This document shows, piece after piece, positions 1-64,000 of a stretch of 64,000 nucleotides of DNA. The stretch's first letter is position 1; every line of letters starts with the position of its first letter. The notes below the pieces were generated by a model. The model did no database searches and had not been told where the DNA came from. It saw nothing but the letters and a program-made list of their open reading frames with translations. This stretch comes from Thermaerobacter subterraneus DSM 13965 (lineage in GTDB: Bacteria; Bacillota; Sulfobacillia; Thermaerobacterales; Thermaerobacteraceae). The stretch lies in assembly GCF_000183545.2 (NCBI RefSeq), contig NZ_JH976536.1, positions 1-64,000 on the forward strand. Reading direction: 5' to 3'. The position numbers and the translations under genes were made by a program.

Positions 1-1
1 G

Positions 2-196
2 CCCCCCGGCTCCGGCGCGGGCGCCTCCGCCGGCCTGCTGGCGGCCCACCCCGCCGGCAGCGGGGGCTCCGGCAGCGGCCCGGGCGCCGGGCCCGTCCGG
101 CCCGGCGCCCGGGAGGGCACCACCCCGCCCCACCGGGCCCGGCCGCTGCTGGAGCTGACGCGGGACCGGGCCATCCGGTCCTGGAGCCACCCGTGA
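2..196 (+). CDS. C-terminal fragment of an upstream gene, possibly an AAA+/MoxR-type ATPase
   Basis: An open frame enters from the left edge and stops at the TGA at 194-196. Its last 64 codons are visible: a Gly/Pro/Ala/Ser-rich stretch followed by a more ordinary tail ending in LLELTRDRAIRSWSHP. It overlaps the next gene by four bases (GTGA), so the two are probably translationally coupled. Proteins with a von Willebrand factor A domain, like the next gene, are commonly preceded by a MoxR or magnesium-chelatase-type AAA+ ATPase. That is the only reason for the suggested identity; the fragment itself shows no ATPase motif. Confidence 0.45.
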   Translation, partial: PPGSGAGASAGLLAAHPAGSGGSGSGPGAGPVRPGAREGTTPPHRARPLLELTRDRAIRSWSHP

Positions 197-2880
197 CGCC
201 CCTGGTGGCCGGCCTGGAGCGGCTGACGGAGCGCCTGGGCCGGCAATCCGACCTGACGGCCCGCCTGATGCAGGCCCTTCCCCGGGGCGCGGCCAGCATC
301 GGCGAGGCGGCCGTGGCCAGCACCTGCGTGCACCTGCTGGTGGCGGGCCGCCCGGGGGTCGTCCAGGTGCTGGAGGACGCCGATGCCGGCCGGGTCTTCT
401 ACGGCCGCTCCCACCCCGGCCAGATCCTGCACATCGACATCTTCCACGCCGAGGGGGAGGTGGACCACCGCCTGGTCGCCCGGCAGCTCGGCCGGGCCGC
501 CCGCGTCTTCGCCCGGGACGCCGGTTCCTACCGCGTCGCCGGCCTGCCCGTGGAACAGATCCCCGACTACATCGACCTGCAGACCGGTACCGGCGGCGGG
601 CGGGCGTCGGGGTCGCTGATCTACGGTCGCCGGCTGTCCCTGCGCCTGGCCCACCGCAACCACGTCCACCTGGCCATCGGCCTGCCCCGCGCCCTCTGGG
701 GGTTTGCCGTGTACGCCGTGGCTGCCGTGGAGGAAGCGGTGCTGCAGACCGGCCTGGAGCTGCGCCGGGTCGACGCGGTGGAGCTGGTGTGCGGCCGCGG
801 CGGGGCGCCCCTGGACCTCAGCGACTACGAGACGGCATCCGACTCGTTCCTCCGGGAGGAGCGACGGCCCCGGCCGGGGGCGGGCAGCGGGCCGTGGGGC
901 GGGGCCTGGGGTGAGCCGCGCGGCGGCTCCCCGCCCCTGGGCGCCCAGGGGGCCCCCGGGGCGCCGGGATGGGGTGGTGCCGCCGCGGGCGGCGGGGAAG
1001 GGGAGGCCGGTGGGCCCGGTGGGCGCGGCGGCGCGACCGGGGGGAGCCCGGGCGGTGGCGGGCCCGGCGGGTGGGCTCCGCCGGGGGAGGAAGTCATCCT
1101 GCGCGGTCCCGCGCCCTGGCCGGGCCGTGCGGGCACCGGTGATCCCTCGGAGCCGGGGGACGGAGGCGCCTCCCGGCACCGGGCGCCCGGCCTGCGGGGC
1201 GCCGGTTCCTGGCGGGAAGTCCCCGTCGGTGGCCCGGACGGGGGCTGGGGGAGCAGCGGGCGGCTCCGGGACGGCCGCAGCGGGAGAGGCCGGGAGGGCC
1301 CAGGGTCCTGGCGGGTCCTCTGGCGCGCCTGGCGGCGCGGCCCGGCGGAGGAAGGCCGCGCCGGTACAGGTTCCGCCGCCGGCCCGGCGCGGGGCCGGCC
1401 CGGCCATCCGGCCTCCACCGGCGGCCTCCCCGAGGGGTTCCTGCCGGCGGTCGGGGAGCCGGGCCCGGGGACCGGGCCGGAGGGGTACCCGGGCCCGTGG
1501 GGGTCCCAAGCCCCGCTGGTCCGGGGGGTGCCCGGACGGCACCGGATACCGGGAGAGGGCGGCGCTTCCGCCTCCCCGGAGGGGAGTCCCCGGCGGGGCG
1601 CCGCCCACCCCCAGGCAGGGGACGGGCCGCGGCCGCAGGAGGGCACCGGCACCGGAGCAGGCCCGGCGCACGGGGAAGGGGCCGCCTCCGGACCCGGCTC
1701 GGCGGAGCCCGGCGCCGGGGCGGCGGCCGGTTCGTCCGGTGGGGCAGCGGTCTCCGGCGCGGGGGGCCCAAAGCCCGGAGCCTCTGCGAGCCCCGGCGGG
1801 CTGGCCCGCCGCCAGCGCCTTTTGGCGCGATCCCTGAACTGGCTGCGGGAGACGGGGGTCGACCTGGGCGCCGCCCTGCTGGAACGGCTGGGGCCGGGCG
1901 CCACCATGCGGGACCTGCAGCTTCCCGGTGCCAGCTACGAGGACCTGCGCCGCTGGCTCAACGACCTGCGCGAGGCGGGGCTGGTGGAACGGGACGGGGA
2001 GCGCTACCGCCTGAACCCCCAGGGGTGGGAACTCATGGCCTACCTGCTGGAGGAGCCGGGCACCGTGCGCACCACCCTCCGGCGCCTGTTGCGGGTGAGG
2101 CCGGCCCGGCCCGACCCGCGACCTGGCCACAGCCCGGTCACGGTGTACGACGACGAGCGGGGCCGGCAGGCCAACCGGCGGGTGGTGCGCCCCTGGGAAC
2201 CGGGTGCCGGGGGCGACGGCTTGGCCGTGGCCGAGTCGGTGATGGCGGCCCTGGCCCGGGGGGGCCTGCCCCTGCGCGTCCAGCCCCAGGACCTGCGGCT
2301 GTACCGCCGCCTGCGCCGGCACCCCGTGGACGTCTGCCTGGTGCTAGACGCCAGCGCCAGCATGGCGGGAAACCGTATCCGGGCCGCCAAGGACCTGGCC
2401 CAGCAGCTTCTGGTCTCCACCCGCGACCGGGTGGCGGTCATCACCTTCCAGGAGCGGGTGGTGCAGGTCCAGGTCCCCCTCACCCGCAACACCAGCCGGG
2501 TCGAACGCGGCCTCAGCCAGATCCAGCCCTACGGCCTGACCCCCCTGGCCCAGGGCCTGGAGGTGGCGCTGCTCTACCTCGCCCAGAGCCGGGCACGCAA
2601 CCCCCTGCTGGTGCTCGTCACCGACGGCATCCCCACCGTCCCCTACCGGACGGCGAACCCGCTGGAGGACGCGGTGCAGGTGGCCCGGCAGCTTGGCACA
2701 GGGCGCTTCGGCCGGGTGGGTTTCACCTGCATCGGCCTTCAGCCCAACGAGCGGTACCTGCGGGAACTGGTGCGGGCGGCCGGCGGGCGCCTCTATGTGG
2801 TCGACGAGCTGGAGCGGGAGACGTTGATCTCCATCGTCCACCGGGAAAGGGCCCAGCGGAAGGAACGCGCCCGGCCCTGA
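193..2880 (+). CDS. von Willebrand factor A (VWA) domain protein with long low-complexity linker
   Basis: This 895-residue protein has three parts. Residues 1-220 form an ordinary globular-looking domain that I do not recognise. Residues 230-535 are almost only Gly, Pro, Ala, Arg and Ser. From about 537 to 620 there is a winged-helix-like segment, and the C-terminal 180 residues are a VWA domain with a MIDAS metal site (DASAS at 719-723, then conserved Thr and DG residues). No signal peptide or membrane segment is visible, so it is probably cytoplasmic and works with a partner AAA+ ATPase, like BchD/ChlD or CoxE-type proteins. The GTG start overlaps the preceding stop. What the complex acts on cannot be read from the sequence. 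Confidence 0.8.
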   Translation: MTPLVAGLERLTERLGRQSDLTARLMQALPRGAASIGEAAVASTCVHLLVAGRPGVVQVLEDADAGRVFYGRSHPGQILHIDIFHAEGEVDHRLVARQLGRAARVFARDAGSYRVAGLPVEQIPDYIDLQTGTGGGRASGSLIYGRRLSLRLAHRNHVHLAIGLPRALWGFAVYAVAAVEEAVLQTGLELRRVDAVELVCGRGGAPLDLSDYETASDSFLREERRPRPGAGSGPWGGAWGEPRGGSPPLGAQGAPGAPGWGGAAAGGGEGEAGGPGGRGGATGGSPGGGGPGGWAPPGEEVILRGPAPWPGRAGTGDPSEPGDGGASRHRAPGLRGAGSWREVPVGGPDGGWGSSGRLRDGRSGRGREGPGSWRVLWRAWRRGPAEEGRAGTGSAAGPARGRPGHPASTGGLPEGFLPAVGEPGPGTGPEGYPGPWGSQAPLVRGVPGRHRIPGEGGASASPEGSPRRGAAHPQAGDGPRPQEGTGTGAGPAHGEGAASGPGSAEPGAGAAAGSSGGAAVSGAGGPKPGASASPGGLARRQRLLARSLNWLRETGVDLGAALLERLGPGATMRDLQLPGASYEDLRRWLNDLREAGLVERDGERYRLNPQGWELMAYLLEEPGTVRTTLRRLLRVRPARPDPRPGHSPVTVYDDERGRQANRRVVRPWEPGAGGDGLAVAESVMAALARGGLPLRVQPQDLRLYRRLRRHPVDVCLVLDASASMAGNRIRAAKDLAQQLLVSTRDRVAVITFQERVVQVQVPLTRNTSRVERGLSQIQPYGLTPLAQGLEVALLYLAQSRARNPLLVLVTDGIPTVPYRTANPLEDAVQVARQLGTGRFGRVGFTCIGLQPNERYLRELVRAAGGRLYVVDELERETLISIVHRERAQRKERARP

Positions 2881-2961
2881 TCTCTGTCGAACTCGGCCCG
2901 GGGCGATCCGGCACACCCGCCAGGGGCCCGGCGCAGGAACACCCCCCTGCCTGTCGAAGAC

Positions 2962-3002
2962 CGCCTCCCTGTGGAGGCGATGCCCGTGCCATTTTCTGGC
3001 AC
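2962..3002 (+). terminator. Two tandem small hairpins between the VWA gene and recJ
   Basis: Arms at 2962-2968 and 2973-2979 form a perfect 7-bp stem with a 4-base loop. Arms at 2986-2991 and 2997-3002 form a perfect 6-bp stem around TTTTC. They fill the 194-base gap after the VWA gene. Neither is followed by a clear U-run, so termination is only a suggestion; a leader structure for recJ is the alternative. Confidence 0.35.
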
Positions 3003-3074
3003 CCCAAGCCCGGCAGGACATCAAGACCCGCGCCCTTGCTGCGGCCGGGGCCGCCGCCGAGGGGGACGGGACCG

Positions 3075-5441
3075 GTGAGGGTTCCCCTGGTGGGCCGCCG
3101 CTGGCAGGTGCGCCCGGCCGATCCGGCCGCCGCCCAGCGGCTGGCCCGGGCCCTGGGGGTGACACCCCTGACGGCCCGCGTGCTGGCCGCCCGCGGCTGG
3201 ACGGACGTGGCGGCGGCCCGCCGCCTGCTGGACGGCCACCCCCTGCTGCACGATCCCTTCCTGCTGACCGGCATGGAGGCGGCGGTGGCGCGGATCCGGA
3301 CCGCCCTGGCCCGGGACGAGGGGATCCTGATCGTGGGCGACTACGACGTGGACGGGGTGGCGGCGGCGGCACTGCTCTACCGCGGCCTGCAGGATTTCGA
3401 ACCCGGTGCCCGGGTCCAGGTCTACATCCCCGACCGGCACGGGGAGGGCTACGGCGTCCCGCCGGGCGCGCTGGAGGCCGCCCAGGCCATGGGCGCGACC
3501 CTGCTCATCACCGTGGACAACGGCATCGCGGCCCACGGGCCGCTGGGCGAGGCGGCGCGCCGGGGGCTGGACGTCATCGTCACCGATCACCACCAGCCGC
3601 AGGGGGAGTTGCCGCCGGCCCTGGCCGTGATCAACCCCCACCGTCCGGACAGCCGCTACCCCTGGCGCGGCCTCTGCGGCACCGGCGTGGTCTTCAAGCT
3701 GCTGCAGGCCCTGCTGGGGGACGAACCGGCTTCCCCCGTCTGGTGGCAGCTGGCCGCCCTGGCCACCGTGGCCGACGTGGTCCCCCTCCAGGACGAGAAC
3801 CGCACCCTGGTGCAGCGGGGCCTGGCGGAGCTGGCCGCAGCGCCCCTGCCGGGGCTGGCGGCACTGGCGGAGGTGGCGGGCCTGGGGGACACGCGCCTCG
3901 ACGCCCACGGGGTGGCCTTCATCCTGGCGCCGCGCCTCAACGCGGCCGGCCGCATGGGCTCCGCCTACCAGGCGTGGGAGCTGCTGGCCACCGACCAGCG
4001 GGAACGGGCCCGGGCCCTGGCCCTGGCCGTCGACCAGCTCAACCGGTTGCGCCGGCAGCAGGAAGACCTGGCCCTCGGGCAGGCCCTCCAGCGCCTGGAG
4101 CGGGGCGAGGGGCTGTACGGCGACGAGGTGATCGCCCTGGCCCACCCGGGCTGGCACCAGGGGGTGCTGGGGATCGTGGCGTCCCGCCTGGTCGACCTGT
4201 TCCACCGCCCGGCCCTGGTGGGCCGCCAGCAGGCCGAATGGATCACCGGTTCGGGGCGCAGCATCGCCGGGTTCCACCTGTTCCGGGCGCTGGCGTCTTG
4301 CGCCGGGCTCTTTGCCCGCTTCGGCGGCCATGCCCAGGCGGCGGGTTTCACCTTGCCGGCCGCCCGGTGGCGCGAGCTGGGGGAGCGGCTGGCGGCAGAG
4401 GCGCGCCGGTCCCTGACCCCGGCCCAGCGGGTGCCGGTGGTGGAGGTGGACGCCGTGGCCCGCCCGGAGGAACTGACCGTGGAGGCCGTCCGCCAGCTGG
4501 AGCGGCTGGCCCCCTTCGGGGAAGGCAACCCCGAGCCTGTGATCGCCCTGGCGGATCTGCCGCCCGCCGTGGCCCGGGCGGTGGGGGGCGGCGAGCACCT
4601 GCGGCTGGAATGGCCGGGGGGCTGGTCGGCGGTGGCCTTCGGCCTGGGCGAGCTGGCACGCCAGCTGGCCCAGGTGCCCCAGGTGGAGGTGGCCGTGCGG
4701 CCGCGGGTCGACGCTTACCGCGGCAACCTGCGGGTCGATCTCCGGGTCCAGGACCTGCGCCCGGCCGAGCCGGCCCGGGCGACGTGGCTGGCCGCCGAGC
4801 TGGAGCGGCGGCGGCGGTGGACGGCCGAGCTCTACCCTGACCGCGCGGCCCTGGTGCAGGTCTATACCGCCCTGGAGGAGGTCGCCCGGGGCAGGGAAGG
4901 GTTGGCGGTGCCCACCTCAGGGGGCTGGCTCCTGCCCGCGGGGCCTCGGGCTCTTCTGGACGCCCTGGCCGCCCGGCTGCCCCGGTGGCCGCGCCATACC
5001 CTGCAGGCGGCCCTGGAGATCCTGCGGGAAGCCGGGGTCCTGGCACCGGCGGGCGGCGGCGGGCCGGGACGGCCACCCGGCGGGCCTGCAGGCGGCCCCC
5101 CGCCGGCGCTGCCGCCGGGTGCCGGGCCGGAGGCAGCGGCGGTTGCCGGCGGGGCGTGGGTGCTGGCCCCGCGGGGACAGAAGGCCTTCGACCTCAACCG
5201 CAGCCCCCGCTACCGCACCGGCACCCTGCGCCGCCAGGTGCTGGACCGGGTGGCCGCTGCGCTGGCGGCAGGCCGCTGGGGCGAAGCCGAAGAGGTGCTG
5301 GCCCAGCCTCTGGCTGTACCGCTCCCTCTGGGATACAATGAACTGATAAGAAACGCCAACGGGCAGCAGGGAAGGATCAACGGGCCGGGCGCAGGGAGCC
5401 GGGACGCTCCCGGGGGACAAGAGGCGCCGGGCGGCCGCTGA
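3075..5441 (+). CDS. recJ: Single-stranded-DNA-specific exonuclease RecJ
   Basis: The 788-residue RecJ degrades single-stranded DNA 5' to 3' in recombination and mismatch or base-excision repair. The DHH-superfamily metal motifs are visible: DYDVDG at 89-94, DNG, and DHH at 171-173. The DHHA1 part contains GGHAQAAGF. The family is typically 570-790 residues. The excess is a C-terminal domain of the kind seen in Firmicutes RecJ, broken by a Gly/Pro-rich insert near residue 660. The GTG start was chosen because GAGGGGGA lies about nine bases upstream and conserved sequence starts soon after. The frame is open far upstream into the VWA gene, but that part is a shadow. In B. subtilis apt separates recJ and relA; here nothing does. 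Confidence 0.93.
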   Translation: MRVPLVGRRWQVRPADPAAAQRLARALGVTPLTARVLAARGWTDVAAARRLLDGHPLLHDPFLLTGMEAAVARIRTALARDEGILIVGDYDVDGVAAAALLYRGLQDFEPGARVQVYIPDRHGEGYGVPPGALEAAQAMGATLLITVDNGIAAHGPLGEAARRGLDVIVTDHHQPQGELPPALAVINPHRPDSRYPWRGLCGTGVVFKLLQALLGDEPASPVWWQLAALATVADVVPLQDENRTLVQRGLAELAAAPLPGLAALAEVAGLGDTRLDAHGVAFILAPRLNAAGRMGSAYQAWELLATDQRERARALALAVDQLNRLRRQQEDLALGQALQRLERGEGLYGDEVIALAHPGWHQGVLGIVASRLVDLFHRPALVGRQQAEWITGSGRSIAGFHLFRALASCAGLFARFGGHAQAAGFTLPAARWRELGERLAAEARRSLTPAQRVPVVEVDAVARPEELTVEAVRQLERLAPFGEGNPEPVIALADLPPAVARAVGGGEHLRLEWPGGWSAVAFGLGELARQLAQVPQVEVAVRPRVDAYRGNLRVDLRVQDLRPAEPARATWLAAELERRRRWTAELYPDRAALVQVYTALEEVARGREGLAVPTSGGWLLPAGPRALLDALAARLPRWPRHTLQAALEILREAGVLAPAGGGGPGRPPGGPAGGPPPALPPGAGPEAAAVAGGAWVLAPRGQKAFDLNRSPRYRTGTLRRQVLDRVAAALAAGRWGEAEEVLAQPLAVPLPLGYNELIRNANGQQGRINGPGAGSRDAPGGQEAPGGR

Positions 5442-5502
5442 GCCTGCGGGCGCCGGAAGGGCCGGACGGGCGACCCGGCCGGAGGAAAGGGGGTGCTGGC
5501 CC

Positions 5503-7701
5503 GTGGCCGTGGAGCTGCAGCCTTCCGTCACACCCGATGAGCTGATCCGCCGGGCCGGGCGGTATCTCGGCCCGGAGGACCTGGACTGGCTGCGCCGCGC
5601 CTTCGAGTTCGGGAAGGCGGCCCATCAGGGGCAGAAGCGGGCCTCGGGCCAGGACTTCATCGAGCACCCCCTGGCGGTGGCCCTCATCCTGGCCGACCTG
5701 GAGCTGGATGCCGCCACCCTGGTGGCGGCCCTGCTCCATGACACCGTGGAAGACACCGAGGTCACCCTGGAACAGGTGGAGCGGGAGTTCGGCTCCGAGG
5801 TGGCCCTTTTGGTGGACGGGGTGACGAAGCTCAACCAGATCGAATGGCGCACCCGCCTGGAAGAGCAGGCGGAGAACCTGCGCAAGATGTTCCTGGCCAT
5901 GGCCCGGGACATCCGGGTCGTGCTGATCAAGCTGGCCGACCGCCTGCACAACATGCGCACCCTGGCCGTGGTGCCGCGGGAGAAGCAGATCGCCAAGTCG
6001 CGGGAGACCCTGGAGATCTTCGCGCCCCTGGCCCACCGCCTCGGCATGTCCCAGATCCAGTGGGAGCTGGAAGACCTGGCCCTGCGCTACCTGGAGCCCG
6101 AGCGCTACCGGGAGCTCTCCGAGCGCATCCCCCGCAAGCGGGCGGAGCGGGAAGAGCTGGCCCAGGTGATCATCCGCACCCTGCGCGCCAAGCTGGCCGA
6201 GGCCGGCATCCGGGCGGACATCCAGGGGCGGGCCAAGCACTTCTACAGCATCTACCGCAAGATGTACGAGCAGGGCAAGGACCTGTCCCAGATCTACGAC
6301 CTGATCGCCGTGCGGGTCATCGTGGATACGGTGAAGGACTGCTACGGGGCGCTGGGCGTGGTCCACACCATCTGGCGGCCGCTGCCCGGCCGCTTCAAGG
6401 ACTACATCGCCACCCCCAAGTCCAACATGTACCAGTCCCTGCACACCACGGTGATCGGGCCCCAGGGCGAGCCCTTCGAGATCCAGATCCGCACCTGGGA
6501 CATGCACCGCACCGCCGAGTACGGCATCGCCGCCCACTGGCGGTACAAGGAGCGGGGGCGCACCGACAAGGACTTCGACGCCAAGCTGGCCTGGCTGCGC
6601 CAGGTGCTGGAGTGGCAGAACGACCTGGGCGACGCCCGGGAGTTCATGGAGTCCCTGAAGATCGACGTCTTTTCCGACGAGGTCTTCGTCTTCACGCCCA
6701 AGGGGGACGTGATCGACCTGCCGGCGGGTTCCACCCCGGTGGACTTCGCCTTCCGGATCCACACGGAGATCGGCCACCGCTGCGTGGGCGCCAAGGTCAA
6801 CGGCCGCATCGTGCCGCTGGACTACCGGCTGAAGAACGGGGACATCGTCGAGATCCTGACCAGCAAGCAATCCAGCGGTCCCAGCGCCGACTGGCTCCAG
6901 TTCGTGCGCACCTCCACGGCCCGCAGCCGGATCCGCCAGTGGCTCAAGAAGCAGCGGCGGGACGAGAACCTGGAGCGCGGGCGCCTCATGCTGGAGCACG
7001 AGCTCAGGGCCCACGGCCTGCCGGTGAAGGAGGTCTGGCGCAAGGACTGGCTGGATGAGGTGGCCGCCCGCTACAACCTGCCGGACGGCGAGGAGCTGCT
7101 GGTATGCATCGGCTACGGCGGGGTGGCGGCGGGCCAGGTGGCGGGCCGCCTGCGGGACCTGTACCGCCGCCAGGGGGCCGCGCGGGAAGGGGGCGAGGCC
7201 GTCCCGGCCGTGCCCGAGGAGGTGCGCCGCGCCCGGTCCGCGCCGGCGCAAGGCGCCGGGGTGCGGGTAGGCGGCCTGGACCATGTCCTGGTGCGCTTCT
7301 CCCGCTGCTGCAGCCCGGTTCCCGGGGATCCCATCGTGGGCTACGTGACCCGGGGGCGAGGGGTCTCGATCCACCGGGCCGATTGCAATATGCTCAAGGC
7401 GAGCCCCGAGGCCGGCCAGCGGCTGATCGACGTCAGCTGGGACCAGGTGGCGGGGCAGGCCTTCCCGGTGGCGGTGGAGATCGACTGCTACGACCGGGTG
7501 GGGCTGCTGTCCGACATCGCGGCGGTGGTGGCCGATACGCGGCGCAACATCCTGGCGGTGCGCACCCGCACCCACCGGGACGGCACGGCCACCATCGACC
7601 TGGTGGTGGAGGTCCAGAACCTGGAGCAGTTCGACCACCTGCGCCGGCAGCTGGAGCGGGTGCGGGACGTGATCCGGGTGGAGCGGGTGGTCAACCGGTA
7701 A
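5503..7701 (+). CDS. relA: Bifunctional (p)ppGpp synthetase/hydrolase RelA/SpoT family
   Basis: The 732-residue long RSH enzyme makes and probably degrades the alarmone (p)ppGpp. Domains in order are: HD hydrolase (about 40-200, with the HD pair at 79-80 followed by TVED), synthetase (about 265-375, containing KDYIATPKSNMYQSLHT), TGS (about 400-465), a zinc-finger/helical region with RCCSPVPGD, and a C-terminal ACT domain (about 656-732). The intact HD motif argues for a bifunctional Rel rather than a synthetase-only RelA. The GTG start follows GGAGGAAAGG. It sits between recJ and dtd, the usual Firmicutes arrangement. Confidence 0.95.
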   Translation: MAVELQPSVTPDELIRRAGRYLGPEDLDWLRRAFEFGKAAHQGQKRASGQDFIEHPLAVALILADLELDAATLVAALLHDTVEDTEVTLEQVEREFGSEVALLVDGVTKLNQIEWRTRLEEQAENLRKMFLAMARDIRVVLIKLADRLHNMRTLAVVPREKQIAKSRETLEIFAPLAHRLGMSQIQWELEDLALRYLEPERYRELSERIPRKRAEREELAQVIIRTLRAKLAEAGIRADIQGRAKHFYSIYRKMYEQGKDLSQIYDLIAVRVIVDTVKDCYGALGVVHTIWRPLPGRFKDYIATPKSNMYQSLHTTVIGPQGEPFEIQIRTWDMHRTAEYGIAAHWRYKERGRTDKDFDAKLAWLRQVLEWQNDLGDAREFMESLKIDVFSDEVFVFTPKGDVIDLPAGSTPVDFAFRIHTEIGHRCVGAKVNGRIVPLDYRLKNGDIVEILTSKQSSGPSADWLQFVRTSTARSRIRQWLKKQRRDENLERGRLMLEHELRAHGLPVKEVWRKDWLDEVAARYNLPDGEELLVCIGYGGVAAGQVAGRLRDLYRRQGAAREGGEAVPAVPEEVRRARSAPAQGAGVRVGGLDHVLVRFSRCCSPVPGDPIVGYVTRGRGVSIHRADCNMLKASPEAGQRLIDVSWDQVAGQAFPVAVEIDCYDRVGLLSDIAAVVADTRRNILAVRTRTHRDGTATIDLVVEVQNLEQFDHLRRQLERVRDVIRVERVVNR

Positions 7702-7763
7702 GGGCCGCGGGCCGGGGCGATTGCCGGACCGCGGGGGACCCGCAGCGGGAACGGAGGTCGGGT

Positions 7764-8219
7764 ATGCGGGCCGTGATCCAGCGGGTGGCCCGGGCCTCGG
7801 TGCACACCGCCGGACAAGCCCCTCGCACCATCGGTCGAGGGGTCGTTGTTTTGCTGGGGGTGGAACGGGGCGACGGGCCGGCCGACGTGGAGTGGATGAC
7901 CGAGAAGATCGCGAACCTGCGCATCTTTCCCGGCGAGGGCGCGGCGGCCGGGAAGCACTTCGAACGGTCCCTCCAGGAGACGGAGGGCCACGTCCTTGTG
8001 GTGTCCCAGTTCACCCTGCTGGGGGATTGCCGGCGGGGGCGGCGGCCTTCCTTCAGCGCCGCCGCGCCCCCCGGGGAGGCCGAGCCCCTCTACCGGGCGG
8101 TGGCCGAGGCCCTGGCGGCGCGGGGCCTGTTCGTCCAGACGGGCTGGTTCGGTGCCGACATGCAGGTGGAGCTGGTCAACGACGGGCCGGTGACCTTATG
8201 GCTCGACAGCCGGGCGTAG
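7764..8219 (+). CDS. dtd: D-aminoacyl-tRNA deacylase Dtd
   Basis: The 151-residue Dtd hydrolyses D-amino acids (and glycine from tRNA-Ala) off mischarged tRNA, protecting translation. Length matches the family (about 145-150). The two active-site signatures are visible: SQFTLLGD, whose Ser-Gln-Phe-Thr lines the pocket, and NDGPVT, which holds the Gly-cisPro pair. The N-terminal MRAVIQRV is typical. GGAGGT at 7753-7758 supports the ATG. It lies 62 bases after relA, the same order as relA-dtd in many Firmicutes, and is probably cotranscribed. Confidence 0.95.
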   Translation: MRAVIQRVARASVHTAGQAPRTIGRGVVVLLGVERGDGPADVEWMTEKIANLRIFPGEGAAAGKHFERSLQETEGHVLVVSQFTLLGDCRRGRRPSFSAAAPPGEAEPLYRAVAEALAARGLFVQTGWFGADMQVELVNDGPVTLWLDSRA

Positions 8220-8241
8220 GGCCGGCAGCAGGGCGATGGCC

Positions 8242-8270
8242 GGCCCGCCGGCCGGCAGGGCCGGCGGGCC
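8242..8270 (+). terminator. 12-bp perfect hairpin between dtd and hisS
   Basis: Arms 8242-8253 and 8259-8270 are exact inverted complements around a 5-base loop. The hairpin ends four bases before the hisS Shine-Dalgarno sequence. No U-run follows, so it may be an attenuator or mRNA-processing signal that separates the relA-dtd and hisS-aspS transcripts rather than a classical terminator. Confidence 0.45.
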
Positions 8271-8285
8271 CGAGGAGGGAGAGGT

Positions 8286-9599
8286 TTGGAGCGCATCCAG
8301 CGACCCCGAGGCACCTATGACGTGACCCCGGAAGAGGCGCCGCGGTGGCAGGCCCTGGAGGCCCGCATCCGCCACGTGGCCGCCCGCTTCGGCTTCGGCG
8401 AGCTGCGCACGCCCGTCATCGAGGCGCGGGAGCTGTTCCAGCGCACGGTGGGCGAGACGACGGACATCGTCCAGAAGGAGATGTACGTGCTGACCCCGCC
8501 GGGCAGCGACCGCCAGCTGGTCTTGCGGCCGGAGGGCACGGCGGCGGCGGTGCGGGCCTACCTGGAAAACGGGCTGCACAACGGCCCCCAGCCGGTCAAG
8601 CTCTTCTACATCCAGCCCATGTTCCGCCACGAGCGGCCCCAGGCGGGGCGCTACCGCCAGCACGTCCAGTTCGGCGCCGAGATCTTCGGGGCGGGGGAGG
8701 CGACGGCCGATGCGGAGATCATCGCACTGGCCATGACCCTCTTCGCGGAGCTGGGGCTGGAGGGCCTGGAGGTGCACCTCAACAGCATCGGCTGCCCTGC
8801 CTGCCGGCCCCGTTACCGGCAGGCCCTGCTGGAGTATTACCGGCCCCGGGCGGCGGAGCTGTGCGCCGACTGCCGGGCGCGGCTGGAGACCAACCCGCTG
8901 CGCCTGCTGGACTGCAAGGTGCCGGCGGACCAGCCCCACAAGGCCGGGGCGCCCCGCACCGTGGACTACCTGTGCCAAGACTGCCGGGCCCACTTTGACG
9001 AGCTGCAGTCGGCGCTGGACGCCCTGGGGATCGCCTACCGGCTGGACCCCGGCCTGGTGCGTGGGCTGGACTACTACACCCGGACCGTCTTCGAGATCAA
9101 GTACGGCGGCCTGGGCGCCCAGGACACCGTGTGCGGCGGCGGCCGCTACGATGGCCTGATCGAGCTTTTGGGCGGGCCGCCCACGCCCGGCGTGGGCTTC
9201 GGCATGGGCCTGGAGCGCCTCCTGCTCACCCTGGAGGCGGCAGGTCGCCCGCCGGGGGCCCGCCGGCCCCTGGACGCCTACGTGGCGGTGGCGGGCCAGG
9301 TACCGCGGACGCGGGTCCTGGCCCTGGTGCAGGCGCTGCGCCACCAGGGCCTGGCCGTGGACATGGACCATGTGGGCCGCAGCCTCAAGGCCCAGCTGCG
9401 GGCGGCTGGGCGGCTCCCGGTGCGCTATGCCGTCATCCTGGGGGATGACGAGTGGGCCCGCGGCGAGGCGGCGGTGCGGGAGCTGGCGTCGGGCCAGCAG
9501 CGACGGGTGCCCCTGGGGGAGCTGGCCGCGGTCCTGCGGCCTGCCGGGGCGGACGCGGCGGCGGAGACGAGGGGATCGGCGGAGGTGGACCGGGCATGA
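8286..9599 (+). CDS. hisS: Histidyl-tRNA synthetase
   Basis: The 437-residue class II synthetase attaches histidine to tRNA-His. The N-terminus has the RPRGTYDV motif. Class II motif 2 is FRHERPQAGRYRQ. The histidine-specific HisA motif LVRGLDYYTRT places the catalytic Arg at 259. Motif 3 (GVGFGMGLERL) and an anticodon-binding domain follow. Length is close to the usual 420. The TTG start is supported by GGAGGGAGAGG immediately upstream. Its stop overlaps the aspS start as ATGA, so hisS and aspS are translationally coupled, as their long-standing pairing in Firmicutes suggests. Confidence 0.95.
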   Translation: MERIQRPRGTYDVTPEEAPRWQALEARIRHVAARFGFGELRTPVIEARELFQRTVGETTDIVQKEMYVLTPPGSDRQLVLRPEGTAAAVRAYLENGLHNGPQPVKLFYIQPMFRHERPQAGRYRQHVQFGAEIFGAGEATADAEIIALAMTLFAELGLEGLEVHLNSIGCPACRPRYRQALLEYYRPRAAELCADCRARLETNPLRLLDCKVPADQPHKAGAPRTVDYLCQDCRAHFDELQSALDALGIAYRLDPGLVRGLDYYTRTVFEIKYGGLGAQDTVCGGGRYDGLIELLGGPPTPGVGFGMGLERLLLTLEAAGRPPGARRPLDAYVAVAGQVPRTRVLALVQALRHQGLAVDMDHVGRSLKAQLRAAGRLPVRYAVILGDDEWARGEAAVRELASGQQRRVPLGELAAVLRPAGADAAAETRGSAEVDRA

Positions 9600-11443
9600 G
9601 GGCGATGGACGAATCCGGCCGGGAAGGGGCGACCCTGGCACCGGCCCTCAGTTCCTGGCAGGGGGAGCGCATGGGCCGGGACCTGGGATGCGGCGAGGTG
9701 CGGCCGGAGCACGTGGGCCGGACCCTGACGGTGGCCGGCTGGGTCCACCGGGTGCGGGACCTGGGCGGGCTGCGCTTCGTGGAGGTGCGCGACCGCACGG
9801 GGCGCCTGCAGCTGGTGATCAACCGGGCGGAAGCGCCGCCGGAGGTGGTGCAGGCGGCGGAAGGGCTGCGGGCCGAGTTCGTCGTCGCCGCCCGGGGCAC
9901 CGTGCGCCGCCGGGCGCCCGAGGCGGTCAACCCGCGGCTGGCAACGGGCGAGGTGGAACTGGTGCCCGCCCAGCTCTGGATCCTGGCGACCAGCAAGACG
10001 CCGCCCTTTGAGCTCGATGCCGCCGCCGAGGTGGACGAGGGCCTGCGGCTGCGCTACCGCTACCTGGACCTGCGGCGGCCGGCCATGTTCCGCAACCTGT
10101 GGCTGCGCCACCGGGCCTATCAGGTGGTGCGCCGGTACTTCGACCGCAACGGCTTCCTCGAGGTGGAGACCCCCATGCTCACCCGGAGCACGCCCGAGGG
10201 AGCCCGCGACTACCTGGTGCCCAGCCGCCTGCATCCCGGGCGCTTCTATGCGCTGCCCCAGTCGCCCCAGCTGTTCAAGCAGCTCTTGATGGTGGGCGGC
10301 ATCGAGCGCTACTTCCAGATCGTGCGCTGCTTCCGGGACGAGGACCTGCGCGCCGACCGGCAGCCCGAGTTCACCCAGATCGACGTGGAGATGAGCTTCG
10401 TCGACGTGGACGACGTGCTGGCCATGGCGGAGGGCATGATGGCCGAGCTGTGGCAGGAGCTGCTGGGCGTCGAGGTCCCCCTGCCCTTGCCGCGGCTGAC
10501 CTATGCCGAGGCCATGGCCCGGTATGGCAGCGACAAGCCGGACCTGCGCTACGAGCCCGTCGTGGTGGACGTCAGCGACGTGTTCGTCCAGACTGGCTTC
10601 CGCGGGTTCCAGGCGGCCCTGGCGTCCGGCGGGGCGGTGAGGGCCCTGCGCGCTCCGGGCGGTGCGGCCCTTTCCCGCAAGGAGCTGGACGCCCTCAACG
10701 AGACGGCCCGCGCCGCCGGCAGCCCGGGCGTGGCCTGGATCGCGGTGCCGGAACCCGATCCCGAGGCCTGGCGGGGTCCGGTGGTGAAGTTCTTCACGCC
10801 GGAGGAACGAGCCGCCCTGGCCGGCCGGCTGGAGCTCCGGGCGGGCGACCTGGTCCTGCTGGCGGCGGACGAGCCCGAGCGGGCCTCGGTGGTGCTGGGC
10901 AAGCTGCGCCTGCAGCTGGCGGAGCGGCTGGCGTGGCCGCGGGTCAAGGAATGGGCCTTCACCTGGGTGGTGGACTTCCCCCTGCTGGAGTGGGACGAGG
11001 AGGAGCAGCGCTACGTGGCGCGCCATCACCCCTTCACCTCGCCCCGGGACGAGGATCTGGACCGCCTGGAGTCGGATCCGGCCGGCGTGCGTGCCAGGGC
11101 GTACGACCTGGTGCTCAACGGCTACGAGATCGGCGGCGGCAGCATCCGGATCCACCGGCGGGACGTGCAGGAGCGGGTGTTCCGGGCCATCGGCCTGCCC
11201 CCGGAGAAGGCCCGGGAGCGCTTCGGCTTCCTCCTGGAAGCCTTTGACTACGGCCCGCCGCCCCACGGCGGCATCGCCTTCGGCTTCGACCGCATCGTGA
11301 TGCTGGCGGCGGGGGCGTCCAGCATCCGCGACGTCATCGCCTTCCCCAAGACGGCCCGCGCGGTCGACCCGCTGACCGGCGCCCCGGCGGAGGTCGACCC
11401 CGGCCAGCTGGAGGAGCTGCACCTGCGCATCCAGCAGCGGTAA
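9596..11443 (+). CDS. aspS: Aspartyl-tRNA synthetase (bacterial type)
   Basis: The 615-residue class II synthetase charges tRNA-Asp. An N-terminal OB-fold anticodon domain (GWVHRVRDLGGLRFVEVRD) is followed by the catalytic domain with class II motif 2 (FRDEDLRADRQPEFTQID). The bacterial GAD insertion comes next, then motif 3 (FGFDRIVML). The ATG at 9596 overlaps the hisS stop and has GGAGGT nine bases upstream. It gives an extra 25 residues before the usual start; an internal ATG at 9671 is the alternative. Whether the enzyme is discriminating, or also charges tRNA-Asn, cannot be decided here. Confidence 0.95.
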   Translation: MRAMDESGREGATLAPALSSWQGERMGRDLGCGEVRPEHVGRTLTVAGWVHRVRDLGGLRFVEVRDRTGRLQLVINRAEAPPEVVQAAEGLRAEFVVAARGTVRRRAPEAVNPRLATGEVELVPAQLWILATSKTPPFELDAAAEVDEGLRLRYRYLDLRRPAMFRNLWLRHRAYQVVRRYFDRNGFLEVETPMLTRSTPEGARDYLVPSRLHPGRFYALPQSPQLFKQLLMVGGIERYFQIVRCFRDEDLRADRQPEFTQIDVEMSFVDVDDVLAMAEGMMAELWQELLGVEVPLPLPRLTYAEAMARYGSDKPDLRYEPVVVDVSDVFVQTGFRGFQAALASGGAVRALRAPGGAALSRKELDALNETARAAGSPGVAWIAVPEPDPEAWRGPVVKFFTPEERAALAGRLELRAGDLVLLAADEPERASVVLGKLRLQLAERLAWPRVKEWAFTWVVDFPLLEWDEEEQRYVARHHPFTSPRDEDLDRLESDPAGVRARAYDLVLNGYEIGGGSIRIHRRDVQERVFRAIGLPPEKARERFGFLLEAFDYGPPPHGGIAFGFDRIVMLAAGASSIRDVIAFPKTARAVDPLTGAPAEVDPGQLEELHLRIQQR

Positions 11444-11482
11444 GCCCGGCCCGCGGCGCCGGCCATCTCCAGCCTTTCACCG

Positions 11483-11511
11483 TTGAAGGGGCCGGGGGCC
11501 CGTGCTACGAT
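11483..11511 (+). promoter_or_regulatory. Sigma-A-type promoter for the structured RNA after aspS
   Basis: A -35 element TTGAAG (11483-11488) and a -10 element TACGAT (11506-11511) are separated by exactly 17 bases. Transcription would start near 11517-11519, and a strong terminator follows about 250 bases later with no gene between. Confidence 0.7.
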
Positions 11512-11516
11512 GAAGG

Positions 11517-11770
11517 CGCGCGAGCGGAGCGGCACGAGCCACCCTGCGGTGCGCGTGGTGCGCAAGAAGTCTTGATCCAACACCAAGACAAAGGGAGCCC
11601 GGCTCTCCGCGGCCTGCGTCCATGCCCCCACGGTCAGGGGACGGGCAAGACGGTCGTGGGAGGGCACCCACCTGTGGGGGAGCGGGTTCAAAGACTCTGG
11701 CGCCACGGCACACGCGGGGTGGGCCTTTTGACAGGCATCCGGCCGGGCAGGGACCCGGCCGGTTTTGTAT
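11517..11770 (+). ncRNA. ssrS: Probable 6S RNA (regulator of RNA polymerase)
   Basis: A roughly 250-base transcript is bounded by a good promoter and an intrinsic terminator and contains no credible gene. Its first 60 bases can pair with its last 70 over a long, interrupted rod: the CCACCC and GCGTGGTGCGC region near 11541-11562 pairs with the complementary stretch near 11700-11724, continuing through a TCTTGA/TCAAAGA block. The middle is more open. That rod with a central bulge is the shape of 6S RNA, which binds the sigma-A holoenzyme. B. subtilis 6S-1 RNA (bsrA) is encoded next to aspS, the same place. The call rests on shape and position, not on a covariance model. It is somewhat longer than the usual 180-200 bases. 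Confidence 0.62.
11739..11767 (+). terminator. Intrinsic terminator of the 6S-like RNA
   Basis: A perfect 9-bp G+C stem (11739-11747 with 11754-11762, six-base loop) is followed directly by TTTT and then GTATT. It is the clearest classical terminator in the window. Confidence 0.85.
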
Positions 11771-11830
11771 TCTGTGCGGCGTGCCGCCGCGGTGCCCTGG
11801 CGGGCGCCCGGCGGCGCCGGTCGCGGACCG

Positions 11831-11861
11831 TTGTCCCGGCCCGGCCGTTGTGGTTTAAGAT
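11831..11861 (+). promoter_or_regulatory. Candidate promoter for trxA
   Basis: TTGTCC (11831-11836) precedes TTTAAG (17-base spacing) or TAAGAT (19-base spacing). This AT-richer spot stands out in an otherwise G+C-saturated gap after the 6S terminator and ahead of trxA. The match is moderate only. Confidence 0.35.
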
Positions 11862-12032
11862 GGTGCTGTACCCAGACCCGCCGGCAGGACCGGCGCCGGC
11901 CTCGGGACCCGGCGCCGGGACCTCCCGCTGCGGGGGCGGCCGCCGGTGCCGGTGCCGGGGCCTCGCGGTCCGGGCGCCGGTGCCGCCATGGCTCGCCGGC
12001 GGCCCCAGGGTCAGGAAGAAGGAGGCGCAGGC

Positions 12033-12362
12033 ATGGCAGCGGGCATTCTGGATCTCACCGCCGAACAGTTCGACGCGGAAGTGCTGCAGTCCGACCAGCC
12101 GGTGCTGGTGGACTTCTGGGCGCCCTGGTGCGGCCCGTGCCGCATGATCGCTCCCATCGTGGAGGAGATCGCGCAGGAGTATGCCGGCCGGCTGAAGGTC
12201 GCCAAGCTGAACGTGGACGACCACGGCGTCATCGCCGGCCGCTACGGCGTCATGTCCATTCCCACCCTCCTGGTCTTCAAGGGCGGCCAGCCCGTGGCCC
12301 GCATCGTGGGCTTCCGTCCCAAGGAAGAGCTGGAGCAGGAGATCCTCAAGGCCATCGGTTGA
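12033..12362 (+). CDS. trxA: Thioredoxin
   Basis: This 109-residue thioredoxin reduces disulfides in the cytoplasm, with electrons from thioredoxin reductase. The active site WCGPC has its cysteines at 33 and 36, and the cis-proline lies in [12 protein letters not shown]; both are canonical. Length is exactly that of bacterial TrxA. The ATG is preceded by GGAGGC. The gene has its own candidate promoter upstream and a strong hairpin downstream, so it is probably monocistronic. The reductase gene is not in the window. Confidence 0.96.
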
Positions 12363-12380
12363 GGAGAACCGGCCACCCGC

Positions 12381-12409
12381 GGGGCTGCGGCCGCCAGGGC
12401 CGCAGCCCC
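12381..12409 (+). terminator. Strong hairpin after trxA
   Basis: A perfect 12-bp stem (12381-12392 with 12398-12409) has a 5-base loop and begins 18 bases after the trxA stop. The T-content that follows is modest (GTGTATT), so it is a probable but not textbook intrinsic terminator. Confidence 0.6.
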
Positions 12410-12482
12410 GCCCGTGTATTGCGGGCCGGCGGGGATCATCCTGGGAACCCGGGGGCGTGGGGCCGGAGCGGGAGGCTGGGCT

Positions 12483-12746
12483 ATGGGCGGGCACCATCGG
12501 GGGAGAGGGGCGGGGCCACCGCCCGCCGCGGGAGACGGGCCGCCGGGGAGCCGGTCCGGCCCCAGCGGCTTTCCGTTGCACCGGTCCGGCCCGTCCCCGG
12601 CCGGTGCCGGCGGCGGCGCCGCGCCCTCGGAGCCGGCGGCCTCACCGTCGCCGGCGGGCGCATTGCCTTGTCCCGCCTGCGGAGCGCAGCTTTCGCGCCG
12701 GCCCTGGGGATGGCTCTGCCCCCGGTGCGGGTTCCACCCCACCTGA
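12483..12746 (+). CDS. Small zinc-ribbon protein of unknown function
   Basis: This 87-residue protein has a disordered Gly/Pro/Ala/Ser-rich N-terminal two thirds and a C-terminal CPACG-x10-CPRCG zinc ribbon of the treble-clef or rubredoxin-knuckle type. Such ribbons usually bind one zinc ion and serve in nucleic-acid or protein contacts. The ATG is supported by GGAGG seven bases upstream; an in-frame GTG at 12414 would fall next to the trxA terminator and is less likely. It ends 50 bases before the threonine aldolase gene and may share its transcript. I do not recognise a family. Confidence 0.5.
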   Translation: MGGHHRGRGAGPPPAAGDGPPGSRSGPSGFPLHRSGPSPAGAGGGAAPSEPAASPSPAGALPCPACGAQLSRRPWGWLCPRCGFHPT

Positions 12747-12796
12747 GGACAGGATTGCTGACCGCCCGGGAGGCGGTCGGGAGAGGAGAAGCAGCC

Positions 12797-13837
12797 GTGG
12801 CGGACATCATCGACTTCCGCAGCGACACCGTCACCCAGCCCACGCCCGCCATGCGCCGGGCCATGGCCCAGGCGGAGGTGGGCGACGACGTCTACGGCGA
12901 GGATCCCACGGTCCGGCGCCTGGAAGAGGTGGCGGCCGAGCGGCTGGGCAAGGCGGCCGGCCTGTTCTTCCCCAGCGGTACCATGGCGAACCAGGCGGCG
13001 GTGCTGGCCCACACGCGCCGCGGCGACGAGGTGCTGCTGGAGGAAGAATCCCACATCTATTACTACGAGGTGGGCGGCGTGGCCTTGCTGGCGGGCTGCC
13101 AGGTGCGGCCCCTTCCGTCCCGACGCGGGGTGCTGGATCCGGCGGTGGTCGAGGCCGCCATCCGGCCCGCCAACATCCACTTCCCGCCGCCGCGGCTCCT
13201 TTGCCTGGAGAACACCCACAACCGCTGGGGCGGCACGGTGATGACGGCGGAAGAGACGGCCGCGGTGGCCGAGGTGGCCCACCGCCACGGCCTCAAGGTC
13301 CACCTGGACGGGGCCCGCATCTTCAACGCGGCGGTGGCCCTGGGGGTGCCGGCCGACCGCCTGGCGGCCCCGGCCGATTCGGTGATGTTCAGCCTGTCGA
13401 AGGGGCTGGGCTGCCCCGTGGGCTCCGTGCTGGTGGGTGACCGGGAGTTCATCGCCGAGGCGCGCCGCTACCGCAAAGCCCTGGGTGGCGGCATGCGGCA
13501 GGCGGGCATCCTGGCGGCGGCGGGCCTGGTGGCCCTGGACGAGATGATCGACCGCCTGGCGGAAGACCACGCCCTGGCGCGCCGCCTGGCCGAGGGCCTG
13601 GCCAGTCTGCCAGGGGTCCGGGTGGACATGGAGACGGTCCAGACCAACATGGTGATGGCCGACGTCAGCGGCACGGGCCGGACGGCCTACCAGCTGGCCG
13701 GGGAGCTGGCGGCCGCCGGGGTCAAGGTCAACGCCGTGGACGCCCACCGGCTGCGCTGGGTCACCCACAAGGACGTGGGACCGGCCGACGCGGACCGGGC
13801 GCTGGCCATCTTCCACCGGATCCTGACCCAAGGCTGA
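12797..13837 (+). CDS. Low-specificity L-threonine aldolase
   Basis: The 346-residue PLP enzyme splits L-threonine or allo-threonine into glycine and acetaldehyde. The family signature starts at once (DFRSDTVTQPTPAMR) and continues with GDDVYGEDPTV. The aldimine lysine lies in SLSKGLG (Lys202) and LDGARIFNA supplies the Asp for the PLP ring nitrogen. Length matches the fold-type I family (about 340). The GTG start follows GGGAGAGGAG. The glycine it makes could feed the glycine cleavage operon at the far end of the window, though the loci are not linked transcriptionally. Confidence 0.92.
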   Translation: MADIIDFRSDTVTQPTPAMRRAMAQAEVGDDVYGEDPTVRRLEEVAAERLGKAAGLFFPSGTMANQAAVLAHTRRGDEVLLEEESHIYYYEVGGVALLAGCQVRPLPSRRGVLDPAVVEAAIRPANIHFPPPRLLCLENTHNRWGGTVMTAEETAAVAEVAHRHGLKVHLDGARIFNAAVALGVPADRLAAPADSVMFSLSKGLGCPVGSVLVGDREFIAEARRYRKALGGGMRQAGILAAAGLVALDEMIDRLAEDHALARRLAEGLASLPGVRVDMETVQTNMVMADVSGTGRTAYQLAGELAAAGVKVNAVDAHRLRWVTHKDVGPADADRALAIFHRILTQG

Positions 13838-13884
13838 CGCGGGCGGCCCGGCCGGGAAGGCCGCCCGGAAGGAGCGGGGCGAGG

Positions 13885-15426
13885 GTGGTGCCGAAGGGCA
13901 CGCCTGGAGCCGGCAAGGACAAGCCGGAACAAGACCTCTTCGCCAGGGCGGCGGAGGAACGGGCCCGGCAGCAAGCGCCCCTGGCCGAGCGCATGCGGCC
14001 CCGGACCCTGGAGGAGTTCGTGGGCCAGCAGCACCTGGTGGGCCCGGGGCGGCTGCTGCGGCGGGCCATCGAAGCGGACCGCCTGGGGTCGATCATCCTC
14101 TGGGGCCCGCCGGGCTCGGGCAAGACGACCCTGGCCCGGATCATCGCCCGCACCACCCGGGCCCACTTCGAGCCCCTCAACGCCGTCACCGCGGGGGTGG
14201 GCGACCTGCGGCGGGTGGTGGAGGAGGCCCGGGAGCGGTGGGCCCTGGAGGGCCGCTCGACGGTGCTCTTCGTCGACGAGGTCCACCGCTGGAACCGGGC
14301 CCAGCAGGACGCCCTGCTGCCCCACCTGGAGAGCGGCCTGGTGGCCCTGATCGGCGCCACCACGGAGAACCCCTACTTCGCCTGCGTCCCGCCCCTGGTT
14401 TCGCGGGCCCGGATCTTCCGCTTGGAGCCCCTTTCCGATGACGACATGCGGCAGCTCCTGCTGCGTGCCCTGGCCGATCCCGAGCGGGGCCTGGGAAGGT
14501 ACCGCGCAGAGGTGGACCCGGCCGCCCTGGAGCACCTGGTGAGGGTGGCCGGCGGGGACGCCCGCACGGCCCTGAACGCCCTGGAGCTGGCCGTGCTCAC
14601 CACGCCGCCGGGGGCGGACGGGGTGCGGCGCATCACCCTGGCGGCGGCCGAGGAGTCCATCCAGCGGCGGGCCCTGGCCTACGACCCCGCGGGCGACGAG
14701 CACTACGACCACATGTCGGCCCTGATCAAGAGCATCCGCGGCTCCGACCCCGATGCCGCCGTCTACTGGCTGGCCCGGATGCTCTACGCGGGCGAGGATC
14801 CCCGCACCATCGCCCGGCGCCTGCTGGTCCATGCGGCGGAGGACGTGGGGCTGGCCGACCCGCGGGCCCTGCAGGTGGCCGCCGCGGCGGCCGCGGCGGC
14901 GGAGCAGGTGGGCATGCCCGAGGCCCGTATCCCCCTGGCGGAAGCCGTGCTCTACCTGGCCACGGCACCCAAGAGCAATTCGGTGATCCGGGCCATCGAC
15001 GCGGCCTGGAGAGCCGTGGAAGAACAGGCCATCGCCGGGGTCCCCCGGCACCTGCGGGATGCCCACTACCGGGGCGCCCGGGCCCTGGGGCACGGCCAGG
15101 GCTACCGCTACCCCCACGACTTCCCGGGCCATTTCGTCCGGCAGCAATACCTGCCGGACGAGCTCCTGGGCGCCCGCTTCTATGTCCCCAGCGACCAGGG
15201 GTACGAGGGCCGCCTGGCGCCCGTCATCGAAGCCCGGCGGGGACCGGCCGGACCGCCTGGACCGCGGCGAGGACAGCCGGCTAGGGAGCCGGGCCGGCCC
15301 GATGGGGACGATCTTCCGTCCCGCCAGGGGAGGTCGCGGGCCGGGCAACCACCAGGGGCGCAGGCACCCTCCACGGACGGGGAACCTGAGGGCGGAGGAA
15401 CGCCCGTCACGCCCCGCGAAGAGTAG
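13885..15426 (+). CDS. rarA: Replication-associated recombination protein RarA (MgsA)
   Basis: RarA is a AAA+ ATPase of the clamp-loader clade acting at stalled replication forks. Walker A is GPPGSGKT, Walker B/DEVH is in VLFVDEVHRWN, and sensor 1 is in IGATTENPYF. The C-terminal tetramerisation region contains HYDHMSALIKSIRGSDPDAAVYWLARML. The conserved protein ends near residue 455, and a further 60 disordered Gly/Pro/Arg-rich residues are unusual. Two consecutive GTG codons at 13885 and 13888 could both start it. Its place before cymR, the cysteine desulfurase and mnmA matches B. subtilis yrvN, although the salvage genes have been inserted between. Confidence 0.94.
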   Translation: MVPKGTPGAGKDKPEQDLFARAAEERARQQAPLAERMRPRTLEEFVGQQHLVGPGRLLRRAIEADRLGSIILWGPPGSGKTTLARIIARTTRAHFEPLNAVTAGVGDLRRVVEEARERWALEGRSTVLFVDEVHRWNRAQQDALLPHLESGLVALIGATTENPYFACVPPLVSRARIFRLEPLSDDDMRQLLLRALADPERGLGRYRAEVDPAALEHLVRVAGGDARTALNALELAVLTTPPGADGVRRITLAAAEESIQRRALAYDPAGDEHYDHMSALIKSIRGSDPDAAVYWLARMLYAGEDPRTIARRLLVHAAEDVGLADPRALQVAAAAAAAAEQVGMPEARIPLAEAVLYLATAPKSNSVIRAIDAAWRAVEEQAIAGVPRHLRDAHYRGARALGHGQGYRYPHDFPGHFVRQQYLPDELLGARFYVPSDQGYEGRLAPVIEARRGPAGPPGPRRGQPAREPGRPDGDDLPSRQGRSRAGQPPGAQAPSTDGEPEGGGTPVTPREE

Positions 15427-15493
15427 CCCGGCGGCCGGGGCCCGCCCGGCGAGCAGCGGCCCCGGCCGGGGAAGGAGCGCATCGGCGATCGCG

Positions 15494-16144
15494 ATGGCAG
15501 GCTATCTTGAGGTGATCACCGGCGGCATGTTCTCGGGCAAGACGGAGGAACTGCTGCGCCGGGTCCAGCGGGCGCGCATCGCCCGGCGGCGGGTCCTCCT
15601 GTGCAAGCCCGACCTGGACCACCGCTACCGGCGGGACGCCGTCGCCTCCCACGACGGGCGCGACCTCGAGGCCGTGGTGGTGCCCGCCGGCCGCCCCGAG
15701 GAGATCCCCGTGCTGGCGGCCCGGTCGGCGGCGGAGGTGGTGGGCATCGACGAGGCCCAGTTCTTCGCACCGCCCATCGTCCAGGCCGTGCTGGACATGG
15801 TCGCCGCCGGCCTGCGGGTCATCGTCTCGGGGCTCGACATGGACTTCGCCCGCCGCCCGTTCGGCCCCATGCCCGAGCTGATGGCCCTGGCGGACGAGGT
15901 GCTCAAGCTGAAGGCCATCTGCGTGGTCTGCGGGGAGCCCGCCACCTTCACCCAGCGGCTCATCGGCGGCCGGCCCGCGGCCCCTGACGACCCGGTGATC
16001 CTGATCGGCGGCCACGAGTCGTACGAGCCCCGGTGCCGGCGCCACCACCAGCTGGGCGAGCCCCAAGCGGCCGCCGGCCGGCAGGCCGCCCCGGCCCGGG
16101 ACCGGGGGCCGGCGGATGACGCCGGCGGGCTCCGGTCTCCGTAG
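15494..16144 (+). CDS. tdk: Thymidine kinase (type II)
   Basis: The 216-residue TdK phosphorylates thymidine (and deoxyuridine) with ATP in nucleoside salvage. The N-terminal P-loop is GGMFSGKTEELLRR, the catalytic-base region is GIDEAQFF, and the lasso zinc site comprises CVVC plus a later C-x2-H-type pair (CRRHH). The conserved kinase ends near residue 190 and a short Ala/Arg-rich tail follows. The ATG has GAAGGAG about 15 bases upstream, slightly far. It is followed by deoC and a pyrimidine phosphorylase, giving a compact deoxynucleoside salvage group. Confidence 0.94.
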   Translation: MAGYLEVITGGMFSGKTEELLRRVQRARIARRRVLLCKPDLDHRYRRDAVASHDGRDLEAVVVPAGRPEEIPVLAARSAAEVVGIDEAQFFAPPIVQAVLDMVAAGLRVIVSGLDMDFARRPFGPMPELMALADEVLKLKAICVVCGEPATFTQRLIGGRPAAPDDPVILIGGHESYEPRCRRHHQLGEPQAAAGRQAAPARDRGPADDAGGLRSP

Positions 16145-16295
16145 ACCGGAGCCCACCGGCGCGGGCCAGGGCGGGAGCGACGGCCCTTGCCGCCCGCGGT
16201 GGACCCCCGATCCCGCGGGCTTGTTCGCGTGGTGGCGGCAGGGGGGACGGCGCCGCGCGGCGGGCGCGGGGAGAAGGGTTGAGAGGAGGGCGCCA

Positions 16296-17018
16296 ATGGA
16301 GGACCGGGGTTCGGGTATACCGGCGGGCGCGACGCCGCCGGCCCTCGGCCGGCGGCAGCTGGCGGGCCTGATCGACCACACCCTGCTCAAGCCCGAGGCC
16401 ACGCCCGAGCAGGTGGAGCAGCTCTGCCGGGAGGCGGTGGAACACGGTTTCGCCTCGGTGTGCATCAACCCGGTGTACGTCCCCCTGGCCGCGGAGCTCC
16501 TGGCTGGGGCGGGGCCGGTGGTGTGCACCGTGATCGACTTTCCCCTGGGTGCCGGGTCGGCCGCCGACAAGGCCCGCCAGGCCGAGGCGGCCCTGGCCGC
16601 CGGGGCGCGGGAACTGGACGTGGTCCAGCCCGTCGGCCTCCTCAAGGCCGGGCGCCACCGGGAGGTGGTGGCCCACCTGCACGGCGTGGTGGCGGTGGCC
16701 CGGCCGGCGGGAGCGCTGGTCAAGGTGATCCTGGAAACGGGCCTGCTGCGTCCCGAGGAGATCGACCTGGCCTGCCGGCTGGCCCTGGAGGCGGGGGCCG
16801 ACTTCGTCAAGACGTCCACCGGCTTCGGGCCGGGCGGGGCCACTGAGGAGGCGGTGCGCCGGATGCGGGCGGCGGTGGGGCCCGGCAAGGGCGTCAAGGC
16901 GTCGGGCGGCATTCGGGACTATGAGGCGGCCTGCCGGATGGTGGCGGCCGGTGCGAACCGCATCGGTGCCAGCGCCAGCCTGGCCATCCTGGCCGGAGCG
17001 CCCGACGAACCTGCCTGA
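16296..17018 (+). CDS. deoC: Deoxyribose-phosphate aldolase
   Basis: The 240-residue DeoC cleaves 2-deoxyribose 5-phosphate to glyceraldehyde 3-phosphate and acetaldehyde. The Schiff-base lysine is Lys172 in FVKTSTGF and the second active-site lysine is Lys201 in GVKASGG, matching E. coli Lys167 and Lys201. LIDHTLLKPEAT near the N-terminus is typical. GGAGGG six bases before the ATG supports the start. The downstream phosphorylase would supply deoxyribose 1-phosphate, so the two genes act in sequence; the phosphopentomutase needed between them is not in the window. Confidence 0.95.
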   Translation: MEDRGSGIPAGATPPALGRRQLAGLIDHTLLKPEATPEQVEQLCREAVEHGFASVCINPVYVPLAAELLAGAGPVVCTVIDFPLGAGSAADKARQAEAALAAGARELDVVQPVGLLKAGRHREVVAHLHGVVAVARPAGALVKVILETGLLRPEEIDLACRLALEAGADFVKTSTGFGPGGATEEAVRRMRAAVGPGKGVKASGGIRDYEAACRMVAAGANRIGASASLAILAGAPDEPA

Positions 17019-17114
17019 AGCTGCCACCCGCCGGGGCGGGCGGTGCCGGCAGGGCGGTGCCCGGCCCGGCCCCAGGTGCGGGCGCGCCCGAGAGCGGCGA
17101 GGGAGGCGGGGCGG

Positions 17115-19001
17115 TTGCGAGCCTACGACCTGATCCTGAAGAAGCGCGACGGCGGCACCCTGACCCGGGAGGAGATCGAGTGGTGGGTGGACGGCATCGC
17201 CCGCCGCACCATCCCCGACGAGCAGGTGGCGGCGTGGGCCATGGCCGTGTTCTTCCGCGGCATGGATGCCCGGGAGACGGCGGACCTGACCCGGGCCATG
17301 GCCTTGTCCGGCGAGACCGTCGACCTCAGCGACATCCCCGGCGTCAAGGTCGACAAGCACAGCACGGGCGGCGTAGGTGACACCACCACCCTGGTGCTGG
17401 CGCCGCTGGTGGCGGCGGCGGGCATCCCGGTGGCCAAGCTGTCGGGGCGCGGCCTGGGCCACACGGGCGGCACGCTGGACAAGCTGGAATCCTTCCCGGG
17501 CTTCCGGGTGGAACTGAGCCGGGACGAGTTCGCCCGCCAGGTTCGCGAGCTGGGCATCGCCGTGGCGGGCCAGACGGCCGACCTGGTGCCAGCGGACAAG
17601 CGGCTCTACGCCCTTCGGGACGTGACGGCAACGGTCGACAGCATCCCGCTGATCGCCGCCAGCATCATGTCCAAGAAGATCGCCGGCGGCGCTGACGCCA
17701 TCGTCCTCGACGTCAAGACAGGCTCCGGCGCCTTGATGAAATCCCTGGACGGCGCCCTGGAGCTGGCCCGGTTGATGGTCGACATCGGCCGCCACCTGGG
17801 CCGCCGCGTGGTCGCCCTGGTGACGGACATGAACCAGCCCCTGGGGCGCGCCGTGGGCAACGCCCTGGAGGTGCGGGAGGCCATCGCCACCCTGCGGGGC
17901 CAGGGGCCGGCGGAGCTGGTGGAACTCTGCCTGGCCGTGGGCGGCACCATGGCCTGGCTGGCCGGCAAGGTACCGGATCCCGAGGCGGGGCGCCGGCTCC
18001 TGGCCCGGCACCTGGAGGCGGGCGACGGCCTGGCCATGCTGCGCCGGCTGGTGGAGGCCCAGGGGGGCGACCCCCGGGCGGTCGACGACCCCGAGCGGCT
18101 GCCCCAGGCCCGTTACCGCCAGGTGTTCAACGCCCCGCGCAGCGGGTACCTGACCGCCATGGACGCCCAGGCGGTCGGGACGGCCGCCATGGTCCTGGGG
18201 GCCGGCCGCGCCCGCAAGGACGACGTCATCGACCTGGCCGCCGGCCTGGTCATGCTCAAGCGGCTGGGAGATCGGGTGGAGGCGGGCGAGCCGCTGGTGG
18301 AGCTGCACTTCAACGATCCCGCGCGGCTGGAGGCGGCCCGCCGCTGGCTGGAGCGGGCCTTCACCCTTGCGGACGAACCGGCTCCCGTGCCGCCCCTGAT
18401 CCATGCCGTGGTCGGTGCCGAGCTGGCGCCGGGGACCCCGGCGGCGCCGGAATCGACCGCGGCCGCGGGGTCCGGCGGGGTTTCCGGGGCCGGCGCGGCG
18501 GCCGGGGTGACGGGTGCCTCGCCGGCGGAGATCCGGGTGCCGGAGGTCGCCCGGCCGGCCGGGTCGTCCGCTCCGGTCGGGGCAGGGGCCGGGGCCGGCG
18601 CAACGGGTGCCGCCTCCCCACCTTCCGGCTGGGAGCCCCTGGTGCAGCTGGCCCGGGCCGCCCGGCATTCGGCCATCGCCCCCTTCTCCCGCTACCGGGT
18701 GGGGGCGGCACTGGAGGCGGCGGACGGCCGGATCTTCACCGGCGCCAACATCGAAAACGCCAGCTTCGGGCTGACCATGTGCGCGGAGCGGGTGGCCCTG
18801 TTCAAGGCGCTGTCCGAGGGGGTGCGCCAGTTCCGGCGCATCGTCATCACCGCCGACGGCCCCGAGCCCGCCTTCCCCTGCGGAGCCTGCCGGCAGCTGC
18901 TGTTCGAATACGCGCCGGGCCTGGCGGTGTGGGTCGACGGCCAGCCGGCGCCCCAGCCCATCGAGACCCTGTTGCCCCACGGCTTCCGCCTCCAGCGCTG
19001 A
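17115..19001 (+). CDS. Fused pyrimidine-nucleoside phosphorylase and cytidine deaminase
   Basis: One uninterrupted 628-residue frame carries two enzymes. Residues 1-435 are a pyrimidine/thymidine phosphorylase with the glycine-rich phosphate motif KHSTGGVGDTTTL, the SGRGLGHTGGTLDK signature and DVKTGSGALMK. Residues 436-504 are an Ala/Gly/Pro linker. Residues 505-628 are a cytidine deaminase with the zinc ligands Cys556 (in CAER, with catalytic Glu558), Cys589 and Cys592 (PCGACRQ). The product would turn cytidine or deoxycytidine into uridine or deoxyuridine and then release the base and (deoxy)ribose 1-phosphate. The TTG start follows GGGAGG eight bases upstream. No stop or frameshift separates the halves. 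Confidence 0.93.
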   Translation: MRAYDLILKKRDGGTLTREEIEWWVDGIARRTIPDEQVAAWAMAVFFRGMDARETADLTRAMALSGETVDLSDIPGVKVDKHSTGGVGDTTTLVLAPLVAAAGIPVAKLSGRGLGHTGGTLDKLESFPGFRVELSRDEFARQVRELGIAVAGQTADLVPADKRLYALRDVTATVDSIPLIAASIMSKKIAGGADAIVLDVKTGSGALMKSLDGALELARLMVDIGRHLGRRVVALVTDMNQPLGRAVGNALEVREAIATLRGQGPAELVELCLAVGGTMAWLAGKVPDPEAGRRLLARHLEAGDGLAMLRRLVEAQGGDPRAVDDPERLPQARYRQVFNAPRSGYLTAMDAQAVGTAAMVLGAGRARKDDVIDLAAGLVMLKRLGDRVEAGEPLVELHFNDPARLEAARRWLERAFTLADEPAPVPPLIHAVVGAELAPGTPAAPESTAAAGSGGVSGAGAAAGVTGASPAEIRVPEVARPAGSSAPVGAGAGAGATGAASPPSGWEPLVQLARAARHSAIAPFSRYRVGAALEAADGRIFTGANIENASFGLTMCAERVALFKALSEGVRQFRRIVITADGPEPAFPCGACRQLLFEYAPGLAVWVDGQPAPQPIETLLPHGFRLQR

Positions 19002-19192
19002 ACCGTGGCAGGGCCGGCCGGGGCGGAGGGGCCAGCACGCGCGGCGGGCGATGCCTCCCGCGTGGTGGCCGGCGGTTACCTGACCGGGCCGCAGTCCGAT
19101 GGCGGCACCCTGACGGTCCACTACATCCTGCGCGGGCGCTGAGGGAAAGGGCCGCACCGGCCGCAGTCCTGCGGCATCCCGGCGGCGGGCCT

Positions 19193-19222
19193 TTGACAGG
19201 GCCCGCCGCGGCATGCTAGCAT
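19193..19222 (+). promoter_or_regulatory. Promoter of the Rrf2 regulator operon
   Basis: A perfect TTGACA (19193-19198) is followed after 18 bases by TAGCAT (19217-19222), with TG at the extended -10 position. The start site would be near 19229, directly in front of the operator dyad. The rest of the 316-base gap (19002-19192) shows nothing I can support. Confidence 0.78.
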
Positions 19223-19231
19223 GGCCGTGAG

Positions 19232-19256
19232 AAAACCCAGTGAATCAGTGGGAATT
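19232..19256 (+). promoter_or_regulatory. 25-bp dyad, probable Rrf2-family autoregulatory operator
   Basis: The left arm 19232-19243 (AAAACCCAGTGA) and the right arm 19245-19256 (TCAGTGGGAATT) are inverted repeats around a single central A, matching at 9 of 12 positions. Length and A+T-edged, CCC/GGG-containing form match the 25-bp dyads bound by IscR/CymR-type regulators. It lies just behind the start site of the regulator's own promoter, the position expected for repression. Confidence 0.6.
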
Positions 19257-19260
19257 GGCA

Positions 19261-19287
19261 CGCCCGGCCGGTGCTTCCGGCCGGGCG
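19261..19287 (+). other. 11-bp perfect hairpin in the leader of the Rrf2 gene
   Basis: Arms 19261-19271 and 19277-19287 pair exactly around TGCTT. It lies between the operator and the start codon and has no U-run, so it may stabilise or attenuate the mRNA. Confidence 0.4.
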
Positions 19288-19317
19288 CGCACTGTGCACG
19301 ACTGCGAGGGTCAGGTC

Positions 19318-19743
19318 ATGCAACTTTCCACGCGGGGTCGCTACGGCGTGCGGGCGATGTACGAGCTGGCCCGCCGCTACGGACAGGGGCCGGTGCCCCT
19401 GCGGGAAGTGGCCGACGCCCAGCAACTGCCGGAGAACTATCTGGAGCAGCTGATGGCGCCGCTGCGCAAGGGCGGGCTGGTGCAGAGCGTGCGTGGCGCC
19501 CAGGGCGGCTACGTGCTGGCGCGGGATCCCGCCCAGATCACCGTAGCCGATATCGTCCGCCTGCTGGACGGCCCCATCGGCCCGGAGACGGACCAGGAGG
19601 CCACGGGAACCCCCTCGGTGGCGGACCCGGTCTGGGAAGAGGTCCGGCGCGCCATCACCGGGGTCCTGGAGGGCACCACCCTGGCGGATCTGTGCCGCCA
19701 GGCGGAAGAGCGCCAGCGCCGGGGCTACATGTTTTACATTTAG
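19318..19743 (+). CDS. cymR: Rrf2-family transcriptional regulator, CymR-like
   Basis: This 141-residue regulator has the Rrf2 winged helix starting MQLSTRGRYGVRAMYELARRYG, with the QLPENYLEQLMAPLRKGGLVQSVRGAQGGY recognition region split across the usual positions. The Fe-S-binding cysteine triad of IscR is absent; the only cysteine is near the C-terminus. That fits CymR, the cysteine-metabolism repressor that sits at this place in B. subtilis ahead of the yrvO desulfurase and mnmA. The ATG was chosen over an upstream in-frame GTG at 19240 because that codon falls inside the operator. Control of cysteine or sulfur genes is an inference from synteny. Confidence 0.87.
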   Translation: MQLSTRGRYGVRAMYELARRYGQGPVPLREVADAQQLPENYLEQLMAPLRKGGLVQSVRGAQGGYVLARDPAQITVADIVRLLDGPIGPETDQEATGTPSVADPVWEEVRRAITGVLEGTTLADLCRQAEERQRRGYMFYI

Positions 19744-19807
19744 TGGTTACAGCCCATTGCTGGGGGAAAACAGTGGAACCCATGGTGGGGGGAAGGAGGT
19801 GGTGACG

Positions 19808-20980
19808 GTGACCCGCCGCGTCTACATGGACCATGCCGCCACCACGCCCGTGCGGCCGGAAGTCCAGCAGCGCATGTTCGAGGTCCTGGCGGAGGCCTGG
19901 GGCAACCCGTCGAGCCTCCATTACGCCGGGCGGGCGGCCCGGGCCGTGCTGGACGAGGCGCGGGCCCAGGTGGCCAGTCTGCTCCACTGCCGGCCGCGGG
20001 AGATCATCTTCACCTCGGGCGGCACCGAGGCCGACAACCTGGCCTTGAAGGGCGTGGCCCTGGCCCACGCCGGGCGCGGGCGGCACATCGTCACCACCGC
20101 CATCGAGCACCATGCGGTGCTGCACGCCTGTGCGGCCCTGGAGCGGCAGGGCTTTGCCGTCACGTATGTTCCGGTGGATGGCCAGGGCCGGGTCGACCCT
20201 GAGCAGGTGCTGGCCGCCCTGCGACCCGACACCATCCTGGTCTCCGTCATGCTGGTCAACAACGAGGTGGGGACGATCCAGCCCGTGGCCGAGATCGCCC
20301 GGGCCGCGCGGGCGCGCGGGGTGCTGGTCCACACCGACGCCGTCCAGGCGGCGGGGGTGCTGCCGCTGGACGTGGAGGTTTTGGGGGTCGACCTGCTGAG
20401 CCTCTCGGCCCACAAGATCGGCGGGCCCAAGGGCGCCGGCGCCCTGTATGTCCGGGCCGGCACCCAGCTGCTGCCCTTGCTGGACGGCGGCGGGCAGGAG
20501 CGCCGCCTGCGGGCAGGCACCGAGAACACCGCGGCCATCGCGGGCTTCGGCCTGGCGGCGGAGCTGGCCGCCCGGGAGCGGGAGGGCAAGGCGGCGCGGC
20601 TGGCGGCGCTGCAGCGGCGCCTGGAGGAGGGCATCGTGGCCCGCATCCCCGGCGCGCGCATCCACGGCGCAGGGGCACCGCGGGCGCCCCATATCAGCAG
20701 CATCGGGCTGCCCGGGGTGACGGCCGACACGGTGCTGATCCAGCTGGATCTGGAGGGCATCGCCGCCTCCAGCGGCGCCGCCTGCAGCGCGGGCACGCCC
20801 GAGCCCTCCCACGTGCTCCAGGCCATGGGCCTGCCGGAGCGGGAAGCCTTCAGTGCCATTCGCCTTTCCCTGGGCGACGGGACCAGCGAGGAGGACGTGG
20901 ACCGGGTCCTGGAGGTCCTGCCCCGGGTGGTGGAGCGGGCGCGCCGCGCCCAGGGCCTGGGGCTGGTGGCCGGCCGCTAG
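19808..20980 (+). CDS. Cysteine desulfurase (NifS/IscS family, YrvO-like)
   Basis: The 390-residue PLP enzyme takes sulfur from cysteine as a protein persulfide. [13 protein letters not shown] opens the protein. The aldimine lysine is Lys203 in [10 protein letters not shown], and the sulfur-carrying Cys326 lies in SSGAACSAG. The short loop with direct SSGAACSAG context is the group I (IscS/NifS) form. Three in-frame GTG codons compete; 19808 is preferred because AAGGAGG lies eight bases upstream. Placement directly before mnmA, as yrvO before mnmA in B. subtilis, suggests it mainly feeds tRNA 2-thiouridine formation. Confidence 0.93.
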
Positions 20981-21074
20981 AGGTTTCGCGGACGGGGTGG
21001 CGGTGCGACCGGATTTGCCCGGCGCCCGCCGGCAAACGCCAGGAACGCGACGCGGAAGGGAAGGGGGTGGCGGC

Positions 21075-22289
21075 GTGAGCCAGGGAAGGAAGGGGCGCGT
21101 GCTGGCGGCCATGAGCGGCGGGGTCGACAGTTCGGTGATGGCGGCCCTGCTGCGGGACCAGGGCTACGAGGTCATCGGGGTCACCATGCAGACGTGGCCC
21201 GCCATGGAGCCCGAGGACGAGGCCCGCTACGGGGGCTGCTGCTCGCTGAGCGCCGTCGACGACGCCCGCCGGGTGGCGGAGCGGCTCGGCATCCCCTATT
21301 ACGTCATGAACATGCGGCAGGATTTCGAGGAGAAGGTGATCGACTACTTCGTCGCCGAGTACCTGCAGGGCCGCACGCCCAACCCGTGCATCGCCTGCAA
21401 CCGCTACATCAAGTTCGACGAGTTCCTGCGCCGGGCCGAGGCCCTGGGTTGCGATTACGTCGCCACCGGGCATTACGCCATCGTGGAGTACGACGAGGCG
21501 CTGGGGCGGTTCATCCTGCGCAAGTCGGCGGACCGGCGCAAGGACCAGACGTACGTGCTCTACAACTTCACCCAGGAGCAGCTGGCGCGCACCCTGTTGC
21601 CCATCGGGCGTTTCGAGAAGAGCCAGGTCCGGCAGCTGGCCGAGGCCTACGGCCTGGTGACGGCGCGCAAGCCCGAGAGCCAGGAGATCTGCTTCGTCAA
21701 GGACAACGACCACCGCCGTTTTCTGGAAGAACGGGCCGGCGACCGCATCCGGCCCGGGCCCATCTACGACACCCGGGGCCGGCGGGTGGGGACCCACCGC
21801 GGCCTGGCCTACTACACCGTGGGCCAGCGCCGGGGCCTGGGTATCCAGAGCGACCGGCCCATGTACGTGGTCCGCATCCTGCCGGAGAAGAACGCGCTGA
21901 TCGTGGGCCCGGATACGGCCACCTATGCCCGGGGCCTGCGGGCGGTGGAGGTCAACTGGGTGTCCTGGCCCGGCCTTGCGGGCGAGGCGCGGGTCACCGC
22001 CCGGGTCCGGTACAAGTCGCCCGAGGCGCCGGCGGTGGTGCGGCCCCTGGTAGGCCGCCAGGATGCGGTGGAGGTCTGGTTCGAGGAGCCCCAGCGGGCC
22101 ATCACCCCCGGGCAGGCGGTGGTCTTCTACGACGGGGACCGGGTGGCCGGCGGCGGTGTGATCGCCGAGGTGCTGGATCCCGTGGCACCCGGCGACCTGG
22201 ATGACACCGGGCCGGCCTTCGCCGCCGAGACCTGCGAGCGGCCGGACGGCGCCCAGGCCGTGGCGGCCGGGCGGGGTGCGACGGTGTAG
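21075..22289 (+). CDS. mnmA: tRNA-specific 2-thiouridylase MnmA
   Basis: The 404-residue enzyme adenylates and thiolates U34 of tRNA-Lys, -Glu and -Gln. The PP-loop SGGVDSSV near the N-terminus binds ATP. The catalytic cysteine is Cys105 in NPCIACN and the second, persulfide-accepting cysteine is Cys206 in SQEICFV. The conserved protein ends near residue 370 and is followed by about 30 disordered residues. The GTG start is preceded by GAAGGGAAGGGGG. The gene lies 94 bases after the desulfurase that would donate its sulfur. Confidence 0.95.
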
Positions 22290-22393
22290 AACCAGCCCAA
22301 GCCGAGGCCGGGGGGAAGGTCGAGCCCGAGGTCGCACCCGAGGCCGAGCCCAGGGTCGAACGGGCTTCCAGACCCCCCACCAGGCCTTGCCCG

Positions 22394-22444
22394 ATGCGGC
22401 GCCGGAGCCCCGGATCCCCCCGATCCGGGGCTCCGGCGCCGCAT
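22394..22444 (+). terminator. Perfect 23-bp palindrome after mnmA
   Basis: Arms 22394-22416 and 22422-22444 are exact complements around CCCCC. It is the longest perfect hairpin in the window. It has only C/T-mixed bases after it rather than a U-run. It would stop or process transcripts between the sulfur genes and the small-gene/permease group. Confidence 0.6.
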
Positions 22445-22497
22445 GGCCCTTCCCCTGCCCGCGCAGATTAAGGAGGAAGCCGAGGGGGGACGGCACC

Positions 22498-22689
22498 ATG
22501 CGCTGTCCGGTCTGCGCGGGCAATGCCACCGGGCGCATCGGCCAGAACGAGTGGTACTGCTGGGACTGCTGCATCGAGTTTCAGGATCTGGGGGCGGGAC
22601 GGGTCGACTGCTTCGTCCTCGATTCAGAGGGGAACCGGGTGCGGCTGGCGGCCGGGGCTCCGGCGGCGGCCGAGCCCGTGGAGGGGTGA
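22498..22689 (+). CDS. Small Cys-rich zinc-finger-like protein, unknown function
   Basis: This 63-residue acidic protein has a CPVC and a CWDCC motif separated by about 14 residues, an arrangement that should bind one zinc ion. The second half is a short beta-rich segment (VDCFVLDSEGNRVRL) and an Ala-rich tail. GAGGGGGG precedes the ATG and AAGGAGG lies a little further upstream. It starts 54 bases after the 23-bp palindrome and ends six bases before the next small gene, so the pair is almost certainly cotranscribed with the AI-2E-type permease. No family recognised. Confidence 0.65.
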   Translation: MRCPVCAGNATGRIGQNEWYCWDCCIEFQDLGAGRVDCFVLDSEGNRVRLAAGAPAAAEPVEG

Positions 22690-22694
22690 GAAGG

Positions 22695-22907
22695 ATGGGC
22701 GGCCGCTTCTGGGCGGGCGTGGTGGTGGGCAGCCTGGCGATGGCGGCCCTGGAGTGGGCGGGGGTGCGGCCGGGCCGCTGGCTGGCGCGGGCCGGGCGGT
22801 GGAACCAGCAGTGGCTGGAGGTCCAGGTACCGCGGCAGCGCCGCCGCCTGGTCCGGTGGATCAGGCCGCGGGCCCAGCGGCTGCTGGCCAGGGCCGGCGC
22901 GCGCTAG
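22695..22907 (+). CDS. Small basic membrane-anchored protein, unknown function
   Basis: The 70-residue protein has one hydrophobic N-terminal segment (residues 5-20) followed by a strongly basic tail (RQRRRLVRWIRPRAQRLLAR). It should be a single-pass membrane protein with the tail in the cytoplasm or on the membrane surface. GAGAAGG supports the ATG. It lies between the zinc-finger protein and the AI-2E-type permease; short membrane proteins of the YtxH or PRC-barrel kind often stand here, but no such domain can be seen. Confidence 0.58.
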   Translation: MGGRFWAGVVVGSLAMAALEWAGVRPGRWLARAGRWNQQWLEVQVPRQRRRLVRWIRPRAQRLLARAGAR

Positions 22908-22916
22908 GCCGGCCCG

Positions 22917-24185
22917 ATGCCGGCGGTGTCCTGGCGGAGGATCCTGGGCGGGGCTGCCCTGATCGCCGCGGGCCTGGGCCTGCTTTACCTGCTGCGGGGC
23001 ACCTGGCCGCCCTTCGTCCTGGCCCTGGTCCTGACCTACCTGCTGGCGCCGGCCGTGGATTTCCTGGAAGCCCAGGGGTTACGGCGGGCCACGGCCATCC
23101 TCCTGCTCTACCTGCTCATCACCCTGGCCGCTGCCGTGGCGCTGGTCTACCTTCTGCCCGGGTTTCTGGACGAGCTGAACCGCCTGGGGACGCAGTTGCC
23201 GGGATACGCCCGCCGGTTGCGGCTGCTGGTGGAGGGGGTGCGCCAGGATGCGGCCCGGGCCACCCTTCCGGCGACGGTGCGCCAGGCGCTGCTGCAGCAG
23301 ATCGACCGCACCGAGGGATGGGTGACGGCCCGGCTGGCCGACCTGACCGGCGGCCTGGTGGAGGGGCTCCTGGGGGCCGCCCCGCTGCTGCTGGCTCCGG
23401 TACTGGCCTTCTACCTGCTCGACGACCTGCCGCGGCTCCGCCGCTGGGCGCAGGACCGGCTGGGGCGGGGGCACCGCCGCCGGTGGCTTGAGCTGGTGCG
23501 GGCCGTCGACCAGGTGGTGGGCGGGTTCATCCGGGGCCAGCTGCTGGTGGCCGGCTTCGTGGGCCTGATGGTCACGGCCGTGGCCACCTTCTTCGGCTTG
23601 CGCTTTGCCGTGCTGCTGGGGGCGCTGGCGGCCCTGGCCGACCTGATCCCCTATTTTGGTCCCATCATCGGCGCGGTGCCGGTCCTGGCCATGGCGGCCC
23701 TGCACTCCCCGGCCACCGCCATCAAGGTGGCCGTCGCCCTGGTGCTGGTCCAGTGGGTGGAAAACAGCGTGCTGTCGCCGCGCATCCTGGGACAGCGGGT
23801 GGGGGTCCACCCCCTGGTGGTGATCAGTGCCCTGCTGGTGGGGGGTCACCACTTCGGCCTGGCGGGCCTTCTGTTCGCGGTGCCCGTGGCCGGGCTGGCC
23901 CACGTCCTGCTGGCCTTCGCCTGGCCGGACTGGGTGGGCGGGCTCGACCGGCTGGTTCGCCGGGATCCGGACCCCGGTCCCCTGCCCGCAGCACACGGCG
24001 AAGGCCCTTCCTCTGGCCCGGCCCCCAGCCACCACGGCAAACCCGGGCGGTCCGCTGGGGCCGGTCGCGGTGCGGGGCGGCTTGCCGGCCCGCCTCCTGT
24101 TGCAGGTCCGGCGACGCCGGATGCGGCCGGTTTCCGCCGCCTCCTGGGCCTCCGGCGCCGCCACCGGGAGCCCGCCCCCAAATAA
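22917..24185 (+). CDS. AI-2E family transporter (UPF0118/PerM permease)
   Basis: The 422-residue integral membrane protein has about seven hydrophobic segments in the family pattern: two at the N-terminus, a long soluble middle helical region (about 85-160), then a membrane bundle containing GALAALADLIPYFGPIIG and VENSVLSPRILGQRVGVHPL, the AI-2E/PerM signatures. The family includes autoinducer-2 exporters and Na+/H+ antiporters, so the substrate is unknown. The last 70 residues are disordered and Pro/Arg/Ala-rich. Its position between mnmA and alaS is conserved in many Firmicutes. Confidence 0.9.
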   Translation: MPAVSWRRILGGAALIAAGLGLLYLLRGTWPPFVLALVLTYLLAPAVDFLEAQGLRRATAILLLYLLITLAAAVALVYLLPGFLDELNRLGTQLPGYARRLRLLVEGVRQDAARATLPATVRQALLQQIDRTEGWVTARLADLTGGLVEGLLGAAPLLLAPVLAFYLLDDLPRLRRWAQDRLGRGHRRRWLELVRAVDQVVGGFIRGQLLVAGFVGLMVTAVATFFGLRFAVLLGALAALADLIPYFGPIIGAVPVLAMAALHSPATAIKVAVALVLVQWVENSVLSPRILGQRVGVHPLVVISALLVGGHHFGLAGLLFAVPVAGLAHVLLAFAWPDWVGGLDRLVRRDPDPGPLPAAHGEGPSSGPAPSHHGKPGRSAGAGRGAGRLAGPPPVAGPATPDAAGFRRLLGLRRRHREPAPK

Positions 24186-24200
24186 GGCTGCGGGCAGGGA

Positions 24201-24234
24201 CGGCGGCCGGGGGCCCCTGGCCCCCCGGCCGCCG
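24201..24234. terminator. 13-bp hairpin between convergent genes
   Basis: Arms 24201-24213 and 24222-24234 pair perfectly with an 8-base loop. It stands between the permease gene and the oppositely oriented thioesterase gene, so it could stop transcripts from both sides. Confidence 0.55.
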
Positions 24235-24341
24235 CGGAGGGGACGTGGCGCGACGGGTCGCCGACCGGTCCGGCCTGCCCGCAGCGCCCTCCGGCCGGGA
24301 CGGCCCGCCCGGGGCCGGCTGCCCGCCTCCCCCGGCCGCCC

Positions 24342-28092
<3,751 letters not shown>

Positions 28093-28195
28093 GGCCGGCT
28101 GCCTGCGGGCACCGTGGGCGCCGCGCCCTCCCCAGGCGCCGGGGCGCCGGCGGGGGCACAGCCGGAGGTAGAAGCCAGGAGCGGAGGCGAAAGGC

Positions 28196-28522
28196 GTGCA
28201 CCAAGGAGCGGAACCGGCCCGGCCGGTGACGGACGGCCAGCCCACCATGTACGGGGGCCTGCCCCTGGCCGCATCCGGCTCCGGCCGACCGGCCGACCCG
28301 GCGGCCATCCTGGCCGCCGTCTACGAGGCGCTGGAGGAACGCGGCTACGATCCCGTGCGGCAGCTGGCCGGTTACCTGCTCTCGGGCGACCCGGCGTACA
28401 TCACCAGCCACCGGGGTGCCCGGGCGCTGGTGTCGCGCATCGAACGGGATCAGCTGCTGGCGGAACTGGTCCGCACCTACGTGGCCGGCCTGCGGGCCCG
28501 GGCGGCCCGGCGCGAAGCCTGA
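28196..28522 (+). CDS. IreB-family regulatory protein (UPF0297, YrzL-like)
   Basis: The 108-residue protein shows the UPF0297 pattern: [59 protein letters not shown] split over two helical halves. IreB in Enterococcus is a phosphorylation target of the Ser/Thr kinase IreK and affects cephalosporin resistance; whether that holds here is unknown. Family members are about 85-90 residues, and the surplus is an N-terminal extension, so ATG 28246 is an alternative start to the GTG used, which has GGAGG upstream. Position alaS-yrzL-ruvX is conserved in Firmicutes. Confidence 0.85.
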
Positions 28523-28594
28523 GGGCGGGCCACCCCGCGGCGGGAGAGACACGGCCTGGAGCCGTGGGGCTCCGAGAGCCGGCCGGCCCCGGGG

Positions 28595-28888
28595 TCAACG
28601 CAGGTGGGCGGCGGCGGCCAGCTGGTGACCGAACCAGGTCCCGAGAAGAAACCCCGCCGCCAGGCTGCCCAGGGCCACTGCCAGCCACAGGGTCTTGAGG
28701 CTGGCCACGTAGGCCAGCTCGGCTTTGAATCGCTCCCACCAGCCGGTTCCAGGGCGGGGCTCCGGGGGCATCGGGGCCCCATGCGTGCCGGCGCCCCCGT
28801 ATTCGCGCCGCCCTGGCCGGCCCGGCCGGCGCCTGCGGCGCAGCCGGGGCGGGTGGGAGCGGGGCGCGGGAACCATCGGCTGGGTCAC
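28595..28888 (-). CDS. Small single-pass membrane protein, unknown function
   Basis: This 97-residue protein is read on the minus strand. It has a Pro/Arg-rich N-terminal half and a C-terminal half with one membrane helix (TLWLAVALGSLAAGFLLGTW). The GTG start is chosen because GAGGTGAA lies five bases upstream on the minus strand; longer starts at 28918 and 28948 lack such a site. It is convergent with the ireB-like gene and divergent from the rhomboid gene. I see no family signature. The sequence looks protein-like because hydrophobic and charged residues alternate sensibly only in this frame. Confidence 0.55.
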   Translation of the reverse strand: MTQPMVPAPRSHPPRLRRRRRPGRPGRREYGGAGTHGAPMPPEPRPGTGWWERFKAELAYVASLKTLWLAVALGSLAAGFLLGTWFGHQLAAAAHLR

Positions 28889-29056
28889 GGGGTTCACCTC
28901 GCTTTGCGCGGAAAGCATCCGGCGCAAGGATCGGACGCGGGCCGGCATCGGGCGTTCCCGTCAAAGGGATTCGTACCGGTGCGGTGACAAGTGCTCTCCC
29001 GGGTCGGTTCGTTCCGCCGCCCCAGTTCCGCGCGGACCGGCAGGAAGGAGCAAGCC

Positions 29057-29752
29057 ATGATCCCGTTACGCGACACCATTCGCTCGCGGCGCTTCCCGTG
29101 GATCACCGTACTGATCATCGCCCTCAATGTCTATGTGTTTTACGTGGAATGGACCACCGGCCCCACGCCGGAGGCGGGGATCGGCCTCCTGGCGGAGAGG
29201 TTCGGGGTCGTTCCCGCCCGCATCCCGCCCCTGGCCCTGCTGCCCCAGGTTGGCCTGGAGCCTTACCTCCCCCTCGTCACGGCCATGTTCCTGCACGGCA
29301 GCCTGGTCCACTTGCTGGGCAACATGTTGTTCCTCTGGGTGTTCGGCGACAACGTGGAAGACCGGCTGGGCCGGGGCCGCTATCTCCTGTTCTACCTGCT
29401 TGCGGGCTTCCTGGGGAACTACGCCCACGTGGCGGCCAACCCCGGTTCCACCATCCCGACCATCGGTGCCAGCGGCGCGGTGGCCGGCGTGCTGGGAGCG
29501 TATTTCCTCGCCTTCCCGCGCTCGCGCATCGTCACCTTGATTTTTCTCTTCATCTTCATTACGGTAGCGGAAGTGCCCGCCTGGGTCTTCCTGCTGGTCT
29601 GGTTCGGGCTTCAGGTCCTGAACGGGCTGGCCGCCCTGGGCGCTCCCAATGTGACCCTGGTGGCCTGGTGGGCCCACGTGGCGGGCTTCGTGGCCGGGGC
29701 TGCCGGCTGGCTTCTGCTGGCGCCCCGCCGGCGGGAGCCGCGCTGGCTGTGA
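29057..29752 (+). CDS. Rhomboid-family intramembrane serine protease
   Basis: The 231-residue integral membrane protease has six hydrophobic segments. The catalytic dyad is Ser139 in GASGA (the GxSG motif) and His207 in WWAHVAG on the last helix. The L1-loop-helix region HGSLVHLLGNMLFLWVFGDNVED is the standard rhomboid signature. These enzymes cut membrane proteins within the bilayer; the substrate is unknown. AGGAAGGAG six bases upstream fixes the ATG. It is 32 bases before the ruvX gene and probably cotranscribed with it. Confidence 0.92.
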   Translation: MIPLRDTIRSRRFPWITVLIIALNVYVFYVEWTTGPTPEAGIGLLAERFGVVPARIPPLALLPQVGLEPYLPLVTAMFLHGSLVHLLGNMLFLWVFGDNVEDRLGRGRYLLFYLLAGFLGNYAHVAANPGSTIPTIGASGAVAGVLGAYFLAFPRSRIVTLIFLFIFITVAEVPAWVFLLVWFGLQVLNGLAALGAPNVTLVAWWAHVAGFVAGAAGWLLLAPRRREPRWL

Positions 29753-29784
29753 GGGGCCGGCCGGCCGCAAGCGGGTGAACGGTC

Positions 29785-30777
29785 ATGCGCTGGTTGGGGC
29801 TCGATCTGGGCAGCCGCGTCATCGGTGTGGCCATCAGCGACCCCGAGGGGATCCTGGCCCGCCCGCTGGCAAGCCTGCCCCGGCAGGGCGATGACCGGGA
29901 CATCGCCAGGGTGGTCGAACTGGCCCGCCAACACGGCGCCGAAGGCATCGTGGTCGGCTGGCCCCGGCGGCTGGACGGCCGGCGCGGCCCGGAGGCGGAG
30001 GCGGCCGAGGCGTTCGCCGCCGGGCTGCAGGCGGCCGGTGTTTCCCGGGTAACCCTATGGGACGAGCGGCTGTCGACCGTCCAGGCGGAGCGGGTGCTGA
30101 TCGACGCCGACCTCTCCCGGCGCCGGCGCAAGGCGATCATCGACCGCATGGCGGCTACGGTGATCCTGCAGGCCTTTCTCGAAGCCCAGCGCAGGCAACG
30201 GGCAACGGGTGGCGAATCTCCCCGCGGGGCACGCAAGCAACGCCCCGGCGGCGGTGAATGTCTCAGCCAGCAGCCTGTGGAGGAAGGTGGTGGGGCAGTG
30301 ATGGACCTGCCGGAGGAACGCCGGATCGTCACCTTCCGGGACGAGAACGGCGAGGAGCAGCAGTTCGTGGTCATCGACCTGGTGGAAATGAACGACCGCA
30401 AGTATGCCATCGTCGCCGACCCCGACGACGAGGAGGAGGCCTTCATCTTCCGCCTGCTCCACGAGGATGACGGCACGCCGGTCCTGGTCGAGATCGAGGA
30501 CGACGAGGAGTGGGACGCCGTCGCCGAGGCGTGGGAAGACATGGTGGCCGAGGAAGAAGACGAAGCCTATGCCGACGAGGTCCTCGGTCCCGACGAGGAT
30601 GAGTGGGAGGAAGAGGACTGGGACGAGGAGGACCTGGACGACGACGTCCTGGACGACGAGGACCTGGACGACCTGGAGGAGCTGGACGGCCTGGACGAGG
30701 AGGACGACGAGGAGCCGGCCGAGGATGAGGACGGCGACGACGAGGACGGAGGCGGCCCTTCCGGGCGGCGGCCTTGA
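29785..30777 (+). CDS. ruvX: RuvX/YqgF Holliday-junction resolvase continuous with a DUF1292 acidic protein
   Basis: Residues 1-140 are RuvX/YqgF, an RNase H-fold nuclease acting on Holliday junctions or 16S rRNA 5' processing. GLDLGSRVIGVAISD holds the first acidic residue, IVVGWPRRLDGRRG the second motif, WDERLSTVQAE the third. Residues 173-330 are a DUF1292 (YrzB-like) protein: RRIVTFRDENGEEQQFVVID, then a tail that is nearly all Asp and Glu. In B. subtilis these are separate neighbours (yrrK, yrzB). Here no stop codon separates them. GGAGGAAGGTGG ahead of ATG 30301 would allow independent translation of the second part. So this is either a true fusion, or two overlapping products from one frame. 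Confidence 0.88.
   Translation: MRWLGLDLGSRVIGVAISDPEGILARPLASLPRQGDDRDIARVVELARQHGAEGIVVGWPRRLDGRRGPEAEAAEAFAAGLQAAGVSRVTLWDERLSTVQAERVLIDADLSRRRRKAIIDRMAATVILQAFLEAQRRQRATGGESPRGARKQRPGGGECLSQQPVEEGGGAVMDLPEERRIVTFRDENGEEQQFVVIDLVEMNDRKYAIVADPDDEEEAFIFRLLHEDDGTPVLVEIEDDEEWDAVAEAWEDMVAEEEDEAYADEVLGPDEDEWEEEDWDEEDLDDDVLDDEDLDDLEELDGLDEEDDEEPAEDEDGDDEDGGGPSGRRP
30279..30303 (+). other. Internal ribosome-binding site and start for the DUF1292 part
   Basis: GGAGGAAGGTGG at 30279-30290 stands 10 bases before ATG 30301, in frame inside the ruvX-DUF1292 reading frame. Translation from here would give a 158-residue stand-alone DUF1292 protein, close to the ordinary form of this family plus its acidic tail. 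Confidence 0.55.
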
Positions 30778-30807
30778 CCACGCCCCAGGGCGGGGCGACC
30801 GCATACC

Positions 30808-30838
30808 GGCCCCGCGGGGAGCCCGCGGGGCCTTGCCG
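30808..30838 (+). terminator. Hairpin between DUF1292 and mltG
   Basis: An 11-bp perfect stem (30808-30818 with 30822-30832) has a 3-base loop and is followed by TTGCCGTT, a weak U-rich tail. It is a probable partial terminator ahead of mltG. Confidence 0.55.
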
Positions 30839-30915
30839 TTCCCCGCGTGCCGGGGCGCCCCGGCAGGAGGCCCGGCGCCTGTCACGAACCTTGCGGGAGG
30901 TGAGGAGGGCGAGCG

Positions 30916-32022
30916 GTGCGGCGCACCATCTGGCGGGTCGTGGGGGCGGTCCTGGCGGCGGCGCTGGTGCTGGCCGCCGGGACGGCCGGCTGGCTCTACC
31001 ACCGGTATGTCAACGCCCTGGAGCCACCCCGGCCGGGGTCGCCCGTCACCACGGTGGTGCGGGTCCCCCGAGGGGCGTCCACCGCGGAGATCGCCGGCCT
31101 CCTCCACCGGCAGGGATTGATCCGGGATCCGCTTGCCTTCCGCGTCCTGGTCCGGCTGCAAGGGTACGACGGGCGCCTGCGGGCCGGGGTCTACCGCTTG
31201 AGTCCCGGCATGCCGGCCCAAGCCGTGCTGGACAAGCTGGCGCGCGGCGACATCCTCACCGCCCGCTTCACCATTCCCGAAGGGTGGACGGTGGCCCAGG
31301 TTGTCGAACACCTGGCGGCCGAGGGCCTGGTGACCCGGGAAAGCTTTCGCGCCGCCCTGGACCGGGCGGCCGCGGACTGGCCCTACCTGCCCCGGGATGC
31401 CGGCACCCGCAACGCCCTGAAGGAGCCCCTGGAAGGGTACCTCTTCCCCGATACCTACCGGGTGCCCGTGGACGAGCACGGCCGTGCCGATCCGGCCCTG
31501 GTGGTGCGGCTCATGCTGGACCGGTTCCGGCAGGTGGTGGGTCCGGAGGAGGAGGCCCGGGCCCGGCAGATGGGCTTGAGCGTGCACCAGGTCATCACCC
31601 TGGCCTCCATCGTGGAGCGGGAGGCCCGTGTGGCGGAGGAGCGGCCGGTCATCGCCGGCGTGTACCTCAACCGGCTGGAGCGCAACATGACGCTGGATGC
31701 CGACCCCACCGTGCTGTACGCCCTGGGCCGGACCTCCGGCCGGCTCACCTACGCCGACCTGCGGGTCGATTCACCCTACAACACCTACCGCTACCCCGGC
31801 CTCCCGCCGGGCCCCATCGGTGCCCCGGGGGAGGCCGCCATCCGCGCCGTTCTCCACCCGGCCGACGTGGACTACCTGTACTTCGTCCTGCGCCCGGACG
31901 GTTCGGGGCGGCACCAGTTCGCCCGCACCCTGGCGGAGCACAACCGCAACGTCCGTGCCTACCGCCAGTCCCTCCAGGAGCAGGACCCGCCGGCGGGCCA
32001 GGACCGGAACCCGGACCGCTGA
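30916..32022 (+). CDS. mltG: Endolytic murein transglycosylase MltG (YceG-like)
   Basis: The 368-residue MltG has an N-terminal membrane anchor (about residues 5-28), a LysM-like domain (about 45-120) and the YceG catalytic domain, with the active-site glutamate in ASIVEREA (Glu234). EGYLFPDTYRV and NMTLDADPTVLYALG are strong family motifs. The enzyme cleaves nascent peptidoglycan strands outside the membrane and sets glycan chain length. AGGAGG seven bases before the GTG fixes the start. The C-terminal dozen residues are polar and disordered. Its position after the DUF1292 gene is as in B. subtilis (yrrL). Confidence 0.94.
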   Translation: MRRTIWRVVGAVLAAALVLAAGTAGWLYHRYVNALEPPRPGSPVTTVVRVPRGASTAEIAGLLHRQGLIRDPLAFRVLVRLQGYDGRLRAGVYRLSPGMPAQAVLDKLARGDILTARFTIPEGWTVAQVVEHLAAEGLVTRESFRAALDRAAADWPYLPRDAGTRNALKEPLEGYLFPDTYRVPVDEHGRADPALVVRLMLDRFRQVVGPEEEARARQMGLSVHQVITLASIVEREARVAEERPVIAGVYLNRLERNMTLDADPTVLYALGRTSGRLTYADLRVDSPYNTYRYPGLPPGPIGAPGEAAIRAVLHPADVDYLYFVLRPDGSGRHQFARTLAEHNRNVRAYRQSLQEQDPPAGQDRNPDR

Positions 32023-32206
32023 GGCCACCGCCCAAATCCGCCCCGGGACAGGTACAGCGGCATCCCGGCATGCATAGCGTGGCAGTGCCCCGCCTGCTGG
32101 CCGGCGGCGCGCAGCCGGCCGGTTCGTCCAGCGAACGGGAACAGCCGGCGCCCCCGGCCGGCGCGACCGGGAACCGGGGGCCTTACCCGTACAAGGAGGC
32201 GCTGCC

Positions 32207-32950
32207 ATGGGACCCGGATGGCTGCTGCTCCTGGGGGCTGCGCTGGTGCGCGGCCTGCTCTACCTGGTCGGCTACCTGCAGACCGGTCGCAGTTTCCCCC
32301 AGCCCCTTTCCCCCGAGGAAGAGGCTCACTACCTGGAGCGCATGCGCTGCGGTGACGAGAGGGCACGGGAGGTGCTGATCGAACGCAACCTCCGGCTGGT
32401 GGCCCATATCGCCAAGAAGTTCGACGAAACCGGCGAGGATCCCGAGGACCTGATCAGCATCGGTACCGTCGGCCTGATCAAGGGAGTGGACACCTACGAC
32501 CCCTCCAAGGGCACGCGGCTGGCCACCTACGCCGCCCGCTGCATCGAGAACGAGATCCTGATGCACCTGCGGGCCACCCGCCGCAACCGCCGGGAGGTGT
32601 TCCTGCAGAACCCCATCGGCGTCGACCGGGAGGGCAACGAGGTGACCCTGATGGACATGTTGCCCGCCGACGAGGACGCCGTGGAGGAGACGGTGGGCCG
32701 CCGCCTCCTGGCCCGGAGGATCCGCGAGGCGGTCCGAGAGCTGGGCCCGCGGGAACGCCGGGTGCTCGAGCTCCGCTTCGGCCTGGACGGCCGGCGCCGC
32801 TACACCCAGCGGGAGGTGGCGCGGGTGCTGGGCATCTCCCGGTCCTACGTCTCCCGCATCGAGAAGCGGGCGGTGCGCAAGCTGACCCGTCACGTGCTGG
32901 ACGAACCCGGCCCCTTACCCGAGCCTGCCGGCGAGGGTGACGAGCCCTAG
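32207..32950 (+). CDS. sigK: Sporulation sigma factor SigK (pro-sigma-K)
   Basis: The 247-residue sigma-70-family protein aligns along its whole length with B. subtilis SigK. It has a hydrophobic pro-sequence (about 20 residues, LLLLGAALVRGLLYLVGYL) removed by SpoIVFB in the mother cell, region 2 (IAKKFDETGEDPEDLISIGTVGLI and TYAARCIENEILMHLR) and region 4 (YTQREVARVLGISRSYVSRIEKRA). It directs late mother-cell genes for coat and spore release. The gene is intact, not split by a skin-like element. AAGGAGG seven bases upstream supports the ATG. Its presence is the best evidence that the organism sporulates. Confidence 0.95.
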   Translation: MGPGWLLLLGAALVRGLLYLVGYLQTGRSFPQPLSPEEEAHYLERMRCGDERAREVLIERNLRLVAHIAKKFDETGEDPEDLISIGTVGLIKGVDTYDPSKGTRLATYAARCIENEILMHLRATRRNRREVFLQNPIGVDREGNEVTLMDMLPADEDAVEETVGRRLLARRIREAVRELGPRERRVLELRFGLDGRRRYTQREVARVLGISRSYVSRIEKRAVRKLTRHVLDEPGPLPEPAGEGDEP

Positions 32951-32964
32951 AATCGCCGTATAAT
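32937..32964 (+). promoter_or_regulatory. Promoter of the YqeG-type phosphatase gene
   Basis: A perfect -10 TATAAT (32959-32964) has GTGACG at -35 (32937-32942), spaced 16 bases. The -35 lies inside the end of sigK, so the next gene can be expressed independently of sporulation. Confidence 0.68.
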
Positions 32965-32995
32965 GGGGCGGGATGCTGGGAAAGGAGCCCCTGCT

Positions 32996-33514
32996 GTGCG
33001 GCGGTTGTGGCGGCTCTTGACGCCGGATCTGGTGGCCCCCTCGATCTATGCCATCCGCTGGGATGCGTTGCGCGCCCGCGGGGTGCGGGGCCTGATCCTC
33101 GACCTGGACAACACCCTGGCCCGTCGCGATCAGCCCCTGCCCGACGAGGCCCTGCGCCGCTGGCTGGACGAGGCCCGGCAGCAGGGCTTCGCCGTGTGCA
33201 TCCTCTCCAACAACCTGGAACAGCGGGTGCAGCGCTTCGCCCGGGCCTGCGGCGTCCCCGCGGTCCACTCGGCCACCAAGCCTCGCCGGCGCGCCTTCCT
33301 CCGCGCCCTCCAGACCATCGGCACCGAGCCTGCCCAGGCGGCGGTGATCGGCGACCAGATCTTCACCGACGTCCTGGGCGGCAATCGCCTGGGGATGGTC
33401 ACGGTGCTGGTCACGCCCCTGCCCGGTCGCGAGTTCATCGGCACCCGCCTGGTGCGGCTGGTGGAGCGGTGGGTCCTCCGGCGGCTGGTCCCGCCGGGCG
33501 GCCCCCCGGCATGA
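32996..33514 (+). CDS. YqeG-type HAD-superfamily phosphatase
   Basis: The 172-residue protein belongs to the YqeG/HAD IIIA group. Motif I is LDLDNTLARRD, the Ser/Thr motif lies in CILSNNLEQR, the lysine motif in ATKPRRRAF, and motif III is in VIGDQIFTDVLGGNR. These supply a phosphoaspartate mechanism; the substrate in bacteria is not settled. AAGGAG eight bases before the GTG fixes the start. It follows sigK by 45 bases but has its own TATAAT promoter. In B. subtilis yqeG is elsewhere, next to yqeH. Confidence 0.9.
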   Translation: MRRLWRLLTPDLVAPSIYAIRWDALRARGVRGLILDLDNTLARRDQPLPDEALRRWLDEARQQGFAVCILSNNLEQRVQRFARACGVPAVHSATKPRRRAFLRALQTIGTEPAQAAVIGDQIFTDVLGGNRLGMVTVLVTPLPGREFIGTRLVRLVERWVLRRLVPPGGPPA

Positions 33515-33544
33515 CCGGGGGCCGGCGGTGGCCTTGGCCTGCCC

Positions 33545-33573
33545 TTAATGGCTTTTCCCCTCGCTCCGATAAT
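33545..33573 (+). promoter_or_regulatory. Candidate promoter for degS-degU
   Basis: TTAATG (33545-33550) and GATAAT (33568-33573) are separated by 17 bases in an A+T-rich spot between yqeG and degS. If real, transcription starts near 33580, which rules out the upstream ATG at 33548 as the degS start. Confidence 0.48.
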
Positions 33574-33603
33574 CCGGGAAGAATCCCGATCATCCGGGAA
33601 GAA
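33568..33603 (+). repeat. Tandem 16-bp direct repeats ahead of degS
   Basis: GATAATCCGGGAAGAA (33568-33583) is repeated as GATCATCCGGGAAGAA (33588-33603), 20 bases apart start to start. They overlap the candidate -10 and start site. Two direct repeats two helical turns apart are a common layout for a response-regulator binding site, possibly DegU acting on its own operon. Confidence 0.65.
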
Positions 33604-33643
33604 CGGGGCACCGGCGCCCGCCGGCGTCCGGTGCCGGCCGGCG

Positions 33644-34837
33644 GTGGTGCGGGTGGAGGCGGCGGTCCCGGGTTCCCTCGACCCCGTGGCGCTGGACCGG
33701 GTCCTGCGCGAGACCCTGACGGCCGTGGAGCGCGGGCGGGAACAGGTCTTCTTCATCGCCGAGCAGGCCCGGGAGGAATACCGGGAAGCGGCCCGAGAGC
33801 TGGACGAGGTCCGGGCGCAGGTGGCAGAGCTCATCGCCCAGGTGGACGGCCTGGCCCGCCGGCAGCAGCAGGCCCGGCTGCGGCTGGTGGAGATCTCCCG
33901 CCACTTCCAGCGCTACGGCGAGGAAGCCTACCGCGAAGCCTACGAGGAGGCGATGCGGCTCCACGAGGAATGGGTACGGGCCCAGGAGCGGGAAGCCCAG
34001 CTGCGCCACCGCCGGGACGAGCTGGAACGGCGGTTGCGCCGCCTGGGCGAGACGGTGCGGCGGGCGGAGGAGCTGGCCGGTCACATCCGCCTGGCGCTGG
34101 AGCTGCTGTCGGGCAAGCTGGGGCAGCTTTTGGGCCAGGCGGCGGACCTCCAGCGGCGGCTGCAGGTGGGCCTGATGCTGCTCCAGGCCCAGGAGGAAGA
34201 GCGGCGCCGGCTGGCCCGGGACATCCACGACGGCCCTGCCCAGATGCTGGCCAACGTGGTGTTGCGGGTCGAGGTCTGCCAGCGGCTTCTGGACGAGGAC
34301 GTGGGCCGCGCCCGGGAGGAACTGGAGCGCCTCAAGGCCCTGACCCGGGAGAGCCTGCAGGACGTGCGCAAGATCATCTTCGACCTGCGGCCCATGGCCC
34401 TGGACGACCTGGGGCTGATTCCGGCCCTCCGGCAGTATGTGGCGGGCTTCGTCGACAAGACCGGACTCGAGGTGGAGCTGGTGACCCGCGGGGCGGCCCG
34501 CCGGCTCGACCCCGCCGTGGAGATCACGGTCTACCGCGTCCTTCAGGAAGCGCTGAACAACGTGTGGAAGCATGCCGGCGCCAGCCGGGTGGTCATGCGG
34601 GTGGAGTTCGCCGCACGGCGGCTGTGGGCGGAGGTAGCCGACGACGGCTGCGGGTTCGACCCCGCAGCGCCCCGCGGCGCCGATCGCTTTGGTCTGGCCA
34701 ACATGCAGGAGCGGGTGGCCATGGTGGGCGGCCGCATCGACATCCAGAGCCGCCCGGGGCAGGGCACGCGGGTGCGCCTTGAGATCCCGCTGGGGAGGGA
34801 AGAAGACGGCCATGCCGATCCGGGTCCTGATCGCTGA
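33644..34837 (+). CDS. degS: Sensor histidine kinase DegS
   Basis: This cytoplasmic kinase (397 residues; B. subtilis DegS 385) has no membrane segment. A long N-terminal sensor coiled coil (about 10-185) resembles DegS closely. The HisKA_3 box RRRLARDIHDGPAQMLANV places the phosphorylated histidine at 195. The ATPase domain has QEALNNVWKHAGAS (N box), DDGCGFD (G1) and FGLANMQERV (G2). The start is uncertain. GTG 33644 is preferred by family length and by the promoter position, but it lacks a clear Shine-Dalgarno. An in-frame ATG at 33548 would add 32 unconserved residues. It overlaps degU by 26 bases. Confidence 0.9.
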   Translation: MVRVEAAVPGSLDPVALDRVLRETLTAVERGREQVFFIAEQAREEYREAARELDEVRAQVAELIAQVDGLARRQQQARLRLVEISRHFQRYGEEAYREAYEEAMRLHEEWVRAQEREAQLRHRRDELERRLRRLGETVRRAEELAGHIRLALELLSGKLGQLLGQAADLQRRLQVGLMLLQAQEEERRRLARDIHDGPAQMLANVVLRVEVCQRLLDEDVGRAREELERLKALTRESLQDVRKIIFDLRPMALDDLGLIPALRQYVAGFVDKTGLEVELVTRGAARRLDPAVEITVYRVLQEALNNVWKHAGASRVVMRVEFAARRLWAEVADDGCGFDPAAPRGADRFGLANMQERVAMVGGRIDIQSRPGQGTRVRLEIPLGREEDGHADPGPDR

Positions 34838-35468
34838 CGACCACGCCCTCCTGCGGGAGGGCCTGCGCCAGGTGCTCCACCTGGAACCGGACATCGAGGT
34901 GGTGGGCGAGGCGCGCAACGGGGCCGAGGCCGTCCGCCACGCCGCCCGGTTGCGGCCCGACCTGGTGGTGATGGACATCAACCTGCCCGACATGTCGGGC
35001 ATCGAGGCGACCCGGCAGATCCGGGCGGCCTCCGCCTCGACCCAGGTGCTGGTGCTGACCATCCACGACCAGGAGGAGTACCTGCTGGAGGCCATTGCCG
35101 CCGGTGCCAGCGGGTTCGTCCTGAAGGACGTGGAGCCCCGCACCCTGGTGGAGGCGGTGCGCCTGTGTTGCCGGGGCGAGGGTTACGTCCACCCCACCCT
35201 GTCGGCTCGTGTCCTCAACCTGGGCACGCGGCGGCGGGAGCGGTGGACCCCCCTGGGCGGGGGCATCCCCGAGCCCCTGACCCGCCGGGAGTTCGAGGTG
35301 CTGCAGCTGGTGGCGGAGGGCGTTTCGAACCGGGAGATCGGCCAGCGGCTCTTCATCAGCGAAAAGACGGTGAAGAACCACATCACCTCGATCTTCCGCA
35401 AGCTGGGCGTGGCCGACCGCACCCAGGCGGTGATCCACGCCATCCGGGAGGGCTGGGTCAAGGTCTAG
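34812..35468 (+). CDS. degU: Response regulator DegU (NarL/LuxR family)
   Basis: The 218-residue regulator has a receiver domain with phospho-acceptor Asp55 (VVMDINLPD), acidic pair DD near the N-terminus and Lys in FVLKD. A LuxR-type helix-turn-helix contains LTRREFEVLQLVAEGVSNREI and SEKTVKNHITSIFRKL. It resembles DegU over its full length. In Bacillus, DegS-DegU controls exoenzymes, motility, competence and biofilm. Here it lies directly upstream of a pilus locus, with only a terminator and a group II intron between, so pilus control is a reasonable inference. GGGAGGGA upstream supports the ATG. Confidence 0.92.
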   Translation: MPIRVLIADDHALLREGLRQVLHLEPDIEVVGEARNGAEAVRHAARLRPDLVVMDINLPDMSGIEATRQIRAASASTQVLVLTIHDQEEYLLEAIAAGASGFVLKDVEPRTLVEAVRLCCRGEGYVHPTLSARVLNLGTRRRERWTPLGGGIPEPLTRREFEVLQLVAEGVSNREIGQRLFISEKTVKNHITSIFRKLGVADRTQAVIHAIREGWVKV

Positions 35469-35505
35469 CGGAGCGCGGTGAACGGGGAGACGAACCGGCT
35501 GGGTG

Positions 35506-35538
35506 GGGGCGGCCGGCCCGGAGGGGGCCGGCCGCCCC
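35506..35538 (+). terminator. degU terminator hairpin and intron target
   Basis: A perfect 14-bp stem (35506-35519 with 35525-35538) has a 5-base loop and begins 37 bases after the degU stop. The group II intron begins six bases further on, the position at which class C introns typically insert. Confidence 0.8.
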
Positions 35539-36092
35539 GCTGCTGTGCGCCCGGCATGGGCGAGTGCTAAGGGGTGAAAGTCCCCTGCGGAGGGTGGCCC
35601 CGTACAACCGCTAGCCGAAGGCAAGGGTGCCCGCGGCGACGCGGGATCCGAAGGAAGCCGGAGGCAAAGTCGCGACCCGACGACCAGGAACCGCGGGCGA
35701 GGCAGCGCCGACTGGGCGAGCCGGCAGCACACGGCGAAGCCCGAGATGGGCCGAAGGGCGGCGCTGTAAACGCGGCGGGTGTGCGACGAAAGTACTCGTC
35801 CTTACCCGGGGAGGCCTGCCGGCAGGCCAGCATGGATGGCAACCCGTGACCGCAAGGCGCGACTGAGCCGGCAGGAGTCAGCAGAGGCCATAGTACCGCT
35901 GGCAATGCCGGCGGGAAGGGCCGAACGTCGAGTCCGGGAGGGTGCGGGCGCGTTCGCGCCGGGTGCAAGGAGAGCAGCCAACCCGAGAGGGTCTCGCTCA
36001 GGAGGCGGTGGTGAATCCCTCCGGGGCCTGTGCGAGAGCGGAGCACCTGGCCGGGACAGACCGGCGACCCCCCCAGCGGAGGGCGTGGTAGT

Positions 36093-37355
36093 GTGGACCT
36101 GATGGAGCAGGTGGTGGCCCGGGAGAACATGTGGGCCGCCCTGCGACGGGTGGAGCAGAACCGGGGCGCACCGGGCGTCGACGGCATGACCGTCGAGCAG
36201 TTGCGCGGTTTTCTGCGGGAGCAGTGGTCGCAGGTGCGTGCCCAACTGCTGGCGGGAACCTACAAGCCGCAGCCGGTCCGCCGGGTGGAGATTCCCAAGC
36301 CCGGGGGCGGCACGCGCCTACTGGGTATCCCGACCGTCCTGGACCGCCTGATCCAGCAGGCTTTGCTGCAGGTGCTGACGCCGATCTTCGACCCCGACTT
36401 TTCGGAGCACAGTTACGGCTTTCGGCCGGGACGTTCCGCTCACCAGGCGGTCGAAGCGGCGCGGCGGCACGTCGAGGAAGGGTACGCCTGGGTGGTCGAC
36501 CTGGACCTCGAACAGTTCTTTGACCGGGTGAACCATGACGTCCTGATGGCCCGGGTGATGCGGAAGGTTGCGGACAAGCGCGTCCGGATGCTCATCCGCC
36601 GCTACCTGCAGGCCGGCGTGATGGTCGGCGGGGTGAAGGTGCGGACGGAGGAAGGTACGCCCCAAGGCGGCCCCCTGAGCCCGCTTTTGGCCAACATCCT
36701 GCTGGACGAGCTGGACAAGGAGCTGGAGCGGCGGGGACACCGCTTCGTCCGTTACGCGGACGACTGCAACATCTACGTTCGCTCGGAACGGGCGGGGCAC
36801 CGGGTCATGGCGGGAGTGCGACGCTTCCTCGAAAAGCGGCTGAGGCTCAAGATCAACGAGCAAAAGAGCGCGGTGGACCGGCCCTGGCGACGCAAGTTCC
36901 TCGGCTTCAGCATGTACCGCGGCCGGGAAGGCATCCGCCTGCGCGTGGCCCCGCAAACGGTGCAGCGGCTCAAAGACCGCATCCGCGGCCTGACGAGCCG
37001 GACCTGGCCGGTTTCCATGCCCGAGCGCATCCGCCGGATCAATGCCTATCTGCGGGGCTGGCTCGCTTACTTCCGCATCGCGGACATGGCGGTCCTGCTC
37101 CGCAACGTGGAAGGTTGGCTCCGGCGACGCTTGCAGGCGTGCCTTTGGAAGCAGTGGAAACGGCCGCGTACCCGGTTGCGGGAACTGCGAGCCCTGGGCC
37201 ACCCCGAGTGGCGGGTCCGGCAGTGGGCCCTGTCACGACGCGGGTACTGGGCCATGGCCGGTGGCCCGCTCAACAGCGCCCTGGGCAAGCCGTACTGGCT
37301 CGCCCAGGGGCTGCTGAGCCTCACTCGATGCTACCACGAACTTCGCCGTGCTTGA
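36093..37355 (+). CDS. ltrA: Group II intron reverse transcriptase/maturase (GsI-IIC-like)
   Basis: The 420-residue protein matches the Geobacillus GsI-IIC enzyme in length and nearly throughout in motifs: PGVDGMTVEQLR, VEIPKPGGGTRLLGIPTV, FGFRPGR-type box as YGFRPGRSAHQAV, TPQGGPLSPLLANILLDELD and the active site YADD at 221-224. The thumb/maturase X domain follows (SMPERIRRINAYLRGWLAYF). There is no C-terminal HNH endonuclease, as expected for class C. The GTG at 36093 is chosen because GGAGGG lies nine bases upstream and the protein then lines up end to end with GsI-IIC. It copies the intron and helps it splice. Confidence 0.94.
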   Translation: MDLMEQVVARENMWAALRRVEQNRGAPGVDGMTVEQLRGFLREQWSQVRAQLLAGTYKPQPVRRVEIPKPGGGTRLLGIPTVLDRLIQQALLQVLTPIFDPDFSEHSYGFRPGRSAHQAVEAARRHVEEGYAWVVDLDLEQFFDRVNHDVLMARVMRKVADKRVRMLIRRYLQAGVMVGGVKVRTEEGTPQGGPLSPLLANILLDELDKELERRGHRFVRYADDCNIYVRSERAGHRVMAGVRRFLEKRLRLKINEQKSAVDRPWRRKFLGFSMYRGREGIRLRVAPQTVQRLKDRIRGLTSRTWPVSMPERIRRINAYLRGWLAYFRIADMAVLLRNVEGWLRRRLQACLWKQWKRPRTRLRELRALGHPEWRVRQWALSRRGYWAMAGGPLNSALGKPYWLAQGLLSLTRCYHELRRA

Positions 37356-37356
37356 C

Positions 37357-37427
37357 GAACCGCCCGGTGCGGACCCGCATGCCGGGTGGTGTGAGAGGAC
37401 GGGGCCTTCACCGGCCCCTCCTACTCG
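37357..37427 (+). other. Intron domains V and VI (catalytic core and branch point)
   Basis: 37357-37392 folds as domain V: ACC/GGT and CCCGG/CCGGG stems, a TG bulge, and GCG/CGC closing a GACC loop. 37395-37427 folds as domain VI, GAGG-GGGGCC with GGCCCC-CCT-CTC, leaving adenine 37423 unpaired as the lariat branch point. Confidence 0.75.
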
Positions 37428-37580
37428 ATTGGGGCCAGCCTTACCGGGTCCCACCCGAGCCCCTGCCGGCGGGAACCGCCTGGAAGCCACCCGGCATGGC
37501 CCGCGCGGGTGGCCCCCTGGGACCCGGGTCCCGGCCCCCCATTGGGACCTGGGGACCGCGGAAACGCGACCTTCAGGCCA

Positions 37581-37609
37581 TTGGCCGCCCCCGGCCCGCC
37601 CCGTAGGCT
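37581..37609 (+). promoter_or_regulatory. Weak candidate promoter for the first Flp pilin
   Basis: TTGGCC (37581-37586) and TAGGCT (37604-37609) have 17-base spacing. The match is weak. The 271-base stretch between the intron end and flp (37430-37700) shows nothing else clear apart from a 14-bp palindrome at 37519-37532. Confidence 0.28.
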
Positions 37610-37700
37610 GGAATCAGCAGGACACGCCGCGCGGGTGCCGGGAGGACGGGTGGCACCAGCAAGCCCGGTGGTCCGCCGGCGGGGAAAGGAGGGCGGTGCC

Positions 37701-37901
37701 ATGCTGCGGCTCATGGCCTGGTGGGAGGGCGTGAAGTTCCGCCTGCGGGATGAGGCGGGACAGGGCATGGTGGAGTACGGGCTGATCATTGCCCTCATTG
37801 CGGTGGTCCTGATCGGTGCGCTGGTGGCCATGCAGGGCGGTTTGAGCGCCATCTTTGAACGGGTATCGACAACGCTGGAGAAGGCTGCCCAGTCTGAATA
37901 A
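37701..37901 (+). CDS. flp: Flp-type pilin of Tad locus A
   Basis: This 66-residue type IVb prepilin has a short basic leader ending in AG, then QGMVEYGLIIALIAVVLIGALVAM. Cleavage after that Gly would leave Glu at +5 and Tyr at +6, the Flp hallmark, followed by one hydrophobic helix. It should be the major pilus subunit, processed by a TadV/CpaA prepilin peptidase (not in the window) and assembled at the membrane. AAAGGAGGG eight bases upstream is a very strong ribosome-binding site, fitting high expression. A large hairpin follows before tadE. Confidence 0.92.
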   Translation: MLRLMAWWEGVKFRLRDEAGQGMVEYGLIIALIAVVLIGALVAMQGGLSAIFERVSTTLEKAAQSE

Positions 37902-38032
37902 AGCGGTACCCATTAGCGTCGCTATCAGCGTGCAACCGCTTTCAGGGTCCACCGCTGATCCGAGAGCCGAGAAGTCGTCAGACGTCAAGGACTTTGCAAC
38001 GTTTCCCCCCACCCCATCATAGGACTCCCCCC

Positions 38033-38079
38033 GCGCGGCGGCGGGGCCGCGGCCTGAGGCCCGCGCCCCGCCGCCGCGC
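38033..38079 (+). terminator. Large hairpin between flp and tadE of locus A
   Basis: A perfect 15-bp outer stem (38033-38047 with 38065-38079) lies in the 205-base gap after the pilin gene; inner bases pair further. No U-run follows. Partial termination here would make the pilin far more abundant than the assembly proteins. Confidence 0.62.
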
Positions 38080-38106
38080 TCCCTATCCAGGGAGGTTCGC
38101 ATCACC

Positions 38107-38565
38107 GTGCAGTTCCGGGCAGCTCGTTGCCAACCAAGGTGCCACAGCCACCGGCCAGGGGGGCGTCGCCTGGACCGCCGCCTGAGCCGCCGCCAGGCGG
38201 GCCAGTCCCTCGTGGAGCTGGCCGTGTTGTTGCCCGTTCTCTTGCTGATCCTCATGGGGGTTCTGGATTTCGGGCGCTACTTCTACACGGGCCTCACCGT
38301 GCGCCATGCCGCGCGGGAGGGCGCCCGCTACGGCGCGGTCCACCCCGGGGACGACGCGGCGATTCGCCAGCGGGTCGAGGCCGCCGCCACCGGCCTCGAT
38401 GCCGGTCGCCTGGTGGTCCAGGTGGATCCGGAGCCTGCACAGCGGAGGGTGGGGGAGGCTCTGACCGTCCTGGTTCGCTACCCGTTCCAGTTCATCACGC
38501 CGCTGGCCGGCCTGGTGGGAGAGGAGCACCTCCTTCAGGCGGCCGTGGTGGTCCGCATCGAGTGA
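38107..38565 (+). CDS. TadE-family minor pseudopilin (locus A)
   Basis: The 152-residue TadE-like protein has an Arg-rich leader and then GQSLVELAVLLPVLLLILMGVLDFGRYFYTGL, split here by the usual conserved Glu at +5 of the processed form. ARHAAREGARYGAV-type sequence follows (RHAAREGARYGAV), the classic TadE stretch. These pseudopilins are processed like Flp and take part in pilus initiation. GGAGGT ten bases before the GTG supports the start. The C-terminal part is beta-rich. It is followed by a TadG-like gene 76 bases on. Confidence 0.9.
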   Translation: MQFRAARCQPRCHSHRPGGRRLDRRLSRRQAGQSLVELAVLLPVLLLILMGVLDFGRYFYTGLTVRHAAREGARYGAVHPGDDAAIRQRVEAAATGLDAGRLVVQVDPEPAQRRVGEALTVLVRYPFQFITPLAGLVGEEHLLQAAVVVRIE

Positions 38566-38641
38566 CCCCGGGGCCGGGGCGGGACCCGTCTGCGTCCGGA
38601 CCGGGTTTCCCCATCCCGGGGCGAGGGGAGGCCGCAGAGGG

Positions 38642-39568
38642 ATGAGATGTCATCGTCGAGCGGGCTTCCCCGGGGCCGGCGACGGGAACCGTTCCCAGCA
38701 GGGCGGCGTGGCGGTCCTGGTGGCCATTAGCCTGGCGGTCCTCCTGGGGATGGTCGGCCTGGTCGTGGACGGAGGCCGCCTCTATGCCGAGCGGACCCGC
38801 CTGCAGGCGGCCGCCGACGCCGCCGCCCTGGCGGGGGCTCCCGCCCTGCCGGAGGAACCGGCCCGGGCCCGGAACCTGGCGGAGGAGTACCTCCGCCGCA
38901 ACGGGGTCGATGCGGGCGGCGCCCGGATCCAGATCGGGCCCGGCGGCCGCACCTTGCGGGTGGAGGCGACGGCCACGGTTCCTCTCGGCCTGGCCCGGGT
39001 CCTGGGTCCCGAGGCCGTGCCCGTGCAGGCGGCCGCCACGGCGGCAGTGGCCGCCGCCCGGGCGGTGCGGGGGGTGCAGCCCTACGGTGTGGACGAGCAG
39101 GAGTTCCTGCCCGGCCGCCGGTACACCCTGGTGCTCGACCGCCCGGACTCCCCCGGCAACTTTCACCTGCTGGCGCTGGGGGGCCGCGGTGCCGACACGG
39201 TACGGGACAACATCCGCCACGGTTACCCCGGCTGGGTGCGGGAGGGCGATGAGCTCGAGACCGAACCCGGGCGCAATACGGGTGCCGTGGCCGCCTACCG
39301 GGAACGCCTGGAGGCCGACCCCTACAGCACCTACGAAAACTTCCGCGCCGACTCGCCGCGGGTGGTGATCGTTCCCGTGATTCGCGGGTTCGACGCCGCT
39401 ACGGGGCGCGACCGGGTCACCGTGACCGGTTTTGCTGCGTTCTTCCTTGAGGAGGCTCGGGAGGCCGAGGGCCAGGTGGTGGGCCGCTTCATCCGCCTGT
39501 GGGTGGAGGGTGAGGCCGGGGGCGATCCGGAGGGCGCGGGGGTGCGGGTGGTTCGCCTGGTCGATTAG
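38642..39568 (+). CDS. TadG-like pilus-assembly protein (locus A)
   Basis: The 308-residue protein has a TadE/G-like N-terminus: QQGGVAVLVAISLAVLLGMVGLVVDGGRLYAERTRLQ around one membrane helix (about 22-42), then ADAAALAGA, the typical Tad helix. Residues from about 130 on form a large extracytoplasmic domain without a VWA MIDAS motif. It is thought to sit with TadE at the pilus base or tip. GAGGGGAGG and AGAGGG precede the ATG. Its counterpart in locus B (54445-54957) is much shorter, lacking most of the C-terminal domain. Confidence 0.85.
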   Translation: MRCHRRAGFPGAGDGNRSQQGGVAVLVAISLAVLLGMVGLVVDGGRLYAERTRLQAAADAAALAGAPALPEEPARARNLAEEYLRRNGVDAGGARIQIGPGGRTLRVEATATVPLGLARVLGPEAVPVQAAATAAVAAARAVRGVQPYGVDEQEFLPGRRYTLVLDRPDSPGNFHLLALGGRGADTVRDNIRHGYPGWVREGDELETEPGRNTGAVAAYRERLEADPYSTYENFRADSPRVVIVPVIRGFDAATGRDRVTVTGFAAFFLEEAREAEGQVVGRFIRLWVEGEAGGDPEGAGVRVVRLVD

Positions 39569-39808
39569 CCGGGATGGGCGGGCGGGGCGTGCCGCCCGCT
39601 TCCCCAGCGCCGCCCCGGTGCCGCCGGTCCCGGGGTCGAGCCGGCCCGCCCCCGAGGGGGTCCGGTCCTGCCGGCGGGGGCGCGGGGGCGGCCCGCAAGC
39701 CCGGGGCAGGGGGGCGGTCCGGCTGCCGGTTCGGGCCGCGGCCGGGCGACAGGGGTGGACCGCAGCCTGGGGGCAAGGCGCGGTGCCCCGGGAAGGAGAC
39801 GGAGCATC

Positions 39809-40519
39809 GTGAGCCGTGGACGAATGGTGCGTTACCTGCTGCTGCCCGTGCTGGCCGGGCTGGCGGTGACCATCCTGGTGGCCTTCTACGTCCGGGTGCC
39901 GGCAGGGGAGGCGGGGAAGGAGCCGAGGGTGCCCGTGGTGGTGGCCACCCGGCCCGTTCCCGCCCAGACCCCCCTTCAGGCCGACATGCTGGCCGTGCGC
40001 CAGGTGCCGGCCGATGTGGTGGGCCGGGGTGCCGTCGGCCGGATCGAAGAGGCCGTCGGCAAGGTGACCAAGGTGCCCCTGGCCGAGGGCGAGTTCGTCC
40101 TGACCAGCAAGCTGGCGCGGGGCGATGGCAGCGATGGCTTGGCCTACCGCCTGCCCGAGGGAACCCGGGCCCTCACCATTGCCGCCGATCCGGTCCTGGC
40201 GGTGGGCGGGTTCGTCCAGCCTGGAGACCGGGTGGACGTGCTGATCGGCCTGCCCGGCGGGAAGCCGGGGGTCGAACAGCCGGAAGCCCGGATCCTGGTG
40301 GAGAACGTGCTGGTCCTGGCCGTGCAGCAGGACACGGCCGCCGAGGGGGAACCGGCCGGGGACGGGCTGACCCACCTGACGCTGGCCGTGGCGCCGGCCC
40401 ACGCCGCCGCCATCGTCCTGGCCGAGCAGGAGGGCCGCTTGCGGCTCCTGCTGCGTCCCGCCGGGGACGGCCGGCCCGCCGGAGCCGTCACGGCCCGCCT
40501 GGCCGACCTGGTCCGCTAG
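39809..40519 (+). CDS. cpaB: CpaB/RcpC-type SAF-domain pilus protein (locus A)
   Basis: The 236-residue protein has one N-terminal membrane helix (about 7-26) and then a SAF domain: PVVVATRPVPAQTPLQADMLAVRQVP and VTKVPLAEGEFVLTSKL, followed by the RcpC/CpaB domain with VGGFVQPGDRVDVLIG. CpaB proteins stabilise the pilus outside the membrane, in Gram-negatives with the secretin; here there is no outer membrane, so it probably contacts the cell wall or pilus. AAGGAG ten bases upstream supports the GTG. The 240-base gap before it holds no gene. Confidence 0.9.
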   Translation: MSRGRMVRYLLLPVLAGLAVTILVAFYVRVPAGEAGKEPRVPVVVATRPVPAQTPLQADMLAVRQVPADVVGRGAVGRIEEAVGKVTKVPLAEGEFVLTSKLARGDGSDGLAYRLPEGTRALTIAADPVLAVGGFVQPGDRVDVLIGLPGGKPGVEQPEARILVENVLVLAVQQDTAAEGEPAGDGLTHLTLAVAPAHAAAIVLAEQEGRLRLLLRPAGDGRPAGAVTARLADLVR

Positions 40520-40663
40520 GGCGTGCCCGACCAGGGCGTTCCCGGCGGAGCGAAAAGCGGGGGTGCCGCGCCGGTTCCCCCGCGCCGCCGCCGTGAGAGC
40601 CGGCCCGGCGGCGAGGTGGGGGGCCGAGTTCAATGCCTGCGCAGGGAGGGGAGGGAAAGCGGG

Positions 40664-42070
40664 ATGGTGGGATGGATGGGCCTCGGGTCGAACGGCCGGG
40701 AGGCCGGAAGAGGAGCGGCCGGACCTGCGGATCGCCACCACCCTGAACGACCGGTTCCGGCCGAGGGGGCCGCCAGGGAGCCGGTGCCCGGGCCGGGCAA
40801 GGCGCCCGGCGCCATACCGGGGGGCGGGGCAGGGCCCGGGCCGGTACCTGCCCCGCGGCCGGAGCGGATCCGTGTCCTGGTGGTGGAGGACGCCGAACCC
40901 GTGCGCCGCAGCCTGGTGGAGATGCTGGAGATGGAACCCGACTTCCACGTGGTCGGGGAGGCCGCCGACGGGGAAGCGGCGGCCGCCATGGCGGCGGACC
41001 TGCGTCCCCACGTCATCCTGATGGACATCAACCTGCCGCGCCTGGATGGGCTGGCGGCGGCGGAGCGGATCCTGCGGCAACTGGATACCCGCATCATCAT
41101 GGTGTCCGTGGAGAACGGGCCGGAGTACTTCCGGCGGGCGATGCAGGCGGGCGCCTGCGATTTCCTGGTCAAGCCCTTCTCCCCCGATGCCCTGGCGGAG
41201 GCCGTGCGGCGGGCGGTGCCCCCTGCCGGGGAACCGGCCCTGGTCACCCCGCAGGGAGGCCGTGGCCGGCTGATCACCGTCTTCTCCGCCAAGGGCGGCG
41301 TGGGGAAGAGCACCCTGGCGGTCAACCTGGCGGTGGCCCTGGCCAAGCGGCCCGACCGGCGCACGGTCCTGGTCGACCTGGACCTGGAGCTGGGCAGCGC
41401 CGCCATGCTGCTGGGGATCCGGCCGCGGGCCACCCTGGCCGATCTCTGCCGCCGGGAGGGTGCTCTGGACCCGCAGGCCGTGGCGCCCGCCCTGCATCCC
41501 GTCAGCGGGTTCCGCCTGTCCCTGCTGCCCGCACCCCTCTTTCCCCACGAGGCGGCGGAGATCGAGGGCGAGGGCCGGCGGGATCCCGCCCGCAACTACA
41601 CGGCGGAGGTGCTGGAAGCCCTGCGGTCAACCCACGATTTCGTCGTGGTGGACACGGCGGCCAACTACCGGGATTCCAACCTGACGGCGTTCGACATGTC
41701 GGACCTCCTGGTGGTGGTGACGACCAGCGACATTCCGGCGGTCGCCAACACCGCCAAGTGCCTCGACCTGCTGATCCAGAAGCTGGAGTACCCCGAGGAG
41801 AAGGTTCGGGTCGTCCTGAACCTGCATGAACCCTCGGGGCTGACGCCCGATGAGGTGGCCCACGGCCTCAACTTCCCGGTGGCCCACGTGTTGCCCCGGG
41901 ATCCGGTGGCGGTGCAGGCGGCCAACGCGGGGGTCCCCTTTTGCGCCCGCCGGACCCGCTCGCCTCTGGGGGATGCCGTCGAGGGCCTGGCCGAGAAGCT
42001 GGCCCCTTCGGGCCCGGGCGCGCCGGTCCGGCCCGCGGGGCGCCGCCTTTCGCTGCTGGGATTGTTCTAG
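40664..42070 (+). CDS. cpaE: CpaE/TadZ-type ATPase with receiver domain (locus A)
   Basis: The 468-residue TadZ/CpaE has a disordered N-terminal 65 residues, a receiver domain (about 66-185) with an intact phospho-acceptor Asp121 in LMDINLPRLDG and Lys in LVKPF, then a MinD/ParA-type ATPase (about 200-450). Its deviant Walker A KGGVGKS is at 210-216. TadZ marks the cell site at which the pilus machine is built. A receiver with a complete acidic pocket is noteworthy because many TadZ receivers are degenerate. GGGAGGGGAGGG precedes the ATG. An upstream open stretch from 40523 is Arg/Pro-rich and unlikely to be coding. Confidence 0.92.
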   Translation: MVGWMGLGSNGREAGRGAAGPADRHHPERPVPAEGAAREPVPGPGKAPGAIPGGGAGPGPVPAPRPERIRVLVVEDAEPVRRSLVEMLEMEPDFHVVGEAADGEAAAAMAADLRPHVILMDINLPRLDGLAAAERILRQLDTRIIMVSVENGPEYFRRAMQAGACDFLVKPFSPDALAEAVRRAVPPAGEPALVTPQGGRGRLITVFSAKGGVGKSTLAVNLAVALAKRPDRRTVLVDLDLELGSAAMLLGIRPRATLADLCRREGALDPQAVAPALHPVSGFRLSLLPAPLFPHEAAEIEGEGRRDPARNYTAEVLEALRSTHDFVVVDTAANYRDSNLTAFDMSDLLVVVTTSDIPAVANTAKCLDLLIQKLEYPEEKVRVVLNLHEPSGLTPDEVAHGLNFPVAHVLPRDPVAVQAANAGVPFCARRTRSPLGDAVEGLAEKLAPSGPGAPVRPAGRRLSLLGLF

Positions 42071-42121
42071 TCCCGGGCGTGGAATGTTCGCGGGCGCCGG
42101 TTCAGGCCGGCCAAGGGGGGA

Positions 42122-43504
<1,383 letters not shown>

Positions 43505-43577
43505 ACCGGTGCGGGGACGGAGCCGCCGGACGGGCGGGGGCTTTCAGGAACGGCCCCGGCGGAAGGGAGAGGGTAAC

Positions 43578-44681
43578 ATGCGGGGCTTCTGGCAGGAGCT
43601 CGGCCCGATGCTAGGTGACCTGCAAGCCGTGGCCAGGCACGGCCTGGAGGCGGCCCGGCAGGTGCTGGTGGTGGCGGGGGACTGGGGCTTTTGGCTGCTG
43701 CTCGGGGTGTTTCTGGGGTCGACCTACCTGGTGTGGGGGCTTCTCCAGGCATGGGACGGCTGGCGGGGGGCCCGGGTGGCGCGGAGACTGGAAGCAGTGC
43801 ACCGCCACAGCCGGCAGCGGGGCCTCCGCCTGGCACCCATGCTGGCCATGGAGGATGTCGCGCGGACGGCCCGGGAAGCCCGATCGTGGCGGCAGCAGCT
43901 GGTGGAGCGGGCCGAAGCCCGCCTGCGGGGCACCCGCTGGCTGGACGGCGTGCAGCGGAAGTTGAACCGTGCCCGGCTGCGCTGGCGGGCCGTCGAGTTC
44001 GTGGCCCTGCAGGCGGGTGCCGGCCTGGCCGGGGGGCTCCTGGGCCTGGCCATGGGAGGCCGGTGGCCGCTGGCCCTAGCGGCGACGGTCGCAGGCATCC
44101 TTCTGCCCGACGCCTACCTGGCCCGGCGTTACCAGCAGCGCCTGCGCGCCTTCGATGGCCAGTTGCCCGACGCCCTGACCTTGATGGCCAATGCCCTCAA
44201 GTCGGGTTACTCCTTTCTTCAAGCCGCCGACGTGGTGGCGCGGGAGATGCCGCCTCCCATCGCGGACGAGTTCGCCTGGCTGGTCAAGGAGACCCGGGTC
44301 AACATCCCCCTGGAGGACGCCCTGGCCAACCTGCTGGACCGGGTGCCCAGCGCCGACCTGGACCTGGTGGTCACGGCGGTCCTGATCCAGAAGCAGGTGG
44401 GCGGCAACCTGGCAGGGGTCCTGGAACGGACGGCCGAGACCATCCGGGAGCGGGTCCGCCTGCAGGGGCAGATCCGCACCCTGACGGCCCAGGGACGGCT
44501 GTCGGGCTGGATCGTTGGTGCCTTGCCGGTGGCCCTGCTGGTGCTGCTCAGTGCCATGAACCCGGCTTACTTGCAGCCGCTCCTGGCCACCCCGCTGGGC
44601 TGGACCTTGCTGGGGGCCGGGGTGGTGATGGAGGCCGCGGGCGTGCTGGTGATCCGGGCCCTGATTCGGGTCGACGTCTGA
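43578..44681 (+). CDS. tadB: TadB inner-membrane platform protein (locus A)
   Basis: The 367-residue type II secretion F-domain protein has membrane helices near 33-55, 145-185, 320-340 and 345-365. The T2SSF core is FDGQLPDALTLMANALKSGYSFLQAADVVAREM and LVVTAVLIQKQVGGNLAGVLE, typical of TadB. It forms the membrane platform with TadC for the CpaF motor. GGGAGAGGG precedes the ATG. It begins 73 bases after cpaF and is followed 29 bases later by tadC. Confidence 0.93.
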   Translation: MRGFWQELGPMLGDLQAVARHGLEAARQVLVVAGDWGFWLLLGVFLGSTYLVWGLLQAWDGWRGARVARRLEAVHRHSRQRGLRLAPMLAMEDVARTAREARSWRQQLVERAEARLRGTRWLDGVQRKLNRARLRWRAVEFVALQAGAGLAGGLLGLAMGGRWPLALAATVAGILLPDAYLARRYQQRLRAFDGQLPDALTLMANALKSGYSFLQAADVVAREMPPPIADEFAWLVKETRVNIPLEDALANLLDRVPSADLDLVVTAVLIQKQVGGNLAGVLERTAETIRERVRLQGQIRTLTAQGRLSGWIVGALPVALLVLLSAMNPAYLQPLLATPLGWTLLGAGVVMEAAGVLVIRALIRVDV

Positions 44682-44710
44682 CGCCCGTGGGCGGCGGAGG
44701 GGGGATCGCC

Positions 44711-45691
44711 GTGGCAGGCGGATGGAGCGGGCTGGCGGCCCATGGCTGGGTGGAGCCTGTGCTCCTCTGGCTTGTCTTCATGATCGTGGCCCTGACGACC
44801 CTGGCCCTGCTGGCTCCCTCGGAAGCGGAGCACATCGCCCGGAAGCGGCTCCGGGATCTGCGCCTGCGGGGTGTACCACCCGACCAGGCCGAGCAGGAGG
44901 AACTGGCCCGGCCCTTCAGCCAGCGAGTCCTCCGGCCGGCCTGGGAGCGGATGGTCGAAGCGGCGGAGCGGTGGACTCCGCAGGGGGTGGCCGCCCGCTG
45001 GGAACGCCTGCTGGCTGCGGCCGGCCGGCCCCTGGGGCTCGGGACCCTGGCCTTCCTCAAGGCGGCCGGGGCCGCGGCGGGACTGGTTCCAGGGTGGGTG
45101 GCCGGGGGATGGCTGGCCGCCGGGATGTCGGGGGCCGGCGCGGCCGGAGCGGCCTTCCAGCCGGTTGTGGCGGCGCTGGGAGCCGCCACGGGCTGGATCC
45201 TCCCGGACGCCGCCCTCAAGGCCCGGGCCACCCGCCGCAAGCGGCAGCTGGCCCGGGCCCTGCCCGACGTGATGGATCTTCTCAGCGTCGCCGTCGAGGC
45301 CGGTCTTGGCCTCGACGGCGCGGTACAGAAGGTGACGGAAAAGTTTCCCGCACCGGTGAGCACCGAGTTTCGCCAGTACCTCAAGGAACTGCGGCTCGGG
45401 GTGAGCCGGGAGGAGGCCCTGCGCTCGCTGGCCGACCGGGCAGAGCTGCCGGAGTTGCGCAGCTTTGCCGCCGCCGTCATCCAGGCGGACCGCCTGGGCG
45501 TAAGCCTGGCCCGCGTCCTGCGGGTCCAGGCGGAACAGCTCCGCTTCCAGCGCAAGCAACGGGCGGAAGAACAGGCGATGAAGACGCCTATTAAGATGCT
45601 ACTGCCGCTGGTCCTGTTCATTTTTCCCACGCTGTTCATCGTGCTGTTGGGCCCGGCCCTGATCCAGATCCTGAGCGCCTTCGCACGTTAG
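44711..45691 (+). CDS. tadC: TadC inner-membrane platform protein (locus A)
   Basis: The 326-residue T2SSF-domain protein has membrane segments near 13-35, 115-165 and 300-322. The core reads QLARALPDVMDLLSVAVEAGLGLDGAVQKV and then AVIQADRLGVSLARVLRVQAEQLRFQRKQRAEEQAMKTPIKMLLPLVLFIFP, which is characteristic of TadC. It partners TadB. GGAGGGGGG seven bases before the GTG supports the start. It ends locus A; the next gene is on the other strand. Confidence 0.93.
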   Translation: MAGGWSGLAAHGWVEPVLLWLVFMIVALTTLALLAPSEAEHIARKRLRDLRLRGVPPDQAEQEELARPFSQRVLRPAWERMVEAAERWTPQGVAARWERLLAAAGRPLGLGTLAFLKAAGAAAGLVPGWVAGGWLAAGMSGAGAAGAAFQPVVAALGAATGWILPDAALKARATRRKRQLARALPDVMDLLSVAVEAGLGLDGAVQKVTEKFPAPVSTEFRQYLKELRLGVSREEALRSLADRAELPELRSFAAAVIQADRLGVSLARVLRVQAEQLRFQRKQRAEEQAMKTPIKMLLPLVLFIFPTLFIVLLGPALIQILSAFAR

Positions 45692-45798
45692 GACCCCCGG
45701 GCGGTCACCGTCCCCGGGATGCGCTCCGGAGGCCCCGGGGCGGGAAGGCGGGCTGGCCGGGGGAAATCGCGCAGGCCGCCGGCCCCGGGTTGCGGCCC

Positions 45799-47553
45799 TC
45801 AGTGGGACAGATGGAAGACGGGCTCGCCGCGAGGGATGCCGCCGATCTCCAGGCGCAGGCTCGTCCGGGCCGTGGCGCTGCCGCGGCGGGCCTCAAGCCC
45901 CAGTCCCAGGATGCTCCCGGGCGGTACTCCCGCCGGTACGGTCCAGCGGAGGATCCAGCGCCCTGGGCCGTCCGGTGCGAGATCCATGGGGCGAACCTCC
46001 CCCGGCGCGTCTAGAAGGACCCGGGTGGCGCCGGCCGGTGTCTCGGCGCGCACGGTGACCGGGGAGCCCGGGGCCGCGGGGTTGGGTTCCGCCCAACCCT
46101 GGATCCAGAGGGTGGGCAAAACCTGGACGTAGAGGGTTTGCTCCCGGTGCACCGGCGGAAAGGCAGCCCGGACCACCAGGGGGTAGGTTCCAGGGGGCAG
46201 GGCCGCGGGGACCGTCCAGGCCGCCTCCCACCGGCCGGGCGCCACAGGGATCATGGGCCGGGCCCCGGTGCCCGGTGGCTCCAGGGCGACCTGCTGGACG
46301 GGACCTTCGGTGAGGGCCGTGACGTGAACGGGCTCGCCGGGTTCCACCACCACGGGAGAGGCCGTGGCGGCCAGGCGGTGGTAGACCAGTTGCACGGGCT
46401 CGACGGCAGATAGGAAGCGAGCTCCCTGGCGGGCGGTCAGAACGCCGCGCAGGAGGTAGAGTCCGGCGGGCAAGGGCCGCCCCTGCTCGTCGTGCCCGTC
46501 CCACGACCAGCGTGCCGGCAGGCGGGTGCCTGCCCAGCGATAGCGCACCGTCCCATGGATGTCCAGCAGCTCAACCTGCCAGGACACCTGGTTCCGGTTG
46601 AGGAGGGCCTGGGCCTCAAGGGTGGTCTGCTCATCCTGGCCGTCGCCGTCGGGCGAAAAGACGGGTGGCTCGGCTCCTACCCGCATCAGCGCGGACTTGT
46701 AGATGAGCGTTGCGCCCTCGGCCCGGGTCAAAGGGCGATCGGGGCGCAGGTAACCATCGCCGTAACCCACCATGATGGCCAGGTCGAGGGCGGCCGCTAC
46801 GGCCCGCCGCAGTTCCGGCCGGATCCGCTGGGCGTCGGCGTACCTTCCCAGCAACCCCTGCAACCGGTCCTCCGTAAGGCTGTCGGCGTACCAGCCCAGG
46901 TCCAGGGCATGAACCAGCATGGCCGCCGCTTCATCCCGGCGGATCCCTTCGCCCGGGCGAAAGCGCCCGCCAGGTTCATTGGAGAAGATGCCGGCCCGGC
47001 CACCGGCCTGGATCCAGGGAAAGGCCTCAAGGCCACCGCCTGCCACGTACTCCGGCGGTACATCCCGGTAGACGGGCGGCCCCTGGGGATCGGGGGCCAG
47101 GCCCATGACCTTCGCCAGGAGTACGGCAAACTGGGCCCGCTCCATGAAGGCGTTGGGCAGGAAAAGCCACTGCCAGCGTCCGAGGGCATCTTCCCGCGGG
47201 TAGCCGTCGGTGACCCCTTCCTCCCACAGCACGCGGACCTCGTCCTCGGCCCAGTGCCCCTTGAGGTCCGCGTACCACGGATCGGCCGCCTCGGCCGGGA
47301 GGGCCAGCGACAACAGAAAAAGGAAGGGAACGAGGAGACGGTAGCACCGGGGCCGGCGGCGCGGGCTGCCAGGCGAACCACCCCCGGTGCACCGGCGGCC
47401 CGCGAGCGCTCCTCCTTCTTCCGGAAAATCGATCCTTGTCGCGACGGCGACCGCCGCCGAGCCAGGCCTGCCCGCCGTCACGCGCCGGCCCGCTCTCTCG
47501 CCCCCCAGGCGTCTCCCGCTGCCCCGATTGCCCGCTTCGTCCGGCCGCGGCAT
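45799..47553 (-). CDS. Secreted SLH-domain surface protein with Ig-like repeats
   Basis: The 584-residue protein lies between the two Tad loci and is read on the minus strand. A signal-like hydrophobic segment at about 73-90 (LLVPFLFLLSLALPAEAA) follows an odd 70-residue Arg/Gly-rich lead. Three S-layer homology modules follow (about 92-150, 160-220, 235-290; e.g. DLKGHWAEDEVRVLWEEGV and GDGYLRPDRPLTRAEGATLI), which bind cell-wall polysaccharide. The C-terminal 290 residues are a FlgD-like Ig fold (SPDGDGQDEQTTL) and two further beta-sandwich repeats. GGAGGTGA before ATG 47553 supports the long form, but a later start nearer the signal peptide is possible. It could anchor or guide a pilus through the wall. 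Confidence 0.87.
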   Translation of the reverse strand: MPRPDEAGNRGSGRRLGGERAGRRVTAGRPGSAAVAVATRIDFPEEGGALAGRRCTGGGSPGSPRRRPRCYRLLVPFLFLLSLALPAEAADPWYADLKGHWAEDEVRVLWEEGVTDGYPREDALGRWQWLFLPNAFMERAQFAVLLAKVMGLAPDPQGPPVYRDVPPEYVAGGGLEAFPWIQAGGRAGIFSNEPGGRFRPGEGIRRDEAAAMLVHALDLGWYADSLTEDRLQGLLGRYADAQRIRPELRRAVAAALDLAIMVGYGDGYLRPDRPLTRAEGATLIYKSALMRVGAEPPVFSPDGDGQDEQTTLEAQALLNRNQVSWQVELLDIHGTVRYRWAGTRLPARWSWDGHDEQGRPLPAGLYLLRGVLTARQGARFLSAVEPVQLVYHRLAATASPVVVEPGEPVHVTALTEGPVQQVALEPPGTGARPMIPVAPGRWEAAWTVPAALPPGTYPLVVRAAFPPVHREQTLYVQVLPTLWIQGWAEPNPAAPGSPVTVRAETPAGATRVLLDAPGEVRPMDLAPDGPGRWILRWTVPAGVPPGSILGLGLEARRGSATARTSLRLEIGGIPRGEPVFHLSH

Positions 47554-47610
47554 GCCCGCATCACCTCCTGACGAAAGGAGCCTACCACACTACGGTTGAA
47601 TTGGAAAGTC

Positions 47611-47640
47611 TTTACTTCCCAGGTTGGCGTATGGTAGCAT
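47611..47640 (+). promoter_or_regulatory. Candidate promoter of Tad locus B
   Basis: TTTACT (47611-47616) and TAGCAT (47635-47640) are 18 bases apart, with a TG extended -10. The -10 lies inside the 47624-47657 dyad. Confidence 0.55.
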
Positions 47641-47657
47641 GGGCCCAGATACGCCAA
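47624..47657. promoter_or_regulatory. Perfect 9-bp inverted repeat in the divergent SLH/cpaB region
   Basis: TTGGCGTAT (47624-47632) and ATACGCCAA (47649-47657) are exact inverted complements with a 16-base spacer that contains the candidate -10 of locus B. Spacing of about 25 bases centre to centre suits a dimeric regulator on one face of the DNA. It could control both locus B and the SLH gene. Confidence 0.6.
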
Positions 47658-47679
47658 TTAGTGGAAGGGGGGTGAGGGC

Positions 47680-48588
47680 GTGCCGCGAATGTCGTGGCGG
47701 GCTGCAGCCAGCCTTGGGGTGGCCCTTCTGGCCGGAACCACCGCCTACCTGATCTACCTGGACGCCACCGCATCCTTGCCCGTGGTGGTGGCTACCCGCC
47801 CGCTCCGGGCACCCCTCAACGTGGAGGCGGACATGGTGTCCGTGGTGCCGTTGCCTGCCGCGGCGGTTCATCCCCGGGCCGTGGGGGATCCATCCCGCGT
47901 CATCGGCCACGTCCTGCGCCGGGACGTGGAGGCCGGCGAGCCGCTGCTGGAGGCCGACGTGGTGGCGGGCGAAGGGGCAGGTCTTTCCGCCTTTCTCGAA
48001 GAGCACCAGCAGGCCTTCTTCATCCCCACCCGGCTCGAACAGGGATTAGGCGGCGCCGTCGAACCCGGCGACCGGGTGGACGTGATCTTTGTCGGCGGGG
48101 AAGGTCCTGGCGCGGTGGCGCGCACGCTGCTGGAAAACCTCCCGGTGCTACAGGTGCGGGATGAGGAAGGCCGGCGTTATGAGGACGGCCGTCCCCTGGG
48201 CGTGCTGGTGGGTGTCACCCCGGCCGAGGCAGAACGGCTTGCGTACGCCCTGACCTACGGGCGGGTCTATCTTGCCCTGGCTCCTGCCGGCGGCGCGGCA
48301 GGGGGCGGATCGGGCGTCACCTGGGACAACCTGTTCCTCTTCCCCGATGACCTCAAAAGTACAGGGTCCGCTGCGACACCGGCCACCGGGCCGGCGGCGG
48401 GCTCCCCGCCGGCTCCTCCCGCCCGTCCGGTTCCGCCACCCCAGGGTGCCGTTCCCCCGCCGGGTGCCGGGCCTGCCGAAACCCCGCCGTTGGAGCCCGG
48501 CGAGGGCTCCGCCGAGGCCAGCGGCCCGGAACCTGCGATCCCCCTGGTGGACCCCCAGTGGATGGAGGAAGGAGCGGATGGGCCATGA
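47680..48588 (+). CDS. CpaB-like SAF-domain protein (locus B)
   Basis: The 302-residue protein has an N-terminal membrane helix (about 6-26) and a SAF domain starting LPVVVATRPLRAPLNVEADMVSVVPLP, then VLRRDVEAGEPLLEADVV. The RcpC-like part has GGAVEPGDRVDVIFVGG. From about residue 215 it is a Pro/Ala/Gly-rich disordered tail, absent in the locus A paralogue. The GTG is preceded by GAAGGGGGGTGAGGG. Its stop overlaps the next start as ATGA, so it is coupled to the CpaE-like gene. Extracytoplasmic pilus role inferred from the family. Confidence 0.85.
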   Translation: MPRMSWRAAASLGVALLAGTTAYLIYLDATASLPVVVATRPLRAPLNVEADMVSVVPLPAAAVHPRAVGDPSRVIGHVLRRDVEAGEPLLEADVVAGEGAGLSAFLEEHQQAFFIPTRLEQGLGGAVEPGDRVDVIFVGGEGPGAVARTLLENLPVLQVRDEEGRRYEDGRPLGVLVGVTPAEAERLAYALTYGRVYLALAPAGGAAGGGSGVTWDNLFLFPDDLKSTGSAATPATGPAAGSPPAPPARPVPPPQGAVPPPGAGPAETPPLEPGEGSAEASGPEPAIPLVDPQWMEEGADGP

Positions 48589-50246
48589 CGGGGAACAACG
48601 GCACCGTTTTCTGGTACGGCATCGGCCTCCGGCCCGGCCAAATCGAGCGGCTGGCCCGCCACCCGGGCTGGGAACCTGCTGGCTTGGCCCGAGCTGCCGA
48701 CACGGTGGCCGCCCCGCGGGAGCCGGTGGATGTATGGCTGCTGCAGGCGCCGGACCTGGCGGAAGCGTTGCGCTGCGGCCGGCTGGTCCGCAGCCGCCAC
48801 CGGGAAGGTTCCCTGTGGCTCCTGCCCCCGCCTGAGGCCCCGGCCGACGTCTGGCAGGCGGCAGCCGCCGCCCTGCTGGGCAGCGAGCCGTCGGTCCGGG
48901 TCGTCACCTCGCTGGACCAGGCGCTGGCCGAACCCAGCCTGCTCGCCGCCATGGCACCGGGCATCACCGGCCGGGGAGCGGTACACCACCCCCAGGCGGC
49001 GGGCCGTGACGGGCACCCCTCGGGTCCAGCGCCTTGCGGTCCCGAGGCCAACTACAGGGTGCCCGCCGAGACAAGCCGCCCGGAGATCGGGACAACCCGT
49101 TTGGACGGCCTGCCGGAGGGACGCACCGGAGAGGCGGCCACGCCCGGGAACCGCCGTTGGGTCGCAGGGCCGGCATCCGGACAGCGTCTCCCGGTGCCGG
49201 ATTCCGGTCTGGCCGAACGGCCTGCCCGTCCGCCGGAGCCATCGGCATCCCCCCGGAACCTGCCACCGGCCGAGGGCCCTGGGCAGGCGGACCATGCCGC
49301 CAGGGGCGCTGCCGGCAGCGAATCGCCGGCAGCCCGCCGGCCGCCCGCAGCCCCCGCGTCCCCGGACCCGGGCGCCGTGCCTCCCGCCGCCGGCCTTAGC
49401 GGAACCGCTTCCGGGGTGCTGGTCGCGGTGGCCGGTGCCAAGGGTGGCGCCGGCCGGACGTGGCTCGCCTGCGAGCTGGCGGTGGCCGCCGCCGCCCGTG
49501 GGCTGCGGGCGGCCCTGATCGACGCCCACTGGGCGGCGGCCGATGCGGCGGTGGTACTGGACCTGCCGGCCGGCCCAACCGTGCTCGACCTGCAGCCCTT
49601 GCTGGACGGCCCGGAAGAGGCGTGGCTGGACCAGTGGCTGGTTCATCCTCGATCCGGCCTGCGGGTCCTGGCCGGACCTCCCCGGCCGGACCTGGCGGGG
49701 CTGGTGGAACCCCAGACCCTTGGGCGGGTGATCCGGCGGGCGCTGGGATGCTTCGACCTGGTGGTGGTCGACACGCCGGCCGCTCCAGCCTGGCTGGAGG
49801 ACGCGGGCCTTCACGGCTGCCCGGCTTCGGGGATCCTGGTCACCACACCGGAGGCGGCGGCCCTGCGCCGGACCCGCCTCTGGCTGGAGGAAGCGGCCCT
49901 GGCCGGAAAGGCCGATTGGAGCTGGTGCGTGGTGGTCAACCGCTGGTCCGGTTCCCATGGATCCCGCCAGGCCACCGAAGGCTACCTGGGCGTACCCGTC
50001 ACGGCCTGGATTCCGGACGACCCGGGAGGGGTTCAGCAGGCGGCGGCCGCAGGCCTGCCCCTCGTGCTGGCGGAGCCCGGCCACCCCGCGGCCCGGGCCG
50101 TGGGCACGCTCCTGGCCCAGCTGCTCGGGCAACCCCTTCCCGGACCCCGCCCCGGGAGGCTGGCCCGGCTGTGGCGGCGCTGGCGGGCAGGGGGCCGGCA
50201 GGCCGGGGCTGTCACCGGGGAGGGGGTGACGGCCCATGTCGGCTGA
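48585..50246 (+). CDS. CpaE/TadZ-like ATPase with altered Walker A (locus B)
   Basis: The 553-residue protein has a degenerate N-terminal domain (1-130) in the receiver position without a recognisable phospho-Asp motif. A 140-residue disordered linker follows, then a MinD/ParA-type ATPase domain (about 278-530). Its deviant Walker A reads KGGAGRT at 286-292: the signature lysine 286 is kept, but the P-loop lysine is Arg291. VVVDTPAAPAW supplies the Walker B Asp. Loss of the P-loop lysine usually weakens or abolishes ATP hydrolysis, so it may act as a static landmark. ATGA overlap with the upstream gene, and it overlaps the next by 11 bases. Confidence 0.8.
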   Translation: MTGNNGTVFWYGIGLRPGQIERLARHPGWEPAGLARAADTVAAPREPVDVWLLQAPDLAEALRCGRLVRSRHREGSLWLLPPPEAPADVWQAAAAALLGSEPSVRVVTSLDQALAEPSLLAAMAPGITGRGAVHHPQAAGRDGHPSGPAPCGPEANYRVPAETSRPEIGTTRLDGLPEGRTGEAATPGNRRWVAGPASGQRLPVPDSGLAERPARPPEPSASPRNLPPAEGPGQADHAARGAAGSESPAARRPPAAPASPDPGAVPPAAGLSGTASGVLVAVAGAKGGAGRTWLACELAVAAAARGLRAALIDAHWAAADAAVVLDLPAGPTVLDLQPLLDGPEEAWLDQWLVHPRSGLRVLAGPPRPDLAGLVEPQTLGRVIRRALGCFDLVVVDTPAAPAWLEDAGLHGCPASGILVTTPEAAALRRTRLWLEEAALAGKADWSWCVVVNRWSGSHGSRQATEGYLGVPVTAWIPDDPGGVQQAAAAGLPLVLAEPGHPAARAVGTLLAQLLGQPLPGPRPGRLARLWRRWRAGGRQAGAVTGEGVTAHVG

Positions 50247-51495
50247 GCCGCAGTCGATCACCACCTGGGACGAAAGGCGGTTTCTCCAGCTGGTCGAAGC
50301 CGTGCGGGAGCGCCTGCTGCGGGAGCGCCCCCAGTTGCTGCGCGAACCGCCTGGGCCCGACCTGCGGCGGCGGCTTGAGGCGTTCATCACCCAGGTCCTG
50401 GCCCGACCCGGGGGCCTACCCGCATCCCTGGTGACGCCTGGCCTGGTGCGGGCAGTCGCGGCCGAAATGGTGGGGCTGGGGCCCATCGACCGGCTGCTGG
50501 ATGACGACGCCGTCACGGAGATCATGGTCAACGGCCCGCATCGCATCTTCGTGGAGCGGGAGGGACGGATCGAACCTTTCGCCGGCCGCTTCCGTAACGC
50601 CGACCACCTGGTGGAGACCATCAACCGCATCGTGGCTCCCCTGGGGCGCCGGGTCGACCCCGCCCATCCTTTTGTTGACGCCCGCCTGCCATCGGGCGAC
50701 CGCGTTCACGCCATCGTGCCGCCCCTGGCGGTCGACGGTCCGGTTCTCACCATTCGCCGTTTCCGGCGGGAGCGCCCCGCCCTTGAGGAACTGGTCCGGA
50801 TAGGAACGCTGCCGGACGCAGCGGCGCGATACCTGGCCGGCGCCGTGCGCAGCCGCCGCAACGTCCTGATCGCGGGAGCCACCAGCTCCGGCAAGACCAC
50901 CACCCTCATCGCCCTGCTCCGGGCTGCGACCCACCCGCTGGAACGCATCATCGTACTGGAGGAAGCGGCCGAAATCGACCTGGGCCCGGACCGACATGTG
51001 GTGCGCCTGGAGGCGCGGCCCCCGGGCCTGGATGGACACGGTGCCGTGCCCTTGCGCACCCTGCTGCGCAACGCGCTGCGCATGCGGCCGGACCGGCTGG
51101 TGGTGGGGGAGGTCCGCGGCGAGGAGGCCGCCGATCTCATGCAGGCCCTCAACACGGGTCATCTGGGTTCGGTTTCGACCATCCACGCCAACAGCAGCCT
51201 GGACGCCCTGCGCCGCCTTGAACAACTGGTGCTCATGGCGGGGGAGAACTGGCCGCCGGAACTGGTGCGGGAGCAAGTTTACCGGGCGATCCACCTGGTG
51301 GTCCATCAGGTGCGGCTGTCTTCGGGCCGGCGCGTGGTGGCCGAGATCGTCAGGGTTCGTCCTGAAGGAAGCGTCGAGCCCGTGCTGCCGGCCGCGCTCC
51401 CAGCCCGAGCCCGGGCGGTTCTGCCGCAATCAGGGGGTGTATCTGCCGAGGTTCGGCAGGGAGGAGGGACATCGGGTGAGTCCCGTTCCGGTTAG
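50236..51495 (+). CDS. cpaF: CpaF/TadA secretion ATPase (locus B)
   Basis: The 419-residue motor ATPase is clearly paralogous to, but diverged from, that of locus A. LGPIDRLLDDDAVTEIMVN is the CpaF signature. Walker A is GATSSGKT (214-221, Lys220), the Asp box is IIVLEEAAEIDL, and Walker B is in RPDRLVVGEVRGEEAADLM. TGHLGSVSTIHAN is the His box. All catalytic positions are present, so locus B is probably active. The C-terminal 40 residues are Gly/Ser-rich. It overlaps the preceding and the following gene, typical of a tightly coupled operon. Confidence 0.95.
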   Translation: MSAEPQSITTWDERRFLQLVEAVRERLLRERPQLLREPPGPDLRRRLEAFITQVLARPGGLPASLVTPGLVRAVAAEMVGLGPIDRLLDDDAVTEIMVNGPHRIFVEREGRIEPFAGRFRNADHLVETINRIVAPLGRRVDPAHPFVDARLPSGDRVHAIVPPLAVDGPVLTIRRFRRERPALEELVRIGTLPDAAARYLAGAVRSRRNVLIAGATSSGKTTTLIALLRAATHPLERIIVLEEAAEIDLGPDRHVVRLEARPPGLDGHGAVPLRTLLRNALRMRPDRLVVGEVRGEEAADLMQALNTGHLGSVSTIHANSSLDALRRLEQLVLMAGENWPPELVREQVYRAIHLVVHQVRLSSGRRVVAEIVRVRPEGSVEPVLPAALPARARAVLPQSGGVSAEVRQGGGTSGESRSG

Positions 51496-52258
51496 CATGG
51501 GCGCCCTGGCCTGTGCCCTGTCGGTGGGGCTTGCAGCCTGGCTTGCCGCCGGGGCATGGCCCGAACTGCAGGCGGCGGTCCGGCAACGGGGGAGCGGTGC
51601 CTTCCAGGCCTGGCGGGGCAGGCTGCACCGGCCCTGGCGGATCGTCCCCGGCCGGTTCACCATCCTGAACCCGGCGCGGGGCCGCCCGTCGGGGCGCGGA
51701 ACCGAGCGGGCCGCCGAAGCGCTGGAGGGATTGCTGGTGACGGTCATCGCCCACCTGCAGGCCGGCCGCCCTCTACGCCAGGCGTGGATTGAGGCGGCCC
51801 GGGAGGTGGCGGCACCCGTGCTGGAACCGGCCAAGGGCGAATTCCTGGCGGCCCTGGGAGCAGGCCTGCCCCTGGAAGAGGCGCTGGGTCTATGGCACGG
51901 CCAGACCGGCCTGCGGGCCCTGCGCCGGTGCCAGGCCGTTGCCTCGGCGCACCGCCGTACCGGTGGCGACGTGACCGGTCCGACCCTGGCGGTCATCCAA
52001 AGCCTGCGCGAGCAGCGCCTGGCCTGGGCTGAGGTAGCGGCGCGGACGGCGGAAGCTCGCCTGTCCGCCCGCCTGCTGGCCCTGCTGCCGGTGGCGGTGG
52101 CGGCGTACGCGCTGGCCATGGACCCGGCCTTCCTGGGCCCGCTGTGGGAAGATCCGCTGGGCCGTGGGGGCCTGCTGTATGCCGTCGTGTCATGGCTGGC
52201 CGGTCTCTACCTGCTGCGCCGGCTCAGCGCTGCCCTGAACGGCGCGGGGGAGGAATGA
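51476..52258 (+). CDS. TadB-like platform protein, short (locus B)
   Basis: The 260-residue protein has an N-terminal membrane helix (about 9-25), a T2SSF-like core (EALEGLLVTVIAHLQAGRPLRQAWIEAAREV and TGGDVTGPTLAVIQSLREQRLAW) and two C-terminal membrane segments. It is about 100 residues shorter than the locus A TadB because the region after the first helix is reduced. GGAGG nine bases before the GTG supports the start, inside the end of cpaF by 20 bases. It should pair with the next gene's product under the CpaF motor. Confidence 0.87.
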   Translation: MSPVPVSMGALACALSVGLAAWLAAGAWPELQAAVRQRGSGAFQAWRGRLHRPWRIVPGRFTILNPARGRPSGRGTERAAEALEGLLVTVIAHLQAGRPLRQAWIEAAREVAAPVLEPAKGEFLAALGAGLPLEEALGLWHGQTGLRALRRCQAVASAHRRTGGDVTGPTLAVIQSLREQRLAWAEVAARTAEARLSARLLALLPVAVAAYALAMDPAFLGPLWEDPLGRGGLLYAVVSWLAGLYLLRRLSAALNGAGEE

Positions 52259-52262
52259 TCCC

Positions 52263-53165
52263 GTGACCGGTTATCTTCTGGCGATCTTGGCCGCCCTGGC
52301 AGGCGGAACGTCCTCCTGGTGGCTCTCAGGGTGGGGAGCGGACGCCCGGCAGCGGTGGCGCCGCGTCTTGAGGATGGGGCCCGGGAGGTGGCTGCCAGGC
52401 CCGGCCGCCCGGCCCAAGGTGGCGCTGTGGGCAGAGCGTTGGCCTTGGCCGTCGCGCCCGCCGGCCGGCGCGGACCTGGTGCTGTTGCTGCGTCGCGCCG
52501 GGTGGCACCGCTGGGCCGGGGACGACCCGCTGGCCTGGGCCTGCCGCGCCCTGGGGGCGGCCGCCTGGTCGGGTGCCCTGGCGGGAGGGCTGGTGGCCCT
52601 CGGTGTCCTGGCGAGCGGCGGGTTCGGCCCGGCGGCCTGGCTCTTGCCGGCCGCGGGTTATCTGGCCGGCCGCCGGTGCCTGCTCGTCCTGCTGGCTGCG
52701 GCCGGCCGGAGACGAGCTACCCGGGTTCGGGTGGGTTTGCCCGGGTGGCTAGAGGACATCGCTCTGGCCGCCCGCGGCGGCCTCAGCCTGCGCCAGTCCA
52801 TCGAGGTGGCCAACGACGTGGGGGAGGGGCCGCTGGTCGACGACGCCCGGGATGCCTTCGCCCGCATTCGCGCCGGACAGCCCCTGCGCCAGCCCCTGCT
52901 GGAACTGGCCCAGCTCTACCCCCATCCCGAGGTCACCGTAGCCCTGCGCACCCTGGTGGAGGCCGAGGTCCGTGGCCTTCCCTTGCCCCAGACCTTGGAC
53001 GAACACGTGCGCCTGATGCGGGCCCTCCTGGCCCGGCGCTGGCAGCGCCAGGCCGACAGCCTTCCGTTCTGGCTCACGGTGATCACCATGGGGCTGCTGT
53101 TGCCCCCGGTCCTGGTTGTGGTCCTGCTGCCCAACGTGATCCAGTTCCTGCGGCTCTACCACTAG
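52263..53165 (+). CDS. TadC-like platform protein (locus B)
   Basis: The 300-residue protein has hydrophobic segments near 3-22, 92-150 and 275-297 and a T2SSF core (VGLPGWLEDIALAARGGLSLRQSIEVANDV, then RTLVEAEVRGLPLPQTLDEHVRLMRALLARRWQRQADSL). This order and the C-terminal hydrophobic hairpin fit TadC. GGGGGAGGAA upstream supports the GTG, four bases after the previous stop. The 267-base gap that follows (53166-53432) shows only a short dyad (GTGACC/GGTCAC, 53250-53264) and small hairpins before the second pilin gene. Confidence 0.88.
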   Translation: MTGYLLAILAALAGGTSSWWLSGWGADARQRWRRVLRMGPGRWLPGPAARPKVALWAERWPWPSRPPAGADLVLLLRRAGWHRWAGDDPLAWACRALGAAAWSGALAGGLVALGVLASGGFGPAAWLLPAAGYLAGRRCLLVLLAAAGRRRATRVRVGLPGWLEDIALAARGGLSLRQSIEVANDVGEGPLVDDARDAFARIRAGQPLRQPLLELAQLYPHPEVTVALRTLVEAEVRGLPLPQTLDEHVRLMRALLARRWQRQADSLPFWLTVITMGLLLPPVLVVVLLPNVIQFLRLYH

Positions 53166-53432
53166 CGTGAACCGTAGAGGCTGGTCACCTGGTCCTGAGG
53201 AGCGCGGCTGGACAAGCCAGGCCCCTGCCGGAGGGGGCAGCTCTTGGGTGTGACCACCGGTCACGACCATCGCCCGGCTGGGGACCGAAGGGTTCTTCAG
53301 GGCGGGAAAGGGGGTGATGCGGGCCCAGCCCTCAACCGAACCCCGGCCGCGGCCGGGTGGCCCCCGCGGCCGGGTGGTGGGCGGCCTAGACGGTGGCCAC
53401 CGATCACCCTTGCACGGAGGAGGTAGGAACCG

Positions 53433-53660
53433 GTGGCATGGATGGCGATGCGAACGTTGCCGGCCTGGTTGGGCCGGATCCGGTGGCGGCGCAAGCCTGG
53501 GACCCGCGGGGGCGGCCAGGAGGGTGCCGCCTCGGCCGAGTACGCCCTTCTGCTGGCCCTGGTGGTCATCGTGCTCATCACGGCCCTCACGGACCTGGGA
53601 AGTGCAATTCAGGCCCGCCTGGAGGGGATTACCGATGCCCTGACCGGCGCAGGCGGCTGA
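53433..53660 (+). CDS. flp: Flp-type pilin of Tad locus B
   Basis: This 75-residue prepilin has a basic leader ending in EG and then AASAEYALLLALVVIVLITALTDLGSAI. Cleavage after the Gly leaves Glu at +5 and Tyr at +6, as in all Flp pilins. It differs strongly from the locus A pilin outside the hydrophobic helix, so the two pili would have different surfaces. GGAGGAGGT eight bases before the GTG is a very strong ribosome-binding site. Unlike locus A, the pilin gene comes after the machine genes. Confidence 0.9.
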   Translation: MAWMAMRTLPAWLGRIRWRRKPGTRGGGQEGAASAEYALLLALVVIVLITALTDLGSAIQARLEGITDALTGAGG

Positions 53661-53677
53661 CAACCCGACCGGGCCGG

Positions 53678-54109
53678 GTGGTCCACGATCGCGGCATCGT
53701 GCGGCGCCGGGCGGAACGGGGGGCCGCCGCTGCAGAGTTTGCCCTGGTGGCCGGCCTGCTGGCGCTGCTGGTGTTCGGCCTCTTCGACCTGACGGTCCTT
53801 CTCAACCGGCAAATCGTGCTGGTTCAGGCGGCGCGGGAAGGTGTCCGCCGCGCCATGGTGGAGGGTGGCGACACGCCGGAAGTGCGCGAGGTCATTGCCC
53901 GGCAACTGCGGGCGGGTGGAATCGACCCCGCCGCCGTGGCGGTGGCCATCGAACCGCGGCGCCCGGCTTATGGTAGCCCCTTGACGGTCCGGCTGCAGCT
54001 GACGGTTCGTCCGGTCACGCCCGTCCTGCGCCGGTTCCTGCAGAGTGGTGTACCCCTGCAGGTCGAGATGAACGGGCGCAACGAGCGCATCCGGCCGCCG
54101 GGGACATGA
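53678..54109 (+). CDS. TadE-family pseudopilin (locus B)
   Basis: The 143-residue TadE-like protein has ERGAAAAEFALVAGLLALLVFGLFDLTVLLNRQ around its single helix, with Glu at +5 and Phe at +6 after the likely cleavage site, and QAAREGVRRAMVEGGDT as the TadE follow-on. Start choice is uncertain: GTG 53678 gives a short basic leader, GTG 53699 an even shorter one, and neither has a good ribosome-binding site, suggesting coupling to the pilin 17 bases upstream. Confidence 0.85.
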   Translation: MVHDRGIVRRRAERGAAAAEFALVAGLLALLVFGLFDLTVLLNRQIVLVQAAREGVRRAMVEGGDTPEVREVIARQLRAGGIDPAAVAVAIEPRRPAYGSPLTVRLQLTVRPVTPVLRRFLQSGVPLQVEMNGRNERIRPPGT

Positions 54110-54225
54110 ACCCCCGGGTCGCCCACCCGGCCCGAGGGGGCCCGGGCGGGACAGGCCCGGGGCGGCCGTCAGACCTCAGGGGAGGACCGCGGCGGCAGAA
54201 GAGGAGCGCCCCCAGCCGGTACGAC

Positions 54226-54256
54226 GTCCCGGCCGGTTCTTTGAACCGGCCGGGAC
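54226..54256 (+). terminator. Perfect 14-bp hairpin between tadE and tadG-like genes of locus B
   Basis: Arms 54226-54239 and 54243-54256 pair exactly around a TTT loop, in a 335-base gap (54110-54444) that otherwise shows no gene. No U-run follows, so partial termination or mRNA processing is the likely effect. Confidence 0.5.
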
Positions 54257-54444
54257 CCACCGGCGGGCCGGAGACGTCTTGGGGCGACGGGTGCCAGATA
54301 GAGCGGCGCCTCGTGCCGGCTGCAGGCCCGTGCCGACGGCGGCCCGGCGACGAGGGCTGCGGGACGTGCCCCTTCGCCGCTGCCGGCCGGCCGCGAAGCG
54401 AGGGCTGAGGAGACCGGAAGAGGCCTCCCACGGGGGGATCGGCC

Positions 54445-54957
54445 ATGGAACCACCTGGAGGGCGGTGCCGGACCACCGCCGGGCGGGACCCGCAGGGTGG
54501 GGCGGTGGGCGCGGCCTTCCTGCTCCTATTGCCGGTGATTCTGGCTGCCCTTGGTCTGGTGTTGGACGGGAGCCGGCTGGTACTGACCCGGGCCCACGCC
54601 CAGGCGGTGGCCGACTTCGCCAGCCTGGCCGGGGTGCAGGAGGTCGACGAAGAGGCCCTGGCCCGCGGCGAGCCGGCCTTGCGGGCGGGGGCAGCGGCGG
54701 CCACCGCGCGCCTTTGGGCGGAAAGCGGGTTGCGGCGGGCATTTGGAGAGGAAGTGGCTCGGCGGGCGGTGATCGAGGTGGTGGTTATCAACGGCTCGCC
54801 CTCCCAACCCCGCCGGCATCCCTGGTCGGGACGCAGGGTGGAGGAACCCACCGTGGGCGTGCGGCTGGTCGTTCCGGTGGCACTGGCCTGGCGTCCAGCG
54901 GCCGGTGCCGTGCGCCTCACGGTGGCGGCAGACGCCAGCGTGGCCCGGGCGCCTTGA
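54445..54957 (+). CDS. Short TadG-like protein (locus B)
   Basis: The 170-residue protein starts with a TadE/G-like helix (QGGAVGAAFLLLLPVILAALGLVLDGSRLVLTRAHAQ) and ADFASLAGVQEV, the counterpart of the ADAAALAGA stretch in locus A. The rest (about 110 residues) is a small soluble domain of unknown role. It lacks the large C-terminal part of the locus A protein. GGGGGGAT stands about eight bases before the ATG. It is the last gene of locus B. Confidence 0.8.
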   Translation: MEPPGGRCRTTAGRDPQGGAVGAAFLLLLPVILAALGLVLDGSRLVLTRAHAQAVADFASLAGVQEVDEEALARGEPALRAGAAAATARLWAESGLRRAFGEEVARRAVIEVVVINGSPSQPRRHPWSGRRVEEPTVGVRLVVPVALAWRPAAGAVRLTVAADASVARAP

Positions 54958-55741
54958 TCGTGAGGGCGGCGGCACGAGGTCTTTCAGTCCAGGCGGGAGG
55001 GCAGAGCCGGGCCGGGTGGGGCCGGGTAGAGCGGGGCGAAAGGCAGCGGCATCCACGGGGCGGCACTTCCCACCCCGCCGCCGGTGCGCTGCCGGTTCGC
55101 AGCGCCATCTTCCTTGGCCCCTGTGGCCAGGGCGGGCCCGTTCAATACCTTGCCATGACTGCCACGGCATGGTGACGATGGACTTGAATCGACCTCGACC
55201 GTCTAAGGCACAAATGGGAGGAACGAAACAGCCGAAACCGTCGAGACAGTAGCATTGGATTTCGGGTGATACGGGATCGGTTTGAGGGTCCTGCGCGACG
55301 GCATGTCGTACGATGGGACATATGAACCCAGGGGGCCATTGTAGGGGAAACATTTGCAGTATACACGGGAACGCCAGGACGACGGCCTCCCGACCCCTCG
55401 AGAAGCGCGGCCGGAAACCGTCACCACCGCGGGGACACGGTGGTAGCCTTACCCAAAGGCCCGCATCATGGGAGTCCGGTGACCCGATGCACATGGCAGC
55501 CACAAAACGTGCCCTGATCCCGCCATCAAATCCCATTTGACCGCCGCGCCCATTTCCTGACCAGCAAGACACCGCCCTTTCAGCCTGCGGGCGGGACGGC
55601 CCAGCGAAGGGCTCGTCCAGCCGTGTTCTGCCTTGCTGCGGCGGTCGTGCGGCAACCGGATGGGCAGGATTTGCACAGGACATGTATCCCGGCGTCGTGG
55701 GACATCGACGAAAACCCGCTTTCCGGCCGTGTTGTGCCCCA

Positions 55742-55768
55742 GGTTCCGAAGATCGGATCCTTGGAACC
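55742..55768. repeat. Imperfect 13-bp inverted repeat
   Basis: GGTTCCGAAGATC (55742-55754) and GATCCTTGGAACC (55756-55768) are inverted complements at 11 of 13 positions around one central G. It could be an operator or an end of a decayed element; no partner copy is seen. Confidence 0.45.
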
Positions 55769-55855
55769 AACGTAGGGGGACAATCCGGGAGTGAAGTGAG
55801 CCCGCCAAGTTCCCAGACTTCGTCATGGCCTTTTGCATGGGTGATGCCATACCCC

Positions 55856-55882
55856 TTGTTAACCTTGAACGTCACGTATAAT
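55856..55882 (+). promoter_or_regulatory. Promoter of the orphan gene at 55924
   Basis: A perfect TATAAT (55877-55882) has TTGTTA (55856-55861) at -35, with a short 15-base spacer, in an A+T-rich spot about 40 bases before the GTG start. Confidence 0.52.
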
Positions 55883-55923
55883 ATACGCAGCGGGTCCAAT
55901 ATCCTTCGGGAGCGTGATGGTAC

Positions 55924-56322
55924 GTGGCCATTGAATGGATCCGGAAGTCGGACGAGCGGGAAACCCGCAGTGCGGGTGCGCTGGCTGTTCACATTCTTCC
56001 CAACGCGGTGAGCCTTTCGGCCAGCCTGCGGGAAGCACTCATGTCGACTAACGGAAAGAAGCCCGGCGTCTATGTGCTGTTCGGCGTCAAGGGCCAGAAG
56101 CTGGCCCTGGTGAAGGCCGAGCCCGACGATCGGGATGCGTGGTACTTCAACCCCAAGACAGGACGCACCCACAACAAGAAGTTGCTTGCCCTGCTGGCGG
56201 AGAAGGGCTTCGGCCAGGGCCGCTACATTATGGAATGGAACAAGCGGGCCAAGTGCTATCTCTCCGTGGAGGCCCAGGCCATCACGCCCCGCCGGCGCCG
56301 CACCGCCCGGGCGAGCGCGTAA
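55924..56322 (+). CDS. Orphan small protein, unknown function
   Basis: The 132-residue protein is basic and has a compact middle: GVYVLFGVKGQKLALVKAEP, WYFNPKTGRTHNKKLLALLAEKGFGQGRYIMEWNKRAKCYLSVEAQAI in two pieces, ending in an Arg-rich tail. No membrane segment, signal peptide or known motif is visible. Composition and codon choice look like a real gene, with less extreme GC than its neighbours. It has its own TATAAT promoter. The GTG used follows GGGAGCGTGATGG; the conserved-looking part may start at ATG 56041. I cannot suggest a function. Confidence 0.62.
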   Translation: MAIEWIRKSDERETRSAGALAVHILPNAVSLSASLREALMSTNGKKPGVYVLFGVKGQKLALVKAEPDDRDAWYFNPKTGRTHNKKLLALLAEKGFGQGRYIMEWNKRAKCYLSVEAQAITPRRRRTARASA

Positions 56323-56969
56323 CCGCGGGGACCTGGCCGGGACTCCGGAACCCTGGCGTGCAGGGCCCGGCAGGGCCCCGGCCGGCCAGCAGTGGCGCTT
56401 AGACCCCGGAGTTCAATCACCCGTCCACGTTGAACGCGGAGGACCGCTGCGGTGATGCTTGATGCTCGCTACCCGCCTCGCCGCGCGGTCCTCCATGCTC
56501 TCAAAACCGCGGGCGGGTGCGCGTCGCCCCGTTTCACCGGGTGGGCGGCTGGCGAGGATGGCACCTGGTGAGGCCTAGCCCCATGCCGCATCGGGGCACC
56601 GCCGGCCTCCTCCGGCGGTGGTGGGGCGGCCCCTCCGTGGTGGTATGATATCCTGGATCTGGCGCGGGGCCGGGAAGCTGACACCCGGTGCGGGGTGTGG
56701 CACCTGGTTCAGGCAGGGCTGCTGGTGGCCCGTTGGGCCCGCGCCGCACCCTGGGCGCCGGGGGCCGGAAGCCGCTGCGCGCCCTGGTGCGGGGCCCGGT
56801 TCGGCCGCTGCCACGGGAAACGATGCCGGTCCACCCGGTGGTGCCGTCGGGTTGCACAAAACGCCGGCAGCGCCGGGGAAGCGCGGCAGGCCGGGGACCG
56901 CACCGCAGCCCGGCGGCGCACCCCCGGCCCCGCCGGGCACCGGCGGCAAGGAGGGCGGCAACCACCTTC
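56323..56969. other. Gene-free gap ahead of the glycosyltransferase
   Basis: These 647 bases hold no supported gene. A 9-bp hairpin lies at 56597-56620, and an extended -10 element at 56641-56649 marks the likely start of the glycosyltransferase transcript, which would leave a leader of about 310 bases. Open frames across it are G+C shadows rich in Arg, Pro and Gly. Confidence 0.5.
56641..56649 (+). promoter_or_regulatory. Extended -10 promoter element
   Basis: TGG immediately precedes TATGAT (56644-56649), a five-of-six match to TATAAT with a TGn extension; no -35 is evident. It is the only A+T-rich promoter-like spot before the glycosyltransferase gene. Confidence 0.4.
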
Positions 56970-58166
56970 ATGCGAATCGGGATGTTCAGCGACAGCTACA
57001 CGCCGTACATCAGCGGCGTGGTGCGCTCCATCCAGACCCTGCGACAGGGGATGGAAAGGGCGGGCCACGAGGTGTACGTGTTTGGCCCGCGCTATCCGGC
57101 GGCCCTGGGCGGTCCGGGCGACCCCCAGGAGGAATCGCGGGTGGTCCGCTTCCCCTCGGTAGCCGCACCCCTGTATCCCCAGTTTCGCATCCCTGTCCCG
57201 CGCCAGAGCCGGGTGCGGGAGGCGGTGGCACGCCTGGGCCTCGACATCCTGCATACTCACACGCCCTTCGTCATGGGGCGCATGGCCCTGGATGCGGCGC
57301 GCATGCTGAACCGGCCCCTCTGCTTCACCTTCCACACCCGCTATGACGTCTACCTGCGGCACTATGCACCCGGTGCGGGCTCCGTGCTGGCCCCGGCGCT
57401 GAACGCCTACGTGCGCCGCTTCTGCAATGCCTGCCAGCTGGTGATTGCGCCCACCCGGGCCATCGCCCGGGAGGTGGCCGCGCTGGGGGTGCAGGCGCCC
57501 ATCGAGGTCGTCCCCACCGGCATCCCCGTGGGACGGTTCGCGGGGGTCGATCCCACCGAACGGATGCGGGTGCGTTGCCAGCTGGGGTTCGCCAGCCAGG
57601 ACGTCGTCTTGCTGTACACGGGGCGGCTAAGCCGCGAGAAGAACCTGCCCCTGCTGCTGCAGGCTTTCCGGTTGCTGGCGGCCGAGCGGCCGGCGGCACG
57701 CCTGGTGCTGGTCGGCGACGGCCCCCTGCGGGAGAGCATGGAGCGGGCGGTGGCCGCCTGGGGCCTGTCGGGCCGGGTCCGGCTTCCAGGGGCCGTACCG
57801 CCTGAGCGGATCGCCGCGTTCTACCGCGCCGCCGATGTCTACGTGTTCCCGTCGGTGACCGAGACCCAGGGGCTTGTGGTGATCGAAGCCATGGCCGCGG
57901 GCTTGCCCGTGGTCGCGGTGGCCAGCGAGGTGTCCCACGAGGTGGTGGCGGCAGGGGAAGCGGGACTGGTGGTGGCAGACGAGGCGGCCGAGCTGGCCGC
58001 CGCTTGCCGGCGCCTGGTGGACGACCCCGCGCTGCGCGCCAGAATGGGCCGGGCCGCCCAGCAGGCGGCCCAGGCATACGATAGCGATGTGATCCTGGCG
58101 CGCATCCTGAAGCTGTACCAGGAGCTTCTGGCGGAGACCCGGCGGCGACCTGCCGCCGTGCCGTGA
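56970..58166 (+). CDS. Glycosyltransferase family 4 (diacylglycerol or mannosyl type)
   Basis: The 398-residue GT-B-fold enzyme starts MRIGMFSDSYTPYISGVVRS, with the glycine-loop for the nucleotide sugar. The C-terminal domain has YTGRLSREKNLPLLLQAF and the E-x7-E retaining motif in SVTETQGLVVIEAMAAGLPVVAV. This resembles 1,2-diacylglycerol glucosyltransferases and PimB-like mannosyltransferases; the lack of membrane segments with basic patches fits a membrane-peripheral lipid glycosyltransferase. Substrate cannot be told. AAGGAGGG lies 14 bases before the ATG, a little far. It stands alone. Confidence 0.88.
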   Translation: MRIGMFSDSYTPYISGVVRSIQTLRQGMERAGHEVYVFGPRYPAALGGPGDPQEESRVVRFPSVAAPLYPQFRIPVPRQSRVREAVARLGLDILHTHTPFVMGRMALDAARMLNRPLCFTFHTRYDVYLRHYAPGAGSVLAPALNAYVRRFCNACQLVIAPTRAIAREVAALGVQAPIEVVPTGIPVGRFAGVDPTERMRVRCQLGFASQDVVLLYTGRLSREKNLPLLLQAFRLLAAERPAARLVLVGDGPLRESMERAVAAWGLSGRVRLPGAVPPERIAAFYRAADVYVFPSVTETQGLVVIEAMAAGLPVVAVASEVSHEVVAAGEAGLVVADEAAELAAACRRLVDDPALRARMGRAAQQAAQAYDSDVILARILKLYQELLAETRRRPAAVP

Positions 58167-58514
58167 ACGACGGGCCTTGGCCATGGCACCGCGGACCGGC
58201 CGGTACCGTGCCCCGGCCCGGGCCGACAGCCGGGTGCCGTAGACCTGCCCGCGCCGTGCCGTGGCGGGCGGCCCGGGCGCTGCGGTCCGCCGGCCGCCCG
58301 AGATCGGGTGGCCGCTACCCCGTCTCCGGGGGCGCTGCCGGCCCCGAGGCGGCCGGCCCGGCGCGCAGGGGGCCGTCGCGCAGGGGGCCGGCGCAGCGCG
58401 CCACGGTGCGGGGCGCCACGCCGCGGGCGTGAGTCGCAGGCGCTACCCCGGACCCGGTTGCTCCGCGCGGCGGCACCGCCGCACGGAGCGGCCGGGGCGA
58501 GCAGCCGCTGCGGG
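58167..58514. other. Gene-free gap between convergent genes
   Basis: These 348 bases separate the glycosyltransferase and the oppositely oriented YpiB-like gene. I see only G+C-rich sequence with a two-copy 15-bp tandem repeat (58362-58390) and no clear terminator with a U-run. Confidence 0.5.
58362..58390. repeat. Two-copy 15-bp tandem repeat
   Basis: CGCGCAGGGGGCCG occurs at 58362-58375 and again at 58377-58390, one base apart. Probably a slippage product; no function suggested. Confidence 0.6.
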
Positions 58515-59081
58515 TCATTCGGTCTCGGGCAGGGTTTCCTTCAGCCGCTGAAGCTCCTGTCCGAGTTCTTCCACCTCGCGGCGGGCCAGGTCGAGGAAGA
58601 ATTCCAGCTCCTCGCGGCGCTGCGGGTCACCCTGCTCCAGCTGGCGGCGGCACTCGTTGTAGATGTCAAGGGCACGGTCGACCCGCTCCCGCAGTTCCTC
58701 CAGCCGCTCCCGGGGACTGGAGGTGGCCGCCGGCTCGTGCGGGTCCAGGACCGCCTCCAGCCACGGGGGCCGCGGGCCGGTATCCAGGGCCAGGTAGATG
58801 TCGATGTCCCGCTCCGCCAGGACCGAGATCAGCAGCACCGGGTCGGCCACCTCGGTGGTGCCGACCCAGGCCCGGAACCAGCGCCCCGTCCAGATGCGGG
58901 CATGGGGGGTGGCCAGGACGATGCGCGCTGCGGCCGGGTCGGCCCCTTCGGCGGCGGCGACGAAGTGGAGGCGATCCAGGCGCGCGGCCAGAAAGCCCAG
59001 CAGCATCATGAGGCCGGGGTGCTGGGGGAGCATCCGCGAGAGGTTCATCAGGGCGATCATCTTCTCCCGTTGCCGCTCCAT
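58515..59081 (-). CDS. YpiB-like (UPF0302) protein
   Basis: The 188-residue protein has an N-terminal region EKMIALMNLSRMLPQHPGLMMLLGFLAARLDRLHFVAAAEG in the manner of B. subtilis YpiB, where the VHFVEHAE stretch corresponds. A beta-rich middle follows (RIVLATPHARIWTGRWFRAWVG), then a C-terminal helical region rich in Glu and Arg that is likely a coiled coil. Family function is unknown. GGAGG eight bases upstream on the minus strand supports the ATG. It is divergent from the Nudix gene with only 55 bases between. The family assignment is by eye and moderate. Confidence 0.68.
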   Translation of the reverse strand: MERQREKMIALMNLSRMLPQHPGLMMLLGFLAARLDRLHFVAAAEGADPAAARIVLATPHARIWTGRWFRAWVGTTEVADPVLLISVLAERDIDIYLALDTGPRPPWLEAVLDPHEPAATSSPRERLEELRERVDRALDIYNECRRQLEQGDPQRREELEFFLDLARREVEELGQELQRLKETLPETE

Positions 59082-59136
59082 CTCCCTCGCCTCCTGAATC
59101 TAAGTGTACACCGCGAAGGGGAAAGGGGGACCCGGC

Positions 59137-59640
59137 ATGGCAGGACCCGGAACGGCGGGCCCGGTTCCACCGGTGGAGGTTGAGTGCTGGACCCTTCATG
59201 GCCAGCGGCGCCGCTATCCCGCCGAGCAGGTGCGGTTTCGCCCGGCCGTCTACGGCGTGGCGGTGGATGGAGGCCGGGTGCTGCTGGGACGATCCGCCTT
59301 CACCGGCCGGCTGGACATTCCGGGCGGCGCCGTGGAACCTTGGGAGTCGCTGGAGCAGGCCCTGCGCCGCGAGTTCCGGGAGGAAACCGGGGTCGAACCC
59401 GAGCCCATCGAGCTCTTCCACTTCACCGAGAACTTCTTTGCCTTTTTCAACCACCCGTTCCACTCCCTGCGGTTCTACTACCTGGTCCGGGTTCCCGCGG
59501 GTGCCACCTTCACCCCGCAGCCCGGCGAGGTGACGGAGGTCTCCTGGGTGGATCTGGCCATGGCGCCGGCCGACGCCTTCGCCCCAGGGGATCGGGAGAT
59601 CCTGGAGAAGGCCGTCCGCAGGGCCGCGGGCCGGCGGTGA
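59137..59640 (+). CDS. Nudix hydrolase
   Basis: The 167-residue protein contains a full Nudix box: G-x5-E-x7-REFREETGV beginning at the GGAVEPWESL segment (about residue 67), which binds the metal ions for hydrolysing a nucleoside diphosphate linked to another group. The flanking beta sheets (GVAVDGGRVLLGRSAFTGRLDIP and FYYLVRVPAGATFTP) fit the fold. Substrate is unknown. ATG 59137 is chosen because GAAAGGGGGA is just upstream; GTG 59104 would add 11 residues. It may be cotranscribed with gcvT, but a 315-base gap separates them. Confidence 0.9.
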   Translation: MAGPGTAGPVPPVEVECWTLHGQRRRYPAEQVRFRPAVYGVAVDGGRVLLGRSAFTGRLDIPGGAVEPWESLEQALRREFREETGVEPEPIELFHFTENFFAFFNHPFHSLRFYYLVRVPAGATFTPQPGEVTEVSWVDLAMAPADAFAPGDREILEKAVRRAAGRR

Positions 59641-59955
59641 GGGACACCGCCAGGACGCCGGGGTGGCGGGGCGGGACGCCTCCACCGGTCGGCCCGGCGG
59701 CGAGCTCCGGGAAGGGCCGGCGCCGGGCGCGAGTTCGTCCCGGGCTGCTGGAGAAGCGGCCCGCCGCGGGGGCGCACCGGTGGGGACCCGGAGGGACCGT
59801 CCCGGAGCCGGGCCCAGCCCGGGCCCTCCTGGCGAGGGTTGTGGCCCCGGGCAGGGAACCGCCCCGGGCTGTCGAATGGCAGTGCCGTTCCGGCCGGTCC
59901 GGAGCGGGCCCCACCGCCGCCCGCAGCCGCCGGAGGCCAGGAAGGAGGGCGTCCT
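59641..59955 (+). other. Gene-free leader region ahead of the glycine cleavage operon
   Basis: These 315 bases are G+C-rich without a supported gene. I looked for the paired aptamer motifs of a glycine riboswitch, common before gcvT in Bacillota, and did not find them. No good promoter is visible either, so the operon may be read from the Nudix promoter. Confidence 0.5.
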
Positions 59956-61074
59956 TTGAGCGGGGATCGCACCGCGGCGGGCGGGTTGCGCCGCACCCCC
60001 CTGTACGACGAGCACCTGGCGCTGGGAGCGCGCATGGTCCCCTTTGCCGGCTGGGCCATGCCGCTGCAGTACACCGGCATCATGGAGGAACATCGCGCCG
60101 TCCGCCAGGCCGCGGGACTCTTCGACGTAAGCCACATGGGCGAGATCGAGATCTCGGGGCCTGGCGCCCGCCAGGCGCTCCAGCGCCTGGTGACCAACGA
60201 CGTCGAGCGGCTGGCTCCCGGCCGCGCCCTGTACACGGTGATGTGCACCCCCGAGGGGGGCATCGTCGACGACCTGCTGGTCTACCAGGTGGCCGAGCAG
60301 CGCTACATGCTGGTGGTCAATGCGGCCAACACCGCCTCCGACCTGGACTGGGTGCGGGAGCACGTGGCCGGTCCTGAGGTGACCGTGGCCGACCGCAGCC
60401 TGGAGACGGCCCTGATCGCCCTGCAGGGGCCGCGGGCCCAGGCCATCCTGGCCCGGGTGACCGACGGCATCGACCTGGAGTCCCTCCGCCCCTTCCATTT
60501 CGTGGGCGGCTGGGAGGGCATGATCTCGCGCACCGGCTACACCGGGGAAGACGGTTTCGAGATCTTCCTCAGCTGGGAAGGCGCCCCCGCCATCTGGCGC
60601 GGAATCCTGGCGGCCGGCCAGGACGAGGGGCTGGTGCCGGCGGGCCTGGGCGCCCGGGACACCCTGCGCTTCGAGGCCTGCCTTCCCCTGTACGGCCAGG
60701 AGCTGGACCGGGACACCAGCCCGCTTGAGGCCGGGCTGGATTTTGTCGTGAAATGGGACAAGGGGCCGTTCATCGGCCGCGAGGCGCTGCTGCGCCAGCG
60801 GGAGCAGGGCCTGCGCAAGAAGCTGGTGGGTCTGCGGCTGCTGGAGCCGGGGGTGGCCCGCACCGGCTACCCGGTCCTGGACGACGAGGGGCGGGAGGTG
60901 GGCCGGGTGACCAGCGGCACGGTGGCGCCGACGCTGGGGGCCAGCCTGGCCCTGGCCTACGTGCCGCCGTCCCTGGCGGTGCCGGGCCGGCGCCTGGCGG
61001 TGGGCATCCGCGGCCGGGCCGTGGCGGCTCAGGTGGTCGAGACCCCCTTCTATCGCCGGCGGCGGGGAGGTTGA
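59956..61074 (+). CDS. gcvT: Glycine cleavage system T protein (aminomethyltransferase)
   Basis: The 372-residue GcvT transfers the methylene group from the aminomethyl-lipoyl H protein to tetrahydrofolate, releasing ammonia. Family motifs are RTPLYDEHLALGARMVPFAGWAMPLQY, FDVSHMGEIEI, NDVERLAPGRALYTVM and TPEGGIVDDLLVY (the catalytic Asp), followed by SRTGYTGEDGFEIF. The TTG start has AAGGAGGG seven bases upstream. Its stop overlaps the gcvH start. Length is standard (about 365). Confidence 0.96.
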   Translation: MSGDRTAAGGLRRTPLYDEHLALGARMVPFAGWAMPLQYTGIMEEHRAVRQAAGLFDVSHMGEIEISGPGARQALQRLVTNDVERLAPGRALYTVMCTPEGGIVDDLLVYQVAEQRYMLVVNAANTASDLDWVREHVAGPEVTVADRSLETALIALQGPRAQAILARVTDGIDLESLRPFHFVGGWEGMISRTGYTGEDGFEIFLSWEGAPAIWRGILAAGQDEGLVPAGLGARDTLRFEACLPLYGQELDRDTSPLEAGLDFVVKWDKGPFIGREALLRQREQGLRKKLVGLRLLEPGVARTGYPVLDDEGREVGRVTSGTVAPTLGASLALAYVPPSLAVPGRRLAVGIRGRAVAAQVVETPFYRRRRGG

Positions 61075-61463
61075 TGAGGGTGGCCCACGAGGTGCCGGAA
61101 GGCCTGTACTACACCGAGGAGCACGAGTGGCTGCGGGTGGAGGGCGAGGAGGGCGTGGTCGGCATCACGGCCTACGCCCAGGACCAGCTGGGGGATGTGG
61201 TCTTCGTCGAACTGCCCCAGGTGGGCGCCGAGTACCGGGCCAAGGAGGCCTTCGGCGTCGTGGAGTCGGTGAAGACCGTCTCCGACGTGTACATGCCCGT
61301 TTCGGGGCGGGTGGTGGCCGTCAACGGAGCGCTGGCCGACCGGCCCGAACTGGTCAATCAGGATCCTTACGGCGAGGGCTGGCTCGTCCGCATCCAGATT
61401 CTCAACCGGGACGAACTGGCCGGGCTCCTGGATGCCGCGACCTACCGCCAGCGCACCAGCTAA
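61074..61463 (+). CDS. gcvH: Glycine cleavage system H protein (lipoyl carrier)
   Basis: The 129-residue carrier shuttles the aminomethyl group between P, T and L proteins on a lipoamide arm. The modified residue is Lys67 in ESVKTVSDVYMP. YYTEEHEWLRVEG and GITAYAQDQLGDVVFVELP are typical. The ATG overlaps the gcvT stop as TGATG, and GGGGAGG lies a few bases before. Length is standard. Confidence 0.97.
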   Translation: MRVAHEVPEGLYYTEEHEWLRVEGEEGVVGITAYAQDQLGDVVFVELPQVGAEYRAKEAFGVVESVKTVSDVYMPVSGRVVAVNGALADRPELVNQDPYGEGWLVRIQILNRDELAGLLDAATYRQRTS

Positions 61464-61479
61464 GGCAGGGAAAGCCATC

Positions 61480-62832
61480 ATGGCGATCAGCTACATACCC
61501 CACACCGGCGAGGACCGGCAGGCCATGCTGGCCGCCCTGGGCATCCGGTCGGTGGAAGAGCTGTTTGCGGACATTCCACCGGATCTCCGGCTGCAGCGGC
61601 CCCTGGCCCTGCCGCCCGCCCTCAGCGAACCCGAGCTGGTGGCCCACCTGGAAGGACTGGCCGCCGCCAACACCGGGGCGGCCAAGGTCTGCTTCCTGGG
61701 GGGCGGCGTCTACGATCACTTCATCCCGTCGGTGGTCCCCTACCTGGCCGGCCGGGGAGAGTTCGCCACCGCCTACACGCCCTACCAGCCCGAGGTCAGC
61801 CAGGGCACCCTGCGGGCCATCTTCGAGTTTCAGACCATGGTCGCCGAGCTGGCCGGGCTCGACGTGGCCAACGCGTCCATGTACGACGGAGCGACGGCAC
61901 TGGCCGAGGCCGCCTTCATGGCCGTCAACATCGCCCGGCGGGAGCGGATCGTGGTGCTGGGCGGCGTGCATCCTGAGGCGCGCCAGGTGGTGGAGACCTA
62001 CGCCGGCGGGCAGGACCTTCCCGTCACGGTGGTGCCCGTGGACCCCGGTCTCGGTACCACGGACCTCAAGGCCCTGGATGAGGTGCTGGCTGCGGGCGAC
62101 AGCGCCTGCGTGCTCCTGCAGCAGCCCAACTTCTACGGGTGCCTGGAGCCCGCGCCCGAGATCGCGCGCCGGGCCAAGGCGGCAGGCGCCCTGGTGGTGG
62201 TCAGCGCCGATCCCGTCAGCCTGGGGCTTCTCGAGGCACCCGGCCGCTACGGTGCCGACATCGTGGTCGGCGACGGCCAGAGCCTGGGCTTGCCCATGGC
62301 CTACGGAGGACCCCACTTCGGGTATCTCGCCTGCCGGGGCGAGTACGTCCGGCGCCTGCCGGGGCGCATCGTCGGGCGGACCCTGGACCGCGACGGGCGG
62401 GAAGGGTACGTGCTCACCCTCCAGACCCGCGAGCAGCACATCCGGCGGGACCGCGCCACGTCGAACATCTGCACGAACCACAGCCTGATGGCGTTGACCG
62501 CCACGATCCACCTGGCGGCCCTGGGCCCGCGGGGCCTGCGGCGGCTGGCCGAGATCTGCCTGCACAAGGCCCACTACCTGGCGGAGCGGATCGAAGGACT
62601 CCCCGGGTTCCGCCGCGTGTTCCAGGCCCCCTTCTTCAAGGAGTTCGCCGTGGCTTGTGAGCGGCCCGACTTCGACCCCGCCGCCGCCGCCCTGGCGGCC
62701 GGCTACCTGGTGGGACCCGACCTGGGCCGCTGGGAGCCCGAGCGGCGGGGACAGCTGCTGGTGGCGGTCACGGAGCGCCGCACCCGCCAGGAGATGGACG
62801 GCCTCCTGGCGGCCTGGGGGGTGAGGGAATGA
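61480..62832 (+). CDS. gcvPA: Glycine dehydrogenase (decarboxylating) subunit 1
   Basis: The 450-residue alpha subunit of the two-part P protein, the form usual in Bacillota. It starts [14 protein letters not shown], then [73 protein letters not shown] in pieces typical of GcvPA. It lacks the PLP lysine, which lies in the partner. Together they decarboxylate glycine and load the H protein. GCAGGGAAAG precedes the ATG, 16 bases after gcvH. It overlaps the next start by four bases (ATGA). Confidence 0.96.
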
Positions 62833-64000
62833 TGGACCACGACCAGCCGCAGCGTCCTGGCGGACCCCAGGCGGCCGCCGGGGTGCCCGCGGGTGCCCAG
62901 GCGGCGGAGGGCGTGCCGGCCGGGCCCCAGAACCGGGGACCGGTGGCGGACCGGGGCTCGCCGGCGCCGGCCGCCATGGCGGCCGGAACGGCGCCCGGGC
63001 AGGCCGAACCCGCCCCCGTGGGGGCCGAGCCGGAGCCGCTGATCTTCAGCTACAGCCGGCCCGGCCGCGGGGGCATGGTCTGGCCCGAGCCCGACGTCCC
63101 GGTGCGGCCTGTGGAGGAACGGGTGCCGGCCGAACTGCTGCGCCAGGAGGCCCCCGCCCTGCCGGAGGTGGCCGAGGTCGACCTGGTCCGGCACTATACC
63201 CGCCTGAGCCAGATGAACCACGCCGTGGACACCGGGTTCTACCCGCTGGGCTCGTGCACCATGAAGTACAACCCCAAGGTGAACGAGCGGGTGGCGGCCT
63301 TGCCCGGCTTTGCCGGCCTGCACCCGTACGTGCCCGACGAGCTGGCTCAAGGGGCGCTTCGGCTCATGTGGGAGCTGGAACGGGCGCTCTGCGAGATGGG
63401 CGGCATGACCCGGGCCACCTTGCAGCCGGCGGCCGGCGCCCACGGGGAACTGACGGGCATCCTGCTGATCCGGGCGTATCACCGCGCCCGGGGCCAGGGC
63501 CACCGCCACAAGGTCATCGTGCCCGACTCCGCCCACGGGACCAACCCGGCCACGGCCGCCATGGCCGGCTACCGGGTGGTGGAGGTGCCCTCCGACGCCC
63601 GGGGCGGGGTCGACCTCGGCGCCCTGGAGGCCGCGCTGGACGACGACGTGGCCGCCCTCATGCTGACCAACCCCAACACCCTGGGGCTCTTCGACGAGAA
63701 CATCCACCGCATCGCGGAGATGGTCCACGCCGCGGGCGGGCTTCTCTACTACGACGGCGCCAACGCCAACGCCATCCTGGGCATCTCGCGCCCGGGGGAC
63801 ATGGGCTTCGACGTGGTCCACTTCAACCTGCACAAGACCTTCTCCACGCCCCACGGCGGCGGCGGGCCCGGGTCGGGCCCGGTCGGCGTGAAGGAGGAGC
63901 TGGTGCCCTTCCTGCCGGCGCCCCTGGTGGAGCGGGACCCGGCCACGGGCCGGTTCTACCTGGACTACGAGCGGCCCCAGGCCATCGGGCGGATGCGTTC
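62829..64000 (+). CDS. gcvPB: Glycine dehydrogenase (decarboxylating) subunit 2, partial
   Basis: The beta, PLP-binding subunit of the P protein runs off the right edge after 390 codons. The PLP lysine is Lys336 in [37 protein letters not shown] and [17 protein letters not shown] are strong signatures. The first 65 or so residues are Ala/Pro/Gly-rich and disordered before the usual beginning [12 protein letters not shown], so the N-terminus is extended compared with the family. ATG 62829 and ATG 62832 are adjacent possible starts. About 100 residues at the C-terminus are missing from the window. Confidence 0.95.

Follow-up and report, generated by a model that had tools for sequence, protein, structure and literature searches.

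Within the window, the 64,000-nucleotide stretch of Thermaerobacter DNA that was analyzed, a degS-like kinase gene and a degU-like response regulator gene are followed by a stem-loop and by a group IIC intron of 1,885 nt that encodes a reverse transcriptase (RT)/maturase (Table I). A Flp/Fap pilin gene lies downstream of the intron (37701-37901, +), and past it are open reading frames judged by eye to be TadE-like and secretion ATPase-like. The window also holds a 6S RNA gene (11538-11724, +; RF00013, 84.5 bits).

Table I. Features at the intron locus, in window coordinates
Feature	Position	Strand	Description
degS-like kinase gene, upstream of the degU-like gene	33548-34837		DegS domain
degU-like response regulator gene, upstream neighbor	34812-35468	+	Response_reg and GerE domains
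14-bp stem-loop, predicted to direct insertion	35506-35538	+	Fold z -3.57; no U-tract after it
IBS1, TGCT	35541-35544	+	Pairs with EBS1 AGCA; covaries among copies
Group IIC intron, complete	35545-37429	+	Common ends in five copies; empty site; Rfam
Ribozyme domain I region	35630-35800	+	RF02001, 122.9 bits, full length
EBS1, AGCA	35726-35729	+	Pairs with IBS1 TGCT; equivalent loop examined in relatives
Further core domains of the ribozyme	35840-35921	+	RF01998, 60.4 bits, full length
Intron-encoded RT/maturase	36093-37355	+	420 residues; GTG start; YADD; no endonuclease
Mosaic tract	36318-36545	+	Matches the L008/L009 intron subfamily; 20 consecutive informative sites
Domains V and VI	37358-37429	+	RF00029, 40.4 bits
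Candidate IBS3, T	37430	+	Base 1 of the 3' exon; T in 5/5 copies

The intron opens with GTGCG at 35545 and closes with CTACTCGAT at 37429. These GTGCG...GAT termini satisfy the GUGYG 5' end and AY 3' end of group IIC (bacterial class C) introns, and the first and last bases are common to all five full-length copies in the Thermaerobacter genome. In the genome of a sister species, G003, the degU-side site is empty and the exons are joined exactly across 35544/37430; the joined flanks of the window copy match it at 96% over ∼1,170 bp, gapless at GCTGCT/TGGGG. This empty site fixes both ends of the intron, and because it is gapless the insertion was exact and later than the split from G003, or the intron is cleanly absent there. 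The start at 35545, six bases past the end of the stem at 35538, had been proposed in an earlier sequence-only reading of this DNA and proved exact to the base. We regard the window copy as a recently inserted, intact mobile intron.

The same reading had placed the intron behind a degU terminator, and this claim stood in part. The 14-bp stem-loop is present, it is separated from the intron by 6 nt, and insertion occurred 3' of it; the stem is, however, followed by GCTGCT rather than a U-tract, and a terminator scan of the site was negative. Since the U-tract is missing, a role as intrinsic terminator is unproven, and the stem resembles a terminator but is not of the canonical U-tract type. Sites of IIC introns include terminators without a U-rich tail (PMC8919778), and a U-tract is not required for membership in the class because attC and stem-only sites serve too.

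Rfam recognized the domain I–IV core of the ribozyme in two pieces, RF02001 and RF01998, both well above their gathering scores, and domains V–VI by RF00029, only just above its gathering score of 40; these models do not separate intron classes. The region 37353-37429, covering domains V and VI, gave a fold z of -5.07; domain V contains a 2-nt bulge, and domain VI carries a bulged, unpaired A at 37423, the predicted branch point. The bases of domain V that align to the catalytic triad are CGC (37361-37363), the IIC form of the triad. Both ribozyme ends, domain V and the branch-point A were therefore recovered as the earlier reading had described them, and neither a break in domain V or VI nor a mismatch in EBS1-IBS1 was found. 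A crystallized ribozyme of this class is that of the IIC intron of Oceanobacillus iheyensis, the 5' end and domain V of which we take to be very similar to those of the window intron.

A domain search of the 420-residue RT found RVT_1 and GIIM (maturase) only, with YADD at residue 221 and no endonuclease domain, as expected from the earlier reading. The frame is open without stops, all RT motifs are present, and dN/dS between copies is 0.07–0.12, indicating that the RT is under purifying selection. A microRNA match inside the RT gene was below threshold and was taken as chance. The proposed likeness to the RT of GsI-IIC (Geobacillus stearothermophilus, PDB 6AR1, the TGIRT enzyme) was borne out over the full length of the protein, with 65.5% identity across 418 aligned residues in an end-to-end alignment. 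Both enzymes have a maturase domain, lack an endonuclease and belong to a IIC intron of a thermophile; about one-third of the residues differ.

Five full-length copies of the intron and a single relic are present in the Thermaerobacter genome, all of them following a stem-loop; the earlier reading had suggested looking for further copies behind other terminators. The relic (L011, G000:C1:1854292-1854462, -) matches roughly the first 240 nt of the window intron at 79% identity; it lies behind a strong stem-loop and has no RT left. The site of copy L008 is empty in G003 and that of L009 is empty in all three congeners, whereas comparison of joined flanks with the congeners gave no full empty site for L007 or L010. 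These empty sites reveal past mobility. The three other Thermaerobacter species compared lack the RT. G003 does retain a ∼470-nt 5' intron fragment, 94% identical (L147, G003:C1 near 2127423), beside what by eye appears to be an isocitrate lyase gene, and hence the intron family was in the genus earlier. A literature search for group II introns in Thermaerobacter turned up one review-type paper and none devoted to these introns.

The class C insertion rule, invoked in the earlier reading for the window copy, extends to every other copy in the genome: all five sit just 3' of a stem of 10–18 bp that ends 2–10 nt before the intron. Across relatives, a stem of at least 7 bp ending within 14 nt upstream was found at 62/70 loci, compared with 185/1,700 control sites. 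EBS1 and IBS1 pair perfectly over 4 bp in the window copy and in L010 (AGCA/TGCT), and the pair is ACAA/TTGT in L008 and L009. Perfect pairing was found in 30 of 57 distinct loci across relatives (shuffled mean 4.6, maximum 13), a statistic that ignores kinship of the loci. The 57 include four own-genome copies with misplaced automatic 5' ends, none of which scored perfect, so that 30/57 is if anything too low; for the comparison within the genome, these four were recomputed with exact ends. Pairing of 3–4 bp between IBS1 and EBS1, with a stem replacing IBS2, is described for IIC introns, and TTGT/T is a common IIC site in attC (PMC7923331). One full-length copy departs from the rule: L007 (G000:C1:1219450-1221334) carries EBS1 AAGG, which does not pair with its own IBS1 CGCT. 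Its EBS1 perhaps changed after insertion, and because of this mismatch some copies may lack competence.

The window copy is also a mosaic of two subfamilies. Among the sites that distinguish the four copy types, the 20 consecutive ones of the mosaic tract group it with L008/L009, and a run of that length occurred in 0/100,000 permutations; elsewhere in the RT gene it matches L007 at 99–100%. Gene conversion from an L008-like copy is the likeliest cause, and RT template switching is a possible alternative. Conversion over ∼700 bp, involving copies of a group II intron, has been published (PMC3522654), and gene conversion of this kind is already known.

Taken together, we favor, at a probability of about 96%, an intact mobile group IIC intron of bacterial-C type in Thermaerobacter, with exact boundaries, an empty site, spread over several copies, covarying EBS1/IBS1 and an intact frame under purifying selection, and with the splicing and mobility mechanism set out here. 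By analogy with studied IIC introns, the intron RNA would fold into a IIC ribozyme, and its splicing, with lariat formation, would be aided by the intron-encoded RT/maturase. The resulting RNP would reverse-splice into a DNA site immediately 3' of a stem-loop, with four base pairs between EBS1 and IBS1, and a T at IBS3, setting the exact insertion base. The RT would then copy the inserted intron from host primers, since it lacks an endonuclease. Ta.it.I1 of Thermoanaerobacter italicus, likened to the window intron by description, is likewise a IIC intron of a thermophile that recognizes its exons by IBS-EBS pairing and a terminator stem-loop; it has been biochemically reconstituted, with lariat formation reported to depend on its intron-encoded protein (PMC7161350). 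Outside the host, the nearest RTs are those of the MAG ZC4RG38 and Moorella mulderi (73 and 69% identity, respectively), whose introns also lie behind stems but differ from the window intron in EBS1 and in insertion sites. The class C, stem-loop-directed, endonuclease-less and GsI-IIC-like character ascribed to the intron earlier is thus found in all its parts (ends, domain V, bulged A and RT). Its biology follows known rules, and it is an ordinary member of a well-known family.

Three alternatives were weighed against this interpretation. The window copy could be structurally complete but now inactive, a recent insertion whose splicing or RT has since been disabled by a mutation or by the converted tract. 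Its mosaic structure, the mismatched EBS1 of its sister copy L007 and the relics in the Thermaerobacter genome and G003 are in keeping with such a loss, which we nevertheless consider improbable in view of the open frame with all RT motifs, the perfect EBS1-IBS1 pairing, the intact domains V and VI and a dN/dS of about 0.1. The RT gene could instead have been domesticated, serving the host while the ribozyme is carried along as a passenger; purifying selection on the RT would fit, and host roles are on record for group II-like RTs (PMC12337344). We rejected this as very improbable, because the RT is missing from the three congeners, the sister site is empty, and the complete ribozyme with target-site covariation is what is expected of a mobile element. 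That the intron belongs to another group II class (IIB or bacterial E) and lies behind its stem by chance, a reading left room by the class-blind Rfam models, was dismissed as hardly credible, given that the best solved relatives of the RT are IIC enzymes (624 and 393 bits; the IIA LtrA scored 150 and a maturase RT of 562 residues 132), that EBS1 has 4 bp and that a stem precedes every copy.

As the host is a Thermaerobacter, its thermophily is well founded, and the genus grows hotter than the source of GsI-IIC: T. marianensis grows at 50–80 °C with an optimum of 75 °C (PMC3035304). The window-intron RT may accordingly tolerate heat, and by analogy with studied introns its activity at high temperature, possibly near 75 °C, and splicing in vivo are sound predictions. 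For Afl RT, whose host grows at ∼60 °C, 30 min at 70 °C left only 10% of the activity (PMC10813441). It is a tentative and rather doubtful proposal that the family diversifies its target choice within one genome by EBS1 switching and exchange of subfamily tracts, and that its RT, working near 75 °C, ranks with the most heat-tolerant enzymes of the GsI-IIC type. Group IIC RTs of thermophiles are the source of the TGIRT-seq enzymes, and an intact five-copy family with two covarying specificities, in a genus whose type species has its growth optimum at 75 °C, offers a practical starting point for a hotter RT and perhaps also for a heat-tolerant targeting intron.

More distant relatives within the same taxonomic class have as many as 25 related introns per genome. 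One of them, with a 3.6-Mb genome (G028), has 25 RF02001 introns of mostly equal score; a related intron apparently multiplied there in a recent burst.
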